Shown piece by piece: positions 1-64,000 of a DNA stretch of 64,000 bases; position 1 is the first letter of the stretch; each line of letters opens with the position of its first letter. A program made the translations under genes and the position numbers. The notes below the pieces were generated by a model that saw nothing but the letters and a program-made list of their open reading frames with translations, did no database searches and was not told the DNA's origin. Source of the stretch: Streptacidiphilus jeojiense (GTDB lineage: Bacteria; Actinomycetota; Actinomycetes; Streptomycetales; Streptomycetaceae); assembly GCF_000719095.1 (NCBI RefSeq), contig NZ_JOEH01000006.1, positions 289,937 to 353,936 of the forward strand, read 5' to 3'.

Positions 1-883
1 TCAGGACGGCGATGAACATCGTCGGCACGCCGTAGAGCGAGGTGCAGCGCTCGGCGGCGACCGCGGCCAGGGTGGCGGCGGGCTCGAAGGAGGGGGCCGG
101 GATGACCACGCAGGAGCCGTGGGTGGTGGCTGCGAGGTTCCCCATGACCATGCCGAAACAGTGGTAGAAGGGCACCGGCACGCAGATCCGGTCCTGTTCG
201 GTGTAGTGGCACAACTCGCCGACGAAGTAACCGTTGTTGAGGATGTTCCGGTGGGAGAGGGTGGCTCCCTTGGGGAAGCCGGTGGTGCCCGAGGTGTACT
301 GGATGTTGATCGGGTCCTCCGGGTCCAGCTGCGCCCCGATGGCGGCGAGCCGGTCCGGGTCGATGTCCGCAGCGGCGCGGCCGACGCGGACCAGGGCGTC
401 CCAGGACTCGGTGCCGATGAGCACGGTGTCGCGCAGGGCCGGGCAGTCGGGGGCTGCCTCGGCGAGCATCGCCGCGTAGTCGGAGCTCTTGTGCGCCGGC
501 AGGGCGACCACGGTGCGGATTCCGGCCTGGTTCAGGACGTACTCCAGCTCATGGGTCCGGTAGCCGGGGTTGACGGTGACCAGGATCGCGCCGATCTTCG
601 CGGTGGCGTACTGGAGGAAGACCCACTCGGGGCAGTTGGGGGACCAGATGCCGACGCGGTCGCCCTTGGCCACCCCCAGGGCGAGCAGCCCGTGGGCCAC
701 GGCGTCGACCTCGGCGCCGAAGGCCCGGTAGGTCCATCGGCGTCCGGTGGGGACGTCGACCAGTGCCTCGCGGTCGCCGTACCGGGCCGTGATCCGGTCC
801 AGGTCGGCGCCGATGGTGGTGGTCAAGAGCGGAGTGTCGGCGGGGCCGGTGGCATGACTGGTGGCATGGCTGGGGGCAGACAT
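1..883 (-). CDS. Fatty-acyl-CoA synthetase, AMP-binding family (3' part missing)
   Basis: Adenylates a carboxylic acid, probably a fatty acid, and transfers it to CoA. About 294 N-terminal residues are present; the gene runs off the left edge of the window. The family P-loop signature YTSGTTGFPKG lies near residue 215, and the upstream stretch (GVAKGDRVGIWSPNCPEW) is typical of FadD-like medium/long-chain synthetases. The ATG at 883 was chosen because it gives the usual short N-terminus before the first conserved block. It is transcribed in the same direction as nagB but separated from it by a strong hairpin, so probably not co-transcribed. Substrate cannot be told. Confidence 0.93.
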   Translation of the reverse strand, partial: MSAPSHATSHATGPADTPLLTTTIGADLDRITARYGDREALVDVPTGRRWTYRAFGAEVDAVAHGLLALGVAKGDRVGIWSPNCPEWVFLQYATAKIGAILVTVNPGYRTHELEYVLNQAGIRTVVALPAHKSSDYAAMLAEAAPDCPALRDTVLIGTESWDALVRVGRAAADIDPDRLAAIGAQLDPEDPINIQYTSGTTGFPKGATLSHRNILNNGYFVGELCHYTEQDRICVPVPFYHCFGMVMGNLAATTHGSCVVIPAPSFEPAATLAAVAAERCTSLYGVPTMFIAVL

Positions 884-957
884 GCGGACACGGTATATCC
901 GCTACCACTCCGACGGACAGACGTCGGCGCGGACACGCTGCGGACCGGCTGCGGCAG

Positions 958-1000
958 CACGACGGCCCCGACCCGGGGTGTCCGGGGCGGGGCCGTCGTG
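958..1000 (-). terminator. Hairpin terminator downstream of nagB
   Basis: A perfect 13-bp inverted repeat (958-970 and 988-1000, CACGACGGCCCCG and its complement) with a 17-nt loop sits 27 nt after the nagB stop codon. There is no T-run, as is common for terminators in high-GC actinomycetes. Confidence 0.8.
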
Positions 1001-1026
1001 GGTGACCGGGGAGCGGTGCGCGCTCG

Positions 1027-1809
1027 TCAGATGGACTGCCAGCTGGGCTTGGCGGCCCAGGTCGCGCGGAAGTAGTCGGCCAGCTTGAGGCCGGAGGCGG
1101 CGGCCTCGTCGACCACCACGGTCGCGTGCGGGTGCAGTTGCAGCGCCGAGGCGGGGACCACGGCGGAAACCGGGCCCTCGACGGTGAGGGCCACGGCGTC
1201 GGCCTTGCCCTCGCCGGTGGCCAGCAGCACCAGGTGGCGGGCCTCCAGGATGGTGCCGATGCCCTGGGTGATGACGTGGTGCGGGACCTCGTCCAGGTTG
1301 TTGAAGAAGCGCGCGTTGTCGACCCTGGTCCGCTCGGTCAGCGTCTTGATCCGGGTGCGGGAGGCCAGCGAGGAGCAGGGCTCGTTGAAGCCGATGTGGC
1401 CGTCGGTGCCGATGCCGAGCAACTGCAGGTCCACGCCGCCGGCCGCGGCCAGTGCCTGGTCGTAGGCGAGGCAGGCGGCGGCGATGTCCTCGGCGCTGCC
1501 GTCCGGACCCATGAAGGAGGACTCGGTCAGGCCCAGCGGCTCGACGACCTCGCGCAGCACCACCGACCGGTAGGACTCGGGGTGGCCCTTGGGCAGGCCG
1601 ACGTACTCGTCCAACTGGCAGATCCGGGCCCGGCTGACGTCCAGGTCGGTCTCACGGACCTTGGTGGCCAGCGCCTCGTAGATCGGCAGCGGCGTGGAGC
1701 CGGTGGCCACGCCCAGCAGGGCGTCCGGCTTGCGGATCAGCAGGTCGGCGATCGCCGCCGCGATGAGCTCGCCGCCGGCGGCGGCGTCGGGAACGATCAC
1801 AATTTCCAT
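1027..1809 (-). CDS. nagB: Glucosamine-6-phosphate deaminase
   Basis: Converts glucosamine-6-phosphate to fructose-6-phosphate and ammonia, feeding aminosugars from chitin and cell-wall turnover into glycolysis; cytoplasmic. The 260-residue length is normal for NagB. Visible signatures are the phosphate-binding GVATGSTPLPIYEAL near residue 33, CQLDEYVGLPKGHPES near 65 and the catalytic GIGTDGHIGFNEP near 138 with its Asp, His and Glu. A GGGAC ribosome-binding site precedes the ATG. A DasR-like operator lies 53 nt upstream, which fits the known control of nagB by DasR in Streptomyces. A terminator hairpin follows. Confidence 0.97.
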   Translation of the reverse strand: MEIVIVPDAAAGGELIAAAIADLLIRKPDALLGVATGSTPLPIYEALATKVRETDLDVSRARICQLDEYVGLPKGHPESYRSVVLREVVEPLGLTESSFMGPDGSAEDIAAACLAYDQALAAAGGVDLQLLGIGTDGHIGFNEPCSSLASRTRIKTLTERTRVDNARFFNNLDEVPHHVITQGIGTILEARHLVLLATGEGKADAVALTVEGPVSAVVPASALQLHPHATVVVDEAAASGLKLADYFRATWAAKPSWQSI

Positions 1810-1861
1810 GCTGGTCCCATCACAGTCGAGGCAAAGTCGGGCAAAGCCGAAAAAAGCATTG

Positions 1862-1873
1862 TGGTATAGACCA
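1862..1873. promoter_or_regulatory. DasR-responsive element (dre)-like operator
   Basis: TGGTATAGACCA matches the core of the published dre consensus (TGGTCTAGACCA) at 11 of 12 positions and is centred about 58 nt upstream of the nagB start. DasR is the GntR-family repressor of aminosugar use in streptomycetes. Binding is inferred. Confidence 0.75.
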
Positions 1874-1932
1874 ATTTTAGCAGAAAACGGGGCTCCTCGC
1901 GCCCCGGGCGGGCCGTCCGGGGGAGCGGCGGA

Positions 1933-2685
1933 TCAGAAGCCTTCGGCCTCGCGCCGGTAGCGTCCGGGCGTGCTGCCGAAGGCGTGCCGGAACGACTCCA
2001 CGAAGGCGCTGGTGCTGCTGTATCCGCAGGCGGTCGCGGTGGTGGTGACGGAGGCTCCGGCGGCCAGCAGCTTGAGCGAGTGGTGCAGCCGCAGCTGGGT
2101 CCGCCACTGCGGGAAGGTCATCGCGGTGTGCTCCCGGAACAGCCGGCTGAGGGTGCGTTCGCCGGCGCCGATCGCGGCGCCGAGCTGGGCCAGGGTGCGC
2201 GGGTCGGACGGGTCGGCCAGCAGCAGCTCGGTGATGTCCCGCAGCCGGGGGTCGCTGGGGGAGGGCAGATGCAGCGGCAGCGCCGGCACCCGGCGCAGCT
2301 GGTCCAGGGCCACCCGCTCCAGGTTGGCCCTGGCCTGCTCGTCCGCGTCCCGGTCCTCGATCAGCGCGGTGATGACCTCGCGCAGCAGCGGGCCGACCGC
2401 CACCACGGTCGGCTGGTCCACGCGCAGCGGATTGACCGAGGCCTCGAAGATCAGGTTGTACATCTGGGTCGGGCCGTGCGCCTGGTGGGCGTGCGGCACC
2501 CCGGCCGGCACCCAGACCGCGCGGTGCGGCGGCACCACCCAGGCGCCGAGGCCGGTGGACACCTGGAGCACCCCGGACCTGGGGTAGATCAGCTGGTGGA
2601 CCTCGTGGTCGTGCCACTCGACCCGTTCGCGGTGGGTGAGCGACTTCCGGTCCGGGCCGGGCAGAGGCAGGCGGGTTACCGACAC
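1933..2685 (-). CDS. AraC-family transcriptional regulator
   Basis: A 250-residue regulator with an N-terminal cupin-like sensor domain (about residues 15-100; HDHEVHQLIYPRSG is the typical metal/ligand-binding stretch) and a C-terminal pair of AraC helix-turn-helices (about 150-245; ACGYSSTSAFVESFRHAFG and the GRYRRE ending). The frame stays open far upstream; the GTG at 2685 was chosen because translation before it has no family similarity. The start lies very close to a TATCCT-like -10 element, so the transcript may be leaderless. It is divergent from the MFS exporter at 2740, 54 bp away, and probably regulates it. Confidence 0.88.
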   Translation of the reverse strand: MSVTRLPLPGPDRKSLTHRERVEWHDHEVHQLIYPRSGVLQVSTGLGAWVVPPHRAVWVPAGVPHAHQAHGPTQMYNLIFEASVNPLRVDQPTVVAVGPLLREVITALIEDRDADEQARANLERVALDQLRRVPALPLHLPSPSDPRLRDITELLLADPSDPRTLAQLGAAIGAGERTLSRLFREHTAMTFPQWRTQLRLHHSLKLLAAGASVTTTATACGYSSTSAFVESFRHAFGSTPGRYRREAEGF

Positions 2686-2739
2686 AAGTAGGCAGGATAC
2701 TGGTAGCCCGCACCAGGACGTCGGCGAAATCCTGGGTGC

Positions 2740-3951
2740 ATGCAGAGTCCTCCCCGTTCTCCCGGTTCTCCCGGTTCGACACTGCCCTCCCGGCCCGCTG
2801 CGGCCGGTTCCGGGCCGACCACCTGGCAGCGGATGCGCCTGTGGGGCGCGGCCCATGCCGTCGACGACCTCTACCAGGGCCTGGTGCCCGCGAGCGTGCC
2901 CTACTTCGTGCTGGACCGGCACTACGGCTACGTCGCCGCGGCCGGGCTCACCATGGCCGCCACGCTGGGCAGTTCGGTGCCGCAGCCGTTCATCGGGGTA
3001 CTGGTGGACCGGCTGCGCCCCGGCTGGCTGGCGGCCGCCGGGGTCGGCCTGGCCGGCCTCGGGCTCGGACTGTCGGGGCTGGTCCCGACGTATCCGCTGG
3101 TGTGGACGCTGATCCTGCTCTCCGGGCTCGGCGTGGCCATGTTCCACCCCGCCGCCGGGCGCTCGGCCCGGGAGGCGGCCGGCGACAGCGCCGGGGCGAT
3201 GAGCATCTTCGCCGCGGGCGGCAGCGTCGGATTCTTCCTCGCCCCGGTCCTGGCCACCCCGGCACTGGTGGCCTGGGGCGTCGGCGCCACGGCGCTGTTC
3301 ATCCCGCCGGCCGTGCTGATGGCCTTCGCCCTGCTGCGGAACCGCCGCCGGCACGGCGAGCTCACCGCCGGCGCCCCGGCCAGGTCGGGCCGCGACCAGT
3401 GGAACCCGTTCCTGGTGCTGACGGCGATCGAGGTGGTCCGCTCGGTGGCGTTCTTCGGCGTCAACACCTTCATCGAGCTGTACTGGCTGCGCGAGCTGCA
3501 CACCGGCCGGGCGCTGGCCGGCACCGCGCTGGCCTGCTTCCTCGGCGGGGGAGTGCTGGGCACCCTGCTGGGCGGGCGGATCTCGGACCGGATCGGCATG
3601 GTCCGCACCGTCCAGCTCGGCGCCGTCCTGGCCGTCCCGCTGCTGGTCGGCCTGCGGCTGACGCCGGGCGGAGCACTGCCGCTGCTGTTCGCGCTGCTGT
3701 CCGGGGTCGCGCTCAACATCCCCTTCGCGGTGCTGGTCAAGCTGGGGCAGGACTACCTGCCCTCGCGTCCGGGAACCGCCGCGGGCGTCACCCTCGGACT
3801 GGCCGTCAGCATCGGCGGGCTGATCTCCCCGGCCTTCGGCGTGCTTGCGGACGCGCACGGGCCGCAGGCGGTGCTGGCCGTCATCTGCGTGGTCCCGGTG
3901 CTGGCCCTGGGACTCGGGCTCTTCCTGCGCGAACCCGACACCGATGTCTAG
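2740..3951 (+). CDS. MFS transporter, fosmidomycin-resistance (Fsr)-like
   Basis: A 403-residue inner-membrane exporter with about 12 hydrophobic segments. The opening block (WGAAHAVDDLYQGLVPA) and the GLTMAATLGSSVPQPFIGVLVD segment resemble the Fsr drug-efflux branch of the major facilitator superfamily; substrate is unknown. The ATG at 2740 has a weak ribosome-binding site, and a second in-frame ATG at 2833 falls just before the first membrane helix, so the true start could be later. It is divergent from an AraC-type regulator, a frequent arrangement for inducible efflux. Confidence 0.88.
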   Translation: MQSPPRSPGSPGSTLPSRPAAAGSGPTTWQRMRLWGAAHAVDDLYQGLVPASVPYFVLDRHYGYVAAAGLTMAATLGSSVPQPFIGVLVDRLRPGWLAAAGVGLAGLGLGLSGLVPTYPLVWTLILLSGLGVAMFHPAAGRSAREAAGDSAGAMSIFAAGGSVGFFLAPVLATPALVAWGVGATALFIPPAVLMAFALLRNRRRHGELTAGAPARSGRDQWNPFLVLTAIEVVRSVAFFGVNTFIELYWLRELHTGRALAGTALACFLGGGVLGTLLGGRISDRIGMVRTVQLGAVLAVPLLVGLRLTPGGALPLLFALLSGVALNIPFAVLVKLGQDYLPSRPGTAAGVTLGLAVSIGGLISPAFGVLADAHGPQAVLAVICVVPVLALGLGLFLREPDTDV

Positions 3952-3972
3952 ACCGATCGCGCCTGGTCGCTG

Positions 3973-3991
3973 ACGGCGGTTCAACTGCCGT
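3973..3991. repeat. 19-bp near-perfect inverted repeat after the MFS gene
   Basis: The two halves pair at every position except one G/T pair around a single central base. It lies 22 nt after the MFS stop and 108 nt before the LysM-BTAD gene, so it could be a short terminator or an operator. Confidence 0.45.
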
Positions 3992-4036
3992 GACCACGTG
4001 TTCACCCATGGATCTGCCATGTCCCCTACCGATCAC

Positions 4037-4053
4037 AGTGACGAGGCGTCACT
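4037..4053. promoter_or_regulatory. Inverted repeat AGTGACG-N3-CGTCACT before the LysM-BTAD gene
   Basis: A perfect 7-bp-arm palindrome 46 nt upstream of the start. The AGTGA...TCACT halves resemble the early description of BldD sites (AGTgA-n-TCACC), but the match is short, so BldD control is only a suggestion. Confidence 0.4.
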
Positions 4054-4098
4054 CTAGGTGTCAGGCGTGCCGCGTCGGCGCGCCCGAGGGGGAGGGCC

Positions 4099-7000
4099 AT
4101 GGGCCCGCAGTCGCGCGACGCCGCTCCCGCCTCCGCCTCCGCCGCCGGGCGGACGATGCGGCGGCGGCACGGCGCGCTGCCCGGATGGCGGCCGGTGCTG
4201 GTACGCGGCTGCGCCGGGCTGGTCCTGCTGCCGGCGCTGCTGGCCGGGCTGCCGCTGGTGCTGTTGTACGGGACGCTGGCACTGGCCCGGGACGGCGGAC
4301 CGTTCGGCGGCCAAGGCCTGGGCGGCTTGATGAGCGCCCCCGACCAGGGGCAGTTGCTGGTCTGGGTGCTTGCCGCGATCGGCTGGCTGGCCTGGGCCGG
4401 CTTCGCGCTGGGGGTGCTGGTCGAACTCGCGGCACGGATCGGCGGACGGGTCCCGCGCCGGATCCCGGCGCTGGGCTGGTCGCAGCGGTCCGCCGCCGCG
4501 CTGCTCGGTGCGGTGTTCGCACTGCTGCCGGCCTCGGGAGCGTTCGCTGCCGCGCTCCCGGCACCGGCCGCGGCGGTCTCGGCGACCGCGCCGCCGGCCG
4601 TCGCGCCGACAGGTGCCGCGAAGGCCGCCGCCACTGCCGCGGCCTCCTATACCGTGCACACCGTGCAGGCGGTCCGCCCGGCCGAGACGCTCTGGTCCAT
4701 CGCCGAGTCCCGGCTGGGCAGCGGTGACCGTTGGCAGGAGATCGCCCGGCTCAACCAGGGGCGGGTGATGGACGCGACCGGAGCGGTCTTCCTGGCGGAC
4801 GCACCGCTCTCGCCCGGCTGGCAACTGGCCATGCCGGCCGATGCGGTGACGGTTACTCAGAAGGGTTCACCCGAAACCTCAACCACGGTGACGGTGCACC
4901 AGGGTGACACCCTCACCGGAATCGCCGAGGAGCACCGTGTCAGTGGGGGCTGGGAATCCGTCTATGCCACCAACCGGCAGGTCATCGGGGCCGATCCGGA
5001 TGTGATCCAGCCGGGCGAGCAACTCCGGCTCCCGGGTGCGGCGCCCGCGTCCGCCCGTCCCACTGCGGCACCGACACCTACGCCGACACCCACGCCTACG
5101 CCGACGCCGACGCCGACACCGACACCCGCTCCCGCGCACCGGTCCGTACCCGAGGAGGCGGTGCCGGACCCTGCCGCCGCCGGGGCCGCTGCCCAGGGAC
5201 CCGCCGCGCCGGCGCCGGTCGCGCCGCACGCCGGAGATCCGGTCCGGCTCCCCGCCCTCGGTGCCGCCGCGCTCCTCGCCGCCGGCCTGGTCGGGCTGCT
5301 GGTCCGCAACCGGGTCCGCCAGCAGCGCCGCAGGCCCCCGCGTCGGCGCATCCCCATGCCCGACGTCGAGGAGCAGCAGTACGAGGCGTTCCTCCGGGCC
5401 GTGGCCGACCCGACCGGGCTGGACCTGCTCGACCGCACCCTGCGCACCCTGGGCATGACCTGCCTGGAGACCGGGGCCGAACTGCCCCCGCTGACCGCCG
5501 TGGCCTTGCGCCCCGGCGGCACCGTCGACCTGCACCTGGCGGTTCCGGCGCCACCGCTCGCGCCCTTCGAGGGTTCTCCGGACGGGCGGATCTGGCGCTG
5601 CCGCGCCCGTGAGGCCGAGCTGATCGCCCAGGAGCGGGCCGGCGTCGTCCCGGCCCCCTATCCGGCGCTGGTCACCCTGGGCCGCACCCTGGACGGGGTG
5701 CACGTCCTGGTGGACCTGGAGCAGGTAAGGCATCTGCACCTGGACGGCAGCCCGGAGGAGGTCGCCGCCGTCAGCCGGGCGCTGACAGCTGAACTCGCGG
5801 CGAGCCCGCTCGCGGACCGGATCCGGCTGTTCGCCGTCGGCAGCCCTGGCCCGGCCAGCGCCGAGGAGGCCTTCGGCGGCGACCGGATGGCCGTCTGCGG
5901 CAGCACCGACCAGGCCCTCTCCGGTCTGGCCGGACACCGGTCGGCGCTGGTCGACTCATTGACGGAATGTCAGGTCCCCCACCCTCGCTCGGCCCGCTCC
6001 CAGGGCGTGGCCACCGAGCTCTGGGTGCCCGCCCTGCTCTGCACCGACCAGACCTTGACGGAGGGTCAGCTGGCGCAGCTAGACTGGGTCCTGTCCGGGG
6101 AGGAACACCGCTGCATCGCCGCGGTCACCCCGGCGACGGCCGGGCCTGGACTCCATGTCGACGCCCGCCCCGGTCATCACGGCTCGCCCGACGGGCTGCC
6201 TTTCGCCGTCGAGCTGCAACGCCTGACGGCGGACGAGTACGCGGCGGCGCTGAGCCTGCTCGCCACCAGCCGACGGCCTTCCGACGAACCGGCACCGGAC
6301 TGGACCGGCCACGATCCGGAGGCCGAACCCGACCGGGACGACCCCTTCGTCATCCCGGTACTGGCCACCCGTTCCCGGGCGACCGGTGGCGGCACCCCGG
6401 CCTCGGCCACCTCCGTCCCGCTGCTCGACCCCGACCTGCCGGGCGCGGGCCGGCCCGTCCCGGGCCACCGGGGCGGACTGATCCCGTCACTGAGCGGCGG
6501 CCTGAGGGCGCATCAGGCAGCGGAGGGGCAGGGACACGGCGAGCGCCAGCGCCAGGGTCAGGGCCAGGGCCAGGGCCAAGGCCAAAGCCACGGCCACGGA
6601 CCGGCATCGGTACAGGGCCGGCTGCCGCAGCCCCCGGTACCGCCTTCGCGTACCGGGCCGCCGCCGCCGCTCGGCGAGGACGGCTGGCCGCTGGCTCCGG
6701 CCCCGCGCATCCTGCTGCTCGGGCCGGTGCGGCTGATTGGCACCAACGGCTTCGCCGAACCCGCGCTCACCAGCCAGTTGACCGCCCTGGCCGCACTGCT
6801 GGCGGCCCATCCGGACCCCGACCCCAGACTCGTGGACGCGGTGATCCATCCCGTCCCCTACGCCGCCCGACGACCGGCCGCGGTCGGCCGCAGGGCCCAG
6901 CAGATCCGCACCGCGGCGCTGTCCCGGCTGCGCGACTGGCTGGGGGTCGCGCCCGGTGGTGTTCCCTATCTGGACCCGGCCGCCAGGCGGCTGCACCCCG

Positions 7001-7503
7001 CCGTGACCTGCGACTGGACCGACTTCCACGACCTGTACCGGCACGGTATGAACGCCTCGGGCCCGGCGGAGGACGCGGCGCTGCGCCGGGCGCTGGACCT
7101 GGTGCGCGGAGGCCCGTTCGCCGGTTCGCACCACCTGTACCCCTGGGCTGAGCCCTACCGCCAGGACATGGTCTCGGCGATCATCGACGCCTCCCACGAA
7201 CTCGCCAAGCGCCGCCTCGCCGTCGGCGACCTCAACGGCTGCGAGACCGCGCTGCACAGCGGGCTCGCGGCCGTCCCCGAGGCCGAGATCCTGCACCGGG
7301 GTCTGATCCGCCTCTATGCCACCTCGGGGCTCGGCAACCACGTCGCCGCCACCATCACCAGGCTCGCCCAGGTCAACGACGCCCTGGGGTGCCTCGACTA
7401 CGAGCCGGAGACCCTCGAACTCCTCGACTCGATCGCCGGCCGGGGGCGTACGCACCGGCGCAGACCAGGATCCGGACACCGGTACCGCTACAGACGCATC
7501 TGA
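4099..7503 (+). CDS. Membrane protein with two LysM domains and a C-terminal BTAD regulator domain
   Basis: A 1134-residue protein. Residues about 30-165 contain several membrane helices; LysM-like domains follow at about 183-245 and 262-312; then a Thr-Pro tandem linker (about 315-345), a further membrane helix (about 383-402) and a basic stop-transfer RVRQQRRRPPRRR. The remaining 700 residues are probably cytoplasmic and include a Gln-Gly/His-Gly tandem tract (about 810-835). The C-terminus (about 870-1120) resembles BTAD, the bacterial transcriptional activation domain of SARP-like regulators. It starts at ATG 4099 after GGGGGAGGG. The layout suggests a sensor linking wall peptidoglycan to a cytoplasmic domain. 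The DNA-binding part of SARP regulators is not obvious, so a transcriptional role is unproven. The secreted LysM hydrolase follows 62 nt later. Confidence 0.85.
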   Translation: MGPQSRDAAPASASAAGRTMRRRHGALPGWRPVLVRGCAGLVLLPALLAGLPLVLLYGTLALARDGGPFGGQGLGGLMSAPDQGQLLVWVLAAIGWLAWAGFALGVLVELAARIGGRVPRRIPALGWSQRSAAALLGAVFALLPASGAFAAALPAPAAAVSATAPPAVAPTGAAKAAATAAASYTVHTVQAVRPAETLWSIAESRLGSGDRWQEIARLNQGRVMDATGAVFLADAPLSPGWQLAMPADAVTVTQKGSPETSTTVTVHQGDTLTGIAEEHRVSGGWESVYATNRQVIGADPDVIQPGEQLRLPGAAPASARPTAAPTPTPTPTPTPTPTPTPTPAPAHRSVPEEAVPDPAAAGAAAQGPAAPAPVAPHAGDPVRLPALGAAALLAAGLVGLLVRNRVRQQRRRPPRRRIPMPDVEEQQYEAFLRAVADPTGLDLLDRTLRTLGMTCLETGAELPPLTAVALRPGGTVDLHLAVPAPPLAPFEGSPDGRIWRCRAREAELIAQERAGVVPAPYPALVTLGRTLDGVHVLVDLEQVRHLHLDGSPEEVAAVSRALTAELAASPLADRIRLFAVGSPGPASAEEAFGGDRMAVCGSTDQALSGLAGHRSALVDSLTECQVPHPRSARSQGVATELWVPALLCTDQTLTEGQLAQLDWVLSGEEHRCIAAVTPATAGPGLHVDARPGHHGSPDGLPFAVELQRLTADEYAAALSLLATSRRPSDEPAPDWTGHDPEAEPDRDDPFVIPVLATRSRATGGGTPASATSVPLLDPDLPGAGRPVPGHRGGLIPSLSGGLRAHQAAEGQGHGERQRQGQGQGQGQGQSHGHGPASVQGRLPQPPVPPSRTGPPPPLGEDGWPLAPAPRILLLGPVRLIGTNGFAEPALTSQLTALAALLAAHPDPDPRLVDAVIHPVPYAARRPAAVGRRAQQIRTAALSRLRDWLGVAPGGVPYLDPAARRLHPAVTCDWTDFHDLYRHGMNASGPAEDAALRRALDLVRGGPFAGSHHLYPWAEPYRQDMVSAIIDASHELAKRRLAVGDLNGCETALHSGLAAVPEAEILHRGLIRLYATSGLGNHVAATITRLAQVNDALGCLDYEPETLELLDSIAGRGRTHRRRPGSGHRYRYRRI

Positions 7504-7553
7504 CGCAGACCCGATACCTCTCTGCGATTTCCCACGACCTGTCACCACTGTGA

Positions 7554-8813
<1,260 letters not shown>

Positions 8814-8920
8814 GGGCGGCGACACAGCGAGAGGGACACATCCGTCACAGGGGCCGCGTAGGGTGACCTCCGGTGCTGACCCGGTGCCCACCCGGTGCGG
8901 CGCGGACGGAAGGAAACCAC

Positions 8921-10012
8921 GTGCGGCCCCTGCTCGGAGTGATCGGCGCCCTCGCCGTCCTCGGTGTGTTCTCGTCGGTGGTGCGCACCCTGGTGATGCC
9001 CCGGCCCTCCAGCTCCGGCTTCACCCGGGTGGTGCTGGCGACGCTGTTCGTGCCGTTCCAGCTGCTCGCCGACCGCTGCTCCAGCGTGGAGCGCAAGGAC
9101 AAGGTGCTGGCCCCGGTCGCACCGCTGTCGCTGCTGGTCACGCTGGTGCTGTGGCTGCTGTCGTTCCTGGTCGGTTACGCCCTGCTCGAAGCGGCGGTCA
9201 GCGATCTCGGCGTCAAGGCGGCGCTGGACGAGGCCGGGTCGTCGCTGTTCACCCTGGGCTTCGCCAGCAGCAACCGCAGCGCGCTCACCGCCGTCGACTT
9301 CTGCGCGGCGGCCACCGGCCCGATCGTCATCGCGCTGCAGATCGGCTACCTGCCCGCCCTCTACAGCGCCTACGCGGCCAGGGAGGCGGAGGTGACCCTG
9401 CTCCAGTCGCGCTCCGGCAGCCCGCCCTGGGGGCCGGAGATCCTGGCCCGCTACTCCCAGGCGGAGCTGTTGGACTCGCTGGACCAGTTGTTCAGCAACT
9501 GGGAGCGCTGGGCCGCCCAGGTCAACGAGAGCCACACCACCTATCCGGTGCTGATCCAGTTCCGCTCGGCCCGCGCCACCCGCAACTGGATGGTCTCGCT
9601 GCTGTCGGTCCTCGACGCGGCTGCCCTCAGCTTGGCCTTCAACCCGTCCCGGCGTCCGCAGACCCCGGCCCGGATGGCGCTGCGGGCCGGCTACGTCTGC
9701 CTGCGCGACCTCGCCGACGTCCGGGGCATCCCCTACAGCGCCGATCCGATGCCGGACGACCCGCTCGACCTCGACTACGGGTCGTTCCTGGAGGGCGTGG
9801 AGCGGATGCGCCAGCAGGGCTTCCCGATGGAGCGCACCCCGGAGCAGGCCTGGCCGCACTTCCGCGGCTGGCGGGTCAACTATGAGAACCTCGCCTACCG
9901 CCTCGCCTACGACATCGACGCCGTCCCGGCCGCCTGGTCCGGCTCCCGCCGCACCCCCTCGGTCATCCTGCGACCGACGACCCCGAAGGACCGCCAGCCG
10001 GCCGCCCGCTGA
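8921..10012 (+). CDS. Membrane protein resembling an ion channel
   Basis: A 363-residue protein. It has an N-terminal membrane helix (residues about 2-24), further helices at about 62-90 and 125-150, and between them a re-entrant-loop-like stretch SSLFTLGFASSN that recalls the pore loop of potassium-channel proteins without the selectivity filter GYG. The remaining 210 residues are soluble, probably cytoplasmic. The GTG at 8921 was chosen because it has GGAAGGAAA directly upstream; a longer frame from 8873 lacks such a site. Its 3' end overlaps the convergent arginase-like gene by 50 nt. Transport activity is inference only. Confidence 0.82.
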   Translation: MRPLLGVIGALAVLGVFSSVVRTLVMPRPSSSGFTRVVLATLFVPFQLLADRCSSVERKDKVLAPVAPLSLLVTLVLWLLSFLVGYALLEAAVSDLGVKAALDEAGSSLFTLGFASSNRSALTAVDFCAAATGPIVIALQIGYLPALYSAYAAREAEVTLLQSRSGSPPWGPEILARYSQAELLDSLDQLFSNWERWAAQVNESHTTYPVLIQFRSARATRNWMVSLLSVLDAAALSLAFNPSRRPQTPARMALRAGYVCLRDLADVRGIPYSADPMPDDPLDLDYGSFLEGVERMRQQGFPMERTPEQAWPHFRGWRVNYENLAYRLAYDIDAVPAAWSGSRRTPSVILRPTTPKDRQPAAR

Positions 10013-10946
10013 CGCCGGGTGGTACGGCGCCGGCGAGGACCCGGCCCAGTACCTCCGCCAGCCGGCGCAGCAGCTCGCCCTCCGGGTCGTGGTCCGGGTT
10101 GACCTCGGTGACCACCAGGCCGGCGAAGGCCGGGCTCGCGCACAGGCGGGCCAGGACGGATTCGGCCTGATCGAGTGTCAGGCCGTTGAAGTGCGGGAAG
10201 TTCGCGAGCGGGAAGGCGCCGGTGTCCAGCACGTCCACGTCGAAGTGGACCAGCACCGACTCCGCCCGTGCCTCGACGTGGGCGAGCGCCGCCACGGCGG
10301 CGCCCGCCGGGTCGGCGCGGACCGCCGCCACGGGCGTGGCGTGCAGGCGGTGGGCGGCCAGCCGGCCCCAGTGCTCGGTGCTGAGTTCGGCGGGGTCGAA
10401 GCCGAGCAGCGCGATGTGGTCGGCGGGGAGCAGCGGGTGGCGGCCGCCGAGGCGGGCGAGGGCGGGGGCGCCGTCGCCGAGCAGATGGGTCGTCCCCATG
10501 GTGTCCAGGACGGCGGAGTCGGTGGTCTCCGGGGTGCTCAGGTCGGCGTCACCGTCGAAGTAGACCAGGCCGGGCGTGGTGCCCCGGGCCGACAGCCCGG
10601 CGACCGCGCCCAGGGTGATGGTGCAGTCGCCGCCCAGCACCAGCGGCAGCCGTCCGGTCGCCACGACCGCCGCGACCTCGGCCGCGGTGCGGCCGGCGGT
10701 CTCCGCCACCCGCTCCAGGTCGCGGACGCCGTCCACCGGTGGGCTGGGCCGGTGCCGCTGTACCGGCAGGTCGCCGAAGTCCTCCACCGCGAGGCCGTGC
10801 CCGCTGAGTTCCTTGAGCAGGCCCGCCGCGCGCCAGGCGGCCGGGGCCTTCTCCTGGCCGGGGTTGTGCGAGCCCGCGCTGGTCGGGACTCCCAGAACGC
10901 CCAGCCCTCGTTCCGCGCTCCTCGTCCGCGTGTTCGTCGCCGTCAT
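9963..10946 (-). CDS. Arginase/ureohydrolase-family protein with changed metal ligands
   Basis: A 327-residue protein of the arginase/agmatinase fold, which usually hydrolyses a guanidino compound to urea with two Mn ions. The first ligand motif reads GGDCT (usual GGDHS), the second YFDGDADLS (usual DAHxD) and the third HFDVDVLD (usual SxDxDxxDP). Thus both metal-binding His are replaced, by Cys and Asp, while the other Asp ligands remain. The ATG at 10946 starts 29 nt after the YCII gene, so they form one operon. Substrate is unknown, and the guanidine cluster is 30 kb away. It overlaps the convergent channel-like gene by 50 nt. Confidence 0.88.
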   Translation of the reverse strand: MTATNTRTRSAERGLGVLGVPTSAGSHNPGQEKAPAAWRAAGLLKELSGHGLAVEDFGDLPVQRHRPSPPVDGVRDLERVAETAGRTAAEVAAVVATGRLPLVLGGDCTITLGAVAGLSARGTTPGLVYFDGDADLSTPETTDSAVLDTMGTTHLLGDGAPALARLGGRHPLLPADHIALLGFDPAELSTEHWGRLAAHRLHATPVAAVRADPAGAAVAALAHVEARAESVLVHFDVDVLDTGAFPLANFPHFNGLTLDQAESVLARLCASPAFAGLVVTEVNPDHDPEGELLRRLAEVLGRVLAGAVPPGVSGRPAGGPSGSSVAG

Positions 10947-10975
10947 GCGCTTCCCCTGCCCGCCCTCCGTGGCGC

Positions 10976-11383
10976 TCAGTCCTCCAGGATCGGCGGGGCG
11001 TCCAGCACCGGCTGGACGTGGATCGGCATGTTCAGCGGGCGTCCGCCGGGGCCGGGTGCGGTGGAGAGGTAGGCGGCGAGGTCGTAGGCGGCCTCGGCGG
11101 TGGGGCAGTCGACGATCCAGTAGCCGGCCAGGAACTCCTTCGTCTCGGGGTACGGGCCGTCGGTGATGACCGCTGCGCCGCCGTCGGCACCGGCCCTGAC
11201 GATCCTGGCCTGGTCGGGGGAGGCGAGGCCCTGGGCGTCGACCAGCTTGCCCCGGGCGGCGATCTCCTGGTCGGCGTCCCGCATGAACCCGATGTGCGCG
11301 GCGATCTCGTCCTTCGTCCACCGGTCCATCGACGGGAAGCCGGCGGAGACCTGGCTGAACTGCATCAGCAGCATGTACTTCAT
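10976..11383 (-). CDS. YCII-domain protein
   Basis: A 135-residue cytoplasmic protein with the YCII-related fold: N-terminal MKYMLLMQ strand and the DGPYPETKEFLAGYWIVDC block (residues about 72-92) are typical of the family often annotated as dehydrogenase-like or DGPF-domain proteins. Biochemical role is not established. It has a strong GAGGGAGAA ribosome-binding site and is followed 29 nt later by the arginase-like gene, so the two are probably co-transcribed. Confidence 0.9.
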   Translation of the reverse strand: MKYMLLMQFSQVSAGFPSMDRWTKDEIAAHIGFMRDADQEIAARGKLVDAQGLASPDQARIVRAGADGGAAVITDGPYPETKEFLAGYWIVDCPTAEAAYDLAAYLSTAPGPGGRPLNMPIHVQPVLDAPPILED

Positions 11384-11400
11384 GGTGTTCTCCCTCAGGG

Positions 11401-11432
11401 TCGGTGTGTCGGTGTGTCGCTGTGTCGCTGCG
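11401..11432. repeat. Short TGTGTCGG/C tandem repeat in the YCII gene upstream region
   Basis: About four copies of an 8-bp unit (TGTGTCGS) lie 20-50 nt upstream of the YCII gene start, where its promoter or leader should be. No assigned role. Confidence 0.6.
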
Positions 11433-11573
11433 GTGGTGCGTCCTTCGACGCTCTCGCTGACTGGTCGGAGCCGGGACCGGTTTCTCTACATCCCCCCGGA
11501 AGCAATCCGAGAAAACTTCCGGCGTGCGCCGGAGTGGTCCCTGTCTCCCCACACTGCAAGTCCTGGGGGTGCG

Positions 11574-11586
11574 CTGATCCGATCAG
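11574..11586. promoter_or_regulatory. Perfect 13-bp palindrome CTGATC-C-GATCAG upstream of the 14-TM exporter
   Basis: Lies 63 nt upstream of the MFS start at 11649, in the shared intergenic region with the divergent YCII operon. A second inverted repeat, GGTTG-N7-CAACC, is at 11613-11629. Either could be an operator for an unlinked repressor; the region holds no gene of its own. Confidence 0.45.
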
Positions 11587-11648
11587 GTGACAATCGATAC
11601 CCTGCCTGGGAAGGTTGTAGGTAGCAACCACTGAAATGGAGTCCCCAT

Positions 11649-13502
11649 ATGGTCGGCGATTCATCGCCCTCCCGGTCCGCCGCCTCCCCAGCAGCGGAGG
11701 GACCGCAGGGTCACCCAAGTCCGCACGGCCCGCACTACAAGTGGATCGCACTGTCCAACACCACCCTCGGCATGCTGATGGTGATGATCAACCAGTCGAT
11801 CGTGCTGATCGCACTGCCCAACATCTTCGACGGCATCAAGCTCAACCCCCTGGACCCCCACAACACCAGTTACCTGCTCTGGATGATGATGGGCTTCATG
11901 GTGGTCACCGCGGTGCTGGTGGTCTCCTTCGGCCGCCTCGGCGACATGTTCGGCCGGGTCCGCATGTACAACATGGGCTTCCTGCTGTTCACCGTCTGCT
12001 CCATCCTGCTCTCCCTCACCTGGGGCAGCGGCAGCCAGGCGGCGCTGTGGCTGATCGGCTGGCGGATCGTGCAGGGCGTCGGCGGCGCGCTGATCTTCGC
12101 CAACTCCACCGCGATCATCACCGACGCGTTCCCGGTCAACCAGCGCGGCACCGCGCTGGGCATCAACGTCATCGCTGGTATCGCCGGCGGCTTCATCGGA
12201 CTGATCCTCGGTGGCGTGCTCGGCCCGGTCGGCTGGCGCTGGATCTTCCTGGTCTCGGTCCCGGTCGGCATCTTCGGCACCATCTGGGCGTACCTCAAAC
12301 TCAAGGACACCGGCACCAGGCAGCCCGCCACCATCGACTGGTGGGGCAACCTCACCTTCGCGGTCGGGCTCATCTCGATCCTGGTCGGCATCACCTACGG
12401 CATCCAGCCCTACGGCGGCAGCACCACCGGATGGGGCAACCCCTGGGTGATCAGCGCACTGGTCGGCGGGCTGATCGTGATGCTGCTCTTCGTCTGGATC
12501 GAGACCCGGGTCGAGGACCCGCTGTTCCGGCTGTCGCTGTTCAAGATCCGGGCCTTCACCGCCGGCAACCTGGCCAGCCTGCTGACCGCGCTGGGGCGGG
12601 GCGGCCTGCAGTTCATCCTGATCATCTGGCTGCAGGGCATCTGGCTCCCGCTGCACGGCTACAGTTTCCAGGACACCCCGCTCTGGGCCGGCATCTACAT
12701 GATCCCCATGACGGTGGGTCTGCTGGTGGCCGCGCCGATCTCCGGCATCCTCTCGGACCGCTTCGGCTCGCGGATCTTCACCGTGGCGGGTGCGCTGCTC
12801 AACGCGCTCAGCTTCGGGCTGCTGATGGTGCTCCCGGTGAACTTCCCGTACTGGGCCTTCGCCGCGATCCTGGTGCTGAACGGCCTCGGGGCCGGGCTGT
12901 TCGCCTCCCCGAACCGGGCCCAGATCATGAACGCGATCCCGGGCCGCCAGCGCGGCGTGGGCGCGGGGATGACGGCGACCTTCCAGAACGCGGCGATGGT
13001 GCTGTCGATCGGCATCTTCTTCAGCCTGATCGTGATCGGCCTGTCGCAGAACCTGCCGTCCGCGATGTACAGCGGACTGACCGCGCAGGGCGTGCCGGCT
13101 GCCTCGGCCCACTCGATCTCACAACTGCCGCCGCTGGCCGTGCTGTTCGCGGCGTTCCTGGGCTACAACCCGATGCAGCAGCTGCTCGGGCCGGTGCTGC
13201 ACCAGATCCCGGCGGACAAGGCGAGCTACCTCACCGGCCGCAGCTTCTTCCCGCACCTGGTCACCGGGCCGTTCCAGGACGGCCTCAGCGTGGCGTTCTG
13301 GTTCGCGCTGGCCGCCTGCCTGATCGCGGCGGCGGCGTCCGCCATCACCGGCGGCGTCAAGCCGGTGAGGGCCGGTGCCGTGCCGGTGGAGCGCGAACTC
13401 CCCTCCCCGGTCGGCGACGAGCCGGTCTCGGCGGAGGACGTGGAGGACGTGGTGGAGGACGTGGTCGACTCGCTGCGCAGCGGCGGGGGCGGCGAGAACT
13501 GA
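11649..13502 (+). CDS. MFS drug-efflux transporter, EmrB/QacA (DHA2, 14-helix) type
   Basis: A 617-residue inner-membrane protein with about 14 hydrophobic segments, the length and layout of the DHA2 proton-antiport family. Conserved motif C-like INVIAGIAGGFIGLILGGVLG (about residue 175) and motif A-like GRLGDMFGRVRMYNMG (about 97) are visible. Unusual features are a long loop before the last helix and an acidic C-terminal tail (EDVEDVVEDVVDSL). It starts at ATG 11649; an overlapping frame from 11636 is a shadow. Substrate unknown. No linked regulator is adjacent in the same direction. Confidence 0.92.
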   Translation: MVGDSSPSRSAASPAAEGPQGHPSPHGPHYKWIALSNTTLGMLMVMINQSIVLIALPNIFDGIKLNPLDPHNTSYLLWMMMGFMVVTAVLVVSFGRLGDMFGRVRMYNMGFLLFTVCSILLSLTWGSGSQAALWLIGWRIVQGVGGALIFANSTAIITDAFPVNQRGTALGINVIAGIAGGFIGLILGGVLGPVGWRWIFLVSVPVGIFGTIWAYLKLKDTGTRQPATIDWWGNLTFAVGLISILVGITYGIQPYGGSTTGWGNPWVISALVGGLIVMLLFVWIETRVEDPLFRLSLFKIRAFTAGNLASLLTALGRGGLQFILIIWLQGIWLPLHGYSFQDTPLWAGIYMIPMTVGLLVAAPISGILSDRFGSRIFTVAGALLNALSFGLLMVLPVNFPYWAFAAILVLNGLGAGLFASPNRAQIMNAIPGRQRGVGAGMTATFQNAAMVLSIGIFFSLIVIGLSQNLPSAMYSGLTAQGVPAASAHSISQLPPLAVLFAAFLGYNPMQQLLGPVLHQIPADKASYLTGRSFFPHLVTGPFQDGLSVAFWFALAACLIAAAASAITGGVKPVRAGAVPVERELPSPVGDEPVSAEDVEDVVEDVVDSLRSGGGGEN

Positions 13503-13532
13503 CGTACCGTCTGGTCTGAAGCAGGAAACAGT

Positions 13533-13575
13533 ACCGGGCCCGCCGACCGATCCGCAGCCGGCCGGCGGGCCCGGT
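13533..13575. terminator. Bidirectional terminator between convergent genes
   Basis: A perfect 13-bp stem (13533-13545 with 13563-13575, ACCGGGCCCGCCG) with a 17-nt loop lies between the ends of the MFS gene (13502) and the hydrolase gene (13593), so it can serve both. Confidence 0.85.
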
Positions 13576-13592
13576 CCGTTCAGTCCCCGCCC

Positions 13593-14432
13593 TCAGCGCT
13601 GGTGCATCTGGAAGAACTCGGTCAGCACCGGCGCGACCGCGTCCGGCTTGAGCATGTGCGTCTGGCCGGGCAGCGTGCGGTACTCGGATCCCGGTAGCAC
13701 GTCGGCCAGTTGACGCATCCCGTCGCGCATCGGCTGCGGGCTCTTGCCGCCGTCCATCACCAGCGTCGGGAGTGTCGCCCCGGTCCAGCGGTCGGTCGGC
13801 AGTGGACGGCCGGATCCGGTGTCGCCGAGCACCCGCATGTCGTAGGGCAGGGTGTGCGCCACCCCCTTCAACTTCGACCAGACCGGCAGCAGTTGCATCA
13901 CCAGCAGGGCGGCGGACGGTACGCCCACGGTGCGCAGGAACATCTTCACGGTGGCGCCGCGCTTGCCCGCCGCGACCAGGGCGTCCATGGTCTCGATGTA
14001 GTCGGCCGGACGCACCGGGCCGTTGGCGTCCACGGCCAGCGGGTACTCGTAGAGCGCCAGCGAGAGGAAGTCGGGCAGGACGTTCGCCGCCTCCAGGGCC
14101 ACGGCCGCGCCCGAGGAGATCCCGTACAGATGGGCGCTGCCCCCGGCCGCCTCCAGAACCGCGGCCAGGTCCTCGACCTCGCGCTCGACCGCGTAGGGCA
14201 GCGTGTTGCCGCTCTCGCCGCGGCCGCGCCGGTCGTAGGTGTAGACGGTGAAGTGCCGGGCGAGCGCGGCGGCCAGCGGACGGGCCGGCCCGGACGCGCG
14301 GTAGCAGAGGGCGCCGTCGACCAGGATCACGGCCGGGCCGCTCCCGATCCGCTCGTAGGCGATGGCGGTGCCGTCCTTGGAGGTGGCGAAAGCGGTCGGG
14401 GTGGGGGCGGTGGTCGGAGCGGTGGAGGTCAT
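13593..14432 (-). CDS. Alpha/beta-hydrolase
   Basis: A 279-residue cytoplasmic hydrolase. The nucleophile elbow GISSGAA (Ser near residue 99) and the C-terminal GQTHM with the catalytic His (near 262) fit the alpha/beta fold, as do the VILVDGALCYR oxyanion region and the acid candidate in VMDGGKSP. The ATG at 14432 overlaps the SRPBCC stop codon as ATGA, so translation is coupled. It is the third gene of an ArsR-like regulator/SRPBCC/hydrolase operon. Substrate unknown. The longer reading frame upstream of 14432 is a shadow of the SRPBCC gene. Confidence 0.9.
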   Translation of the reverse strand: MTSTAPTTAPTPTAFATSKDGTAIAYERIGSGPAVILVDGALCYRASGPARPLAAALARHFTVYTYDRRGRGESGNTLPYAVEREVEDLAAVLEAAGGSAHLYGISSGAAVALEAANVLPDFLSLALYEYPLAVDANGPVRPADYIETMDALVAAGKRGATVKMFLRTVGVPSAALLVMQLLPVWSKLKGVAHTLPYDMRVLGDTGSGRPLPTDRWTGATLPTLVMDGGKSPQPMRDGMRQLADVLPGSEYRTLPGQTHMLKPDAVAPVLTEFFQMHQR

Positions 14433-15217
14433 GATGACTCCCTGGGGACGGTCGGGTCGTTGAGGGTGTCGAGCCAGGAGCGCCACTCGGCGGTGGTCCG
14501 GTCCAGGTCGGCGGCGGGGTCGAACAGGTGGTGCGCCAGCATCACGCCGTTCTCGGGGAACAGGAGCAGGAAACGGAACAGGCCCGCGTCGGTGCGCACC
14601 GCGAGGGCGGCGGGCTCGGCGTGGTAGACGGTGCCGGAGGCGAGGGCGGCCAGGGCCGGTGACGTCGTACGCACAGCGGTGCCGGTGCCGGGGTGCACCT
14701 CGCGCCCCGCACCCAGGCCGAGTTCCTGGAGGAGCCGCGTCCGGGCGTCGGCCCAGCGCAGGCCCGGCGCGCCGAAGAGGGTGAGCGGGCGGGCGGTGCG
14801 GCCCGCGAAGTGGGTGAGCTGCTCGACCAGGGTGCGGAAGAACAGGGCGATGCCCTGGCCCATGGCCTCGAACTCGCCCTCCCAGTCGTCGCCGGGCAGG
14901 AATCCGCTGGTCGACAGGCGCAGCACGGTGCTCCCGCTGTCCCGTCCCTCGATCAGGAACTCGTAGGCGATGAAGCGGCCGTCGGGCCCGGTCCCGCTGC
15001 GGTGCTCCAGGAGCTTCAGCGGATCCCAGCCGGTCACCGTCGAGTCCAGCGGCCCGCGCCTGGCGTGGGTGCGGATCAGGCCGCCCGGTCCGGCCTCGAC
15101 CTCGTTGCTCCCCATGAACCAGGAGTCCATCCCCGGACCGGTGGCGATGGCCTCCCACACCTGCTCGGGTTCGGCGGGGACCTCGGCCTCGTGGCGGATC
15201 ACATAGTCATGACCCAT
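14429..15217 (-). CDS. SRPBCC (START-like/Aha1) domain protein
   Basis: A 262-residue protein with an N-terminal SRPBCC fold: VIRHEAEVPAEPEQVWEAIA (residues 5-25) is the typical opening, followed by GPGMDSWFMG and the GWDPLKLLEHR strand. These proteins bind hydrophobic ligands in a deep cavity. Members next to ArsR-type regulators are common and may act in the regulator's response, but this is not proven here. It begins 2 nt after the regulator gene and overlaps the hydrolase gene by 4 nt. Confidence 0.9.
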   Translation of the reverse strand: MGHDYVIRHEAEVPAEPEQVWEAIATGPGMDSWFMGSNEVEAGPGGLIRTHARRGPLDSTVTGWDPLKLLEHRSGTGPDGRFIAYEFLIEGRDSGSTVLRLSTSGFLPGDDWEGEFEAMGQGIALFFRTLVEQLTHFAGRTARPLTLFGAPGLRWADARTRLLQELGLGAGREVHPGTGTAVRTTSPALAALASGTVYHAEPAALAVRTDAGLFRFLLLFPENGVMLAHHLFDPAADLDRTTAEWRSWLDTLNDPTVPRESS

Positions 15218-15219
15218 GG

Positions 15220-15819
15220 TCAGGCCTCTTCCGCGGGTTGGCGGTCGGCGCTGGGATGGACGGCGACCACGAAGCGGTGGCTGCGACCGCCCGGAGCCTT
15301 CTCGTCGTGGTACCTGCCGACCAGTGCGGTGACCGCACCGGAGAGCTCCTCGGCGAAGGCGGCCCGGTCGGCGGCGCTGGCGAAGCGCACCTCGGTGTCG
15401 ATGGCGAAGGTCGCCAGCGGCTTGCCGGCCCGGGAGGCGCCGGTGAGCAGTTCACCCACCTCGCGCACCATCCGCGCGGCGAGTGCCAGCAGCCAGCGTG
15501 CGGAGAGCCGGTCGGGAGCGCGGTCGGGATCGGGCCGCATCACGGCTAGCGCCTGGGGCGAGATGACATAGGAGGCGGCGGTGGCCCGCAGCATCCGCTC
15601 GGTGACATTGCCCTTGCGGCGCTCCTCGACCAGCTCCACCAGCCCGTGCAGCTCCAGTTCGCGCAGGTGGTAGTTGACCTTCTGCCGGGCCAGCCCCACC
15701 CGGGCGGCCAGCATCGTCGCCGAGGCCGGCTCGGCGAGCTCGGCCAGCAGACGGCTCCTGATCGGATCGAGTGACGACGCCGCTGCCGCGGCGTCGTCGA
15801 TCACGGCTACATCAAGCAT
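15220..15819 (-). CDS. ArsR-like winged-helix transcriptional regulator
   Basis: A 199-residue DNA-binding protein with an ArsR-like winged helix at about residues 18-85 (LAELAEPASATMLAARVGLARQKVNYHLRELELHGLVEL). The rest is a helical domain of unknown function. It is the first gene of a three-gene operon with SRPBCC and hydrolase genes. A GACA-N8-TGTC inverted repeat at 15837-15852, 18 nt upstream of the start, is a likely autoregulatory operator. It starts at ATG 15819. Confidence 0.9.
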   Translation of the reverse strand: MLDVAVIDDAAAAASSLDPIRSRLLAELAEPASATMLAARVGLARQKVNYHLRELELHGLVELVEERRKGNVTERMLRATAASYVISPQALAVMRPDPDRAPDRLSARWLLALAARMVREVGELLTGASRAGKPLATFAIDTEVRFASAADRAAFAEELSGAVTALVGRYHDEKAPGGRSHRFVVAVHPSADRQPAEEA

Positions 15820-15836
15820 GCTTCCAGGATCTCGCC

Positions 15837-15852
15837 GACAATTATTTCTGTC
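15837..15852. promoter_or_regulatory. Possible operator of the ArsR-like operon
   Basis: GACA-ATTATTTC-TGTC lies 18 nt upstream of the regulator start, in the only AT-rich patch of the intergenic region. Its TTTCTGTC half is identical to part of the TetR-type operator arm at 41726-41737, which is probably coincidence. Confidence 0.35.
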
Positions 15853-15941
15853 AAGACAAGTGGAAGTGTCGGGTGCCGGCCGGTGCGGGCTGTCAGCCTG
15901 TCGGGACCCGGTGTCGGGTCAGGTGCCGCGCCGGGTTGTCG

Positions 15942-16772
15942 CTATCCGCGCTCGGCGATCAGGAACCCCTCGCTGCCGGCGGGTGCGGGGCGGCCGTAGG
16001 CCTGCTCCAGTTCGGCCTTGCCGTGGACGGTCACCTGCCAGCCGTGCCGGGGGAGCCAGTCGGCCGCGGGTTCGCCGAGGCCGCCCTTCCAGAGGCCGGC
16101 CAGGGCCTGCAGGCGCTGGTCGGCACCGTTCTCGGCGACCATCCGCTTCGGGTCCCGGCCCTCGGTGAGCGAGAGCAGACTGCCCGCGGCGGAGAGCCCG
16201 GTCAGCGTGGAGAGCAGGGACGTGGCCTGGTCCGTCTCCAGGTAGACCAGCAGTCCCTCGACCAGCCAGGCGGTGCGCGCCGCCGGGTCGAATCCGGCCT
16301 CCCGGAGCGCCGCGCCCCAGTCCTCCCGCAGGTCGGCGGTCAGCACGGAGCGCTCGCAGGTCGGTACGGCGCCCTCCTCGCGCAGCACCCGCTCCTTGAA
16401 CGCGACCACCGGAGGCAGGTCGAGCTCGAACACCCGGGTGCCCTCGGGCCAGGTCAGCCGGAACGCCCGGGTGTCCAACCCCGCCGCCAGCAGCACGACC
16501 TGACGGCATCCGGCTGCGGTCGCCCGCAGCAGGTAGTCGTCGAAGAACCGGGTCCGCAGCACGATCCGCGCGGCCAGCGCGGCCCCGCCCGCGCTGCGCT
16601 CCCTCGGCGCCGCGTGCTCCGCCTGCGACCGCGCCCCGGTCGCGGCCCGTACGAACGCCTTGGCGTAGGGATCCGCGAACAGCCGATCCTCCCGCCGACT
16701 CTCGGCCGCTCGTACCCGAGCGACCCCGACTGCGGTCCGCTGCACCCCGTCGGGCAACAACTGGTTCCCCAC
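15942..16772 (-). CDS. Class I SAM-dependent methyltransferase (mycobacterial Rv0726c-like family)
   Basis: A 276-residue methyltransferase. The SAM-binding glycine motif reads VVLLAAGLDTRAFRL (residues about 92-106), followed by the acidic VFELDLP (about 113). The N-terminal TAVGVARVRAAESRREDRLFADPYA stretch is characteristic of the SAM methyltransferase family found in large numbers in mycobacteria and streptomycetes (TIGR00027-type). The methyl acceptor is unknown. It starts at GTG 16772 behind a strong AGGAGGAGG site. It is transcribed alone. Confidence 0.92.
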   Translation of the reverse strand: MGNQLLPDGVQRTAVGVARVRAAESRREDRLFADPYAKAFVRAATGARSQAEHAAPRERSAGGAALAARIVLRTRFFDDYLLRATAAGCRQVVLLAAGLDTRAFRLTWPEGTRVFELDLPPVVAFKERVLREEGAVPTCERSVLTADLREDWGAALREAGFDPAARTAWLVEGLLVYLETDQATSLLSTLTGLSAAGSLLSLTEGRDPKRMVAENGADQRLQALAGLWKGGLGEPAADWLPRHGWQVTVHGKAELEQAYGRPAPAGSEGFLIAERG

Positions 16773-17129
16773 GACAACCTCCTCCTCGGCGGACCCGGGC
16801 GCCCCCGCACCGGTCCGCGCGTGACGTTACACCTGGTTGCTGAGGGTGCTCGGGGGTGGGGGAGGCGGGGCGCCGTCGTCGGTGTGGTGGGGTTCGTCTG
16901 GCGGCCGAGCCCCCGTCCCGCTGCCGTATCTGACGTGCGTGTTCGCTCCCGCTGACTGTGCGTCGCCTCCGTGGGGCACGGGGGTCGGTCCCGGGCTGGG
17001 GTGGCTCGCTGTCGCTCGCGGCCAACTGCGCGGAGGGGGAGGGTGGTGGGGCGGGCGTTGCCGGGTGGCGGGTCGGTGTCCTTTCGGGCGGGGGTCTGGG
17101 GAAACGTTCCTGCGTGGCGCCTTCCGCTG

Positions 17130-17239
17130 AACCGGGGTCACTTTTGGTACGTCGGGTCATTCTTGGTACGGGCATGTGCGGATGAATCGGACATAGCGGC
17201 AAGGTCAAGTGACACCTTGTCCCGAAAGTGACCCCGGTT
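17130..17239. mobile_element. MITE-like element with 15-bp perfect terminal inverted repeats
   Basis: AACCGGGGTCACTTT at 17130-17144 is repeated exactly inverted at 17225-17239. Inside, a 17-bp near-identical direct repeat (17135-17151 and 17154-17170, GGGTCAyTyTTGGTACG) and further GTGAC copies recall the multiple transposase-binding repeats at insertion-sequence ends. No transposase gene and no clear target duplication were seen. It may be a remnant of two IS ends or a non-autonomous element. Confidence 0.55.
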
Positions 17240-17344
17240 TGCCCTGGTCACCCGGGGCCCAGATCGGCGCACGCGCCCCAGCTCAGCCCCGCGCCCCCGC
17301 CGCACGCTCCGCGCCGGGCCCAGGCACCCCCCGCTCCTGTTGCC

Positions 17345-17379
17345 GGCGCGAAGCGCCTTCTTTCCGGGCGTGAGCCCGG
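17345..17379 (-). terminator. Tandem hairpin terminator of the L,D-transpeptidase gene
   Basis: Two adjacent hairpins, GGCGC-GAA-GCGCC (17345-17357) and CCGGGC-GTGA-GCCCGG (17364-17379), separated by TTCTTT, lie 68 nt after the stop codon. Confidence 0.65.
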
Positions 17380-17446
17380 GAGACGGTGGGTCAGGTCGGG
17401 GCACGGGTGTTGCCGTTGCAAGCGTGGGGCGTCCACCGACGCGACG

Positions 17447-18451
17447 TCATGCCGCCTTGGTGGTCTGGGCTCCCGTTGTGCTGCCGGCGACCCACTGGGC
17501 CCAGGTGAGGTTGAAGGCGGCGTAGCCGTTGTCGGCGTCGGCCTTGCCGCGGGGGGAGCCGGTGATGGTGACCGGGTCGCCCTGCTTGGAGTAGTCGTAG
17601 AACCAGATGGCGTCCGCCAGGGAGAGGTGCACGCAACCGTGGGAGCCGAAGCTGTGGCCCGGGTGCGGGTCGGCGCCGGAGTAGTGGAGGTAGGTGCCGG
17701 AGTAGCTGATGTGGACGTCCCAGGGGAGGTTCTCGTCGTAGAAGTCGGGGCTGTTCTTGTTGCAGGTGATGCCGGCGCTGCAGGAGGTCATGTGGACGGT
17801 CTTGGACTTGTCGATGACCGCCATGGTGCCGTCCCAGGTGGGGAAGCTGGAGCTGCCGGCGTCGATGGACATCTTCCGGACGACCTTGCCGGCGTTGGTG
17901 ACCTGCATGGAGTGCCCGGTCACCGAGACGGTGGTCTCGACGTCGGCGCCGACGGTGAAGCTGTGGGTGTAGGCATGGGCGCCGAAGTCGCCGTTGCCGT
18001 CCGGTACTCCGGTGAAGTCGGCCTTCACGGTGACGGTGGTCCCGGACTTCCAGAAGGTCTGCGGACGCCAGTCGACCCGGCGGTTGCTGAACCAGTGCCA
18101 GGCGCCGGTGACCGGGGTGGAGGTGGTGACGCTGAGATGCTGCTCGATGGCCTTGCGCGCGGAGTCGGCGACCGGCTTGGTGAAGACGATCGAGATCGGC
18201 ATGGCCACGCCGACGGTGGCGCCGGCGGCCGGGGTGATCGAGTCCAGCAGCATGGGCGGACCGGAGGGGGACGGACTGGCGCTCGGGCTGGGGCTCGCGC
18301 TCGCCGGTGAACTGCCGCTGGCTGCACCGCTCCTGCTGCCGCTGGAGCCGGCGGACTGCGCCTGCGGCGACTTGCTGGTGCAGGCGGCGGCGCCTACCAG
18401 AACCACGCCCGCCAGCAGGATGATGCCTGTACCGTTCCTGGTTCGACCCAC
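17447..18451 (-). CDS. L,D-transpeptidase lipoprotein (YkuD catalytic domain)
   Basis: Makes 3-3 crosslinks between meso-DAP residues of peptidoglycan, outside the membrane. 334 residues. A lipoprotein signal with lipobox VGAAAC (Cys near residue 24) is followed by a Ser/Pro-rich spacer of about 45 residues, an immunoglobulin-like domain (about 75-190) and a YkuD domain (about 195-325) with the active-site block HSFGSHGCVHLSLADAIWFY containing the catalytic Cys and His. This is the layout of mycobacterial Ldt proteins. It starts at GTG 18451. It is single, with hairpins after it. The Ser/Pro spacer contains ASPSPSASPSPSG repeats. Confidence 0.95.
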   Translation of the reverse strand: MGRTRNGTGIILLAGVVLVGAAACTSKSPQAQSAGSSGSRSGAASGSSPASASPSPSASPSPSGPPMLLDSITPAAGATVGVAMPISIVFTKPVADSARKAIEQHLSVTTSTPVTGAWHWFSNRRVDWRPQTFWKSGTTVTVKADFTGVPDGNGDFGAHAYTHSFTVGADVETTVSVTGHSMQVTNAGKVVRKMSIDAGSSSFPTWDGTMAVIDKSKTVHMTSCSAGITCNKNSPDFYDENLPWDVHISYSGTYLHYSGADPHPGHSFGSHGCVHLSLADAIWFYDYSKQGDPVTITGSPRGKADADNGYAAFNLTWAQWVAGSTTGAQTTKAA

Positions 18452-18581
18452 GTGCCTGCTCCGCTCACGTATCGTCAGATCGTCGGGTTCTCGGCATGCT
18501 GGATGACGCCGGGGCAGGCCCCGGTGGTTCCGGGCGCGGCCGGCGTCGGCTGTTGACCGACTGTCTTCCCGGATCCGGGCG

Positions 18582-20342
18582 TTATGAACATGAACGCCGT
18601 TGGAGCAGGAAGACGGCGACGTCGTCGGCGCGGGGGTGCTGCGCCTGGCAGGGGCGGACCAGGTGGTCGGCGAGGCGTTCGAGCCGTTCGGGGGCCGGGG
18701 AGTCGGCCTCGTCGCGGGCCTCGTCGCGGGTCCAGTCGGTGACCGTGGCCAGCAGGCGGTCCAGTGAGGTGTCGATGGACTCGCCGCGGCATTCGATCAG
18801 GCCGTCGGTGTAGAGCAGCAGGGTCTCGCCGGGGGCCAGCACGGTGACCGTCTCGGGGTAGAGCGCCTGCGGGTCCACGCCGAGCGGCGGGCCGCCGGGG
18901 AGGTCCAGTTCGACGGCGGTGCCGGGGTCGGTCATGCCGGTGTCGGTCATGCCCGCGCCGGACACGCCTGTGCCGGACGCGCCCGCGCCGATCCGGACCG
19001 GTAGTGGGTGTCCCGCTCTCGCGGCCTCGATCACTCCGGTGGCCGGGTCCAGGGAGAGGTAGCAGCAGGTGGCGAAGAGGTCGGTGTCCAGGTCGGCGAG
19101 CAGCCGGCCGGTGCGGGCCAGTACCGCGCCGGGGGTGTGGCCCTCGGCGGCGTAGGCGCGCAGTGCGATTCGCAGCTGGCCCATCACGGCGGACGCCTCG
19201 ACGCTGTGGCCCTGGACGTCGCCGACGACCACGCCGACCCGGCCGTCCGGGAGCGGCAGCACGTCGTACCAGTCGCCGCCGACGGCCATCCCGGTGGTGC
19301 CGGGGAGGTAGCGGACGGCGGTGTCGTGGCCGGCGACGGAGGGGACGCCGCGGGGCAGCATGGCGCGCTGCAGCTCGGCGGCCCACTGGTGCTCGCGGTC
19401 GAAGAGCCTGGCCCGGGCCAGCGCGTGGGCGAGGATGCCGGCGACGGCGGTGAACAGGGTCCGCTGCCCGTTGTCGAAGGTCCTGGCGCCGGCGAAGTCG
19501 AAGAGGCAGGCGCCGCGTCCGTCGTCGGTGCCGGTGAGCGGGAGCACGGCCCAGGAGCGGACCACGGAGGGCCCGCCGTCGTCGGGGGGAACGGCCGCGC
19601 CCTCCAGGAAGAGCGGCTGGTCGTCCCGGACCGCCCGCTGCATCGCCTCGGTGGCCGCCCGGCCGACGACGGCGCAGGGGTGCTCCGGGTTGTGCGCGTC
19701 GGCCTCGATGAGGAGGTGGTCGGCGTTGAGCGCCGGGCGGGCGATGTCCGTCATCACCCGGGTGACATCTGCGACGCTGGCCGCCTTGGACAGCGCCCGG
19801 GTGAGGGTGAGCATGATGGAGTCGGCGGAGCTCGCGGCGGGGTCGCCGCCGCGCCGGGGCAGGGCGCCGCGGAACCAGGGGGCGCGGGGTCGGACCACGG
19901 GGGTGGGGGCGAGCGGGCGGCCCGGCTCGCGGCCCTCGTCGGTGCGGTCCAGCAGCAGCCCGGTGACCCGGTGCGGACGCCCGTCCGGACCGAGCAGCAC
20001 CTCGCCGCGCTCCTCCAGCTGCCGGACGCTGCCGTCGGCGTGGACGACCTCGTAGCGGTTGCGGTAGCTGCCGCCGCGCTCGATGGCCTCGGCGGTGGCG
20101 GCGGCGAGCCGGGTGGCGTCGTCCGGGTGCAGGGCGGCGAAGAACGCCTCGGCACGGCCCTCGAAGTCTTCGGGGGCCGTGCCGACCATCCGGCAGGCGG
20201 CGTCGTCCCAGAGGATGTCTCCGGTGACCAGGTCCCACTCGTAGGCGCCGGCGCGGGCGGCGCGGGCGGCTGCGGCGAGACGGGGTTCGGTCGGGTCGAC
20301 GGCCGCCCGCTGCTGGGGCGCCTGCTGGGGCTGGGACTCCAT
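18582..20342 (-). CDS. PP2C-type (SpoIIE-like) serine phosphatase with PAS and GAF sensor domains
   Basis: A 586-residue cytoplasmic signalling protein. PAS fold at about 20-130 (AGAYEWDLVTGDILWDD), GAF domain at about 165-315 and SpoIIE/PP2C catalytic domain at about 335-580, with the metal-binding GGDWYDVLPLPDGRVGVVVGDVQGH and ADDVAVFLLQ ends. Such phosphatases dephosphorylate anti-sigma antagonists, releasing stress sigma factors. A SigB/F-type sigma gene lies in this window at 60424, but far away, so a link is only possible. A small Gly-Thr-Asp tandem tract (GTGVSGAGMTDTGMTDPG) is inserted within the phosphatase domain. It starts at ATG 20342. Confidence 0.93.
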   Translation of the reverse strand: MESQPQQAPQQRAAVDPTEPRLAAAARAARAGAYEWDLVTGDILWDDAACRMVGTAPEDFEGRAEAFFAALHPDDATRLAAATAEAIERGGSYRNRYEVVHADGSVRQLEERGEVLLGPDGRPHRVTGLLLDRTDEGREPGRPLAPTPVVRPRAPWFRGALPRRGGDPAASSADSIMLTLTRALSKAASVADVTRVMTDIARPALNADHLLIEADAHNPEHPCAVVGRAATEAMQRAVRDDQPLFLEGAAVPPDDGGPSVVRSWAVLPLTGTDDGRGACLFDFAGARTFDNGQRTLFTAVAGILAHALARARLFDREHQWAAELQRAMLPRGVPSVAGHDTAVRYLPGTTGMAVGGDWYDVLPLPDGRVGVVVGDVQGHSVEASAVMGQLRIALRAYAAEGHTPGAVLARTGRLLADLDTDLFATCCYLSLDPATGVIEAARAGHPLPVRIGAGASGTGVSGAGMTDTGMTDPGTAVELDLPGGPPLGVDPQALYPETVTVLAPGETLLLYTDGLIECRGESIDTSLDRLLATVTDWTRDEARDEADSPAPERLERLADHLVRPCQAQHPRADDVAVFLLQRRSCS

Positions 20343-20531
20343 GCCGGGGTGACTCTCCGCTGGGGTCGGGGCTCGATCAGGGGCGTCTGGCGATTTGCAC
20401 CAATTTGTGGGCTTCCTGTGAATGATACGTAGGATGTTGGGATGGTAGGGCGCGTTGTGGCAGGCCTCACGTCGGCCGGATGCCGCTCGCAGGCGGGTTC
20501 CGGGGGCCGGGGTTGCCCGGGTGTACGGGCC

Positions 20532-22103
20532 TCAGGGGGCCGGAGCGTCCGCCGCCACCTCCCGTGAGGCCGCGCTCACCGGCACGTCGGGGTCGCGGAA
20601 CCAGCTGCCCTGGACCGCCCACTGCACCAGCATCAGCACCAGGCCCAGCACCAGCGCGCCGATCCCGATCACGGTCACCCCGCCGACGTCGCCGACCCAG
20701 GGCAGGTTGACCGAGGTGTAGCCGTAGTTCGGGTCCGCGTAGACGTCGAAGGCGGCGTAGCAGAAGAAGAACAGCAGCATCAGCGCGCCCAGGCCCGGCA
20801 GGATGCCCTTGAACCAGAGGTCCCTGGCGCTGCGGGTGAGCACCCTGCGGAAGTACCAGACGCAGGCGAAGCCGGTGAGGCCGTAGTAGAAGGCGATGCC
20901 CAGGCCGACCGAGGCGATGGAGTCGTTGAGCACATTGGTGCTGACCTTCACCAGCAGCACGTAGAACGCGATCGACGCCAGGCCCATCGCGACGGTGGAC
21001 CAGGTCGGGGTGAGGAAGCGGCGGTGCACCCGGGCGAAGTGCGAGGGGATCGCCTTGTGCGCGGCCATCGAGAAGGTGGTCCTGGCGGTCGGCAGGATGG
21101 TGGTCTGGGTGGAGGCCGCCGAGGAGGTCAGCACCATGAAGATCAGCAGCTTGGCCAGGAACCAGCCGAGCCCCTTGCCGCCGAAGACCGCGTTGCCGAG
21201 GCCGGAGAGCACGTCCCCGGAGTTGTCCGGGTTGGCCAGTCCGATGCCCTTGTCGCCGACCCCGGCGAAGGCCTGCGCCGAGGTGGTCACCAGGGCGTAG
21301 ATGATCAGCAGCAGCACGGTGGAGATGACCGCGGCCCGGCCCGGGGTGCGCTCCTTGTCGGTGGTCTCCTCGTTGACGGAGACCGCGGTGTCCCAGCCCC
21401 AGTAGATGAAGACGGCGGCCAGGATGCCGGCGGTGAGGGCGCTCCCCGAGGACACGTCGAAGGGGTTGAACCAGGACGCGGAGATGTGGATCGACCCGCT
21501 GGGCGCGCCGCTGGAGTAGACCTTGACCAGCGCGGTGATCGCGAACACCGCCAGCATCGCCACCTCCACGCACAGCAGCCAGCGCTGCAGGGCGGCCGAG
21601 ACCTCGATGCCGACGTAGCAGATCGCCGTCATCACGATGATCCAGATCACCCCGGCGACCGTGGTCCACAGGGTGCTGGAGGCCAGGCCGCCGAAGCCGA
21701 AGAGCTGGAAGCCGTAGGAGCCGGCGATCTGGGCCAGGTTCGCCATCACGATGACGTCGGCGATGACGATGCCCCAGCCGCCCATCCAGCCGGTGCGCGG
21801 CCCGAAGGCCCGGGCGGCCCAGACGAAGGTGGTGCCGCAGTCCGGGTCGACCTCGTTGAGCTCCTTGTAGGCGTAGGCGATCAGCAGCATCGGGATGAAG
21901 GCGAGGATGGTGATGATCGGCGCCTGCAGCCCGACCCCGGCCACGATGATGCCGAGGGTGGCGGCCAGGCTGTAGGCGGGGGCGGTGGAGGCCAGGCCGA
22001 TGGCGACGGAGGAGAACAGGCCGAGGGCGTTGCCCTTGAGGCCTTTCTCCCCGGCGCCGGAGCCGGTGGCTTGGAAGGTTTCGGCGGTGGGGGGTGTGGT
22101 CAT
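20532..22103 (-). CDS. APC-superfamily amino acid permease
   Basis: A 523-residue inner-membrane transporter with about 12 helices. The first helix block (GLFSSVAIGLASTAPAYSLAATLG) and the following ELNEVDPDCGTTFVWAARAFGP loop are typical of amino acid-polyamine-organocation permeases. Substrate not predictable. A large stable inverted repeat (22161-22232) lies 58 nt upstream of the start and may control it or end the isochorismatase transcript. The 190-nt region downstream (20343-20531) holds no gene; it carries the promoter of the PP2C gene. Confidence 0.92.
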   Translation of the reverse strand: MTTPPTAETFQATGSGAGEKGLKGNALGLFSSVAIGLASTAPAYSLAATLGIIVAGVGLQAPIITILAFIPMLLIAYAYKELNEVDPDCGTTFVWAARAFGPRTGWMGGWGIVIADVIVMANLAQIAGSYGFQLFGFGGLASSTLWTTVAGVIWIIVMTAICYVGIEVSAALQRWLLCVEVAMLAVFAITALVKVYSSGAPSGSIHISASWFNPFDVSSGSALTAGILAAVFIYWGWDTAVSVNEETTDKERTPGRAAVISTVLLLIIYALVTTSAQAFAGVGDKGIGLANPDNSGDVLSGLGNAVFGGKGLGWFLAKLLIFMVLTSSAASTQTTILPTARTTFSMAAHKAIPSHFARVHRRFLTPTWSTVAMGLASIAFYVLLVKVSTNVLNDSIASVGLGIAFYYGLTGFACVWYFRRVLTRSARDLWFKGILPGLGALMLLFFFCYAAFDVYADPNYGYTSVNLPWVGDVGGVTVIGIGALVLGLVLMLVQWAVQGSWFRDPDVPVSAASREVAADAPAP

Positions 22104-22160
22104 CTGCGGATCCCGTCCCTCTCGCGGTCGTGGCGACTGGCTGCGAAACGGCGGGAAACG

Positions 22161-22232
22161 AACTGACGCGCCGTCATGGCCGGATGGTAAGGCCCGAGGG
22201 AGTCATCCGGTGATATCGACGGCGCGTCAGTT
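22161..22232 (-). repeat. Large hairpin: 15-bp outer and 7-bp inner inverted repeats
   Basis: AACTGACGCGCCGTC (22161-22175) pairs perfectly with 22218-22232; inside, CCGGATG pairs with CATCCGG around a 17-nt loop, with small internal bulges. It lies between the isochorismatase stop (22277) and the permease start (22103), both on the - strand. It could be a terminator, an attenuator/riboswitch-like leader or a protein site. Confidence 0.7.
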
Positions 22233-22276
22233 TGTAAAAGCTTCAATCGCTTTGGGTCGATGTGGGCAGCTGTGGG

Positions 22277-22861
22277 CTATCCGGCGGAGGCTTCCAGCAG
22301 CGCCAGGATCTCGGCGGTGGTGGCGGTCTCACCCAGACGGGGGAAGATCTTGCTGACGCTGTGGTGGTGCGAGTCGGCGTCCAGGTCGGAGGACGCGTCG
22401 GTGGCGATGGTCACGTTGTAGCCGTGCTCGTGCGCGGCGCGGGCGGTGGACTCCACGCCGATGCTGGTGGCGATGCCGGTCAGGACGATGCCGGTGATGC
22501 CGCGGCGGCGCAGCTGCACGTCCAGGCCGGTGCCGTGGAAGGCGCCCCAGTTGCGCTTGGTGATCCGCAGGTCGGTCGGCTGCACGTCCAGCTCGTCGAC
22601 CAGCTCGGCCCAGCCCTCGGGCAGGGCGCCGCGCGAGGCCGGACCCTCGGTGCGGCCGGGCGGGACGTCGCCGCCGTCGGCGGAGAAGTCGACGTTGACC
22701 AGGACGACCGGCAGGCCGCGCTTGCGGAAGGCGGCGGCCAGCTCGGCGGAGCGGGCGATGGTGTCGGCGGCGGAGTGCGGCTGGACGGGGTGGCCGGTGA
22801 TGCCGCGCTGGAGGTCGATGACGACCAGGGCGGTGCGGGGGTCCAGTGTGGTGGCGGGCAT
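22277..22861 (-). CDS. Isochorismatase-family hydrolase lacking the usual catalytic Cys
   Basis: A 194-residue cytoplasmic hydrolase. The catalytic Asp is in LVVIDLQRG (near residue 16) and the Lys in ITKRNWGAFHGT (near 101). The usual nucleophile position reads GIATSIGVESTARAA, that is Gly instead of Cys. True isochorismatases (EntB, PhzD) also lack the Cys, whereas nicotinamidase-like amidases need it, so an amidase role is unlikely. The MarR gene lies directly upstream, 63 nt away, in the same direction, and they probably form an operon. Confidence 0.9.
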   Translation of the reverse strand: MPATTLDPRTALVVIDLQRGITGHPVQPHSAADTIARSAELAAAFRKRGLPVVLVNVDFSADGGDVPPGRTEGPASRGALPEGWAELVDELDVQPTDLRITKRNWGAFHGTGLDVQLRRRGITGIVLTGIATSIGVESTARAAHEHGYNVTIATDASSDLDADSHHHSVSKIFPRLGETATTAEILALLEASAG

Positions 22862-22924
22862 GGGTGCTCCGTAGATCGGTTGTGCGGGGGGTTCGGTGCA
22901 AGGGGTTCGGTGCGAGGGGTGTGC

Positions 22925-23362
22925 TCAGGACTCCACGAGGCGGCGCAGCAGGGCGACCGAGGCGATCAGGGTCCGCTGCTCGTCGGGATCGAGCCGGGTG
23001 GCGATGGCGTCGAGCAGCCAGCCCTCCTTGGCGGACCTGATCTCCTCCAGCAGCCGGCTGCCGGCCTCGGTGGGCGTCATGACCACCTGGCGGCCGTCGG
23101 TCGGGTGCCGTCCGCGGACGACCAGGCCCTGCTCCTCCAGCGCGCCCAGGGTCGCGCCCATCGACTGCGGGCGGACCCGCTCGGCGCGGGCCAGGGCGGC
23201 CGGGGTGTGCGGGCCCTCGGCGACCAGCCGGTAGAGGACGGCGGCCTGGGAGAGGGTCAGTGCTGCACCCTCGTGCGCGGCGCGCATCCGCCGCATCAGC
23301 TGTCCGAGCAGCTGGTGCAGCTCGGACACGGTCGCGGCGAGGTCCTCGCGGTCGGTGTCCAT
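22925..23362 (-). CDS. MarR-family transcriptional regulator
   Basis: A 145-residue winged-helix regulator; the HTH (LTLSQAAVLYRLVAEGPHTPAALARAERVRPQSMGATLGALEEQGLV) and wing (RGRHPTDGRQVVMTPTEAG) are clear. The ATG at 23362 was preferred to a TTG at 23398. Upstream are two TGTCA copies 12 bp apart and then three 13-bp repeats each with a TCAGCTGA palindrome (23399-23437), likely operator candidates. It probably controls itself and the isochorismatase-family gene that follows. Confidence 0.92.
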   Translation of the reverse strand: MDTDREDLAATVSELHQLLGQLMRRMRAAHEGAALTLSQAAVLYRLVAEGPHTPAALARAERVRPQSMGATLGALEEQGLVVRGRHPTDGRQVVMTPTEAGSRLLEEIRSAKEGWLLDAIATRLDPDEQRTLIASVALLRRLVES

Positions 23363-23398
23363 GCTTCGAGGGTACGTGAATGACAGGAAGACTGACAA

Positions 23399-23437
23399 GT
23401 TCAGCTGAGCAGTTCAGCTGAGCAGTTCGGCTGATGA
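23399..23437. repeat. Three tandem 13-bp repeats carrying TCAGCTGA palindromes
   Basis: Units GTTCAGCTGAGCA, GTTCAGCTGAGCA and GTTCGGCTGATGA lie 37-75 nt upstream of the MarR gene and just before the cold-shock gene terminator. The regular 13-bp spacing of a palindrome suggests a multi-site operator, but no family consensus is recognised. Confidence 0.6.
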
Positions 23438-23442
23438 CATGG

Positions 23443-23481
23443 CAGTGCCCCGTGCCGGAACGGATCCGGTACGGGGCACTG
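23443..23481 (-). terminator. Terminator of the cold-shock gene
   Basis: A 16-bp stem with one G-T pair (23443-23458 with 23466-23481) and a 7-nt loop, 17 nt after the stop of the cold-shock gene. Confidence 0.85.
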
Positions 23482-23497
23482 GGGCGCCGGGACGGCG

Positions 23498-23701
23498 TCA
23501 GATCACGCGGATGTTCTCCGCCTGCGGGCCCTTCTGGCCCTGCGCGATCTCGAACTCCACGGCCTGGCCCTCGAGGAGCTCCCGGTAGCCGGTCGCGTTG
23601 ATGTTGGAGTAGTGGGCGAAGACGTCGGCGCCGCCGCCGTCCTGGGCGATGAAGCCGAAGCCCTTCTCCGAGTTGAACCACTTCACAGTGCCGGTGGCCA
23701 T
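23498..23701 (-). CDS. CspA-family cold-shock protein
   Basis: A 67-residue single OB-fold RNA/DNA chaperone. RNP1 (KGFGFIAQD) and RNP2 (VFAHYSNI) motifs are intact, and the length is exactly that of the CspA family. It melts RNA secondary structure and is often highly expressed. The leader upstream includes a 9-bp hairpin (23796-23818). A strong terminator follows, so it is monocistronic. The start ATG at 23701 is the family start ([10 protein letters not shown]). Confidence 0.98.
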
Positions 23702-23795
23702 GCTGCTCCCTCTGTCAGGAGAAAGGGGCGTGCCTGGTGCGCGCCCTCAGGGTTGAGGTGATCGCCCTGGTCCTCCGACTGGTGCACAGCACAGC

Positions 23796-23818
23796 GCCCA
23801 CGGTGCTTGACCGTGGGC
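23796..23818 (-). other. Hairpin in the cold-shock gene leader
   Basis: GCCCACGGT-GCTTG-ACCGTGGGC, a perfect 9-bp stem about 95 nt upstream of the start. CspA-family mRNAs often have structured leaders; here it could be a leader element or a chance palindrome. The rest of 23702-23980 holds the promoters of this gene and of the divergent response regulator. Confidence 0.5.
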
Positions 23819-23980
23819 ACATGAGACTTCGGAACCACGACTGCTGCCAGGAAAGGTATCGGATGCGCGTTCGCCTGGCTACGGTGCGCAGGCGGCAAAT
23901 CGGACAACTGCCCGTGATCTTCCCTGGATTGTCTCGCTGATCGGCTGCTCGCGGCCCGATTCCGCCGTTAGACTCCGGCC

Positions 23981-24682
23981 GTGACGCTGCGGATCGTCAT
24001 CGCGGAGGACTCGTTCCTGGTCCGCGAGGGTGTGCGCCAAGTACTCGACCGCCAGCCGGATCTGGAGGTGGTCGGGGTCTGCGGCGACCTCCCCGGACTG
24101 CTCGCCGCGGTGGACGCCGCGGGCCCCGACGTGGTGGTCACCGACGTCCGGATGCCTCCCACCTCCACCGACGAGGGGATCAGGGCCGCCGTCCGGCTGC
24201 GCCGCAGCCACCCCGGGATCGGTGTGGTGGTGCTCTCCCAGTACGCCGAACCCGCCTACGCCACACCGCTGCTGGCCGAGGGCAGCGCGGGACGCGCCTA
24301 TCTGCTGAAGGAACGGGTGGGCGAGCCGGGGCAGTTGGCCGGTGTGGTGCGCAGTGTGGCGGTGGGCGGCTCGTACATCGACCCGGTGGTGGTGGAGGCG
24401 CTGGTCGCCGACGCGGTGCAGGAGCGCCGCTCGCCGCTGGCCGGGCTGTCCCGCCGGGAGGGCGAGGTGCTGGCGCAGATCGCCCAGGGCAAGAGCAACG
24501 CGGCGGTCGGCGCCGCGCTCTACCTGTCCGAGCGCGCCGTCGAGAAGCACATCAACGCGCTCTTCGCCAAGCTCGGGCTGACCTCGGAACCGGACGTCAA
24601 CCGCAGGGTGAAGGCGGTGCTGCTGTACCTGGCCGCACACCCGGGTGCTGGCACCCCTGGTACGGGTGCGGCGCAGGGATGA
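23981..24682 (+). CDS. NarL/FixJ-family response regulator
   Basis: A 233-residue two-component regulator. The receiver (about 1-125) has the acidic pair ED near residue 9 and the phospho-acceptor Asp in VVVTDVRMPP (near 55), plus Lys in AYLLKERV. The LuxR-type HTH is at about 150-215 (LSRREGEVLAQIAQGKSNAAVG). It starts at GTG 23981; a TAGACT -10 element ends 6 nt upstream, so the mRNA is probably leaderless. It opens an eight-gene signalling module. Its receiver is closely similar to that of the cyclase fusion at 30334 (shared DEGIRAA, GVVVLSQY, LLAEG and AYLLK blocks), so the two look like paralogues. Confidence 0.95.
   Translation: MTLRIVIAEDSFLVREGVRQVLDRQPDLEVVGVCGDLPGLLAAVDAAGPDVVVTDVRMPPTSTDEGIRAAVRLRRSHPGIGVVVLSQYAEPAYATPLLAEGSAGRAYLLKERVGEPGQLAGVVRSVAVGGSYIDPVVVEALVADAVQERRSPLAGLSRREGEVLAQIAQGKSNAAVGAALYLSERAVEKHINALFAKLGLTSEPDVNRRVKAVLLYLAAHPGAGTPGTGAAQG
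24643..24656. promoter_or_regulatory. 14-bp palindrome GGGTGCTGGCACCC before the receiver-only gene
   Basis: Perfect palindrome centred 43.5 nt before the start of the gene at 24693, inside the 3' end of the response regulator gene. An identical copy, with further matching bases downstream (CyGGTmCGG), lies at 31748-31761. A likely binding site for the module's NarL-type regulator. Confidence 0.65.
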
Positions 24683-24692
24683 TCCTGGCGGT

Positions 24693-25085
24693 ATGGAGCG
24701 TACCGTCCTGATCGTCGACGACCAGCCGCTGTTCCGGTCGGTGGCCCGGATGATCGTGGCCCGGATCCCGGGCTGGCGGATCCTGGCCGAGGCCGCCTCC
24801 GGCGAGGAGGCGGTGGACCGGGCGGCTGGCGCCGCGGTGGTGCTGATGGACATCAACCTGCCCGGTATCGACGGGATCGCGGCCACCCGCCGGATCCTGG
24901 AGCGGCAGCCGGGCACCGCGGTGGTGCTGCTGTCCACCTACGCGGCCGAGGACCTGCCGGCCGAGGCGGCGCGCTGCGGCGCGGTCGGCTACGTCCACAA
25001 GGACGACCTGACCCCCTCGCTGCTGCGCGAGCTGGTCGGCGGTGCGGCGGGGACCGGGATCTCGCCGCCCACCGCGGTGCCCTGA
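24693..25085 (+). CDS. Receiver-only response regulator (no output domain)
   Basis: A 130-residue stand-alone receiver: acidic DD near residue 10, phospho-acceptor Asp in VVLMDINLPG (near 52), Thr/Ser position in LLSTY and Lys in GYVHKDD. No DNA-binding domain follows, so it may work by phosphotransfer, by competing for the kinase or by protein contact, as CheY does. The ATG at 24693 lies 10 nt after the preceding regulator gene. Its last 97 nt overlap the convergent histidine kinase gene, so each gene constrains the other's coding. Confidence 0.9.
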   Translation: MERTVLIVDDQPLFRSVARMIVARIPGWRILAEAASGEEAVDRAAGAAVVLMDINLPGIDGIAATRRILERQPGTAVVLLSTYAAEDLPAEAARCGAVGYVHKDDLTPSLLRELVGGAAGTGISPPTAVP

Positions 25086-27142
25086 CCCGGGCGGGACTCC
25101 ACGGTGAGGCGGCCGCCGATGGCGCCCAGCCGGTCCGCCATGTTGACGAAGCCGCTGCCGGCCGCCGCGCCGTCGGCGGCGAAGCCCCGGCCGTCGTCGC
25201 TGACCCGGAACCGCAGCATCCCGTCGTCCGCCTCCACCAGCACCGTGACCGAGGCGTCCGGGCCGGCGTGCTTGCCCGCGTTCTGCAGCGCCTCCAGGCA
25301 GCAGAAGTAGACCGCCGCCTCGGCGGCCTCCGGGTAGCGTCCGGGCAGCTCGACCGAGACCGTGCAGGGCAGCACCGAGCGCCGGGTGGCCGAGCGCAGC
25401 GCCTGCCCCAGGCCGTGGTTGCGCAGCAGCGGCGGGTAGATGCCGTGCGCCAGCTCCCGCACGGCGGCGACGGTGCCCTGGACGTCGGTGCGCAGCTCCT
25501 CCAGCAGCGCGGTGACGGTGGCCCGGTCCTCGTCGCCGCCGTCGGCGGTGTCGACGAGCTCGCGCACCAGCGCGAGCTTCACCGACAGGGCGACCAGGTG
25601 CTGCTGGGCGCCGTCGTGCAGATTGCGCTCGATCTCCCGGCGGGAGGCGTCGGCCGCGGTGACCAGGCGCAGCCGGGAGTCCCGCAGCTCCTGGTTGCGG
25701 GACCGCAGTTCCTGCAGCGAGGCCTGCAGCGCGGAGTCCAGCCGGACGTTGTGCAGGGCCAGGCCGACCTGGCGGGCCAGCTCCACCAGGACCCGGTCGT
25801 CGGCCTCCGAGTAGGGCGCGGCGTCGGCCGGCCGGCGTACCAGCAGCAGGCCCAGCAGCTCGCCGCCGTGGGCGGCGGGGGCGACCCGGACCAGCGGGTC
25901 GCCGTCCGGCCCGGGGTCCTGGCCCGGCTCGCGGTCGGGGTCGGGGTCGCGGTCGGGGTCGGCCAGCAGGTCCGCCATCCAGATCGCGGTCCAGCCGGCT
26001 CCGCCGATCCTGGTCCGGCCGACCACCGCCCGCTCGTGCTCGGTCAGCCTGATCCGTCGCTGTGGCCGGTCGGGGACGCTGACGGTGCGGGTCAGCAGGC
26101 CGTCGCCGCCGACCCAGATCTCCGCCCCGGCCGGGCCCAGCGTGGCCCGCAGTGACTCCGCCAGCTGCAGCAGCAGCTCGTCGAACGGCAGGGCGCGGGT
26201 CATCCTGGCGCCGAAGCCGGACAGTGCCTCCTCGGGGGCCAGCTCGCCCAGCCGCAGCAGGGACCGGCCCAGCGCGTTCAGCCGCAGCCGCACCGGCAGT
26301 GCCAGGGCCGCGCAGACCAGGGCGGCGGTGACGCTGTAGGCGAGGACGTCGTGCTCCCGGCCGACCGGGGCCCGGCCCAGGCCGACGACGGTGACCAGGT
26401 AGACGGCCACCACCAGGCAGGCCAGGCCGGAGGTGGTGACCGCCTCCAGCAGCGCCCGCTCGGCGAGCCTGGCGGTGGACGGCAGCTGCCCGAGCAGGCT
26501 GCCGACCGGGATCAGCACCAGGGCCGCCAGCGCCCAGGGGGCCAGTGCGGCCGGGAGGCCGACCAGGATGTGCAGCGCCAGCAGCACCGCGTCGGCCGCC
26601 CCAGCCGTCACCGTGCCGGCGGCGACCCACTGCAGCACCCGGCGGCGCGCGGCCCCGGCCTGCCGGCAGCGGCGGGCCACCCCGGCGACGATCACGGCGG
26701 TGGCGGCCAGCACGCCCGCCGCGGTGATCCCGGCAGCGGGGCCGTGGGCGGCGGTGGACCGCCAGGCCAGGACGGTCCAGGCGGTGGCGACGGCGTAGAC
26801 CAGGGCGACCGCGGTGCGGCGCCGGGGGTGGTCCAGCCGGCCGTCGGGCAGCGCCAGACCGCCCCAGGTCCAGGCCGCCAGGGTGAGCGGCGCGCTGGAC
26901 GGCCATACTGCAGCCGCAGCTTGACTGATCGTCAGCACGGCGGCCAGCCGCGCCGGAGCGGTGAGCCGGGCCCGGTCGCAGCCCGCCGCGGTCAGCAGCC
27001 AGCCGACGGCGACCACGGTGGAGGCGGTGCGCAGGCCGTCCGGGCGGCGCACCGCGTCCACCGCCGTGGCCAGTACGGCGAGGGCGGCCAGGACGACCGG
27101 CAGCCGCGAGGACTTGGGGACCCGCGAGGACTTCGGGGCCAT
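24989..27142 (-). CDS. NarL-type sensor histidine kinase with membrane region and GAF domain
   Basis: A 717-residue sensor. N-terminal half with about 8 membrane helices (residues about 10-290), a GAF-like domain (about 310-465) interrupted by an Asp-Pro-rich tract (DPDRDPDPDREPGQDPG), a coiled segment, the HisKA_3 dimer domain with phospho-His in EIERNLHDGAQQHLVALS (near 500), and the ATPase domain with LEALQNAGKHAG and DDGRGF. The ATG at 27142 was chosen over the one at 27175 because it has GCGGAG 7 nt upstream and avoids overlap. It is the last gene of the cyclase/ABC operon and is 4 nt after the permease gene. Confidence 0.92.
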   Translation of the reverse strand: MAPKSSRVPKSSRLPVVLAALAVLATAVDAVRRPDGLRTASTVVAVGWLLTAAGCDRARLTAPARLAAVLTISQAAAAVWPSSAPLTLAAWTWGGLALPDGRLDHPRRRTAVALVYAVATAWTVLAWRSTAAHGPAAGITAAGVLAATAVIVAGVARRCRQAGAARRRVLQWVAAGTVTAGAADAVLLALHILVGLPAALAPWALAALVLIPVGSLLGQLPSTARLAERALLEAVTTSGLACLVVAVYLVTVVGLGRAPVGREHDVLAYSVTAALVCAALALPVRLRLNALGRSLLRLGELAPEEALSGFGARMTRALPFDELLLQLAESLRATLGPAGAEIWVGGDGLLTRTVSVPDRPQRRIRLTEHERAVVGRTRIGGAGWTAIWMADLLADPDRDPDPDREPGQDPGPDGDPLVRVAPAAHGGELLGLLLVRRPADAAPYSEADDRVLVELARQVGLALHNVRLDSALQASLQELRSRNQELRDSRLRLVTAADASRREIERNLHDGAQQHLVALSVKLALVRELVDTADGGDEDRATVTALLEELRTDVQGTVAAVRELAHGIYPPLLRNHGLGQALRSATRRSVLPCTVSVELPGRYPEAAEAAVYFCCLEALQNAGKHAGPDASVTVLVEADDGMLRFRVSDDGRGFAADGAAAGSGFVNMADRLGAIGGRLTVESRPGQGTAVGGEIPVPAAPPTSSRSSEGVRSSLWT

Positions 27143-27146
27143 CGGT

Positions 27147-29552
27147 TCACTCCGCTCTGAGGGTCTGTCCGACATGGAGCCGCGCGGCGCGGTGGCCCGG
27201 CCAGGCGGCGAGCAGATTGGCCAGCAGCAGCGCGACCGGTCCGGCCAGCAGCAGCGTCAGCAGGGCCAGCGGCGGGTGGTAGGCCAGCGGGGTGCTGTCG
27301 GCGACCTGGCGCCACAGGGTGCGGCCCAGCGCCAGGCCCAGCGGGATCCCGAACACCAGCCCGACCAGGGCCAGCACCGTGGCCTGGACGACCACCACCA
27401 GCCGGGACTGACGCCGTGTCATGCCCAGGGCGCGCAGCACCGCCACGTCATGGCGGCGCCGCCGCACCGCGGTGGCCAGGGCGTGCCCGACCGCCCCGGC
27501 CGCGAGCAGCAGCAGGAAGCCGCCGAGGAACAGTGGGAGGGTCTGCACGTCCTGGATCTCGGCGAGCTGCTGCGGCGCGGTCACCTGCTGCAGGCCGATC
27601 GACTGCCCGCCGGTCAGCGGTGCCGCCTCGTGCTGCAGCCGCTGGGTCATGGCGGCGGTGACGCTGCCGGGGCGCAGCGCGATCTCGGCGAGGTGGAACT
27701 TGAAGGTGGTGCCGAACAGTGCGCGGTAGCCGTCGGTGGTGGCCCAGGCGCCCGCGTCGTAGTCGTTGTGCGAGCCCTCGGGGACGAAGCCGATGCCGGT
27801 CACGGTGAACTCCCGCCGGGCCCGCGCGGCACCGGTCAGGGTCACCCACGACCCGACCTCGGCGTGCAGCGCCCGGGCGCTGGTGGGCGCGAGCATGATC
27901 TGGTCCGCGGCCTGCGGCAGCCGGCCGGAGACGGTGACCACCGACAGCGGCTTCCCGCCGACCGGGTCGACGGTGTAGGTGGTGATGGAGGTGTCCCCCG
28001 ACTCCGCGACCGCGATCCTGGCGTTGTTGACGGCGGTGACCGCGGGGTCGGCGGCGATCCGCGCCAGCACCGGGTCGACCTTCCCGAAGTCGGTGCTGTT
28101 CAGGCCGAGGAAGCTCTCCAACTGGTGGGTCTGGCCGAACCTGGCCGGGTTGGCGGCGGCGTCGGCGACGGCGGCCGCGAAGGTGAAGGCCGCCAGCACG
28201 CCCAGCACCCCGATCACCGCACCCAGCAGGGCCGGGCGCACCGGTACGGCGGTGCGTCCGCGTCCGGGCTCCAGCGCGAACCGGGTGCCGACCACGACCG
28301 GCACCGGGAGCCCGGCCCTGGCGGTGGCCACGGCCACCGCGGAGCGCCTGGGCGCGGTCCGGTTCTGCGCCGAGGCCAGCGCCAGCCAGGCCGAGGCCAC
28401 GGATCCGGCCAGGGCCAGCAGCGGCGTCAGCACCAGTCCTGCTCCCAGCACCAGCCAGTCCACGTCGAAGCCCGGGCTCGGCTCGTAGAGGGCCGCGGCG
28501 CCGATCGGCATCCACCGGGACACCAGGACCGCCCCGGCGGCCCCGAGCAGGCTGCCGAGGAGCGCCGCGATCACCGGCCCGGCCGATGCCGCCGCGAGGG
28601 CCTGCCGGTTCCCCAGTCCGACCCCGCGCAGGGTCTGCAGGTCGGCGACGGTGGCCGAGGTGTAGCGCAGCACCGACTGGCCGACCAGGAACAGCGCGGC
28701 GATCAGCGCCGCACCCGCGAAGCCGAGCAGGCAGTCGCCCTCGAAGGTGTTGACCCTGGTGGCGTGGCGTTCCAGCTCGGCGTTGTCCCAGATGTCGATG
28801 TCGGTTCGGCCGGAGACCCGGGCCAGGTCGGCGCGGAACTCCGGGATCGTCTTCTCGCCGCCTTTGAGCCGGACCAGGGCGTTGAGGTAGATCTGGTCGG
28901 TGCTGCCGACGAAGTTCGCCCTGTGGTTCAGGTAGAGCGCGGCCGACACCGCGACGCTGCCCTGGTCCCGGACGTTGTCGTGGTACCAGGGCGAGCGGAC
29001 CACGCCGACGATGCGGGCCCGGATCGAGGGCCCCGCCGGGGCGCCCGGGTCGGCCCCGGTGACGTAGGTGTCGACCTGCGCGGGGGTGAACAGACGGATC
29101 GTCAGGTAGTCCCCGACGCCCTTGTGGAACGCCCCCGGGAAGTGCGCGCTGACCACCACCTCGTCGTCGCGCGCCTGGTCGGCGAGCCGGCCCTGCAGCA
29201 CGATCGGCCGCTCGATGGTGCGCATGTTCGCGTCGTCGGCGACCGCGAAGCCGGTGGAGTTGTCCGGGACGCCCTCGATCTGGAAGGAGGAGATCACGAA
29301 GGTGGTGAGGGCCTCGACCTCGGGCAGCGCCCTGATCCGGTCCCAGTCGAAGCCGTGCTGGTTGGGCAGCACGGTGATGTCGGCCGGGCTGGTCCGCGCC
29401 ACCAGCCGGTCCACCGCGGTGTCCCCGCGCCGTGCCCCGGCCACCGAGGCGAGCACGGCGGTGCCGGCCAGCGCCACCAGCAGGGCCAGCACGACCAGCG
29501 AGCGCCAGCGCCGCCGCAGTTCCAGGCGCAGCCAGAGGGCGGTGAAGGTCAT
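27147..29552 (-). CDS. FtsX-like ABC transporter permease
   Basis: An 801-residue membrane protein of the FtsX/MacB/LolC type: N-terminal membrane helix (about 18-40), a large extracytoplasmic domain (about 45-240), then repeated helix groups with FtsX domains at about 260-390 and at the C-terminus (about 665-790), typical of full-length permeases that work as fused halves. MacB-like systems transfer mechanical force to extracytoplasmic partners or extract lipoproteins and peptides. Its stop and start overlap the ATPase gene as ATGA. It sits between the ATPase and the kinase, and such exporters next to kinases often act as sensors. Substrate unknown. Confidence 0.92.
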   Translation of the reverse strand: MTFTALWLRLELRRRWRSLVVLALLVALAGTAVLASVAGARRGDTAVDRLVARTSPADITVLPNQHGFDWDRIRALPEVEALTTFVISSFQIEGVPDNSTGFAVADDANMRTIERPIVLQGRLADQARDDEVVVSAHFPGAFHKGVGDYLTIRLFTPAQVDTYVTGADPGAPAGPSIRARIVGVVRSPWYHDNVRDQGSVAVSAALYLNHRANFVGSTDQIYLNALVRLKGGEKTIPEFRADLARVSGRTDIDIWDNAELERHATRVNTFEGDCLLGFAGAALIAALFLVGQSVLRYTSATVADLQTLRGVGLGNRQALAAASAGPVIAALLGSLLGAAGAVLVSRWMPIGAAALYEPSPGFDVDWLVLGAGLVLTPLLALAGSVASAWLALASAQNRTAPRRSAVAVATARAGLPVPVVVGTRFALEPGRGRTAVPVRPALLGAVIGVLGVLAAFTFAAAVADAAANPARFGQTHQLESFLGLNSTDFGKVDPVLARIAADPAVTAVNNARIAVAESGDTSITTYTVDPVGGKPLSVVTVSGRLPQAADQIMLAPTSARALHAEVGSWVTLTGAARARREFTVTGIGFVPEGSHNDYDAGAWATTDGYRALFGTTFKFHLAEIALRPGSVTAAMTQRLQHEAAPLTGGQSIGLQQVTAPQQLAEIQDVQTLPLFLGGFLLLLAAGAVGHALATAVRRRRHDVAVLRALGMTRRQSRLVVVVQATVLALVGLVFGIPLGLALGRTLWRQVADSTPLAYHPPLALLTLLLAGPVALLLANLLAAWPGHRAARLHVGQTLRAE

Positions 29553-30337
29553 GACGGACCGCCGGCCGCGCCGGACTCGGCTGCGTCGGAACCGGCCGCG
29601 GTGGGCCCGGTCGCGGTGGCCCCGTCGTCGACCACCCGGCCGTCCCGCATCCGCACCGCGCGGTCCGCGCCGGCCGCGACCTCGGGGGAGTGGGTGACCA
29701 TCACGATGGTCTGGCCGTCCTCGTGCAGCCGCCGGAAGAGCTCCAGCACCTCCGCGCCGCCCTCGCTGTCCAGCGCCCCGGTCGGCTCGTCGGCCAGCAG
29801 CAGCCCCGGCCGGTTGACCAGGGCCCGGGCGATCGCCAGCCGCTGGCGCTGGCCGCCGGACAGGCTGGACGGCAGCTGCGCGGTGCGGTCGCCGAGCCCG
29901 AGGATGTCCAGCAGGTCCCGGCCGCGCGACTCGGCCGCCCTGCGCCCCATCCCGCCGAGCACGCCCGGCAGCACCAGGTTGTCCAGCGCCGAGACGCCGT
30001 CGAGCAGGTTGAAGAACTGGAACACGAAGCCGATCCGGTGCCGCCGGAACCGTGCCAGCCAGTCCTGGTCCCGGCCGTCCACCCGCTCCCCGGCCACCTC
30101 CACGGTGCCCTCGTCCACGGTGTCCAGTCCGGCGATCACATTGAGCAGGGTGGACTTGCCGCAGCCGGAGGGTCCCATCACGGCGACGAACTCGCCGGGA
30201 CCGACCTCAAAGTGCACGCCCCGCAGTGCCCGCACCGGTGCGAGCTCGGCGGCGAAGACCCGGCGGGCGCCGGTGATCCGCACCGCGGGGACGGCGGGCC
30301 GCGCCAGGTCCTCGGCCGGGGTGTCGAGCGCGGTCAT
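29549..30337 (-). CDS. ABC transporter ATPase, MacB/LolD-like
   Basis: A 262-residue nucleotide-binding subunit. Walker A MGPSGCGKST (near residue 54), Q-loop FVFQFFNLL (near 100), ABC signature LSGGQRQR (near 155) and Walker B LLLADEPTGALD (near 175) are complete, so it should hydrolyse ATP. The FNLL Q-loop and the LDSEGG sequence after Walker B are typical of the FtsE/LolD/MacB branch, matching the FtsX permease that follows with a 4-nt ATGA overlap. Its ATG at 30337 itself overlaps the stop of the cyclase gene as ATGA. The Thr/Ala/Ser-rich tail after residue 240 is unusual. Confidence 0.96.
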   Translation of the reverse strand: MTALDTPAEDLARPAVPAVRITGARRVFAAELAPVRALRGVHFEVGPGEFVAVMGPSGCGKSTLLNVIAGLDTVDEGTVEVAGERVDGRDQDWLARFRRHRIGFVFQFFNLLDGVSALDNLVLPGVLGGMGRRAAESRGRDLLDILGLGDRTAQLPSSLSGGQRQRLAIARALVNRPGLLLADEPTGALDSEGGAEVLELFRRLHEDGQTIVMVTHSPEVAAGADRAVRMRDGRVVDDGATATGPTAAGSDAAESGAAGGPS

Positions 30338-31710
30338 GGGCGGGCCTCCAGAGCGGGATCGGGAACGGCGGCCGGATCGGGGCCGGCGCCGACCGGCAGT
30401 CGGAAGGCGACCACCGGTGCGCTGTGGCCCTTGACGCTGCAGGGTCCCAGCGGGTCCCAGGGCCAGCTCCCGTCGGCGGTTCCGGCCGCGTCCACGGTGC
30501 CGGCGGTGGCCACCGTGGTCCCGGCCGGGCGGGCCAGGTCCTGCATCCGCTGGGCCAGGTTCACGGTGTCGCCGACCAGGGTGTACTCCAGCCGCTCGGC
30601 GCTGCCCAGCAGCGCCGCCGCGACCTCGCCGGTGCTCAGCCCGATGCCGAGACCGAACGGGACCAGGCCCAGCGCCGCCCACTCCCGGTCCAGCTCGTGC
30701 TGGCGGCGGTGCATCCCCCGGGCCGCCCTGACGGCCCGTCGGGCGTGGTCCGGCTGCGGCTCGGGCGCGCCGAACACCGCCATCACCGCGTCGCCGACGT
30801 ACTGCATCACGGTGCCGCCCTCGCCCAGCACCGCCGCGTTCATGGCCCGCCGGTGCGCCCCCAACTGCCCGGCCAGGTCCGCCGGATCGGTGCGCTCGGC
30901 GATCGAGCAGTAGCCCCGGACGTCGGACATCAGCACGGTCACGGTGAGCCGCTCGGTGCGGGTGGCCGCGCCGCGGTCCGCGCGCAGCTTCTCGGCCAGG
31001 CCGCCGGGCAGCAGCCGGGACAGCGTCTCGCCCTGCTCCTCGCGGCGCAGGATCGCGGTGTGCAGCAGCCGCAGCCGCCGCAGCGCGCTGTCCCTGGCCC
31101 CGCCGGAGCCCCCGCCCGCGTCCTTGGCCAGCCGCAGGAACAGGCTCTCCACCGCGTCGTTGACGGCCGCCGGCGGCTGGCCCAGGCCCGCGGCGATGGC
31201 CTTCACCGGCCGCCCCTCGGCCACCTGCCGCAGCAGGTCCTCCTCGTCGGCCGACAGCTCGCCCTCCCGCCTGGCCGGCTCCATCAGCTCCCGGACGATC
31301 TGCGGGTCGATCATCGAGCCGCCGCCGGCGACCGCGCGGATCGCCCGCCCCAGCAGCCCGGCGTCGGCGATCCGGTCCTTGAGCAGGTAGGCGTATCCGG
31401 CCTCGCCCTCGGCCAGCAGCTGCACCGCGTAGTCGGGGTCGTCGTACTGGCTGAGCACGACCACGCCCGTCCCCGGGAACTGCTTGCGCACCCGCTGCGC
31501 CGCCCTGATGCCCTCGTCCTGGAAGTCCGGCGGCATCCTGATGTCGGTGACCAGCACCTGCGGGCGCAGCCGTTCGGCCCCCTCGACCAGTTCGTCGTAG
31601 TCGGCGGCCAGGCCGACCACCTCCACGCTGCGGTCGCGGGACAGCAGTGCGCGCACACCCTCGCGGACGATCAGGTTGTCGTCGGCGAGCAGCACCGTGA
31701 TGCTCTCCAT
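30334..31710 (-). CDS. Response regulator receiver fused to a class III adenylate/guanylate cyclase
   Basis: A 458-residue protein. N-terminal receiver (about 1-125; phospho-acceptor Asp in VLVTDIRMPP). At about 150-205 is a degenerate LuxR-type HTH (ADEEDLLRQVAEGRPVKAIAAGLG), then a class III cyclase domain (about 235-440). Metal-binding Asp residues in VLMSDVRGY and YVGDAVMAVFG and the transition-state Asn/Arg in GDTVNLAQRMQ are present. The usual purine-specifying Lys is replaced by Gln (GTVMQYVGD), so the ATP/GTP choice is uncertain. It is the first gene of the operon cyclase-ATPase-permease-kinase. The start is close to a TGTAAT -10 element, suggesting a leaderless transcript. A palindrome identical to that before the receiver-only gene is centred 44.5 nt upstream. 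Confidence 0.93.
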   Translation of the reverse strand: MESITVLLADDNLIVREGVRALLSRDRSVEVVGLAADYDELVEGAERLRPQVLVTDIRMPPDFQDEGIRAAQRVRKQFPGTGVVVLSQYDDPDYAVQLLAEGEAGYAYLLKDRIADAGLLGRAIRAVAGGGSMIDPQIVRELMEPARREGELSADEEDLLRQVAEGRPVKAIAAGLGQPPAAVNDAVESLFLRLAKDAGGGSGGARDSALRRLRLLHTAILRREEQGETLSRLLPGGLAEKLRADRGAATRTERLTVTVLMSDVRGYCSIAERTDPADLAGQLGAHRRAMNAAVLGEGGTVMQYVGDAVMAVFGAPEPQPDHARRAVRAARGMHRRQHELDREWAALGLVPFGLGIGLSTGEVAAALLGSAERLEYTLVGDTVNLAQRMQDLARPAGTTVATAGTVDAAGTADGSWPWDPLGPCSVKGHSAPVVAFRLPVGAGPDPAAVPDPALEARP

Positions 31711-31747
31711 GACGGACCATTACACAGTGTCGCCGGTCGGCTTCCCA

Positions 31748-31761
31748 GGGTGCTGGCACCC
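31748..31761. promoter_or_regulatory. 14-bp palindrome GGGTGCTGGCACCC before the cyclase operon
   Basis: Identical to 24643-24656 and centred 44.5 nt from the cyclase start codon, against 43.5 nt at the other site. A weaker copy (11 of 14 bases) lies at 31786-31799, towards the divergent gene. The position just upstream of a probable leaderless start fits an activator site near -44. Confidence 0.65.
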
Positions 31762-31817
31762 CCGGTCCGGTCGGGCAGCACTCCTGGGTGCCGGCTGCCG
31801 CTGCTCCTAACGTCGTT

Positions 31818-31849
31818 GGTGTGAACGGACCCTGACGGATGATCACACC
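31818..31849. promoter_or_regulatory. Inverted repeat GGTGTGA-N18-TCACACC before the cNMP-binding gene
   Basis: Halves at 31818-31824 and 31843-31849, 15 nt before the start at 31865. The halves equal the TGTGA/TCACA halves of CRP sites, but the spacer is 18 nt instead of 6, so it may be an mRNA hairpin or a site of another protein. Confidence 0.4.
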
Positions 31850-31864
31850 TCATCGGAGCAGACC

Positions 31865-32875
31865 ATGCGGATCGAGTCACGGACCACCTCGCTGTCCTGG
31901 ATACCCTCCGAAGCCGTGAAGGGGGTCGCCCGCGGCGCCTTCACGGCCGGCGTCAGCCACTACGACGACCCGCCGCCCGACGTCATCAAGGACTTCGACG
32001 GGCTGCGGGCCGCCGACGGCTTCCGCTTCGCCAACCAGCTCACCGGCTGGGCCGAGTTCGGCGACGACGGCGCCCTGCTGGACTGCGGGGCCGGCGGCGG
32101 GCTGCTGATGGGCTCGACCACGGTGCGGCTCGGCCCGCTCGGCGCGACCTTCGCCGCCGTGGTCATGCCCGAACTGCGCGGCGAACCCGAACGCGGGGAC
32201 GGCTGGGTGCGCTTCACCCAGACCGTGGGCGGTCGCACCGGAGTGCCGCTGCCGCGCCGGATCCCGGGCCGCCCGCTGATCCGGCTGCAGGCCCCCTTCG
32301 TCTGGTCCACCCTGACGCTGACCCTGCACGCCGACGGCCGGGCCGTGCCGATGCTGGCCGGAGCCAGCCCGTTCCCGAGGCACTGGGTCTACGACGGGGA
32401 GGACCGGCTCTGCCTGAAGGCCGGCGTCGCCGACTGGCAGGCCTGGAGCGGCCAGGACTCCTGGCGGCACACCCCGTGGGGCGACGAGGACTCCCCGGTG
32501 CTGGTCACCGCCGCCGAGACGGCCCTGGAACGCGAGCTGTCGACGCTGATCATGCGCGGCGGCCGCCGCCCGGCGGTGCGCGAGCTCGCGGCCGGCGAGG
32601 TGCTGATCCGTCAGGGCGACCCGGGGCGCTCGCTGTTCCTGCTGCTGGACGGCCTCGTCGCGGTGGAGGTCGACGGCAGCGGACTGGCGGAGCTGGGTCC
32701 GGGCGCGGTGGTCGGTGAACGGGCCGTCCTTGAGGGCGGTCTGCGCACCTCCACGCTGACCGCGGTGACCCCGGTCCGGGTCGCCGAAGCCGCCGCGGAG
32801 ACCGTCGACACCGCGGCCCTGCGGGCGCTGGCGGCGGGCCACCGCCGGGAGGAGGGCCGGGCGGAATGCGGGTGA
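31865..32875 (+). CDS. Protein with C-terminal cyclic-nucleotide-binding domain
   Basis: A 336-residue cytoplasmic protein. The C-terminus (about 235-325) is a CRP/PKA-type cyclic-nucleotide-binding beta-barrel: LAAGEVLIRQGDPGRSLFLLLDG is the classic opening, followed by LGPGAVVGERAVLEGGLRTSTLTAV, the phosphate-binding cassette region with its Glu and Arg. No helix-turn-helix follows, so it is not a CRP-type regulator. The first 230 residues are not recognised; they contain a Gly-rich CGAGGGLLMGS and many beta-strand-like stretches. It is divergent from the cyclase operon and overlaps the following hydrolase gene by 10 nt. A likely receptor for the nucleotide made next door. Confidence 0.85.
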   Translation: MRIESRTTSLSWIPSEAVKGVARGAFTAGVSHYDDPPPDVIKDFDGLRAADGFRFANQLTGWAEFGDDGALLDCGAGGGLLMGSTTVRLGPLGATFAAVVMPELRGEPERGDGWVRFTQTVGGRTGVPLPRRIPGRPLIRLQAPFVWSTLTLTLHADGRAVPMLAGASPFPRHWVYDGEDRLCLKAGVADWQAWSGQDSWRHTPWGDEDSPVLVTAAETALERELSTLIMRGGRRPAVRELAAGEVLIRQGDPGRSLFLLLDGLVAVEVDGSGLAELGPGAVVGERAVLEGGLRTSTLTAVTPVRVAEAAAETVDTAALRALAAGHRREEGRAECG

Positions 32876-33699
32876 TCCTGCTCGGCGTGCGCGGCTCCAC
32901 CCCGGCGCCGGGGCCCGCGTTCCTCCGCTACGGCGGCCACACCAGCTGCGTGGCGGTGGTGCCGGACGGCGCGGAGGTGCCGACGCTGGTGCTGGACGCC
33001 GGGACCGGGCTGCGGGACCTCGGTGCCCGGCTGGGCGGGGCGGAGGCGTTCCAGGGCTCCGTGGTGCTCACCCATCTGCACTGGGACCACGTCCAGGGCC
33101 TGCCGTTCTGTCCGGCCGTCGACCGCAAGCAGGCCAGGGTCGACCTGCTACTGCCGGTCCCGGTGGGCGGTCCGGAGCCGGCCGGGCTGCTGGCCCGGTC
33201 GATGTCGCCGCCGCACTTCCCGATCGGACCGGAGGGTCTGCTGGGCGGCTGGCGCTTCCTCAGGTCGGTCCAGGGGCCTTGCCAGGTAGAGGAGTTCACC
33301 GTGACCACGGCCGAGATCAGGCACAAGGGCGGCCTCACCCACGGACTGCGGATCGAGTCCGGCGGCGCGGTGCTCGCCTATCTGCCCGACCACGCCCCGG
33401 CCGGGGGTTCGGCCGTCGCCGAGGCGCTGGCGGACGGCGCGGACCTGCTGCTGCACGACGGCCAGTTCCTGGCCGGGGAGCGGTCCCTGGCCGACGGCTA
33501 CGGCCATGCCACGGTGCCGGACGCGGTGGCCTTCGCGGCCCGCTGCGGCGTCCGCCGGCTGGTGCTCACCCACCATGCGCCGACCCGGACCGACGACCAG
33601 CTCGACCTGCTGCGGGCCGAGTTGGACGACCTGCGGTGCGGCGGCGGCCGGGTGGAACTCGCCCGCCAGGGCGACACCCTGACGGTCAAGGCTACTTGA
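32866..33699 (+). CDS. Metallo-beta-lactamase-fold hydrolase, possible cyclic-nucleotide phosphodiesterase
   Basis: A 277-residue protein. The zinc motif THLHWDHVQGLPF (near residue 72) equals HxHxDH; a further Asp is in LLLHDGQF and His residues in GHATVPDA and LTHHAP near the end. The opening MRVILLGVRGSTPAPGPAFLRYGGHTSC is typical of the RNase Z/PhnP-like branch, which includes enzymes annotated as cAMP phosphodiesterases. It is coupled to the cyclic-nucleotide-binding gene by a 10-nt overlap, which suggests that it degrades the same nucleotide, but this is inference from position and fold only. Confidence 0.9.
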   Translation: MRVILLGVRGSTPAPGPAFLRYGGHTSCVAVVPDGAEVPTLVLDAGTGLRDLGARLGGAEAFQGSVVLTHLHWDHVQGLPFCPAVDRKQARVDLLLPVPVGGPEPAGLLARSMSPPHFPIGPEGLLGGWRFLRSVQGPCQVEEFTVTTAEIRHKGGLTHGLRIESGGAVLAYLPDHAPAGGSAVAEALADGADLLLHDGQFLAGERSLADGYGHATVPDAVAFAARCGVRRLVLTHHAPTRTDDQLDLLRAELDDLRCGGGRVELARQGDTLTVKAT

Positions 33700-33706
33700 G
33701 CATCCG

Positions 33707-34711
33707 TCAGGTGGCGCTGCGCTCGTCCGCCCCGCCGGTGTCCGGCAGCGCGCCGTCCCGGCCGCTGCGCAGCAGCTCGCGCCACTGGTCGGCGCTCCAA
33801 CTGCCGGGCGGGGTGCTCTCGATGAAGTCCTCGACCAGTTCCAGGAAGCGGCGCGGATCGCTGTGGAAGGGGAAGTGCCCGGCGCCCTCGAAGACCTCCA
33901 GCCGGCTTCCCGGCATCGCGGTGTGGGCGCGGTGCGCGTGCTCCACCGGGACCACGCTGTCGCGCGAGCCCCAGAGCAGCAGGGTGGGCATGCCCTGCAC
34001 CAGGTAGCAGCGGTCCAGCATGGTGACCACCTGGCCGCGCCAGTCCACCACCGCGCGCAGGGTGCGGATGAAGGCGCTGCGGGCGGTCGCGTCGGGCAGC
34101 CCGTCCACCAGGTTGAGCAGGTCGGCGGCGTCCAGGCCGAGGTCGGTGCCGAGCAGTTGCATCAGCTGGATCACCGCGTTGCTCTGCAGTCGCATCCCGG
34201 GCAGCCGCAGCGAGGAGAGCATCAGGTCGGCGCCGGGCAGCGACACGGCCCGCAGCACCGGGTTCACCTCGCGCCCCACGCCGCCGGTGCTGACCAGCAC
34301 CAGCCGTTCGGTGCGCTCCGGGAACTGGTAGGCGAACTGCATCGCCACCCCGCCGCCGAGCGAGTGCCCGACCAGGGTGGCCCGCTCGATGCCGAGCACC
34401 CCCAGCAGATCCCGCATGCCGTTGGCGTAGGCGGCCACCGAGTAGTCGGCGCGCGGTTTGTCGGAGGCGCCGTGGCCGAGCAGGTCGGGGGCGATGACGG
34501 TGTGCTTCCTGGCCAGTCCCGGGATCAGCTCGGCCCAGGTGGCCGAGGAGTCGCCGATCCCGTGGATCAGCAGCACGGCCGGCCCGGAGCCGGCGATCCG
34601 GTAGGCCCGGCGGTAGCCGTGCACCACGTGGTAGTGGAGTTCCGCGTCCGTGTCGGCCACGGAGCGCAGCCGTCCGGTGCGGGGCGAGAGTTCCCTGGGC
34701 GTGTCGAACAC
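33707..34711 (-). CDS. Alpha/beta-hydrolase
   Basis: A 334-residue hydrolase of the alpha/beta fold. LLIHGIGDSSATW (oxyanion region, near residue 48), nucleophile elbow VGHSLGGG (Ser near 116), catalytic acid in WGSRDSVVP (near 250) and His in GAGHFPFHSD (near 279) are all present. The start at GTG 34711 is behind AGGAGGAGG. It is convergent with the MBL hydrolase gene, 7 nt apart, with no terminator between. It resembles esterases/epoxide-hydrolase-like enzymes; substrate unknown. Confidence 0.93.
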   Translation of the reverse strand: MFDTPRELSPRTGRLRSVADTDAELHYHVVHGYRRAYRIAGSGPAVLLIHGIGDSSATWAELIPGLARKHTVIAPDLLGHGASDKPRADYSVAAYANGMRDLLGVLGIERATLVGHSLGGGVAMQFAYQFPERTERLVLVSTGGVGREVNPVLRAVSLPGADLMLSSLRLPGMRLQSNAVIQLMQLLGTDLGLDAADLLNLVDGLPDATARSAFIRTLRAVVDWRGQVVTMLDRCYLVQGMPTLLLWGSRDSVVPVEHAHRAHTAMPGSRLEVFEGAGHFPFHSDPRRFLELVEDFIESTPPGSWSADQWRELLRSGRDGALPDTGGADERSAT

Positions 34712-34763
34712 GGTCCCACCTCCTCCTGCTGCTTCGAGCGTAGGGCGCCCGAAGCACAGGGGA

Positions 34764-34952
34764 TTACCAGTGGGTTTCGGCGTCGAAACGGCGCTGTGCG
34801 AGTTCGGCCGCGATCCGCTGCAGGTCCCGGTCGGGCGGGCCGACGCGGCTTCCGCTGAGGGAGGAGGACGGGCCCTGCTGGCGGCGGTGGTTCCGCTCCA
34901 GGGCGTAGGCGAGGAGGGCGATCAGGACGAGGGCGATGGCTGCTGTGGTCAT
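34764..34952 (-). CDS. Small membrane protein
   Basis: A 62-residue hypothetical protein with one N-terminal membrane helix (residues 4-20, AIALVLIALLAYALE) and a basic-then-polar cytoplasmic tail. A weak GGGAG site lies 12 nt before the ATG at 34952. It is divergent from the GlxA-like regulator gene across an 86-nt region that contains an inverted repeat and a direct repeat, so it may be that regulator's target. No family recognised. Confidence 0.6.
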   Translation of the reverse strand: MTTAAIALVLIALLAYALERNHRRQQGPSSSLSGSRVGPPDRDLQRIAAELAQRRFDAETHW

Positions 34953-34976
34953 GGCAGTAATTGTTCTCCCGTCGGG

Positions 34977-35026
34977 ATCCTGCCAGAAGTGGCAGGAGAG
35001 CCCTATGCCAACAAAATCCTGCCAGC
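34977..35026. promoter_or_regulatory. Operator candidate between the small membrane protein and GlxA-like regulator
   Basis: CCTGCCA-GAAG-TGGCAGG is a perfect inverted repeat at 34979-34996, and its half with flanks (ATCCTGCCAG) recurs at 35017-35026, 13 nt before the regulator start. Likely autoregulatory. Confidence 0.6.
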
Positions 35027-35038
35027 TATGCTGACGGC

Positions 35039-35989
35039 ATGCTGAAGACCGTCGCTGTGATGCTGATCGACGACTCCGCCCCGTTTGAATTCGGCGTTGT
35101 CTGCGAGGTGTTCGGGATCGACCGCACCGAGGACGGCGTCCCCCCGTTCGACTTCCGGGTCTGCGGCGAGCGGGCCGGCGAGCCGGTGCGGCTCAGCATC
35201 GGCGCGCAGATCGTGCCCGAGTACGGGCTGGAGGCGCTGGAGGACGCGGACCTGGTCGCGCTCCCGGCCGCCTTCATCCGGGAGGAGTACCCGCAGGCCG
35301 TGCTGGACGCGGTGGTCGCCGCCCACGCCCGGGGCGCGGTGCTGCTCTCGGTCTGCAGCGGCGCCTTCGTCCTGGGAGCGGCCGGGCTGCTGGACGGCCG
35401 CCGCTGCACCACCCACTGGCGGCACACCGACCAGCTCGCCAAGCGCCATCCGGAGGCCGTGCTCGACCCGGACGTGCTCTTCGTCGACGACGGCGAGATC
35501 ATCACCAGCGCCGGCACCGCCGCCGGCATCGACGCCTGCCTGCACCTGGTCCGCCGCGAGCTCGGCACCGCCGCGGCCACCGCCATCGCCCGCCGGATGG
35601 TGGTGCCGCCGCAGCGGGACGGCGGGCAGCGCCAGTACGTCACCGCACCCATCCCCGAGTGCGAGGCCGACAGCCTGGAGCCGCTGCTCAGCTGGATGCT
35701 GGAGACCCTGGACACCGAGCACACGGTCGCCTCGCTGGCCCGCAAGGCGCAGCTGTCCACCCGGACCCTGGCCCGGCGCTTCGCCGCCGAGACCGGGACC
35801 ACCCCGCAGCGCTGGCTGGCCACGCAGCGGGTGTCGCACGCCCGGCGGCTGCTGGAGGAGACCGGCTGGGGCGTCGACGAGATCGCCCGGGTCTGCGGCT
35901 TCGGCAGCGCCGCGCTGCTGCGGCACCACTTCCGCCGCGCGGTCGGGGTGACCCCGATGGACTACCGCAGGACCTTCGCCCAGTGCTGA
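35039..35989 (+). CDS. GlxA-like AraC-family regulator with DJ-1/PfpI domain
   Basis: A 316-residue regulator. Residues about 3-165 form a DJ-1/PfpI (type 1 glutamine amidotransferase-like) sensor domain with the nucleophile-elbow-like VCSGAFVLGAAGLLDGR; residues about 215-310 form the AraC double HTH (LARKAQLSTRTLARRFAAETGTTPQRW and ARVCGFGSAALLRHHFRRAVGVTP). The ATG at 35039 was chosen since upstream sequence in the longer frame from 34961 contains the operator repeats. The divergent small membrane protein and itself are likely targets. Confidence 0.93.
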   Translation: MLKTVAVMLIDDSAPFEFGVVCEVFGIDRTEDGVPPFDFRVCGERAGEPVRLSIGAQIVPEYGLEALEDADLVALPAAFIREEYPQAVLDAVVAAHARGAVLLSVCSGAFVLGAAGLLDGRRCTTHWRHTDQLAKRHPEAVLDPDVLFVDDGEIITSAGTAAGIDACLHLVRRELGTAAATAIARRMVVPPQRDGGQRQYVTAPIPECEADSLEPLLSWMLETLDTEHTVASLARKAQLSTRTLARRFAAETGTTPQRWLATQRVSHARRLLEETGWGVDEIARVCGFGSAALLRHHFRRAVGVTPMDYRRTFAQC

Positions 35990-36037
35990 ACCGGGCCCCG
36001 CGGGCCTCTGTCAGTGGCCCGGTGTTCAATGGGCCGC

Positions 36038-36679
36038 ATGGCGAACCGACCCCGTGCCCACAAGGCTCCGCACATGACCGCCCCGGAACCGACGGACCCG
36101 GGACTGGTGGTGCGTGACGAGGACTGGTACGCCCGCGAGCTGACGGCGGCCGACCGCTTCACCGGCTACAGCTTCCTGGACACCGACTGGACCGAGGTCG
36201 TCAGCAGCGGCACCGTCTTCGACGAGTGCACCTTCGCCGGGGTGCGCTTCAACGCCTCCCGGCACTCCGGCGCGGCCTTCACCAACTGCACCTTCCGCAA
36301 CTGCACCTTCTTCGACACCCGGTTCACCGACTGCAAGCTGGTGGGCAGCGTGTTCCAGCGCTGCACCTTCAACCTGTTCCAGGTCTCCGGCGGCGACTGG
36401 TCCTACGTCGGGCTGGCCGGCGCCGACCTGCGGCAGGCGACCGTGGAGGACGTCCGGATGCGGGAGGCCGACCTCGGCGCCGCCCGCCTGGACAGGGCCG
36501 TGCTCACCGGCACCGACCTGTCCGGCGCGGTGCTCCAGGGCGCCACGTTCACCGGCGCCGACCTGCGCGGCAGCGACCTGTCGGCGCTGGACCCGCTCAC
36601 CGTGGAACTGCGCGGGGCCAGGATCGACCTGCCGCAGGCCGCGGTGATCGCCACCGCGCTCGGGCTGCGGGTGGAGTGA
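36038..36679 (+). CDS. Pentapeptide-repeat protein
   Basis: A 213-residue protein that folds as a right-handed quadrilateral beta-helix. Repeats of A(D/N)LxX/CTFxx type run from about residue 50 to 195 (for example TNCTFRNCTFFDTRFTDCKL and GADLRGSDLS). McbG/Qnr-type members protect DNA gyrase, but most are of unknown role. Three in-frame ATGs exist (36014, 36038, 36074); 36038 was preferred because the resulting basic MANRPRAHKAPH opening resembles other streptomycete members. None has a strong ribosome-binding site. Confidence 0.88.
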   Translation: MANRPRAHKAPHMTAPEPTDPGLVVRDEDWYARELTAADRFTGYSFLDTDWTEVVSSGTVFDECTFAGVRFNASRHSGAAFTNCTFRNCTFFDTRFTDCKLVGSVFQRCTFNLFQVSGGDWSYVGLAGADLRQATVEDVRMREADLGAARLDRAVLTGTDLSGAVLQGATFTGADLRGSDLSALDPLTVELRGARIDLPQAAVIATALGLRVE

Positions 36680-36689
36680 GGACGGCCTC

Positions 36690-36882
36690 AGGTCCTGTCC
36701 GGAGTTCCGGCGCGGCGTCCCGGCGCCCGGCACGCTCCCCCAGCCTTCGGCCGGGAGGTGCCCCCTCTCGCCGCACCGGCCAAAGGCCCAGGTAGCTCCG
36801 CTACAAGGACCTTCGTCCGGCACGCCGAGGACACGCACCGACCGCCGCTCCTTCCTCCACGCCGGAACTCCGGACAGGACCT
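36690..36882. mobile_element. MITE-like element with 23-bp perfect terminal inverted repeats
   Basis: AGGTCCTGTCCGGAGTTCCG (first 20 bases of 36690-36712) is exactly inverted at 36860-36882, with 147 bp between. The interior contains CTCCCCCAGCCTTCGGCCGGGAGG (36737-36760 region), a hairpin motif frequent in Streptomyces non-coding DNA. No open frame encodes a transposase. It ends 12 nt before the next gene and probably supplies its leader. It is likely mobilised in trans. Confidence 0.7.
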
Positions 36883-36894
36883 AGGGTCGAAGGC

Positions 36895-37560
36895 ATGCGT
36901 ACTGTCATCGCCGGAGGACACGGCCAGATCGCCCTGCACCTGGAACGCCTGCTCGCCGACAGCGGCCACACGCCGGTCGGCCTGATCCGCAACCCCGCCC
37001 AGTCCGACGACCTGCGTGCGGCCGGGGCCGAGCCGGTCGTCTGCGACCTGGAGTCGGCCACCGTCGAGGAGGTGGCGGCGGCCCTGGCCGGCGCCGACGC
37101 CGCGGTCTTCGCCGCGGGCGCGGGACCCGGCAGCGGCGCCGGCCGCAAGGACACCGTGGACCGCGCCGCCGCCGTGCTGTTCGCGGACGCCGCCGAACTG
37201 GCCGGGGTGCGCCGCTTCGTGGTGGTCTCCTCGATGGGCGCGGACCGCGAGCCGGCGCCCGGCACCGACCCGGTCTTCGCCGCCTACCTGCGCGCCAAGG
37301 CCGCGGCCGACGCCGACGTCTCCGCCCGCAAGGGCCTTGACTGGACCGTGCTGCGCCCCGGCGCCCTCACCGACGCCCCGGCGGCCGGCCGGGTCCTGCT
37401 CGCCCCGAGCACCGGGCGCGGCAGTGTCCCGCGTGCCGACGTCGCCGCCGTCATCGCCGCCCTGCTGGACACTCCGGCGACCGCCGGGCTCACCCTGGAG
37501 CTCATCGCCGGCGAGACGCCGGTGCAGGACGCGGTGGCGGCCCTGGTCGGCCCGTCCTGA
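36895..37560 (+). CDS. NAD(P)-binding Rossmann-fold (NmrA/SDR-like) protein
   Basis: A 221-residue atypical short-chain dehydrogenase-type protein. The N-terminal MRTVIAGGHGQIALHLERLL has the dinucleotide-binding GGxGxIA pattern; VVVSSMGAD (near residue 105) and LDWTVLRPGALTD (near 150) are typical of the NAD(P)H-binding YwnB/YhfK group. No catalytic YxxxK pair is evident, so it may be a redox sensor or an epimerase-like enzyme. It starts at ATG 36895 with GAAGG close upstream, 12 nt after a MITE-like element that must lie within its promoter or leader. Confidence 0.9.
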   Translation: MRTVIAGGHGQIALHLERLLADSGHTPVGLIRNPAQSDDLRAAGAEPVVCDLESATVEEVAAALAGADAAVFAAGAGPGSGAGRKDTVDRAAAVLFADAAELAGVRRFVVVSSMGADREPAPGTDPVFAAYLRAKAAADADVSARKGLDWTVLRPGALTDAPAAGRVLLAPSTGRGSVPRADVAAVIAALLDTPATAGLTLELIAGETPVQDAVAALVGPS

Positions 37561-37666
37561 CCAGCGGCTCCGCCTGACCTCCCGCTCCTCCCCGCCGAGG
37601 TGCCGATCCGGGCCGGTACTAGGGTTGTGATCGCTAACACGGGGCAGCGCCAATCGAGGAGCGGGA

Positions 37667-38947
37667 ATGTCGGGCACAACCACCGAGGCGGGTCGCACCA
37701 ACTGGGCCGGCAATGTCACCTTCGGCGCCTCGCGCCTCGCGCGCCCCGACACGGTCGACGAGCTGCGCCGCACCGTCGCCGGGAGCGACGCCGTGCGGGT
37801 CCTGGGCACGGGGCACTCCTTCAACCGGATCGCCGACACCGCCGGGACCCTGGTCTCCCTGGAAGGGCTGCCGCCGCGCTGCGAGAGCGACCGCGAGCGC
37901 TCGACGGTCACCGTCTCGGCGGGCATGCGCTACGCGCAGGTGGCCGAGCTGCTCGAACCCGAGGGGCTGGCGCTGGCGAACCTGGCCTCGCTGCCGCACA
38001 TCTCGGTGGCCGGTGCCGTCGCCACGGCCACGCACGGTTCCGGCGTCCGCAACCGCGGCCTTGCCTCTGCCGTGGCCGGACTGGAGTTCGTCGGCCCCGG
38101 CGGCGACCTGGTCCGGCTGGACCGGGACAGCGCCGACTTCGCCGGCGCGGTGGTCCACCTGGGCGCGCTCGGCGTGCTCTCGGCGGTGACCCTGGACGTG
38201 GAGCCGACCTACCAGGTCGCCCAGCACGTGCTGACCGGCCTGCCGCTGGACGCCCTCACCGAGGGCGCCGCCGACGAGGTGTCGGCGCTGCTGGCGGCCG
38301 CCTACAGCGTCAGCGTCTTCACCGACTGGCACACCCCGGTGGCCCAGGTCTGGCTGAAGCAGCGGGTGGAGGCCGGTACGCCCCGGCTCGACTGGTTCGG
38401 CGCGACCCCGGCCGACCGGCCGCTGCACCCCATCCCCGGGGTGCCGGCCACCCACTGCACCGAGCAGCTCGGCGTCCCCGGCCCGTGGCACCAGCGGCTG
38501 CCGCACTTCCGTCCGGACTTCACCCCGAGCGCGGGGGAGGAGCTGCAGTCCGAGTTCCTGCTGCCGCGCGCCGCCGCGCAGGCCGCCTTCGCCGCCCTGC
38601 GGGAACTCGGCGGCAGCATCGCCCCGGTGCTGCAGGTCTCCGAGATCCGCACGGTGGCCGCCGACGACCTCTGGCTCAGCGCGGCCTACGGCCGTGACTG
38701 CGTCGCGCTCCACTTCACCTGGCACAAGGCGCCGGAGGCGGTCGCCCCGGTGCTGGCCGCGGTGGAGTCGGCGCTGACGCCGCTGGGGGCCCGCCCGCAC
38801 TGGGGCAAGCTCTTCACCGCGACCCCGGGTGCGGCCGCCGATCTGTACGAACGGGCCTCCGACTTCCGCGAGTTGATGGACCGCCAGGACCCGGACGGCA
38901 AGTTCCGCAATGCGTTCGTGCAGAGCGTGTACGCGGGGGAGAGGTGA
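37667..38947 (+). CDS. aldO: Alditol (xylitol/sorbitol) oxidase, FAD-dependent
   Basis: A 426-residue flavoenzyme that oxidises the terminal hydroxyl of alditols with oxygen, giving aldose and hydrogen peroxide. The sequence closely resembles Streptomyces coelicolor AldO across its length: opening TNWAGNVTFGA, the covalent-FAD His in LGTGHSFN (near residue 48), ANLASLPHISVAGAVATATHGSG (near 104), and C-terminal HWGKLF and PDGKFRNAFV. It starts at ATG 37667 after GAGGAGCGGGA. A strong terminator follows. It is transcribed alone. Confidence 0.93.
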   Translation: MSGTTTEAGRTNWAGNVTFGASRLARPDTVDELRRTVAGSDAVRVLGTGHSFNRIADTAGTLVSLEGLPPRCESDRERSTVTVSAGMRYAQVAELLEPEGLALANLASLPHISVAGAVATATHGSGVRNRGLASAVAGLEFVGPGGDLVRLDRDSADFAGAVVHLGALGVLSAVTLDVEPTYQVAQHVLTGLPLDALTEGAADEVSALLAAAYSVSVFTDWHTPVAQVWLKQRVEAGTPRLDWFGATPADRPLHPIPGVPATHCTEQLGVPGPWHQRLPHFRPDFTPSAGEELQSEFLLPRAAAQAAFAALRELGGSIAPVLQVSEIRTVAADDLWLSAAYGRDCVALHFTWHKAPEAVAPVLAAVESALTPLGARPHWGKLFTATPGAAADLYERASDFRELMDRQDPDGKFRNAFVQSVYAGER

Positions 38948-38987
38948 CGGCTCAGTAGGTCGGTCTGTGCTGCGGTCGTTCCGTGCC

Positions 38988-39013
38988 GAGCCCCCGGCCG
39001 CCACCGGGGGCTC
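38988..39013 (+). terminator. Terminator of aldO
   Basis: GAGCCCCCGG-CCGCCA-CCGGGGGCTC, a perfect 10-bp stem with 6-nt loop, 41 nt after the aldO stop, followed by CTTCG without a T-run. Confidence 0.85.
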
Positions 39014-39034
39014 CTTCGACCGCAGCTGGTGCCT

Positions 39035-39062
39035 GCAATACCTGTCGCGTGACAGAAATTAG
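39035..39062. promoter_or_regulatory. TetR-type operator upstream of the permease gene
   Basis: The right arm GACAGAAATTAG is identical to the arm of the perfect 28-bp operator at 41726-41753; the left arm matches 8 of 12, and the 4-nt spacer is conserved. It lies 255 nt before the permease start. Probable target of the regulator encoded at 40941. Confidence 0.65.
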
Positions 39063-39151
39063 GGACGAGAGGTTTCCGCCCTGTGTCGCGCCCGTGTCGG
39101 CGCCGTAAGGGGCGTTCCCGGAGCTGGGCGCGGGCGGGGATTTCTGCGTCC

Positions 39152-39178
39152 GTAACGCCTCGTTAGCGCTCCGGCAAC
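39152..39178 (+). promoter_or_regulatory. GlnR-like box upstream of the permease gene
   Basis: Pentamers GTAAC (39152), TTAGC (39163) and GCAAC (39174) each separated by exactly 6 nt match the spacing of the actinomycete GlnR consensus gTnAc-n6-GaAAc-n6. The middle unit is a poor match. Supports nitrogen-limitation control. Confidence 0.55.
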
Positions 39179-39316
39179 AATGGGCCGGTTCCCTGACTGC
39201 CAATCAACCGCCTGCCGGTCAACCGCCCGCCGCCATCGGGCCGTGCCACCTGTCGCCGCGCGCCGGCGTCCGCCGTCGCCGTCACATGTCACTCACGGAA
39301 GCGACAGGGGACAGCC

Positions 39317-40879
39317 ATGTCCGATCCCGCTCTCAGCGGCACCACCGTCCAGACCCTGGGCGTGGACGCGCCTCCAGCAACCGGCACCGAGGGGACCGAT
39401 GCAGTCGCCCTGGCCGCCTTCGGCTACCGGCAGGAACTGCACCGCAGGCTCGGCAGGTACGCCTCCTTCGCCGCGGGTTTCTCCTTCATCTCGGTGCTCA
39501 CCACCGTCTTCCAGTTCTTCGCCTTCGGCTTCTCCTTCGGCGGGGCCGCCTTCGTGTGGACCTGGCCGGTGGTCCTGGTCGGGCAGCTCGCCGTCGCGGC
39601 CTGCTTCGCCGAACTGGCCGCCCGCTACCCGATCTCCGGGGCCGTCTACCAGTGGGCGACCAGGCTGAGCACCCCCACCTTCGGCTGGTTCGCCGGATGG
39701 CTGATGGTCATCGGTCAGATCGTCGTGGTCTCCGCGGCTGCCCTGGCGCTGCAGGTGGTGCTGCCGGCGATCTGGTCCGGCTTCCAACTCGTCGGCGGCG
39801 ACCCCTCGCCCACCACCCACACCGGTGCGCAGAACGCGGTGCTGCTGGGCCTGGTGCTGCTGGTGCTCACCACCGTGGTCAACGTCGTCGACATCCGGGT
39901 GATGTCGGTGATCAACAGCGTCGGCGTGACCTGCGAGCTGCTCGGCATCGCACTGATGGCGGTGCTGCTGTTCACCCACACCGAGCGCGGACCGGGGGTC
40001 ACCCTGCACACCGGCCATGTCTCCGGCGGCTACCTGGGCGTGTTCCTGATCGCCTCGTTCAGCGCCGCCTACGTGCTGGTGGGCTTCGACAGCGCCGGCG
40101 AGATGTCCGAGGAGACCCGCTCGCCCCGGCGCACCGCACCGCGCACCATCCTGGGCGCGGTGGCCGCGGCCGGGCTCGGCGGCGGGCTGATCCTGCTCGG
40201 CGGGGTGCTCGCGGCGCCCAGCCTGACCGACGGTCACCTGTCCGGGGAGGGGCTCTCCTACGTGCTGACCAGCCGGCTCGGCAGTGGCCTGGGCCGGGCG
40301 CTGCTCGCCGACGTGGCGGTGGCGGTGTGCGTGGCGACCCTGGCGATCCAGACCGCAGGAGCGCGGATGGTCTTCTCGATGGCCAGGGACGGCGCGCTGC
40401 CGGCCTCGCGCCGGCTGGCGGCGGTGGGCACCCGCACCGGCACCCCCAAGGCACCCGCCGTGGTCGTCGGGGTGCTCGCGGCGGCGGCGATGGCGATGAG
40501 CCTGGTCTCCCCGTCGGTCTACCTGGCCCTGGGCACCACCTGCATCGTGCTGGTGTACGCCGCCTACGCGATGGTCACCGGACCGATGCTGCTGCGCCGG
40601 CTGCGCGGGATGCCGCTGGGCGGACGGGACGGCGCGGACGAGACCGGCCGCCCGGTGTTCTCGCTGGGCCGCTGGGGCCTGCCGGTCAACGTCCTGGCGG
40701 TGCTGTACGGGGTGGCGATGGCGGTCAACCTGGCCTGGCCGCGGCTGGCGGTCTACGACCCGCAGGGCGGGCACTGGTACCTGCAGTACTTCACCCTGCT
40801 GTTCCTGGCGGGCGCGCTGCTGCTGGGTGTGGTCGCGCACCGGGCCACGCTGGGGCGCCGGCAGGCGGCGGAAGGCTGA
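39317..40879 (+). CDS. APC-superfamily permease of the guanidine/urea carboxylase cluster
   Basis: A 520-residue inner-membrane transporter with about 12 helices. The FGYRQELHRRLGRYASFAAGFSFISVLT opening and the following FAELAARYPISGAVYQWATRLS loop fit the amino acid/choline/GABA-type APC group often linked to urea-carboxylase genes. It presumably imports the nitrogen source (guanidine, urea or a related compound); this is inference. It shares operator and GlnR-like motifs with the divergent enzyme operon. A short GC hairpin (40889-40902) lies 10 nt after the stop. Confidence 0.88.
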   Translation: MSDPALSGTTVQTLGVDAPPATGTEGTDAVALAAFGYRQELHRRLGRYASFAAGFSFISVLTTVFQFFAFGFSFGGAAFVWTWPVVLVGQLAVAACFAELAARYPISGAVYQWATRLSTPTFGWFAGWLMVIGQIVVVSAAALALQVVLPAIWSGFQLVGGDPSPTTHTGAQNAVLLGLVLLVLTTVVNVVDIRVMSVINSVGVTCELLGIALMAVLLFTHTERGPGVTLHTGHVSGGYLGVFLIASFSAAYVLVGFDSAGEMSEETRSPRRTAPRTILGAVAAAGLGGGLILLGGVLAAPSLTDGHLSGEGLSYVLTSRLGSGLGRALLADVAVAVCVATLAIQTAGARMVFSMARDGALPASRRLAAVGTRTGTPKAPAVVVGVLAAAAMAMSLVSPSVYLALGTTCIVLVYAAYAMVTGPMLLRRLRGMPLGGRDGADETGRPVFSLGRWGLPVNVLAVLYGVAMAVNLAWPRLAVYDPQGGHWYLQYFTLLFLAGALLLGVVAHRATLGRRQAAEG

Positions 40880-40940
40880 GGCTCCGTCGGCCGGGGCCGG
40901 CCCGCGGGGGCTAGACGTGCAGGGACTGGAAGTGCAGCGG

Positions 40941-41648
40941 CTAGACGTGCAGGGTGCCCAGCAGACGGGCGCCCTGCACCGCCGCGTCGGCGACGGCCGG
41001 CTCCGGGGCCCCGGACAGCCGCAGCGCGGCGTCGGCCGCCGCCGGGGCCAGCACCTCGGCCGGCTCGGCCGGGGTGCCGCGCCGGATCAGGATGACGCCC
41101 TCGATCAGGCCGAACAGCAGGTCGCCGCGGAGTTCCAGCTCGGGGCCGGCCAGTGCGGCGCCCGCCGCGGTGGCCGCAAGCAGCTCCCGGTAGGCCGCCT
41201 TCAGCGCCGCGCGCACCCGGTGGAAGGCGGCGAACCGCTCCGCGCCCACCTCGGGCAGCAGGTAGAGCGCGCCCAGGTTGTGCGGACCACCGCAGAGCAG
41301 CGCCACGTCGGCGCGGCACAGCGCCCACAGCCGGGCCTCCGCGCTGGGCTCGGCACGCGCCGCCAGCACCCGGGCCAGGTCCAGCGAGGGCTGGACGGTG
41401 CCTTCCAGCAGCTCGGCGAGGATGTCCTCCTTGCCGGCGAAGTAGTGGTACATCGAGGCCTGGCGCAGCCCGGCGCGCTCGGCGATGGCGCGGGTGGTGG
41501 TCGCGGCGTAGCCGTGCCGGGTGAACAGCTCGGCGGCGGCTGCCAGCACACCGTCCCGGGGGGCCAGACCGTCGGCGGCGGGGCCCTGGGCCCTGGGCCG
41601 GCCGACCCGTCCCCGGTTCGGGCCTGAGGCGCGGGCAGTGGTGGGCAT
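40941..41648 (-). CDS. TetR-family transcriptional regulator
   Basis: A 235-residue repressor-type regulator. The HTH is at about residues 33-80 (AAAELFTRHGYAATTTRAIAERAGLRQASMYHYFAGKEDILAE). The C-terminal ligand domain is not assignable. It lies between the permease gene and the enzyme operon and is divergent from the latter, with a perfect 28-bp palindrome between them, so it probably controls all three units and itself. The last coding bases are duplicated beyond the stop: a 16-bp repeat (GGCTAGACGTGCAGGG) at 40909-40924 and 40939-40954, a 30-bp tandem duplication of the gene end. Confidence 0.93.
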   Translation of the reverse strand: MPTTARASGPNRGRVGRPRAQGPAADGLAPRDGVLAAAAELFTRHGYAATTTRAIAERAGLRQASMYHYFAGKEDILAELLEGTVQPSLDLARVLAARAEPSAEARLWALCRADVALLCGGPHNLGALYLLPEVGAERFAAFHRVRAALKAAYRELLAATAAGAALAGPELELRGDLLFGLIEGVILIRRGTPAEPAEVLAPAAADAALRLSGAPEPAVADAAVQGARLLGTLHV

Positions 41649-41678
41649 GGAGCGATCCTCGCATACCGGCCTACCCGC

Positions 41679-41716
41679 GTTACCAGTCAGAAACGTCGGG
41701 GCAACGGGGCGGAAGC
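41679..41716 (+). promoter_or_regulatory. Four-unit GlnR-like box upstream of the guanidine/urea operon
   Basis: GTTAC-n6-GAAAC-n6-GCAAC-n6-GAAGC, with pentamers at 41679, 41690, 41701 and 41712. The first two units match the GlnR consensus gTnAc-n6-GaAAc fully, and all four keep the 11-bp period. It lies 80-117 nt before the operon start and next to the TetR-type operator. Confidence 0.75.
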
Positions 41717-41725
41717 GCGGCCCGC

Positions 41726-41753
41726 CTAATTTCTGTCAAGCGACAGAAATTAG
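41726..41753. promoter_or_regulatory. 28-bp perfect TetR-type operator
   Basis: CTAATTTCTGTC-AAGC-GACAGAAATTAG: 12-bp arms with a 4-nt spacer, in the only AT-rich patch between the divergent TetR and cgdA genes, 43 nt before the operon start. Confidence 0.85.
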
Positions 41754-41795
41754 CGCAGCCCCATCGAACTCCTCGCCCACACCAGGAGGCTGACC

Positions 41796-42599
41796 GTGCG
41801 TTCGGCGACCGACACCACCCATGGCGCCCGGGACCACGCCCGTGCCCAGGCAGCCCCCGTCGACCGTCCCGCCGCGCCAGCGGGAGTGCCGGCCGAGGAC
41901 GTGGTCTGGGCCGAGACCGTCCCCGGCGGCAACTACACCCACAAGGTCCTGGCCCGGGGCACCTCGCTGCGGCTGGCCGACCCGCTCGGCGACGCCTGCG
42001 CCCATCTGCTGCTGTACGTCGCCGACCGGCCCTGGGAGCGGCTGAACGTCGCCGACACCACCAAGGTCCAGTGGAACGCCTACCTCGGCCCGGGCAGCCT
42101 GCTCCTCTCCGACCAGGGACGGGTCCTGGCGAGCATCACCGAGGACGGCTCCGGCCGGCACGACGCCCTGTGCGGCACCTCCACCCTGGCCCGCAACAGC
42201 GACCGCTACGGCGCCGGCGCGCCCGAGTCGGCCAGCCCGGCCGGGCGCGAACTGCTGCTGCTCGCCGCTGCCAAGAACGGTCTCGACCGGCGCGACCTGG
42301 CCCCCTCGCTCTCCCTCTTCAAGGGCGTCAGGGTCAGCGCCGAAGGCGCGCTGGAGTACACCGGCTCCGCCGGTCCCGGCACCGCGGTGACGCTGCGTGC
42401 GGAGCAGCCGCTGACCGTCCTGATCGCCAATGTCCCGCATCCGCTGGACCCGCGCCCGGAGTACCAGTGCGGCCCGCTGGAGCTCACCGCCTGGCGCGGC
42501 CGGCCCACCGCACCGGGCGACCCGCTCTGGGAGGCGACACCCGAGGGCCACCGCGCCTTCCTGAACACCGCCGAGTTCTGCGCCGCAAGGGGGCTGTGA
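41796..42599 (+). CDS. cgdA: DUF1989 protein, carboxyguanidine deiminase subunit A (urea carboxylase-associated protein)
   Basis: A 267-residue protein of the urea-carboxylase-associated pair (UAAP, DUF1989), shown in other bacteria to form a carboxyguanidine deiminase that turns carboxyguanidine into allophanate and ammonia. Visible blocks are WAETVPGGNYTHKVLARGT, RLNVADTTKVQWNAYLGPG and RHDALCGTSTL. It starts at GTG 41796 behind AGGAGG. It is the first gene of a four-gene operon, with 1-nt spacing to the next gene. The first 35 residues are poorly conserved. Confidence 0.88.
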   Translation: MRSATDTTHGARDHARAQAAPVDRPAAPAGVPAEDVVWAETVPGGNYTHKVLARGTSLRLADPLGDACAHLLLYVADRPWERLNVADTTKVQWNAYLGPGSLLLSDQGRVLASITEDGSGRHDALCGTSTLARNSDRYGAGAPESASPAGRELLLLAAAKNGLDRRDLAPSLSLFKGVRVSAEGALEYTGSAGPGTAVTLRAEQPLTVLIANVPHPLDPRPEYQCGPLELTAWRGRPTAPGDPLWEATPEGHRAFLNTAEFCAARGL

Positions 42600-42600
42600 G

Positions 42601-43272
42601 ATGACCACCACTGACGTTTCGACGGGCTCTGACATTTCGACGGGCTCTGACGTTGCGACAGGCCCTGTCGTTTCGAGCGCCACCGTCCCGGCCCGGGCCG
42701 CCTGGTCCGCCGTGCTGCGCGCCGGGCAGTCGCTCACCGTGACCGACCTGGCCGGCAACCAGGCGGTGGACTTCCTGGTCTACGACCGGCACGACCTCTC
42801 GGTCCGCTACAGCGCGGCCGACACCCTGCAGGCCCAGGGCTCCATTTTCCTCACCACCGGCAGCGTGCTGCTCTCCAACGAGCACACCCCGCTGATGACC
42901 GTCAGCGCCGACCAGGTCGGCCGGCACGACACCATCGGCGGCGCCTGCAGCCGGGAGTCCAACACCCTGCGCTACGGCCACCACACCTGGACCCAGCACG
43001 CCTGCGTGGACAACTTCCTGGCCGAGGGCTCGCGTTGGGGCCTGGGCAAGCGTGACCTGGTGGGCAACGTCAACTGGTACATGAACGTCCCGGTGGAGGC
43101 CGACGGCACCCTCGGCATCGTCGACGGACTGTCGGCCCCGGGGCTCTCGCTGACCCTGCGGGCCGAGACCGACGTGCTGGTGCTGGTCTCCAACTGCCCC
43201 CAGGTGAACAACCCCTGCAACGGCTTCGACCCCACCCCGGTCCAGATGACGATCACCGACGGAGCGGCCTGA
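42601..43272 (+). CDS. cgdB: DUF1989 protein, carboxyguanidine deiminase subunit B
   Basis: A 223-residue second DUF1989 protein. LAGNQAVDFLVYDRHD, GSVLLSNEHTPLMTVS, GRHDTIGGACSRESN and NVNWYMNVPVE are the expected conserved blocks. It probably pairs with the preceding subunit. The N-terminus holds three degenerate 18-bp tandem repeats (DVSTGS, DISTGS, DVATGP) with no known role. It starts at ATG 42601, 1 nt after the stop of the first subunit, and the carboxylase gene begins 1 nt after its stop, so all are translated together. Confidence 0.9.
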   Translation: MTTTDVSTGSDISTGSDVATGPVVSSATVPARAAWSAVLRAGQSLTVTDLAGNQAVDFLVYDRHDLSVRYSAADTLQAQGSIFLTTGSVLLSNEHTPLMTVSADQVGRHDTIGGACSRESNTLRYGHHTWTQHACVDNFLAEGSRWGLGKRDLVGNVNWYMNVPVEADGTLGIVDGLSAPGLSLTLRAETDVLVLVSNCPQVNNPCNGFDPTPVQMTITDGAA

Positions 43273-43273
43273 G

Positions 43274-46200
43274 ATGCCCGATCGCGCCTTCGACACCCTG
43301 CTGGTGGCCAACCGCGGCGAGATCGCCGTCCGCATCATCCGCACCGCCCGCCGTCTGGGGCTGCGCACCGTCGCGGTCTTCGCCGACCCGGACCGGGGCG
43401 CACCGCACGTCCGGCTCGCCGACCACGCGGTCCGGCTCGGCCCTGCGCCGGCCAAGGACAGCTACCTCCGCGCCGACCTGGTCCTGAAGGCGGCACTGGA
43501 GAGCGGCGCCGGGGCGATCCACCCCGGCTACGGATTCCTGTCCGAGGACGCGGAGTTCGCCCGCAGCGTCGAGGACGCCGGGCTGGTGTTCGTCGGCCCG
43601 ACCCCCGAGCAGCTGGAGGTGTTCGGCGCCAAGCACACCGCCAGGGCCGCCGCCGAGGCCGCCGGGGTGCCGCTGCTCCCCGGTACCGGCCTGCTTCCTG
43701 ACCTGGCGTCAGCCGTCGCGGCCGCGGAGGCCCTCGGCTATCCGGTGATGCTCAAGGCCACCGGGGGCGGCGGCGGCATCGGCATGCGGGCCTGCCACAC
43801 CTCCGACCAGCTCGCCGAGGCCTGGGACAGCGTCCAGCGGGTCGCCGCCGCCAGCTTCTCCGGCGCCGGACTGTTCCTGGAGCGGCTGGTCGAGCAGGCC
43901 CGCCATGTCGAGGTGCAGGTGTTCGGCGACGGGGCCGGGCGGGTGGTCACCCTCGGCGACCGCGACTGCTCGCTGCAGCGGCGCAACCAGAAGGTGCTGG
44001 AGGAGGCCCCGGCCCCCGACCTGCCGGACGCCGTCCGGACCCGGCTGGCCGAATCGGCCGTCGCGCTCTGCGCCTCCATCGACTACCGCTCCGCCGGAAC
44101 CGTCGAGTACGTCTACGACGCGGTCCGCCAGGAGGCGGCCTTCCTGGAGGTCAACACCCGGCTGCAGGTGGAGCATCCGGTCACCGAGGCGGTCTTCGGC
44201 GTGGACCTGGTGGAGTGGATGCTCCGCCTCGCCCAGGGCGACCGCGACGTGGTCCGCCCGGTCGGGCCGCCGCGCGGCCACGCCGTCGAGGCCCGGGTCT
44301 ACGCCGAGGACCCGCACCGCGACCACCGGCCCAGCGCCGGCCTGCTGACCCGGGTCGCCTTCCCCGAGGACGTCCGGGTGGACACCTGGGTGGAGACCGG
44401 CACCGAGGTCGGCACCAGCTACGACCCGATGCTCGCCAAGGTCGTCGCCCACGGCGAGGACCGCGCTGACGCCCTGGACCGCCTGAACGCCGCGCTGGCC
44501 GACAGCAGGATCGACGGCATCGAGACCAATCTGGGGCTGCTCCGCGCCGCCACCGCCGCGCCCGCAGTCCGCGCGGCCGTGCACACCACCGCCACCCTGG
44601 CCGGGATCGGCGACCCGCTGCCCAGGATCGAGGTGGTCCGGGCCGGCACCCTCACCACCGTCCAGGACTGGCCCGGGCGCACCGGCTACTGGCATGTGGG
44701 CGTGCCCCCGTGCGGGCCGATGGACGACCTGTCGTTCCGGCTCGGCAACCGCGCGCTCGGCAACCCCGAGGGTGCGGCCGGACTGGAGTGCACCCTGGAG
44801 GGGCCGGCCCTGCGCTTCAGCGCCGCCACCACCGTCTGCGTCACCGGGGCCCCGGCCGAGGTCACCCTGGACGGGGTCCCGGTGCCGCAGTGGGAGCCGC
44901 TGACGGTACCGGCCGGATCCGAACTGGCCGTCGGCGCACCGGAGCAGGCCGGGCTGCGCAGCTACCTGCTGGTCGCCGGCGGGCTGGACGTGCCGGACTT
45001 CCTGGGCAGCGCGGCCACCTTCACCCTGGGCCGGTTCGGCGGCCACGGCGGCCGTACCCTGCGCGCCGGCGATGTGCTGCACGGCGGCCGGACCGCTGCC
45101 GTGACCCGGCCGGTGCCGTTCGGCGAACGCCCGGTCCTGACCCGGTCCTGGCTGCTGGACGCCGCCGAAGGACCGCACGCCGCACCGGAGTTCTTCACCG
45201 GGGAGGACATCGCCGAGTTCTACGCCGCCGAGTGGAGCGTGCACTTCAACAGCGCCCGCACCGGCGTCCGCCTGGTCGGCCCCAAGCCGGCCTGGGCCCG
45301 TCGCGACGGCGGCGAGGCGGGGCTGCACCCCTCCAACATCCATGACACGCCCTACTCGGTCGGCGCCGTCGACTACACCGGTGACATGCCGGTGCTGCTG
45401 GGGCCTGACGGACCGTCACTGGGCGGCTTCGTCTGCCCGGCCACCGTGCTCACCCGGGACCGCTGGAAGCTGGGCCAGCTGCGGCCCGGGGACACCGTCC
45501 GCTTCCGCCCGGTCACCGTCGACGGCCGCGACCGTCCGGCCATCGTGGACGGCGGCATCCTGGCCCGCACCCCCGAGGGGGAGGACCGGCCCGCCGTCGG
45601 CTACCGCCGCAGCGGCGACGACAACCTGCTGGTCGAGTACGGGCCGATGCAGCTCGACCTGGCGCTGCGGATGCGGGCGCACGCCCTGGCCGAATCGCTC
45701 GCCGCCCTGGACCTGCCCGGCGTGGTCGACCTCACCCCGGGCATCCGCTCGCTGCAGATCCACACCGACCCGGCGGTGCTGCCGCTCGCCGAACTGCTGC
45801 CGCTGGTCCAGCAGGCGGAACGGCGGCTGCCGCCCACCCGCGAACTGCGGGTGCCCTCGCGGACCGTCCATCTGCCGCTGTCCTGGGACGATCCGGCGAC
45901 CCGCGAGGCCATCGCCCGGTACATGGCCGGGGTGCGCGACGACGCGCCCTGGTGCCCGTGGAACATCGAGTTCATCCGCCGGGTCAACGGGCTGGGATCG
46001 GTCGACGAGGTGTACCGCACCGTCTTCGACGCCGAGTACCTGGTCCTCGGCCTCGGCGACGTCTACCTCGGCGCACCGGTGGCCACTCCGCTGGACCCCA
46101 GGCACCGGCTGGTCACCACCAAGTACAACCCGGCCAGGACCTGGACCGCGGAGAACTCCGTCGGCATCGGCGGCGCCTACCTGTGCGTCTACGGGATGGA

Positions 46201-46852
46201 GGGCCCCGGCGGCTACCAGTTCGTCGGCCGCACCGTCCAGGTCTGGTCCGGCTGGCAGCAGCGCGGCCCGTTCGAGCCCGGGAAGCCCTGGCTGCTGCGC
46301 TTCTTCGACCGGATCAAGTGGTACTCGGTCGGAGCGGACGAACTGCTGGAGATGCGGGCCGACATGGCCGCCGGACGGCTCGCGGTCACCATGGAGGAGG
46401 GCGAGTTCGCCCTCGCCGACCACCTGCGCTTCCTGGAGGACAACGCCGCGGACATCGCGGCCTTCCGGGAGCGGCAGCAGACCGCCTTCGGCGCCGAGCG
46501 CCAGGCCTGGGAACTGGCCGGGGAGTTCGACCGGGCCGAACAGGCACAGGTCGCCGTGGTGCCCGCCGAGGAGATCGTGGTCCCCGCAGGGGGCAGACTG
46601 ATTGAGGCTCAGTTCACCGCCTGCGTCTGGAAGGTGGACGTCGAGCCCGGGCAGCTGGTCACCGCCGGACAGCGGCTGATGGCGGTGGAGGCGATGAAGA
46701 TGGAATCAGTACTGACGGCACCTCAGGATGGTCTGGTGGAGAGACTGCTGGTGCGAGCGGGGGACCAGGTGGAGGCAGGCGCGCCGCTGCTGCTGCTGGC
46801 CCCCGCCGAGGTCAGGGAGACAGTCGAGGCCACGATCGGAGACGCCGCATGA
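43274..46852 (+). CDS. Biotin-dependent guanidine (or urea) carboxylase
   Basis: A 1192-residue single-chain carboxylase: biotin carboxylase (about 1-450; GGGGGIGMRACH, EVNTRLQVEHPV), carboxyltransferase of the KipA/KipI type (about 455-1010; DWPGRTGYWHVGVPPCGPMD and GPDGPSLGGFVCPATV) and a C-terminal biotinyl domain (about 1115-1185) with the biotinylated Lys in VEAMKMES. Unlike fungal urea amidolyase, the allophanate hydrolase is a separate gene. The active-site loop reads GAVDYTGD (Asp near residue 700); fungal urea carboxylase is recalled to have Asn there and guanidine carboxylases Asp. Together with two DUF1989 genes this favours guanidine as substrate. The stop overlaps the hydrolase start by 4 nt. 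Confidence 0.93.
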   Translation: MPDRAFDTLLVANRGEIAVRIIRTARRLGLRTVAVFADPDRGAPHVRLADHAVRLGPAPAKDSYLRADLVLKAALESGAGAIHPGYGFLSEDAEFARSVEDAGLVFVGPTPEQLEVFGAKHTARAAAEAAGVPLLPGTGLLPDLASAVAAAEALGYPVMLKATGGGGGIGMRACHTSDQLAEAWDSVQRVAAASFSGAGLFLERLVEQARHVEVQVFGDGAGRVVTLGDRDCSLQRRNQKVLEEAPAPDLPDAVRTRLAESAVALCASIDYRSAGTVEYVYDAVRQEAAFLEVNTRLQVEHPVTEAVFGVDLVEWMLRLAQGDRDVVRPVGPPRGHAVEARVYAEDPHRDHRPSAGLLTRVAFPEDVRVDTWVETGTEVGTSYDPMLAKVVAHGEDRADALDRLNAALADSRIDGIETNLGLLRAATAAPAVRAAVHTTATLAGIGDPLPRIEVVRAGTLTTVQDWPGRTGYWHVGVPPCGPMDDLSFRLGNRALGNPEGAAGLECTLEGPALRFSAATTVCVTGAPAEVTLDGVPVPQWEPLTVPAGSELAVGAPEQAGLRSYLLVAGGLDVPDFLGSAATFTLGRFGGHGGRTLRAGDVLHGGRTAAVTRPVPFGERPVLTRSWLLDAAEGPHAAPEFFTGEDIAEFYAAEWSVHFNSARTGVRLVGPKPAWARRDGGEAGLHPSNIHDTPYSVGAVDYTGDMPVLLGPDGPSLGGFVCPATVLTRDRWKLGQLRPGDTVRFRPVTVDGRDRPAIVDGGILARTPEGEDRPAVGYRRSGDDNLLVEYGPMQLDLALRMRAHALAESLAALDLPGVVDLTPGIRSLQIHTDPAVLPLAELLPLVQQAERRLPPTRELRVPSRTVHLPLSWDDPATREAIARYMAGVRDDAPWCPWNIEFIRRVNGLGSVDEVYRTVFDAEYLVLGLGDVYLGAPVATPLDPRHRLVTTKYNPARTWTAENSVGIGGAYLCVYGMEGPGGYQFVGRTVQVWSGWQQRGPFEPGKPWLLRFFDRIKWYSVGADELLEMRADMAAGRLAVTMEEGEFALADHLRFLEDNAADIAAFRERQQTAFGAERQAWELAGEFDRAEQAQVAVVPAEEIVVPAGGRLIEAQFTACVWKVDVEPGQLVTAGQRLMAVEAMKMESVLTAPQDGLVERLLVRAGDQVEAGAPLLLLAPAEVRETVEATIGDAA

Positions 46853-48552
46853 CCGAGGGACCCGCACTCGCCCGCGTCCGGGCCGCCTACCGCCGGATCG
46901 CGGAGGTGGACCGCCCGGAGGTCTGGATCGACCTGCGCCCGCAGCCGGAGGTGGAGGCCGAGGCGCGGGCGCTGGACGCGCGCACCGCCGCCGGGGAGCG
47001 GCTGCCGCTGGCCGGGACGGTGCTGGCAGTCAAGGGCAACATCGACGTGGCCGGGCTGCCCACCACCGCGGCCTGCCCGGGCTACGCCTACCACCCGGGT
47101 CAGGACGCCACCGCCGTCGCCCGGCTGCGCGCCGCGGGCGCGATCGTGCTGGGCAGCACCAACCTGGACCAGTTCGCCACCGGCCTGGTCGGCACCCGCA
47201 GTCCGCACGGCCCGGTCCGCAACGCCGTCTACCCCGACCGCATCTCCGGCGGCTCCAGCTCCGGCTCCGCGGTCGCCGTCGCCCTGGGCATCGCCGACCT
47301 GGCCCTGGGCACCGACACGGCGGGGAGCGGCCGGGTCCCTGCCGCCTTCAACGGCATCGTCGGCCTCAAGTCGGCGCCGGGGGACGTTCCGACCGACGGC
47401 GTCGTACCCGCCTGCCGCAGCCTGGACTGCGTCAGCGTCTTCGCCCGCACCCTGCCCGAGGCCGAGCAGGCGCACGCACTGCTGCTGGACGCACCGCCCG
47501 AGCCCCCGGCCCGCCGCCCCGGGCCCTGGCGGGTGGCGGTGCCGGACGTGTCGCAGCTGGGCGAACTCGACCCCGGTTGGGACGCCGCCTGGGCCGCCGC
47601 GGTCGCGCGACTCGCCGAGGGCGGGGTCGAACTGCTGCCGCTGGACCTGGAGCCCTTCAGCCGCGCGGCGGAACTGCTGTACCAGGGAGCCTTCGTCGCC
47701 GAGCGCTACACCGCCGTCGGCGCCTTCGTCGACAAGCACGCCGCCGACTCGAGTGCGGGCGTCGACCCGGTGGTCGCCGGCATCATCGCTGCCGCCCGCG
47801 ACATCCCCGCGCACCGACTCTTCGCCGACCAGGAGGAGCTGGCCCGGCTGCGGGCCACCGCACTGGCGGAACTGGGGGACGCCGACGCCCTGTTGCTGCC
47901 CACCACGCCCGGCCACCCGACCCTGGCCCAGGTCGCCGCGGACCCGGTCGGCAGCAACTCCCGGCTGGGCCGCTTCACCAACTCGACCAACCTGTTCGGC
48001 CTGTGCGCCCTCGCCGCCCCGGCCGGGACCGTGCCGCAGGTCGCCGGGCCCGGCGCCGCGGGGCTGCCCTTCGGGGTGATGCTGATCGGCCACCCGCACA
48101 CCGAGACCCGCCTCGGCGCCATCGCCCGGCAGTTGGCGGCCCCCACAGCGGTCCGGCTCGCGGTGGTCGGCGCCCACCTCAGCGGCGAGCCGCTCAACGG
48201 CCAACTCCTGGACCTGGGCGCACACCTGGTCGCGGCCACCGCCACCGCCCCCGTATACCGGCTGCACGCCCTGGCCACCGACCCGCCCAAACCGGGCCTG
48301 GTCCGGGTCGCCGAAGGCGGCGCCGCGATCGAGGCCGAGGTCTGGGAGCTCCCGGCCGAGGGCCTGGGCCGACTGGCCGCCGCCCTGCCCGCACCGATGG
48401 CCCTGGGCCGGGTACGACTGGCCGATGGCAGCACAGTGACCGGCTTCCTCTGCGAGGGCCTGGCCGTGGACGGCGCACCGGACATCACCGCGTACGGCGG
48501 CTGGCGCGCCTACCGCGCGGCGGAATCCGGCCCGGCGGGACGTCAGGACTGA
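46849..48552 (+). CDS. atzF: Allophanate hydrolase
   Basis: A 567-residue amidase-signature enzyme that splits allophanate into ammonia and carbon dioxide, the last step after the carboxylase. The catalytic triad Lys-cisSer-Ser is visible in AVKGNIDVAG (near residue 63), GGSSSGSAVAVA (near 136) and GTDTAGSGRVPAAFNG (near 156). Residues about 440-560 form the family C-terminal domain (PVYRLHALATDPPKPGLVR). It has a 4-nt ATGA overlap with the carboxylase gene. A weak CACCC-N8-GGGTG hairpin lies 56 nt after the stop. Confidence 0.95.
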   Translation: MTEGPALARVRAAYRRIAEVDRPEVWIDLRPQPEVEAEARALDARTAAGERLPLAGTVLAVKGNIDVAGLPTTAACPGYAYHPGQDATAVARLRAAGAIVLGSTNLDQFATGLVGTRSPHGPVRNAVYPDRISGGSSSGSAVAVALGIADLALGTDTAGSGRVPAAFNGIVGLKSAPGDVPTDGVVPACRSLDCVSVFARTLPEAEQAHALLLDAPPEPPARRPGPWRVAVPDVSQLGELDPGWDAAWAAAVARLAEGGVELLPLDLEPFSRAAELLYQGAFVAERYTAVGAFVDKHAADSSAGVDPVVAGIIAAARDIPAHRLFADQEELARLRATALAELGDADALLLPTTPGHPTLAQVAADPVGSNSRLGRFTNSTNLFGLCALAAPAGTVPQVAGPGAAGLPFGVMLIGHPHTETRLGAIARQLAAPTAVRLAVVGAHLSGEPLNGQLLDLGAHLVAATATAPVYRLHALATDPPKPGLVRVAEGGAAIEAEVWELPAEGLGRLAAALPAPMALGRVRLADGSTVTGFLCEGLAVDGAPDITAYGGWRAYRAAESGPAGRQD

Positions 48553-48751
48553 CCTGACCCGGCATCTCCCGGTCCGCAGGTGCGGATGTTGTGCAACGGC
48601 GTCAATGCACCCTGTTGCAGGGGTGTTTCAGTATGCCGAGCAGGGTGCTGAAGGTGTTGCCGGGGCGGCTGCACGACCTTTACGTTGATCATGACCGGTC
48701 GACAGGCGTCCGCAGGCGAGACGGCGGCAGAGACAGGGGGAGGGGACGGGC

Positions 48752-48916
48752 ATGGGCAAGGGCCGGTACGGCGACAGCGTCTCTTCAGGGCTCGTCGACC
48801 ATTCCTTCGCCGGCGCCACCTCGCGCCGCCACGTGGACCTGCTCCGGGTCAGCAGCGCGCTCTGTCCCGCCGTCTCTCTCCGGGCGATGCGCCGACCGTC
48901 CGGCCCCGCGCGCTGA
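48752..48916 (+). CDS. Putative Cys-type leader peptide (54 residues)
   Basis: A small ORF with a strong GGGGGAGGGG site. Its core, SRRHVDLLRVSSALCPAV, matches the conserved RRHVDLxRVxSAxC pattern of the putative leader peptides found upstream of sulfur/cysteine genes in actinobacteria. In those systems ribosome stalling at the Cys codon is thought to regulate the downstream gene. Here the next gene, 111 nt on, is an arylsulfotransferase-like protein. The N-terminus is longer than usual, and about 14 residues follow the Cys. It is not in most automated annotations because of its size. Confidence 0.8.
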   Translation: MGKGRYGDSVSSGLVDHSFAGATSRRHVDLLRVSSALCPAVSLRAMRRPSGPAR

Positions 48917-48996
48917 CCGCACGCTGAACACGTCGCCGCGAACCCCGCCGCGATCGCCCGGCAGCCCACTCGGCCAACCCCCAGTCCGTCCCGTTC

Positions 48997-49011
48997 GGCG
49001 GCCCCGCCGCC
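48997..49011 (+). promoter_or_regulatory. Hairpin adjacent to the arylsulfotransferase ribosome-binding site
   Basis: GGCGGC-CCC-GCCGCC directly before AGGAGG (49012-49017). It could control translation or be the stem of an attenuator together with the leader peptide. Confidence 0.5.
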
Positions 49012-49027
49012 AGGAGGTCATTCCGCC

Positions 49028-50281
49028 ATGCCTGCGAACCAGCCCGACTCCCCTGCTGCAAAGTCCCGTTCACCGCGCCGCACCGGCATCGCCACCGGCG
49101 CGGCGGTCGCGGCGGCTGCCGCAGCTGTGATCTCCCTGCCCGGGAGCGCCGCCCACGCGGCCACCGCCACGCCGCTGTTCGGCCCGCTCCAGGTCACCAC
49201 CGACAGCCCCCGCGCGGACAACGGTGACATCTTCCTGACCCCCACCAGCGCCACCGCCTCCGGGGTGGAGATCCTCAGCCCGGACGGCAGCAGGGTCGTC
49301 TGGTCGCACCTGGTACCCGCCGGTGAGACCGCCGCCGACTTTCGCGAGCAGACCTATCGCGGGCACCAGGTGCTGACCTGGTGGCAGGGGACCGGTCTCG
49401 GCGGCGTGGCTGCCGGAGAGGACGTGATCTACGACGAGAACTACCACCAGATCGCGACCGTCCGGGCAGGCAACGGATACTCCGCCGACGGGCACGAGTT
49501 CACCATCACGTCCAAGAACACCGCCCTGATCGTCTCCTACACCACCGCGACCGCCGACCTCACCTCGATCGGCGGCCGGGCCGACCAGGAGGTGATCGAC
49601 GGCCTGGTGCAGGAGATCGACATCCGCACCGGCAAGGTCCTCTTCCAGTGGAACAGCGCCGACCACGTCCCCTACGGCCAGAGCGAGCAGCCGCTTCCGG
49701 CCTCGTCCTCGACGCCGTGGGACTGGTTCCACGTCAACGCCGTCAAGGTGGACACCGACGGCAACCTGCTGGTGGACGCCCGGGACACCTGGACCACCTA
49801 CAAGGTCAACCGCCGGACCGGCCGGATCATCTGGCAGCTCGGCGGAAAGGCCAGCAGCTTCAAGCCGGTCGCCGCACCCGGGCAGTCCCTCAACACCGCA
49901 GGGACGATCTTCGCCTGGCAGCACGACCCTGAGCCGCTGGGCGGCGACCGCTACTCCGTCTTCGACAACGAGTCCGCAGGCACAGCCAATACGGGCCAGA
50001 ACAGCCTGAGCGAACTGCCCTGGAGCCGCACGGTCACGGTGAAGCTGGATCTGAAGCACCGGGTGGCCACCCTGGTCTCGTCCAACGACTCCCCCGACCG
50101 GCTCAGCTCGCCCTCCCAGGGAGACGCTCAACCACTCTCGGGCGGGCACCAGTTCGTGGGCTGGGGAGCGCAGAACTACGTCTCGGAGTTCGACGCCCAC
50201 GGCAAGCTCGTCTTCCAGGCCGAGCTGCCCGCCGAGATCTCCTACCGCGCCTACCGCTTCTCCTGGAAGCCCACCGTGTAG
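49028..50281 (+). CDS. Secreted arylsulfotransferase-like (ASST) protein
   Basis: A 417-residue exported protein with a twin-arginine-like signal (SPRRTGIATGA, then a hydrophobic stretch ending in AAHA, residues about 14-46) and a beta-propeller fold resembling the ASST family (Arylsulfotran_2): ENYHQIATVRAGNGYSADGHEF, TPWDWFHVNAVKVDTDGNLLV and RRTGRIIWQLGGK. Such enzymes transfer sulfate between phenolic compounds; activity here is unproven. It starts at ATG 49028 with AGGAGG. A Cys-type leader peptide lies upstream, suggesting sulfur-dependent control. It overlaps the convergent acyltransferase gene by 31 nt. Confidence 0.9.
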   Translation: MPANQPDSPAAKSRSPRRTGIATGAAVAAAAAAVISLPGSAAHAATATPLFGPLQVTTDSPRADNGDIFLTPTSATASGVEILSPDGSRVVWSHLVPAGETAADFREQTYRGHQVLTWWQGTGLGGVAAGEDVIYDENYHQIATVRAGNGYSADGHEFTITSKNTALIVSYTTATADLTSIGGRADQEVIDGLVQEIDIRTGKVLFQWNSADHVPYGQSEQPLPASSSTPWDWFHVNAVKVDTDGNLLVDARDTWTTYKVNRRTGRIIWQLGGKASSFKPVAAPGQSLNTAGTIFAWQHDPEPLGGDRYSVFDNESAGTANTGQNSLSELPWSRTVTVKLDLKHRVATLVSSNDSPDRLSSPSQGDAQPLSGGHQFVGWGAQNYVSEFDAHGKLVFQAELPAEISYRAYRFSWKPTV

Positions 50282-51675
50282 GACGTCTCTCCCCGCCGCA
50301 CGACCTGGACTTCCGGGAGCGCTGGTTCGACGGCCTCGGCCTGTGCGGGCCGACCGCCACCAAGCTGCACGTTCCCTACGCCGTGAGGGCGGTCTGCAGC
50401 CGACCCGCTGACAGCGAGCACCACCAGCGCCGCGCCCAGCGCGAACAGCAGCGCGGGCAGTGGCTGGAACCGCCCCTGGTAGGCGAAGCCGGTCACTGCC
50501 CAGCGGGCCAGCGCCACCACACAGGCCACCAGTCCGAGACCGCCGAGCACCGGCCGGCGTACCGGCCCGTCCGGACGGGTCCTCAGATACGCCTGCGTCA
50601 GCCCCCGCTCCAGCGGCCGGAGCAACAGCACCAGCCCGACGAGCACTGTGCTGAGCAGCAGCAGCCACGGCAGCCTGAGCAGCCACCACAGCCCGGCGCC
50701 GTAGGCCGGCTCCGGGGCCAGGTCGGTCAGATACAGCGCCGCCGCCAGCACCAGTACCGGCACCATATGCCAGAGGTAGAGCGTCATGCTCGCCCCGCCC
50801 ACCGGCCGTACCGACCGCCACACCCGGTCCCGCGCCAGCAGCCGCCGGGCTGCCGGGGCCAGCAGCAGGCACAGTCCGGTCTGTGCGACCGCCCAGGCCA
50901 GCATCGCCGCCGACGGGGGATTGGTGTTGCTCACGGTCTCGTCACTGACCAGGATCAGACTCACCGGGAACGGCCCGAACCCCACCAGCGCCGCGAACGC
51001 CGCCGCACCGCCCGCCGCCATGGCGAGCTGAGGCTGACGGGGCGTCAGCAGCCCGTCCCGCCAGCAGAATCCCAGCTGGTACGGCACGCCCCAGACCAGG
51101 ACGTAGTCGACCAGTCCGACGTACGGGGTGTGCGCTGCCACGGTCAGCACATCGGCGACCACGGCCACCACGCCCATGGCCACCGGCACCAGCAGCCCCC
51201 AGCGCCGGTGCGCCGCGTGCAGTGCCGGCGTGAGGGCGCTGAGCAGCAGATACACCGGCAGGAACCAGAACTGCATCCCCAGCGCCCAGCCCACCAGCGC
51301 CAGCGTCCCCGGATCGACCCCTACCCCCGCGCAGACTGCCACCGCGAGCAGCACCAGCCCCGCGTACGCCGCCGTGGGCAGCAGCAGCCGCAGCGCCCGC
51401 CCACGCACCCACACCGCGGCCTCCCCGCTGGCGGCCGACCACCGCGCCCAGGAGCCGCCGGCCGCATACCCGCCGGCCAGGAAGAACAGCGGCATGATCT
51501 GGAAACCCAGGGTCAGCCACTGCGTCCAGTGAAGGGTGGCCAACAGCTCGGGCGCGCTGATGGTCCCGTCCGGCTGCCGCACCAGCCCGGTGATCAGCCA
51601 GTGCCCCAGCACCACCAGGCAGATCGCCAGTGCGCGCAGGAAGTCGATGTAGCGATCCCTCGTCATGTCGCGCAT
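50251..51675 (-). CDS. Membrane acyltransferase (acyltransferase 3 family)
   Basis: A 474-residue polytopic membrane protein with about 10 helices, of the family that O-acylates sugars, lipids or antibiotics. The N-terminal RDRYIDFLRALAICLVVLGHW contains the family His in helix 1, and the FFLAGGYAAGGSW block is typical. The C-terminal tail (about residues 440-474) is polar. Start: ATG 51675 or 51666; neither has a strong ribosome-binding site. It is divergent from the GNAT gene (73 nt) and its end overlaps the arylsulfotransferase gene by 31 nt. Confidence 0.9.
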   Translation of the reverse strand: MRDMTRDRYIDFLRALAICLVVLGHWLITGLVRQPDGTISAPELLATLHWTQWLTLGFQIMPLFFLAGGYAAGGSWARWSAASGEAAVWVRGRALRLLLPTAAYAGLVLLAVAVCAGVGVDPGTLALVGWALGMQFWFLPVYLLLSALTPALHAAHRRWGLLVPVAMGVVAVVADVLTVAAHTPYVGLVDYVLVWGVPYQLGFCWRDGLLTPRQPQLAMAAGGAAAFAALVGFGPFPVSLILVSDETVSNTNPPSAAMLAWAVAQTGLCLLLAPAARRLLARDRVWRSVRPVGGASMTLYLWHMVPVLVLAAALYLTDLAPEPAYGAGLWWLLRLPWLLLLSTVLVGLVLLLRPLERGLTQAYLRTRPDGPVRRPVLGGLGLVACVVALARWAVTGFAYQGRFQPLPALLFALGAALVVLAVSGSAADRPHGVGNVQLGGGRPAQAEAVEPALPEVQVVRRGETSYTVGFQEKR

Positions 51676-51748
51676 GCTGCCCCAGCACCGCACCCCACGA
51701 CCCCGAAAACCAGGTGCCGCAACCAATCCGTGGCCGCAACAATGCCGC

Positions 51749-52417
51749 ATGCTGACCAACCACTGGCCGCTGTCCGGTCTCCGCCTGCGCACTCCCCGTC
51801 TGGAGCTGCGCCTCCCCGACCATGAGGAACTGGCCGAACTCGGCGAGTTGGCGGCCCAGGGCGTGCACGACCCGTCCGTGATGCCGTTCACCGTCCCCTG
51901 GACGGACCTGCCCCCGGCCGAGCGGGCGAGGTCGGTCATGCAGTTCACCTGGCGTACCCTCGGCAATCTGACCCCCGAGAAGTGGCAGCTGCCCTTCGCG
52001 GTGTTCCACGAGGGACGCGTCGTGGGCCTCCAGGAGATCAGCGCAGAGCACCTGTCGGTGACCCGCGAGGTCGACACGGGCTCCTGGCTCGGTCGCGACC
52101 ACCAGGGCAAGGGTCTTGGCACCGAGATGCGAGCCGCCGTACTGCACCTGGGCTTCACGGGCCTGGGCGCCGACTTCGCCACCTCCGGCGCCTTCTCCGA
52201 CAACCACGCCTCGCAGGCCGTCTCCCGCAAGCTCGGCTACGAACCCGACGGCATCACCCGCCTCGCCGTCCGCGGCGAACCGGTCACCTGCCAGCGCCTC
52301 CGCCTCACCCGCGCCCGCTGGCAGCAGACCCCCCACCCGGCTACCACCATCGAAGGCCTCGAACCCTGCCTGCCGCTCCTCGGTGCCCCCGGCCCTACAG
52401 CCAGTTGCGGCGCTTGA
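51749..52417 (+). CDS. GNAT-family N-acetyltransferase
   Basis: A 222-residue acetyltransferase. LRLRTPRLELRLPDHEEL is the opening of the RimJ/RimL-like group, and the acetyl-CoA-binding block DHQGKGLGTEMRAAVL (near residue 120) is clear, followed by SDNHASQAVSRKLGYEPDG. Acceptor unknown. The ATG at 51749 was chosen because it precedes the conserved opening; the longer frame from 51665 overlaps the divergent acyltransferase gene. It overlaps the convergent corA gene by 23 nt. Confidence 0.93.
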   Translation: MLTNHWPLSGLRLRTPRLELRLPDHEELAELGELAAQGVHDPSVMPFTVPWTDLPPAERARSVMQFTWRTLGNLTPEKWQLPFAVFHEGRVVGLQEISAEHLSVTREVDTGSWLGRDHQGKGLGTEMRAAVLHLGFTGLGADFATSGAFSDNHASQAVSRKLGYEPDGITRLAVRGEPVTCQRLRLTRARWQQTPHPATTIEGLEPCLPLLGAPGPTASCGA

Positions 52418-53573
52418 AGATGACGTAGAGGCCGCCGCAGACCACGCCCATCAGGGCGATGGCGAAGGGGTAGCCGAAGGCCCACTTGAGTTCGGGCATC
52501 TCGCGGAAGTTCATGCCGTAAACGGTGCCGATCAGGGTGGGGGCGAAGAGGATGGCGGCCCAGGAGGAGATCTTCTTGATCTCGTCGTTCTGGGCGTGGC
52601 CGGCTTCGGCGAGCTGCTTCATCTCCTCGTTCTGGGCCTGCGAGACCAGGGTCGCGTTGACGGTGAGGATGTTCTGGAGCATCTGGCGGAAGCCGTCCAC
52701 GCGTTCGGCGGCGGTGGTGGCGTGGTCGGCGACGTCGCGGAGGTAGCGCTGGAGTTCCTCGTCGGTGCCGTACTTCTGGAAGCCGCCGGCGAGGTTGCGC
52801 ATGATCTCCAGCAGCGGCCGGGTGGCCCGCTGGAACTCGATGACCTCGCGGGAGAGTTCGTAGATGCGCCGGGAGACCTGCTTGTCGCCGCGGAAGACCT
52901 CGGTCTCGATCTCGTCGATGTCGTGCTGCAGGCCGGCGATGACCGGCGCGTAGCCGTCCACCACGGCGTCGAGGACCGCGTACAGCACCGCTTCCGGCCC
53001 CAGCGCCAGCAGTTCGGGGTCGGCCTCCAGTCGGCGGCGCACCGCGGACAGGTCGGGGGACTGGGAGTGACGGACCGTCAGCACGAAGTCGGGGCCGACG
53101 AAGAGGTGGATCTCGCCGAAGTCGACCTCCTCCACGTCGTCCAGGTAGCGGGCCGCGCGCAGCACTACGAACAGGGTGTCGCCGTAGCGCTCCAGCTTGG
53201 GCCGCTGGTGGGCGACGATGGCGTCCTCGACCGCCAACTCGTGCAGGCCGAACCGCTCGGCGGCCTCCAGCAACTGGGACTCGGCCGGGCGGAACAGGCC
53301 GATCCAGGCCATGCTGCCGGGCTTGCCGGGGATCTGCTGGTAGATGTCGGACAGGCTGGTGGGCGTGGCGATCCGCACGCCCTCCCGGTAGACCGCGGCG
53401 TCGACGACGGAGCGCTCCAGCGACACCGCGTCCGGCCTGGGCTCCTGCCGGGGGTCCATCGAGTGCTCCGGAGCCCGCTCGGCCGAGGTCGAGCCGGGGG
53501 TGCGGGCGGGTGCCGCCGGACGGGTGAAGGGCCGCTTGCTCGCGCGGACCGCACGTACACGCCATTCGGACAT
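52395..53573 (-). CDS. corA: CorA-family magnesium/cobalt transporter
   Basis: A 392-residue pentameric metal channel. The cytoplasmic domain (about 45-320) is followed by two C-terminal helices and the diagnostic YGMNFREMPEL motif (near 360), ending in RRNWL. It starts at ATG 53573 behind GGAGG. Residues 1-45 are a basic, Pro-rich extension. A hairpin structure (53869-53920) lies about 300 nt upstream; no M-box riboswitch was recognised. Confidence 0.95.
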   Translation of the reverse strand: MSEWRVRAVRASKRPFTRPAAPARTPGSTSAERAPEHSMDPRQEPRPDAVSLERSVVDAAVYREGVRIATPTSLSDIYQQIPGKPGSMAWIGLFRPAESQLLEAAERFGLHELAVEDAIVAHQRPKLERYGDTLFVVLRAARYLDDVEEVDFGEIHLFVGPDFVLTVRHSQSPDLSAVRRRLEADPELLALGPEAVLYAVLDAVVDGYAPVIAGLQHDIDEIETEVFRGDKQVSRRIYELSREVIEFQRATRPLLEIMRNLAGGFQKYGTDEELQRYLRDVADHATTAAERVDGFRQMLQNILTVNATLVSQAQNEEMKQLAEAGHAQNDEIKKISSWAAILFAPTLIGTVYGMNFREMPELKWAFGYPFAIALMGVVCGGLYVIFKRRNWL

Positions 53574-54128
53574 CTCAGGAACCTCCATGGAGTAGGTCCG
53601 CCGTGACGCTGCACCTGCTCGCCCGCTCCCGGCGCGGGACGGCGCGGGGCAGAACGGGGCAGGGACCGTACGGCAGAACGGCACCCGGGGTCTTCCGTGC
53701 GGCAGGCGACCAGGAAGAGGTCAGTCGTGGACCGGACGCGGGTCCGCATGCGGACGCGTTCCGGGGCGGTGCACGGACCGGGGGCCGAGGGGAGAGGGGA
53801 ACAGTCGGGGGCGGGGCCGACTTCGACCCGGACTACTGCACTCCACTGCTCTCACCTCCTCACCGCCGGGGCGCCGTCAGCGCCGACCGGGCGTGGGGCC
53901 GGCCGTCATCGGCGGCGCCCTCACCTTCACACCAAGTTCCGCAGTCTAGACCCGTTGTAGCAGCTCGTGCCCCCGGGGTCATATCGCGGGCATCGCCCCC
54001 GCCCCCAAAATGACATGACCAATTCACCGTATCCGGATTGTTCGTACCGCTCCGGGTTACCCCGGCTCCCTACGCTGACCTGCGCAGCAGCGCTCTGCCG
54101 CCGCCCCCTCTTCACCGTGGAGCCCGTC
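53574..54128. other. 555-bp non-coding divergent region between corA and the phosphoesterase gene
   Basis: No gene seen. It holds a long nested hairpin (53869-53920: GGGCGCCG with CGGCGCCC outside, GCCGA with TCGGC inside), a - strand TAGACT that may be the corA -10 element (near 53952), and an AT-richer patch (54005-54050) that may be the phosphoesterase promoter. No clear iron-regulator (DmdR/IdeR) box was found. Confidence 0.55.
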
Positions 54129-55025
54129 ATGCGTCTGAGGTCCCGCTCGCTCGCCCCGCTCGCCGCCGCGACCGCCGCGGCCGTCGCCCTCGGCGTGGCA
54201 GCAGTCCAGACCCACGCCACGCCCGCCACCACCCCGGTCGCCACCAAGGCGGTCGCCAGCACCGTGCCCACCCCGGCCCACGTCGTGGTGGTGATGGAGG
54301 AGAACCACTCCTACTCCGACATCATCGGCAACAGCAGCGCCCCCTACTTCAACTCCCTGGCCGGCCAGGGCGCGCTGCTCACCTCGTCCTACGCGGTGAC
54401 CCACCCCAGCGAGCCCAACTACATGGCGCTGTTCGCCGGCAGCACCTTCGGCCTGAGCTCCGACGCCTGCCCGGTGAGCGAGGGCACCACCGCCAACCTC
54501 GGCTCCGAGCTGCTGGCCGCCGGCGACACCTTCAAGGGCTATTCCGAGGGCCTGCCCTCCACCGGCTCCACCACCTGCAGCTCCGGGAAGTACGCCAGGA
54601 AGCACTCGCCCTGGATCAACTTCAGCAACGTCCCGACCGCCGACTCGCTGCCGTTCACCTCCTTCCCGACCAGCAGCTCCGGCTACGCGAGCCTGCCGAC
54701 GCTGTCGTTCGTGATCCCCAACCTCAACGACGACATGCACGACGGCACCATCGCCGCCGCCGACACCTGGCTGAACAGCAAGATGTCCGCCTACGCGACC
54801 TGGGCCAAGGCCAACAACAGCCTGCTGATCGTCACCTGGGACGAGGACGACTACACCGAGAGCAACCAGGTCCCCACCATCATCGTCGGCCAGTCGGTCA
54901 AGACCGGCACCTACGACGAGACCGTGAACCACTACAACCTGCTGGCGACCCTGGAGCAGATGTACGGGCTGAAGGCGGTCGGCAACAGCGCCTCCGCCAC
55001 CGCGATCACCGACATCTGGAACTGA
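54129..55025 (+). CDS. Secreted acid-phosphatase-like phosphoesterase
   Basis: A 298-residue exported protein. Signal peptide about residues 1-30 (basic RLRSRS, then a hydrophobic run). The phosphoesterase family (PF04185-type) opening [16 protein letters not shown] (near 48) with the metal-binding Glu-Asn, the [14 protein letters not shown] block and [12 protein letters not shown] (near 236) are present. It probably hydrolyses phosphomonoesters outside the cell. The ATG at 54129 was chosen over the upstream GTG at 54117 because of TGGAG 10 nt before it. EfeO follows 26 nt later in the same direction. Confidence 0.9.
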
Positions 55026-55051
55026 CACAGGGACTGGAACAGCACCGGACC

Positions 55052-56260
55052 ATGCGCCGACCCCCGCTCCGCGCCGCAGCGGCCGCACTGACCGCGGCGA
55101 CGGTGATCGCCCTGCTCGGCGTCGCCGTCTCCGACGCCGCGGACGCTCCCGCCGCACCCGTGATCACCGTCAGCGAGAGCGGTTGCGGCGCGGAGTGGGC
55201 CGCCGCCACGGACGGGCACGCCGGGCACCTGGTGCTGCGCCTCAGCGACACCGCCCGCGACCCGGCCGAGGTCTATCTGATCGCCCCCGGCAGCGGCGAC
55301 GTCTACGCCGAAGTGCTGTCGCTGCTGCCCGGGGTGCCCAGGACCCTCTCCACCACCCTGGACGGCGGCAGCTACGCGCTGCGCTGCGTGTTCACCGACG
55401 GCCAGGTGCGGACCTCCCCGAGCCGCACCCTCAGTGGCACCGTCGCCGACGCGGTGGCCGGCGTCCCGCCGCTGCCCGACCTGGACCTGGGCGCCCCGGT
55501 GACGGCCTATCGCGCCTACGTCACCGCGGCGCTGCCCGGGCTGCTCGCCGCCAGCCGCCGGCTCGACGCCGACCTGGCCGCCGGCGACCTGGCCCGGGCC
55601 CGCGCCGACTGGCTGCCCGCGCATCTGGACTACGAGCGGCTGGGCGCCGCCTACAACTCCTTCGGCGACTTCGACGGCGCCATCGACGGCACCGCCGACG
55701 GCCTGCCGGGCGGCACCGCGGATCCCTCCTGGACCGGCTTCCACCGGATCGAGTACGGCCTGTGGCACGGCCAGGGCGCCGCCGTGCTGCGTCCGCTCGG
55801 CAGCGGGCTGGTCAAGGACGTGCAGGACATGATCGCCGACTTTCCCAGCGCCGACACCGACCCCGGCGACCTGCCGCTGCGCAGCCACGAGATCCTGGAG
55901 AACGCCCTGCAGTTCCAGCTCACCGGCGCCTCCGACTACGGCAGCGGCACCGCGCTGGCGACGCTGCAGGCCAATGTGCAGGGGACCAGGGCGGTGCTCG
56001 GCACCCTCACCGCGCTGATCACCCCGCGCGACCCGGCACTGCTCCCCGCCGTCGACGCCGGACTGTCCGCGCTCGACGCCGACCTCGCCGCCTGCCGGAC
56101 CGCTCCCGGGGGGCCGTCGGACGGCAGCCCCACGGACGGCTGGACCGCCCCGGCCGCCCTGTCGCTGACGCAGCGTCAGTGGCTCGACAGCGCCCTGGGT
56201 GGACTGCTGGAACAGCTGTCCACCGTCCCCGACCTGCTCCAGGGAAGGCCCTCCGCATGA
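55052..56260 (+). CDS. efeO: EfeO-type iron-uptake lipoprotein/periplasmic protein
   Basis: A 402-residue exported protein. Signal peptide about 1-30 ends near SDAADA. A cupredoxin-like domain (about 35-140) is followed by an M75 peptidase-like domain (about 150-400) with the metal-binding HxxE motif in [12 protein letters not shown] (near 230). In other bacteria EfeO binds iron for the EfeU permease or works with EfeB on haem. It starts at ATG 55052 and overlaps efeB by 4 nt. No efeU gene is adjacent. Confidence 0.93.
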
Positions 56261-57504
56261 GCCCCTCGTCCGAGCCGCTGCGCCGCCGCTCCTTCCTGCG
56301 CGGGGCCGCGGTGGGCACCGCGGTCGGGGTGGGCGCGCTGGGCGTGGAGCGGGCTGCGGCGGCCGGGTCCGACGGCGGTGACACCGATCCGGCCGGGCGC
56401 CGCATCCCCTTCGAGGGGCCGCACCAGGCCGGGATCACCACCCCGCAGCAGGCCGCCGCGACCTTCGCCTCCTTCGATGTCACCGCCGTTGACAGGGCCG
56501 CCCTGCGCGAGCTGTTCCGCACCCTCACCGACCGGATCCGCTTCCTGACCGCCGGCGGCACCCCGCCGGACGTGAGCGTCGCCTCGGTACCCGCCGACAG
56601 CGCCACCCTCGGCCCGGACGTACCCGCCGACGGGCTGACCGTCACCGTCGGAGTCGGCTCCTCGCTCTTCGACGCCCGCTACGGCCTGGCCGCCCGCAGA
56701 CCGGCCCGGCTCAAGCCGATGCCGGTGTTCCCCAACGACCACCTGGCCGGGTCGACGGAGCTGCACGGCGATCTGTCGATCCAGTTCTGCGCCGACTCCC
56801 GGGACACCGTGATGCACGCGCTGCGCGACATCGCCAAGCACACCCGCTCCGGCATGCAGCTCAACTGGAAGGCCGACGGCTTCCACGCCGCCCCCCGTCC
56901 CACCGGCGCGCAGCGCAACCAGCTCGGCTTCAAGGACGGCATCGCCAACCCGGACGTGGCCACCGCAGCGGTGGCCGACGCCCTGCTGTGGACCAGGGGC
57001 GGCGTCGGCGGCGAGCCCGCCTGGGCCGAGGGCGGCAGCTACCAGGTCGTCAGGATCATCCGGATGCTGGTGGAGTTCTGGGACCGGGTCTCGCTGCGCG
57101 AGCAGGAGACCATGATCGGCCGCCGCCGCGACACCGGCGCCCCGCTGGACGGCAACCGGGAGACCGACATCCCCGACTACGCCGCCGACCCCCAGGGCAT
57201 CGCCGTCCCGATGAGCGCGCACATCCGCCTGGCCAACCCCCGGACCAGGGCCACCGCCGCCCAGCAGATCCTGCGCCGCGGCTACAACTACGACCGCGGC
57301 GTGGACGTCAACGGCAACCTCGACGTCGGCCTGCTCTTCTGCAGCTACCAGCAGGACGTGGTCCGGCAGTTCGAGGCGGTCCAGGCCAGGCTCGCCGACG
57401 AGCCGCTGGTGGACTACATCCAGCCCACCGGCGGCGGCTACTTCTTCGCCCTGCCCGGGGTCCGCGACGGGTCCGACTTCCTCGGTGCGGGCATGCTGTC
57501 CTGA
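56257..57504 (+). CDS. efeB: EfeB-type deferrochelatase/DyP peroxidase
   Basis: A 415-residue haem peroxidase exported by the Tat pathway: [12 protein letters not shown] signal at residues about 8-19. DyP signatures are [11 protein letters not shown] (distal Asp, near 224), proximal His in [11 protein letters not shown] (near 321) and [10 protein letters not shown] (near 355). In EfeUOB systems it oxidises ferrous iron or removes iron from haem. The ATG at 56257 overlaps the efeO stop as ATGA, and the frame open further upstream is a shadow of efeO. A phosphoesterase gene replaces the usual efeU at the head of the locus. Confidence 0.95.
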
Positions 57505-57509
57505 CGGCC

Positions 57510-57540
57510 TTGACCTTGTCCCAGGGGGAAGGCCCAGCAT
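57510..57540 (+). promoter_or_regulatory. MerR-type promoter candidate with palindromic 19-bp spacer
   Basis: TTGACC (57510-57515) and CAGCAT (57535-57540) are separated by 19 bp, and an imperfect palindrome CCTT-gt-CCC-a-GGG-gg-AAGG lies across 57514-57532. Long spacers with such palindromes are the hallmark of MerR-activated promoters; the -10 match is weak. Confidence 0.45.
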
Positions 57541-57615
57541 CGTGGTGACCGGGCAGAAGGCCCGGGACGAGGAAGTCCGGTACCGACAAGTCCGGTACGG
57601 GGGAGGGGGACGGCC

Positions 57616-58467
57616 ATGGAGCTCTGGACCATCGGAGCCTTCGCCAAGGCGGCCCGCCTGTCACCGAAGGCCCTGCGGCTGTACGACGAGCTGGAACTGC
57701 TGGTCCCCGCGCACACCGACCCGGTGTCCGGCTACCGCCGCTACAGCCAGGACCAGCTGGCCCGGGCCCGGCTGGTGGCCAGACTGCGCCGGGTCGGGAT
57801 GCCGCTGGCCCGGATCCGCGAGGTCTGCGACCTGCCGCGGGGCGAGGCGGCGAAGGCCGTGTCCGGCTACTGGGACGAGGTCGAGGCGGAGCAGCAGCAG
57901 CGCCGCGACATCGTCCGCTTCCTCGTCGAGACGCTCTCGGAGGGATCCACCATGCTGCCCGTCGCAGTACGCGAAATGCCGGCGCGCACCCTGATCTGCT
58001 CGCTGCGCCATGTCACGTCGGCCGAGATCAACGACTTCACCGTGGAGATGGTGGTCCGCCTCGGCGACGGCACCGTCCCCGGGCTCGCCGGGATGGAGGG
58101 AGCGCCCTTCTTCATCTACCACGGTGAGGTGGACGAGGACTCGGACGGCCCGATCGAGTGGTGCCGTCCGATCCCGGACGAGGCGGCCGAGGCGATGGCG
58201 GCCCGCTTCCCGGACCTGACGATCCGCCAGGATCCGGCGCACCGCGAGGCCTACGTCCGGCTCACCCGTCGGGAGCTGTCGCCGGCCGACGGGATGCGGG
58301 CCGGGGAGACCCTGGAGGCCTGGATCACCGCGCAGGACGAGGTGCTGTCCCCGCGCGGCCCGTTCCGCCAGGTCTTCTTCGCCGACCCCCGGGGTGTGAC
58401 CCCGGACACCCCGGTCAGCGACGTGATCGCGCCGCTGCCACCGCTCGTCGCGACCGCGGCCGGCTGA
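57616..58467 (+). CDS. MerR-family regulator with effector-binding domain
   Basis: A 283-residue regulator. The N-terminal MerR winged HTH (about 1-70; TIGAFAKAARLSPKALRLYDELELLVP and SGYRRYSQDQLARARLV) is followed by a coiled dimer helix (about 85-115) and a GyrI-like/BmrR-type drug-binding domain (about 120-275; FIYHGEVDEDSDGPIEWCRPI). Start: ATG 57616 with GGGGGAGGGGGA. Two direct repeats AAGTCCGGTAC (57573 and 57588) lie in its leader. Probably controls itself. Confidence 0.93.
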   Translation: MELWTIGAFAKAARLSPKALRLYDELELLVPAHTDPVSGYRRYSQDQLARARLVARLRRVGMPLARIREVCDLPRGEAAKAVSGYWDEVEAEQQQRRDIVRFLVETLSEGSTMLPVAVREMPARTLICSLRHVTSAEINDFTVEMVVRLGDGTVPGLAGMEGAPFFIYHGEVDEDSDGPIEWCRPIPDEAAEAMAARFPDLTIRQDPAHREAYVRLTRRELSPADGMRAGETLEAWITAQDEVLSPRGPFRQVFFADPRGVTPDTPVSDVIAPLPPLVATAAG

Positions 58468-58554
58468 CCACGACCGTCCCCGAACCGTCCGCGACCGTCC
58501 GCGGCCGCCCTGCTCCGAGCTGATCGTCCCGCTCTGGTACAGTTGAGTTACCGA

Positions 58555-58628
58555 CGCGGGGTGGAGCAGCTCGGTAGCTCGCTGGGCTCATAACCCAGAG
58601 GTCGCAGGTTCAAATCCTGTCCCCGCTA
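58555..58628 (+). tRNA. Initiator tRNA-fMet (anticodon CAT)
   Basis: A full cloverleaf: acceptor CGCGGGG/CCCCGC with an unpaired first base, D arm GAGC-AGCTCGGTA-GCTC, anticodon stem CTGGG/CCCAG around CTCATAA, T arm GCAGG-TTCAAAT-CCTGT. The mismatch at position 1 and three consecutive G-C pairs in the anticodon stem identify the initiator. CCA is not encoded. TACAGT 12 nt upstream may be the -10 element. Confidence 0.97.
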
Positions 58629-58633
58629 CTTGA

Positions 58634-58674
58634 ACTCTGTAGGCCCGGCGTTCTCGCTGGGCCTGCAGAGTTTT
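58634..58674 (+). terminator. Intrinsic terminator of tRNA-fMet
   Basis: ACTCTG-t-AGGCCCGGCG-TTCT-CGCTGGGCCT-g-CAGAGT followed by TTT: a 16-bp stem with one mismatch pair and one G-T pair, 4-nt loop and a short T-run. Confidence 0.92.
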
Positions 58675-58698
58675 GCGTGTGATTCAGATCACGCCCCT

Positions 58699-58714
58699 GC
58701 GGAGAACTCTCCGC
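58699..58714 (+). other. Hairpin in the DEAD-box helicase leader
   Basis: GCGGAG-AACT-CTCCGC about 85 nt upstream of the helicase start. Part of a structured leader that also includes the hairpin at 58765-58789. Confidence 0.5.
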
Positions 58715-58764
58715 CGCCCCCTGGCTCGTTCTTGCGATCCTCCGCGCCCAGCGCTGCGGAGCTC

Positions 58765-58789
58765 TCCTCGAAGCGTGCCGCTACGAGGA
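58765..58789 (+). promoter_or_regulatory. Hairpin covering the DEAD-box helicase ribosome-binding site
   Basis: TCCTCG-a-AGCG-tgc-CGCT-a-CGAGGA: 10 base pairs with a single A-A mismatch. Its 3' arm contains the start of the ribosome-binding site GAGGAAGG (58785-58792), so folding should hide it. Confidence 0.65.
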
Positions 58790-58798
58790 AGGTTCTCC

Positions 58799-60322
58799 GT
58801 GAACCATCGCACCAGCCGTTCCAATGACCAGCGTCCCGCCACCCGCTTCGGCCGTCCCACCGGGACGAGCACCCGCAGCGGTGGTGGCGGCGGCGGGCAG
58901 TTCCGTGGCCGCCCGCAGCAGGGCGCCCCGCGCCGCCGTCAGAACACGGCCCCGCAGGGCGAGTTCGAGATGCCCGTCAGCACCACCCCGGCGCTTCCCC
59001 CGGTCGCCGCCTTCAGCGAGCTGGAGATGCCCAGCGGCCTGCTGGCCACGCTGACCCGCGAGGGCGTCACCGAGCCGTTCCCGATCCAGGCGGCGACCCT
59101 GCCCAACGCCCTGGCCGGACGCGACGTCCTCGGCCGCGGTCGCACCGGCTCCGGCAAGACCCTGGCCTTCGGCCTGGCCCTGCTGGCCCGCACCGCCGGC
59201 CGGCGCGCCGAGCCCAAGGCCCCGCTGGCCCTGGTGCTGGTGCCGACCCGCGAGCTGGCCCAGCAGGTCGCCGACGCGCTCACCCCCTACGCCACCGCCG
59301 TGAACCTGCGGCTCACCACGGTCGTCGGCGGCATGTCCATCGGCCGCCAGGCCGGTTCGCTGCGCCGCGGCGTCGAGGTGCTGATCGCCACCCCCGGCCG
59401 GCTCAAGGACCTCATCGACCGCGGCGACGCCCGGCTGGACCGGGTCGCCATCAGCGTCCTGGACGAGGCCGACCAGATGGCCGACATGGGCTTCCTGCCG
59501 CAGGTCACCAATCTGCTGGAGCAGGTCCGCCCGGACGGCCAGACGATGCTGTTCTCGGCCACCCTGGACCGCAACGTGGACCGCCTGGTGCGCCGCTTCC
59601 TCAGCGACCCGGTCACCCATTCGGTCGATCCCTCGGCCGGCGCCGTGACCACCATGGAGCACCACGTGCTCTATGTCGCCGACGCCGACAAGCGCGCCGT
59701 GACCGTGGAGATCGCCGCCCGCGAGGGCCGGGTGATCATGTTCATGGACACCAAGCACGCCACCGACAAGCTGGCCAAGGAGCTGCTCGCCAACGGCGTC
59801 CGCGCGGCCTCGCTGCACGGCGGCAAGTCCCAGCCGCAGCGCAACCGGGTGCTGGAGCAGTTCAAGGACGGCCACATCACCGCCCTGGTCGCCACCAACG
59901 TCGCCGCCCGCGGCATCCACGTGGACAACCTGGACCTGGTCGTCAACGTCGACCCGCCCACCGACCACAAGGACTACCTGCACCGCGGCGGCCGCACCGC
60001 CCGCGCTGGGGAGTCCGGCACCGTGGTCACCCTGGTGCTGTCCAACCAGCGCCGGGAGATGGCGCGGCTGATGGCCGACGCCGGGATCACCCCCAACAAC
60101 GACCGGGTCCGGGCCGGCGACGCCGAGCTGGCCCGGATCACCGGCGCCCGCAAGCCCAGCGGCGTCCCGGTGGTCGTCACCGCGCCCGCCCCCGCCGTGC
60201 CCGCGCAGGGACCCCGTGGCCCCCGCGGCGGTTCCGGCCGCAGCGGTGGCAGTGGCGGCAACGGCGGCCGCCGCCCGCGCCGTCCCTCCGGCCAGGGCCA
60301 GCGCCCCAGCCGCGCGGCCTAG
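58799..60322 (+). CDS. DEAD-box RNA helicase
   Basis: A 507-residue ATP-dependent RNA helicase. Q motif and GRTGSGKTLAF (motif I, near residue 115), PTRELAQQV (Ia), TPGRLKDLIDRG (Ib), VLDEADQMADMGF (II), LFSATLDRNVDRL (III), and C-terminal HGGKSQPQRNRVLEQF, VATNVAARGIHV and HRGGRTARAG (VI) are all present. Basic Gly/Arg-rich tails flank the core (RSGGGGGGQFRGRPQQ at the N-terminus, GGSGRSGGSGGNGGRRPRR at the C-terminus), which bind RNA. The GTG at 58799 has GAGGAAGG upstream; a longer frame runs back into the tRNA terminator and is not used. The ribosome-binding site lies in a hairpin. Confidence 0.95.
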   Translation: MNHRTSRSNDQRPATRFGRPTGTSTRSGGGGGGQFRGRPQQGAPRRRQNTAPQGEFEMPVSTTPALPPVAAFSELEMPSGLLATLTREGVTEPFPIQAATLPNALAGRDVLGRGRTGSGKTLAFGLALLARTAGRRAEPKAPLALVLVPTRELAQQVADALTPYATAVNLRLTTVVGGMSIGRQAGSLRRGVEVLIATPGRLKDLIDRGDARLDRVAISVLDEADQMADMGFLPQVTNLLEQVRPDGQTMLFSATLDRNVDRLVRRFLSDPVTHSVDPSAGAVTTMEHHVLYVADADKRAVTVEIAAREGRVIMFMDTKHATDKLAKELLANGVRAASLHGGKSQPQRNRVLEQFKDGHITALVATNVAARGIHVDNLDLVVNVDPPTDHKDYLHRGGRTARAGESGTVVTLVLSNQRREMARLMADAGITPNNDRVRAGDAELARITGARKPSGVPVVVTAPAPAVPAQGPRGPRGGSGRSGGSGGNGGRRPRRPSGQGQRPSRAA

Positions 60323-60332
60323 GACAGCCGCA

Positions 60333-60371
60333 CGAGGGCCCCGAACCGCAGCAGGCGGTTCGGGGCCCTCG
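60333..60371. terminator. Bidirectional terminator between helicase and sigma factor genes
   Basis: CGAGGGCCCCGAACCGC-AGCAG-GCGGTTCGGGGCCCTCG: a perfect 17-bp stem with a 5-nt loop, 10 nt after the helicase stop and 53 nt after the sigma factor stop. Confidence 0.95.
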
Positions 60372-60423
60372 GTCTGTCACGGGTGTCCCGGCTGTCCCGG
60401 GCACGGCACGGGCGCTCCGAGCG

Positions 60424-61278
60424 TCAGTCCTCGGCCAGCAGTCCGGCCCGCAGCCTGCCCAGGGTCCGGGTCAGCAGCCGCGACACGTGCATCTGCGAGA
60501 GCCCCAGTTCGGCGCCGATCTCCGACTGGGTGAGGTCGGAGCCGAAGCGCAGCGACAGGATCTGCCGGTCCCGCGGCGAGAGCTCCGCGATCAGCGGCCG
60601 CAGCGACTCGTGGTTCTCGACCCGGGCCATACCGGGGTCCTCGTAGCCGATCCGTTCGCCGCGCGAGCCCTCGCCCTCCTCGGCCGCCGCGTCCAGCGAC
60701 CCGGCCGAGTAGGCCAGGCCGGCCCGCTGCCCCTCCTCCACCTCGGCCTCGGTCAGGCCCAGCCGGGCCGCCAGCTCGGCGGTGGTCGGGGTCCGGTCCA
60801 GCTCCTGCTGCAGCGCGTCGGTGGCCCTGGCCAGCTCCAGCCGCAGCTCCTGGAGCCGCCGCGGGACCCGTACGGCCCAGCTGGTGTCGCGGAAGAAGCG
60901 CTTGATCTCGCCGGTGACGGTGGGCAGCGCGAAGGTGGTGAACTCCAGGCCGCGTCCGGGGTCGAACCGGTTGATGGCCTTGATCAGACCGATGGTGCCG
61001 ACCTGGATGATGTCCGCCATCGGCTCGCTGCGGGTGCGGAACCGCGCGGCGGCGAACTTCACCAGCGCCATGTTCAGCTCGACCAGGGTGTTCCGCACGT
61101 AGGCGTACTGCGGAGTGCCTTCCTCCAGCTGGCCCAGGCGGTCGAACAGCAGCCGTGACAGCACCCGCGCGTCCTCGGGCGACACCGTCGACGGTTCCGG
61201 GATCTCGGGGAGTCCGGCCGGGGCCGGTCCTGCCGGGGCCGAGGTCCTCCACGCCACCGTGCGTACCGTCTGCCGCAT
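60424..61278 (-). CDS. SigB/SigF-family RNA polymerase sigma factor
   Basis: A 284-residue group 3 sigma factor of the actinomycete SigB/F/G stress family. Region 2 (about 75-150; EPMADIIQVGTIGLIKAINRFDP, FTTFALPTVTGEIKRFFRDTS), region 3 (about 165-225) and region 4 (about 235-282; LTQSEIGAELGLSQMHVSRLLTRTL) are complete. The ATG at 61278 was chosen over 61323 because AAGGAG lies 9 nt before it. A GCTT-N16-GGGTAG promoter typical of SigB-type autoregulation lies upstream. No anti-sigma gene is adjacent. Confidence 0.95.
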   Translation of the reverse strand: MRQTVRTVAWRTSAPAGPAPAGLPEIPEPSTVSPEDARVLSRLLFDRLGQLEEGTPQYAYVRNTLVELNMALVKFAAARFRTRSEPMADIIQVGTIGLIKAINRFDPGRGLEFTTFALPTVTGEIKRFFRDTSWAVRVPRRLQELRLELARATDALQQELDRTPTTAELAARLGLTEAEVEEGQRAGLAYSAGSLDAAAEEGEGSRGERIGYEDPGMARVENHESLRPLIAELSPRDRQILSLRFGSDLTQSEIGAELGLSQMHVSRLLTRTLGRLRAGLLAED

Positions 61279-61660
61279 ACCAAGCTCCTTCGTCGGGATT
61301 CGGTCCGCATGGCTGGCTGCCATGCTCCGGCCGCGTGTGATGAGCTGTTCCGTCGTGCCCTACCCGGGATGCCTTCCGCCCAAGCATGGCACGGCCCGGG
61401 CCCATGCCAAAGGCGGGCACCCCCCCGTGGTGCCCGCCGACGCGCCGTTGCCGGCGCCAGGGGCCCATCCTGGTCGTACCCGAACCTCCGGACCACCCCC
61501 GACCAGGGGTTGTCCGCCCACCGACCGGGGGGCGGAGCGGGGGTGGGCCTCCGGCCGCCGCGGATTCGCCCAGCGCTGGAGCCTGGGGTACGGTCACGCG
61601 GTACTCCCAGGTCAACGAGGTGTTGAAGCGACGCCGGAACGGCGCGCCGCCGGTGGAGCA
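61279..61660. other. 382-bp divergent intergenic region with hairpins
   Basis: No gene. Holds a SigB-like promoter for the sigma factor, hairpins GCATGG-N12-CCATGC (61384-61407) and GGCGGGCACC-N7-GGTGCCCGCC (61412-61438), and the promoter of the response regulator. Confidence 0.6.
61360..61385 (-). promoter_or_regulatory. SigB-type promoter candidate of the sigma factor gene
   Basis: On the - strand GCTT and GGGTAG are separated by 16 nt, against the SigB-family consensus GNNT-N14-16-GGGTAC/T. The last base differs. Confidence 0.45.
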
Positions 61661-62353
61661 ATGTCAGAGAATCGTCCAGGACAGGTCCTTTTGCCCCCTC
61701 AGTCAGCCAGCAGCCTCCCGCTCCGGATCGCCATCGTCGACGACGAGGCGCTGATCCGGTCCGGCCTCGCCATGATCCTGGGCTCCGCCCCGGACATCGA
61801 GGTGGTGGCGACCTGCTCCGGGACCGACGCGCTGAACGTGGTCAGGGAGCAGCGCCCGGACGTGGTGCTGCTGGACATCCGGATGCCCGACGTGGACGGA
61901 CTGACCCTGCTGCGCCGGCTGCGGGCGCTGCCCGAACCGCCGGAGGTCGCCATGCTCACCACCTTCGACACCGACGAGTACCTGGACCAGGCGCTGCGGC
62001 TGGGCGCCGGCGGCTTCCTGCTCAAGGACACCGAGCCGGACGTGCTGGCCCGCTCGGTCCGGGCGGTGGCCACCGGCGCCGGCTGCCTGTCGGCGCCGCT
62101 GCTGCGGCGGCTGCGGGCGGCCGAACGCCGCGGCGGCGTGCGCGGCGGCGAGATCATCGGGGCGCTGAGCGAGCGGGAGCTGCAGGTGCTGGGCTTCCTG
62201 GGGCAGGGGCTGTCCAACATCGAGATAGGCGCGCGGATGCACCTGGGCGCGGCGACGGTCAAGGACTACGTCAGCGCGGTGCTCACCAAGCTCGGGGTGG
62301 CCAACCGGATCCAGGCGGCGGTCCTGGCCGAGCGGGCCGGACTGCTCGAATGA
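61661..62353 (+). CDS. NarL/FixJ-family response regulator
   Basis: A 230-residue regulator. The receiver (about 22-140) has DDE near 28 and phospho-acceptor Asp in VVLLDIRMPD (near 72), with Lys in GGFLLKDTEP. The LuxR-type HTH (about 165-225; LSERELQVLGFLGQGLSNIEIGARMHLGAATVKDY) is intact. It starts at ATG 61661 with GGTGGAG. Its last bases overlap the kinase start as ATGA, so the pair is translationally coupled. The linked kinase at 62350 is its probable partner. Confidence 0.95.
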   Translation: MSENRPGQVLLPPQSASSLPLRIAIVDDEALIRSGLAMILGSAPDIEVVATCSGTDALNVVREQRPDVVLLDIRMPDVDGLTLLRRLRALPEPPEVAMLTTFDTDEYLDQALRLGAGGFLLKDTEPDVLARSVRAVATGAGCLSAPLLRRLRAAERRGGVRGGEIIGALSERELQVLGFLGQGLSNIEIGARMHLGAATVKDYVSAVLTKLGVANRIQAAVLAERAGLLE

Positions 62354-63570
62354 CCGGGCCGCGCAGCGTCCCCGCGCTCTGGCGCCGGCTGCCCCGGCGG
62401 GTGCGCCAGGCGCTGGTGACCCTGGTCCTGGTGGCCGCGTCCACCGTCGACGCCCTGCTGAACTTCCCGCCACCGCGCGACTGGACCTTCACCGTCTCCA
62501 TCGTGTCGGCGGCCTCGCTGCTGTTCTGGCGCCGGTTCCCGCGGCTGGTGCTGCTGGTGGTGCTGCCGGGGCTGTACGCGGGCACGGCCGTGCTGGCGGC
62601 CATGGCCGCCCTCTACAGCCTGGCCCGCACGCCCCGCCCGCACTGGCAGGTGTACCTCGGCGCGGGGCTGGTCGGCCTCGGCCTGTTCGTCCCCTGGCCG
62701 CTGCACCAGTTCACCGTGGAGACGCTGAGCGACCACACCCAGGACCTGATCTACGCGGTGATGCTGGCGGCCGGTCCGGCGGCGCTGGGACTGCTGGCGC
62801 GCACCAGGGAGGCGCTGTCCGAGCGGGTCGCCGAGCTGGCGACGCTGCGGGACCAAGAACGGGAGCTGCACGCCGAGACGGTGTTGGCCCGGGAGCGGGC
62901 CAGGATCGCCAGGGAGATGCACGACGTGGTCTCGCACCAGGCCGGACTGATCGCGGTGCAGGCCGGCGCGCTCCAGGTGACCGCGAAGGACCCGGAGGTC
63001 CGGGCCACTGCGGGCACCCTGCGCGGGCTGGCGGTGGCCACCCTGGAGGAGCTGCGCAGCATGATTCTGGTGCTGCGCGCGGCCGGCGCCGGACCCACCG
63101 AGCTGGCTCCGCAGCCCCGGCTGGCCGACCTGCCGCGGCTGGTGGCCGACTCGGACGTGGACGCCGAGCTGCGGCTGCCGGGCCCGGTGCCGCCGGCGCT
63201 GCCCGAGCCGGTGGAGCGCGCCGCCTACCGGACGGTGCAGGAGGCGCTGACCAATGTGCGCAAGCACGCCCCCGGCGCCCGCACCGAGGTGGAGCTGCGC
63301 TGCGTCTGGCCGAACGGCGGTCCCCCGGGCGGTGAGTCCTCGGCCGGGGAACGGCTGGTGGTCTCGGTGGTGAACGGCCCGCCAACACTGGTCCGGGACG
63401 GCACCGATCTGTCCGACCTGCCGCGCGGCGGGCACGGCCTGATCGGCCTGCGGGAGCGCGCGACCCTGCTCGGCGGCAGCTTCACCAGCGGCGTCACCTC
63501 GGAGGGGGGCTTCGCCGTACGGCTCAGCCTGCCGATCGTCGGTCCGCCCGAGGAGGAGCGCGCGGGATAG
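62350..63570 (+). CDS. NarL-type sensor histidine kinase
   Basis: A 406-residue sensor with about 5 membrane helices (about 20-150) and no large extracellular domain, a coiled segment (about 150-180), the HisKA_3 domain with phospho-His in IAREMHDVVSHQAGLIAVQ (near 194), and an ATPase domain with EALTNVRKHAPGA and GHGLIGLRERA. Typical of intramembrane-sensing kinases in streptomycetes. It overlaps the regulator gene by 4 nt. The pgi gene follows 43 nt later with its own ribosome-binding site and may be separately transcribed. Confidence 0.95.
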   Translation: MTGPRSVPALWRRLPRRVRQALVTLVLVAASTVDALLNFPPPRDWTFTVSIVSAASLLFWRRFPRLVLLVVLPGLYAGTAVLAAMAALYSLARTPRPHWQVYLGAGLVGLGLFVPWPLHQFTVETLSDHTQDLIYAVMLAAGPAALGLLARTREALSERVAELATLRDQERELHAETVLARERARIAREMHDVVSHQAGLIAVQAGALQVTAKDPEVRATAGTLRGLAVATLEELRSMILVLRAAGAGPTELAPQPRLADLPRLVADSDVDAELRLPGPVPPALPEPVERAAYRTVQEALTNVRKHAPGARTEVELRCVWPNGGPPGGESSAGERLVVSVVNGPPTLVRDGTDLSDLPRGGHGLIGLRERATLLGGSFTSGVTSEGGFAVRLSLPIVGPPEEERAG

Positions 63571-63613
63571 GCTCGGGCACGTACCGAACCTCTGCAGGAA
63601 TGGAGTCAACGCG

Positions 63614-64000
63614 ATGTCCGAGGGAACCCGTTCCGACCGGCTGCCGCTGGATCGGTCTCCGGAGTGGGCGGAGTTGGGAAAGCACCGGGCCGAGTTGGGT
63701 GAGGTGCACCTGCGGGAGCTGTTCGCCGCGGACGCCGGTCGTGGTGAGCGGTACAGCCTGCGGGTGGGGGATCTGTACCTGGACTACTCCAAGCACCTGG
63801 TGACCGATGAGACGCTGGGGCTGTTGCGGCAGTTGGCGGCGGCGCGCGGGGTGTTCGAGTTGCGGGACGCGATGTTCCGCGGCGAGAAGATCAACATCAC
63901 CGAGGACCGGGCGGTGCTGCACACCGCGCTGCGGGCCCCGCGGGACGCGGTGGTCGAGGTCGACGGGGTGAACGTGGTGCCCGGTGTGCACGCGGTGCTG
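63614..64000 (+). CDS. pgi: Glucose-6-phosphate isomerase (3' part missing)
   Basis: Interconverts glucose-6-phosphate and fructose-6-phosphate. 129 N-terminal residues are present, including the YLDYSKHLVTDETLG block (about residue 56) and RGEKINITEDRAVLHTALR (about 93), both diagnostic of Pgi. The gene runs off the right edge. The ATG at 63614 has a TGGAG site about 10 nt upstream. It is the only central-carbon gene near the two-component pair. Confidence 0.95.
   Translation, partial: MSEGTRSDRLPLDRSPEWAELGKHRAELGEVHLRELFAADAGRGERYSLRVGDLYLDYSKHLVTDETLGLLRQLAAARGVFELRDAMFRGEKINITEDRAVLHTALRAPRDAVVEVDGVNVVPGVHAVL

Follow-up and report, generated by a model that had tools for sequence, protein, structure and literature searches.

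The window analyzed here, a 64,000-nt stretch of the Streptacidiphilus jeojiense genome, carries eight genes that a sequence-only reading had described as a cyclic-nucleotide signaling module with an ABC exporter. An open reading frame was confirmed for each of the eight at the position claimed, and Pfam concurs with the assignment of each. The 4-nt overlaps between the cyclase and ATPase genes and between the ATPase and permease genes, as well as the 10-nt overlap joining the gene for a cyclic-nucleotide-binding (CNB) protein to that for an MBL-fold hydrolase, were likewise found in the sequence. The start of the kinase gene overlaps the end of the permease gene by 29 nt, provided that the ATG at 27175 is used, and its 3′ end overlaps the stand-alone receiver gene in antisense by 97 nt. 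The genes and features are:

23981-24682, + strand: NarL-type response regulator, receiver plus LuxR HTH, 233 aa (Pfam Response_reg, GerE)
24643-24656: inverted repeat GGGTGCTGGCACCC, 14 bp, inside the 3′ coding end of the NarL gene, 36 bp before the receiver gene
24693-25085, + strand: stand-alone receiver protein, 130 aa (Pfam Response_reg)
24989-27175, − strand: membrane histidine kinase, 728 aa, HisKA_3 plus HATPase plus weak GAF (Pfam)
27147-29552, − strand: FtsX-type ABC permease, 801 aa (Pfam FtsX in two stretches)
29549-30337, − strand: ABC ATPase of the MacB/LolD/FtsE group, 262 aa (Pfam ABC_tran)
30334-31710, − strand: receiver-cyclase, 458 aa (Pfam Response_reg, Guanylate_cyc)
30409-30975, − strand: class III cyclase domain, residues 246-434 (alignment to 2w01 and 6fht)
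31123-31263, − strand: degenerate LuxR-like HTH, residues 150-196, between receiver and cyclase (NarL-family models, DevR, 3c3w)
31748-31761: inverted repeat GGGTGCTGGCACCC, identical 14-bp copy, in the divergent cyclase/CNB promoter region
31865-32875, + strand: CNB receptor protein, 336 aa, cNMP_binding at residues 239-314 (Pfam)
31865-32530, + strand: N-terminal beta-rich domain of the CNB protein, conserved in relatives
32866-33699, + strand: MBL-fold hydrolase, 277 aa (Pfam Lactamase_B_2)

A joint function had been made to hinge on conservation in relatives, and the neighborhood was indeed found again across Actinomycetota and Candidatus Dormiibacterota. It was mapped gene by gene in the best 80 of 191 loci, a choice that biases the map towards close kin. 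Among the 48 well-flanked relatives' loci (at least 9 kb on either side of the CNB gene), with a gene counted as present anywhere in the locus and with lenient thresholds for the kinase and permease, the receiver-cyclase was present in 41, the MBL gene in 37, the kinase in 35 and the permease in 34. The stand-alone receiver was found in at least 20 of the 48, many loci stopping short of the position where it would lie, and all eight genes were present in 11. In an even draw of 396 genomes from the phylum, the N-terminal domain of the CNB protein occurred in 17 of the 18 genomes (the window's own included) having a receiver-cyclase of at least 58% identity, and in none of the 17 genomes with a cyclase of 42-51% identity. 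Viewed from the receptor, 13 of the 30 genomes having the CNB domain lacked a cyclase of at least 58% identity. At 23 CNB loci without the receiver-cyclase, another class III cyclase ORF lay nearby in 10 (three of these cyclases had served to seed the search HMM), and no class III cyclase was seen in the stretch examined at the remaining 13.

The cyclase active site, whose integrity was another point on which the proposal was said to depend, is intact. In an alignment of 78 rows from the module clade, the metal-binding residues D263 and D307 were present in all 76 readable rows and the transition-state residues N384 and R388 in all 74; with these two Asp, Asn and Arg the protein is a predicted class III nucleotide cyclase. 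Its phospho-accepting Asp was kept in 78/78 receiver rows, and this residue was read by eye in all three receivers of the window. Pfam gave no GerE match in the LuxR-like stretch, which NarL-family models and DevR (3c3w) do span. When the receiver/HTH part was compared with the rest of the genome, the best match was the module's own NarL regulator (157.0 bits; next, 127.0), itself a protein with the receiver and LuxR HTH of the NarL family, and the cyclase resembles this regulator fused to a cyclase domain. Response-regulator-controlled class III cyclases likewise carry a receiver with an intact phospho-Asp ahead of the cyclase domain, but the module enzyme differs from them in retaining a relic of the LuxR HTH, and in sharing its locus with its closest NarL relative, a CNB receptor and an MBL enzyme. 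A HisKA_3 kinase and a NarL regulator are what the module has in common with NarL-family two-component systems.

The CNB protein had been described as lacking a DNA-binding domain, and no HTH match was found in the window protein. Of 8,000 scored candidates, 7,575 matched its family, with coverage of 85-100% among the 120 matches listed. cNMP_binding was matched in 65/65 members, besides three weak matches to Cupin_2 and one to RHS_repeat, and no HTH family was among the Pfam matches of these 65. The phosphate-binding cassette was strongly conserved (G284 and R294 in 65/65, T295 in 64/65, E285 in 63/65), and a protein with this Gly-Glu ... Arg pattern of CNB-domain receptors is predicted to bind a cyclic nucleotide. 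The CNB fold and cassette are common to CRP/FNR receptors, PKG/PKA and channel CNB domains. Unlike CRP/FNR and PKG/PKA, the module protein has no DNA-binding or kinase domain and carries instead an N-terminal domain that matched no Pfam family; membership among CRP/FNR regulators was rejected, the CNB domain being present and the C-terminal DNA-binding HTH unmatched in the 65 members.

The CNB and MBL genes are tightly coupled. In relatives, the gap between them was −4 to +10 nt in 49 of 51 measured pairs and exactly −4 in 31, and the pair was kept at six loci that yielded no receiver-cyclase (L043, L048, L051, L057, L061 and L155). Residues H70, H72, D74, H75, H153, D175 and H237 were kept in 24/24 MBL rows, giving the HxHxDH motif and further residues of metal-ligand type, as expected of a member of the metal-dependent MBL phosphodiesterase superfamily. 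The Rv1339-type atypical class II phosphodiesterases (NF041851) share with the module protein the PF12706 MBL fold and this metal-ligand pattern, and their likely substrates, cyclic nucleotides, may also be those of the module enzyme. However, the module protein scored 51.2 bits against the NF041851 cyclic-nucleotide phosphodiesterase model, far below the curated cut-off of 400, and was not assigned to that family, from which it also differs in being fixed beside a CNB receptor. Since it is distant from NF041851 and equally close to RNase Z (52.9 bits), we can only infer its activity.

The inverted repeat GGGTGCTGGCACCC has four exact copies in the 9.16-Mb genome. At no more than one mismatch, the box was found in 24 of 60 cyclase/CNB promoter regions and was absent from 36 (0.32 expected; the largest count in 50 shuffles was 2), and 7 of 27 relatives had its 12-bp core ahead of the receiver gene (0.2 expected); related loci in these counts are not independent. 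The box was present at 22/74 CNB promoters with the receiver-cyclase in the locus as against 0/23 without it, and at the same stringency it was absent from all 14 lower-identity loci with a NarL gene beside the cyclase.

Hydropathy analysis gave five hydrophobic segments above threshold in the kinase, whose GAF match is below the Pfam cut-off, and eight in the permease. The best NCBIfam match of the ATPase was MacB (220.9 bits), and it was below the cut-off in all 25 families listed of 197. The ABC pair was missing from four loci that kept the six other genes (L033, L034, L049 and L079), and together with the MBL gene from three that kept the other five (L027, L044 and L058). Being absent from loci that keep other module genes, the ABC pair is an optional part. 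The claim that the module drives export was not supported: besides these losses, nothing indicated exporting rather than sensing. What the sequence evidence does support in the earlier interpretation is a single functional unit, controlled by a two-component system, that would synthesize and bind a cyclic nucleotide and probably degrade it.

Taken as a whole, we think it probable that these genes form a branched two-component system having its own cyclic-nucleotide branch. The membrane kinase, to which the FtsX-type ABC transporter may pass information, would phosphorylate three receivers. Phosphorylated NarL regulator, acting at the inverted repeat, would upregulate both the cyclase operon and the CNB-MBL pair, while the phosphorylated receiver-cyclase would produce the cyclic nucleotide and the stand-alone receiver might serve as a phosphate drain or for tuning. 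On binding the messenger, the CNB protein would switch its N-terminal domain to another state, and we therefore propose a post-transcriptional output. The MBL enzyme, produced in step with the receptor, would then hydrolyze the messenger and end the signal. The gene set is compact and widely conserved in actinobacteria, and a single locus would thus provide for making, receiving and probably degrading the messenger as well as for two-component control.

Other explanations share parts of this evidence. In one, which we regard as doubtful, the MBL protein is a hydrolase of another kind that the CNB protein switches on or off, and the pair is an effector unit. The tight coupling of the two genes, their retention at the six loci where no receiver-cyclase was found and the fact that the MBL protein resembles RNase Z as much as it does the phosphodiesterase model all favor this; however, a set of cyclase and receptor needs an off-switch, for which the MBL protein is the sole candidate seen in the locus, and its metal-ligand pattern suits phosphodiester hydrolysis. 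An unlikely reading places the ABC transporter at the core of a Bce-like module for resistance to envelope stress or antimicrobial compounds, with the cyclic-nucleotide branch as a side output. Bce-type modules group an FtsX permease, an ATPase, a kinase and a regulator in one locus, as found here, and their kinase has a short intramembrane sensor and their regulator is of OmpR type. An ATPase and FtsX gene also adjoin two lower-identity cyclases outside the module (L134 and L137), and passages of one report link lower cAMP in a mycobacterium to reduced tolerance of cell-wall antimicrobials (PMC9293780). Against it, the ABC pair is dispensable at the seven loci given above, the regulator is of NarL type, and the kinase is a multi-pass HisKA_3 protein with a weak GAF match; the module, with its cyclic-nucleotide branch, was not assigned to the Bce type.

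It is very unlikely that the locus is a Pycsar-like anti-phage system producing a cyclic pyrimidine upon infection, with the CNB protein as killing effector. PADLOC models of PycC matched the cyclase (68.1 bits, in the shared cyclase domain) and those of Pycsar TIR effectors the CNB domain (38.4 bits), and the module is patchy within its own genus (2/14 genomes), but these PADLOC matches are confined to shared domains. The CNB effector of Pycsar is fused to a TIR or transmembrane killing domain, whereas the CNB protein had no TIR match in Pfam and no hydrophobic segment by hydropathy. Moreover, alongside three receivers the module includes a kinase and an enzyme that probably degrades the messenger, and similar gene content was found again in several classes. 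That the genes are mere neighbors carried along by shared descent we regard as extremely improbable. Gene order is best kept in close relatives (Streptosporangiaceae), but when ORFs are clustered across loci of several classes the eight largest clusters are those of the module families, the other flanking genes varying, and linkage holds at 50-60% protein identity and in the even draw of the phylum.

CRP-type transcription factors are the best-known route of bacterial cAMP signaling, and the messenger of the branched system favored here may be other than ordinary cAMP. The base-selecting position, the single known ATP/GTP switch position of class III cyclases, is Gln303, a Gln in all 76 readable module-clade cyclases, whereas Lys was found in 14/16 readable lower-identity, more distant cyclases. 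The best solved-structure matches to the cyclase domain were the Synechocystis Cya2 and PagC-PaaC cyclases (2w01 and 6fht; 111 and 109.5 bits), with Glu aligned in 2w01 and Lys in 6fht. With Gln, the enzyme has neither the Lys of ATP-specific class III adenylyl cyclases nor the Glu that passages of PMC4215837 give for guanylyl cyclases. It also differs from Cya2, for which passages of PMC5995499 give Glu (GTP) in this column and Lys (ATP) in the E488K variant. The fixation of Gln across the module clade thus poses a sharp question as to which nucleotide is the messenger. It is conceivable, and we suggest it tentatively, that the messenger is private and not cAMP; on this reading the Gln, fixed in a clade with a receptor and a hydrolase of its own where outside cyclases have Lys, would mean that the circuit is insulated from general cAMP/CRP signaling, and the main domain of the receptor family, the N-terminal one, would represent a novel type of cyclic-nucleotide output that does not act through transcription. 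Among the closest known counterparts, BAS0735 (PDB 3c5p), labelled a protein of unknown function and one on which we found no publication, has a solved chain of 193 aa, about the length of that N-terminal domain alone.

Each of the eight ORFs that the sequence-only reading had assigned to this module was found where that reading placed it, and its gene labels match Pfam families. The cyclase, ATPase, permease and kinase genes occupy the minus strand with successive overlaps of 4, 4 and 29 nt. Two sets lie on the plus strand, namely NarL with the stand-alone receiver, and the cyclic-nucleotide-binding receptor (CNB) with the metallo-beta-lactamase-fold hydrolase (MBL), which overlap by 10 nt. 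The 3′ end of the kinase gene overlaps that of the opposite-strand receiver gene tail to tail by 97 nt (24989-25085). A small minus-strand ORF directly before the NarL gene (23498-23701) was judged by eye to be cold-shock-protein-like.

Genome contigs were scanned with a CNB alignment; 191 stretches were confirmed, and the eight window proteins were mapped onto all of the best 80. A gene was scored as present when it passed set thresholds at any place in the locus; these were lenient for kinase and permease. In the 48 loci whose CNB gene is flanked by 9 kb or more on each side, we found the receiver-cyclase in 41, MBL in 37, kinase in 35, permease in 34 and ATPase in 33; the counts for NarL (21) and receiver (20) are lower bounds, since many Streptosporangiaceae have a longer permease region and the 10-kb flank ends first. 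The complete set was present in 11 of these 48 loci and in 13 of all 80. When the 1,138 predicted ORFs of the 80 loci were clustered, the eight largest clusters were the eight module families. According to record titles, the sources include Streptosporangiaceae, Frankiaceae, Pseudonocardiaceae, Jiangellaceae, Microbacteriaceae, Acidimicrobiia, Egibacteraceae and Candidatus Dormiibacterota.

Because the 80 loci were picked by similarity, an even draw of the phylum is the fairer test. The CNB N-terminal domain, which belongs to no Pfam family, occurred in 30 of 396 genomes so drawn, and a same-sized even draw with the same genome labels yielded 18 genomes with a receiver-cyclase of at least 58% identity. 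Comparing the lists by hand, we found the domain in 17 of the 18, counting the genome of the window, and in none of the 17 genomes whose cyclase has 42-51% identity. In 11 of the 17 cyclase/CNB pairs the two genes lie no more than about 2 kb from each other; one pair is separated by about 6 kb, and five have their genes on separate contigs. The eight genes very probably form one unit. The full CNB protein was found in two of 14 genomes of the window's own genus and in none of 47 other relatives sampled; in the second of the two genomes, G011, the complete set is present in identical order at 85-97% identity. The window's cyclase is sister to Streptosporangiaceae in the cyclase tree, which makes lateral gain of the module in this genus plausible.

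Judged from these sequences, the unit is probably a cyclic-nucleotide circuit that is driven by a two-component system and has a receptor of its own, and the full chain, with NarL acting at a promoter box and MBL as the off-switch, may well operate. All module domains are already known save the receptor's N-terminal one. A literature search, mostly outside subscription journals, found no paper describing the eight-gene set, and the uncharacterised receptor family is its newest part.

Among cyclases of at least 55% identity, taken as the module clade, every readable row keeps the metal ligands D263 and D307 (76 of 76) as well as N384 and R388 (74 of 74), and D56, the phospho-site of the receiver, is present in all 78 rows. 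The stretch joining receiver and cyclase domains had no Pfam HTH match, but DevR and full-length models of the NarL family extend across it in alignments. A genome-wide comparison with the receiver-HTH part ranks the NarL of this module first, at 157.0 bits, and the next of 26 matches scores 127.0. In the simplest reading, the NarL gene would have been duplicated and a copy fused to a cyclase, giving the receiver-cyclase.

The base-selecting column (Gln303 in the window) aligns with Glu in the solved guanylyl cyclase Cya2 (2w01) and with Lys in its engineered adenylyl form (6fht); the E488K switch of Cya2 is described in PMC5995499, and PMC4215837 assigns ATP to Lys and GTP to Glu at this position. 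Gln occupies it in all 76 readable module-clade rows, and 16 readable lower-identity cyclases have Lys (14), Gln (1) or Asp (1). The cyclase tree separates 75 Gln rows and one Asp row, the latter on a very long branch, from 14 Lys rows and one Gln row (support 100/100), and the residue requires three changes on it. At the second base position, 57 of 74 rows carry Thr and 17 carry Ser. A messenger other than cAMP, which we consider less likely than not, would be favoured by the invariance of Gln at the base-selecting position. Two points speak against it: canonical Lys cyclases adjoin other CNB relatives, and Rv0386 of M. tuberculosis, where Gln is combined with Asn, yields mainly cAMP, so that the product cannot be read from Gln by itself. 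In three loci (L055:854-4129, L064:7161-9881, L074:7217-9895) CNB proteins adjoin large cyclase-domain proteins with Gly at the base position and His replacing the catalytic Asn, perhaps inactive cyclases serving as nucleotide sensors.

The box, a 14-bp inverted repeat (GGGTGCTGGCACCC), has four exact copies in the 9.16-Mb genome. Two lie in the module, before the receiver gene (24643-24656) and in the cyclase/CNB intergenic region (31748-31761); the other two are elsewhere, within long ORFs. With up to one mismatch allowed, its 12-bp core was present in 24 of 60 cyclase/CNB regions of relatives and not found in 36, as against a mean of 0.32 and a maximum of 2 in 50 rounds of dinucleotide shuffling, related loci not being independent in such counts. 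The core also preceded the receiver gene in 7 of 27 relatives, compared with 0.2 by shuffling. Within 250 bp upstream of the CNB gene, the box occurred in 22 of 74 loci with the receiver-cyclase but in none of 23 without it. The symmetric box appears to track regulator and cyclase, not receptor, and would fit a predicted NarL binding site. At up to one mismatch it was absent from all 14 lower-identity NarL/cyclase pairs. In L123-L136, the lower-identity cyclases are mostly divergent from the adjoining NarL regulator with short spacers (27-96 bp in 13 of 14 loci, all but L122), several of which share, by eye, a GGATGGTAYAC-like string, a different putative box.

H70, H72, D74, H75, H153, D175 and H237 of MBL are invariant in 24 sequences. 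The protein reached 51.2 bits with NF041851, a model for cyclic-nucleotide phosphodiesterases whose cut-off is 400, and a similar 52.9 bits with RNase Z; its predicted function therefore rests on context. The CNB/MBL gap was between -4 and +10 nt in 49 of 51 pairs measured in relatives, the others being one gap of +33 and one reversed order (L032).

The ATPase matches the MacB/LolD/FtsE group, below cut-off for each of the best 25 of 197 families, and the permease fell below cut-off for all four families listed. The proposal that this ABC pair drives export found no support. The pair is absent from loci that keep the six other genes (L033, L034, L049, L079); L027, L044 and L058 have neither the pair nor MBL but keep the remaining five. 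As module loci exist without it, the pair would be an optional input or output, and it may act as a sensor in concert with the kinase. A possible alternative sensor is encoded in L033, where a lipoprotein-like ORF (7181-8623) whose C-terminal part matches cupredoxin lies between kinase and cyclase. The 31 loci with permease-family ORFs hold 48 of them, and many loci therefore have two FtsX permeases rather than the single one of the window; a permease region was noted at L002:2284-7082 and in other Streptosporangiaceae loci. The ninth largest ORF family (18 of 80 loci) is an FAD-dependent oxidoreductase of about 478 aa, NAD_binding_8/amine-oxidase-like, located between receiver and kinase in L006 (2126-3565), after the MBL gene in L033 (11844-13277) and adjoining a lone CNB gene in L053 (11022-12455).
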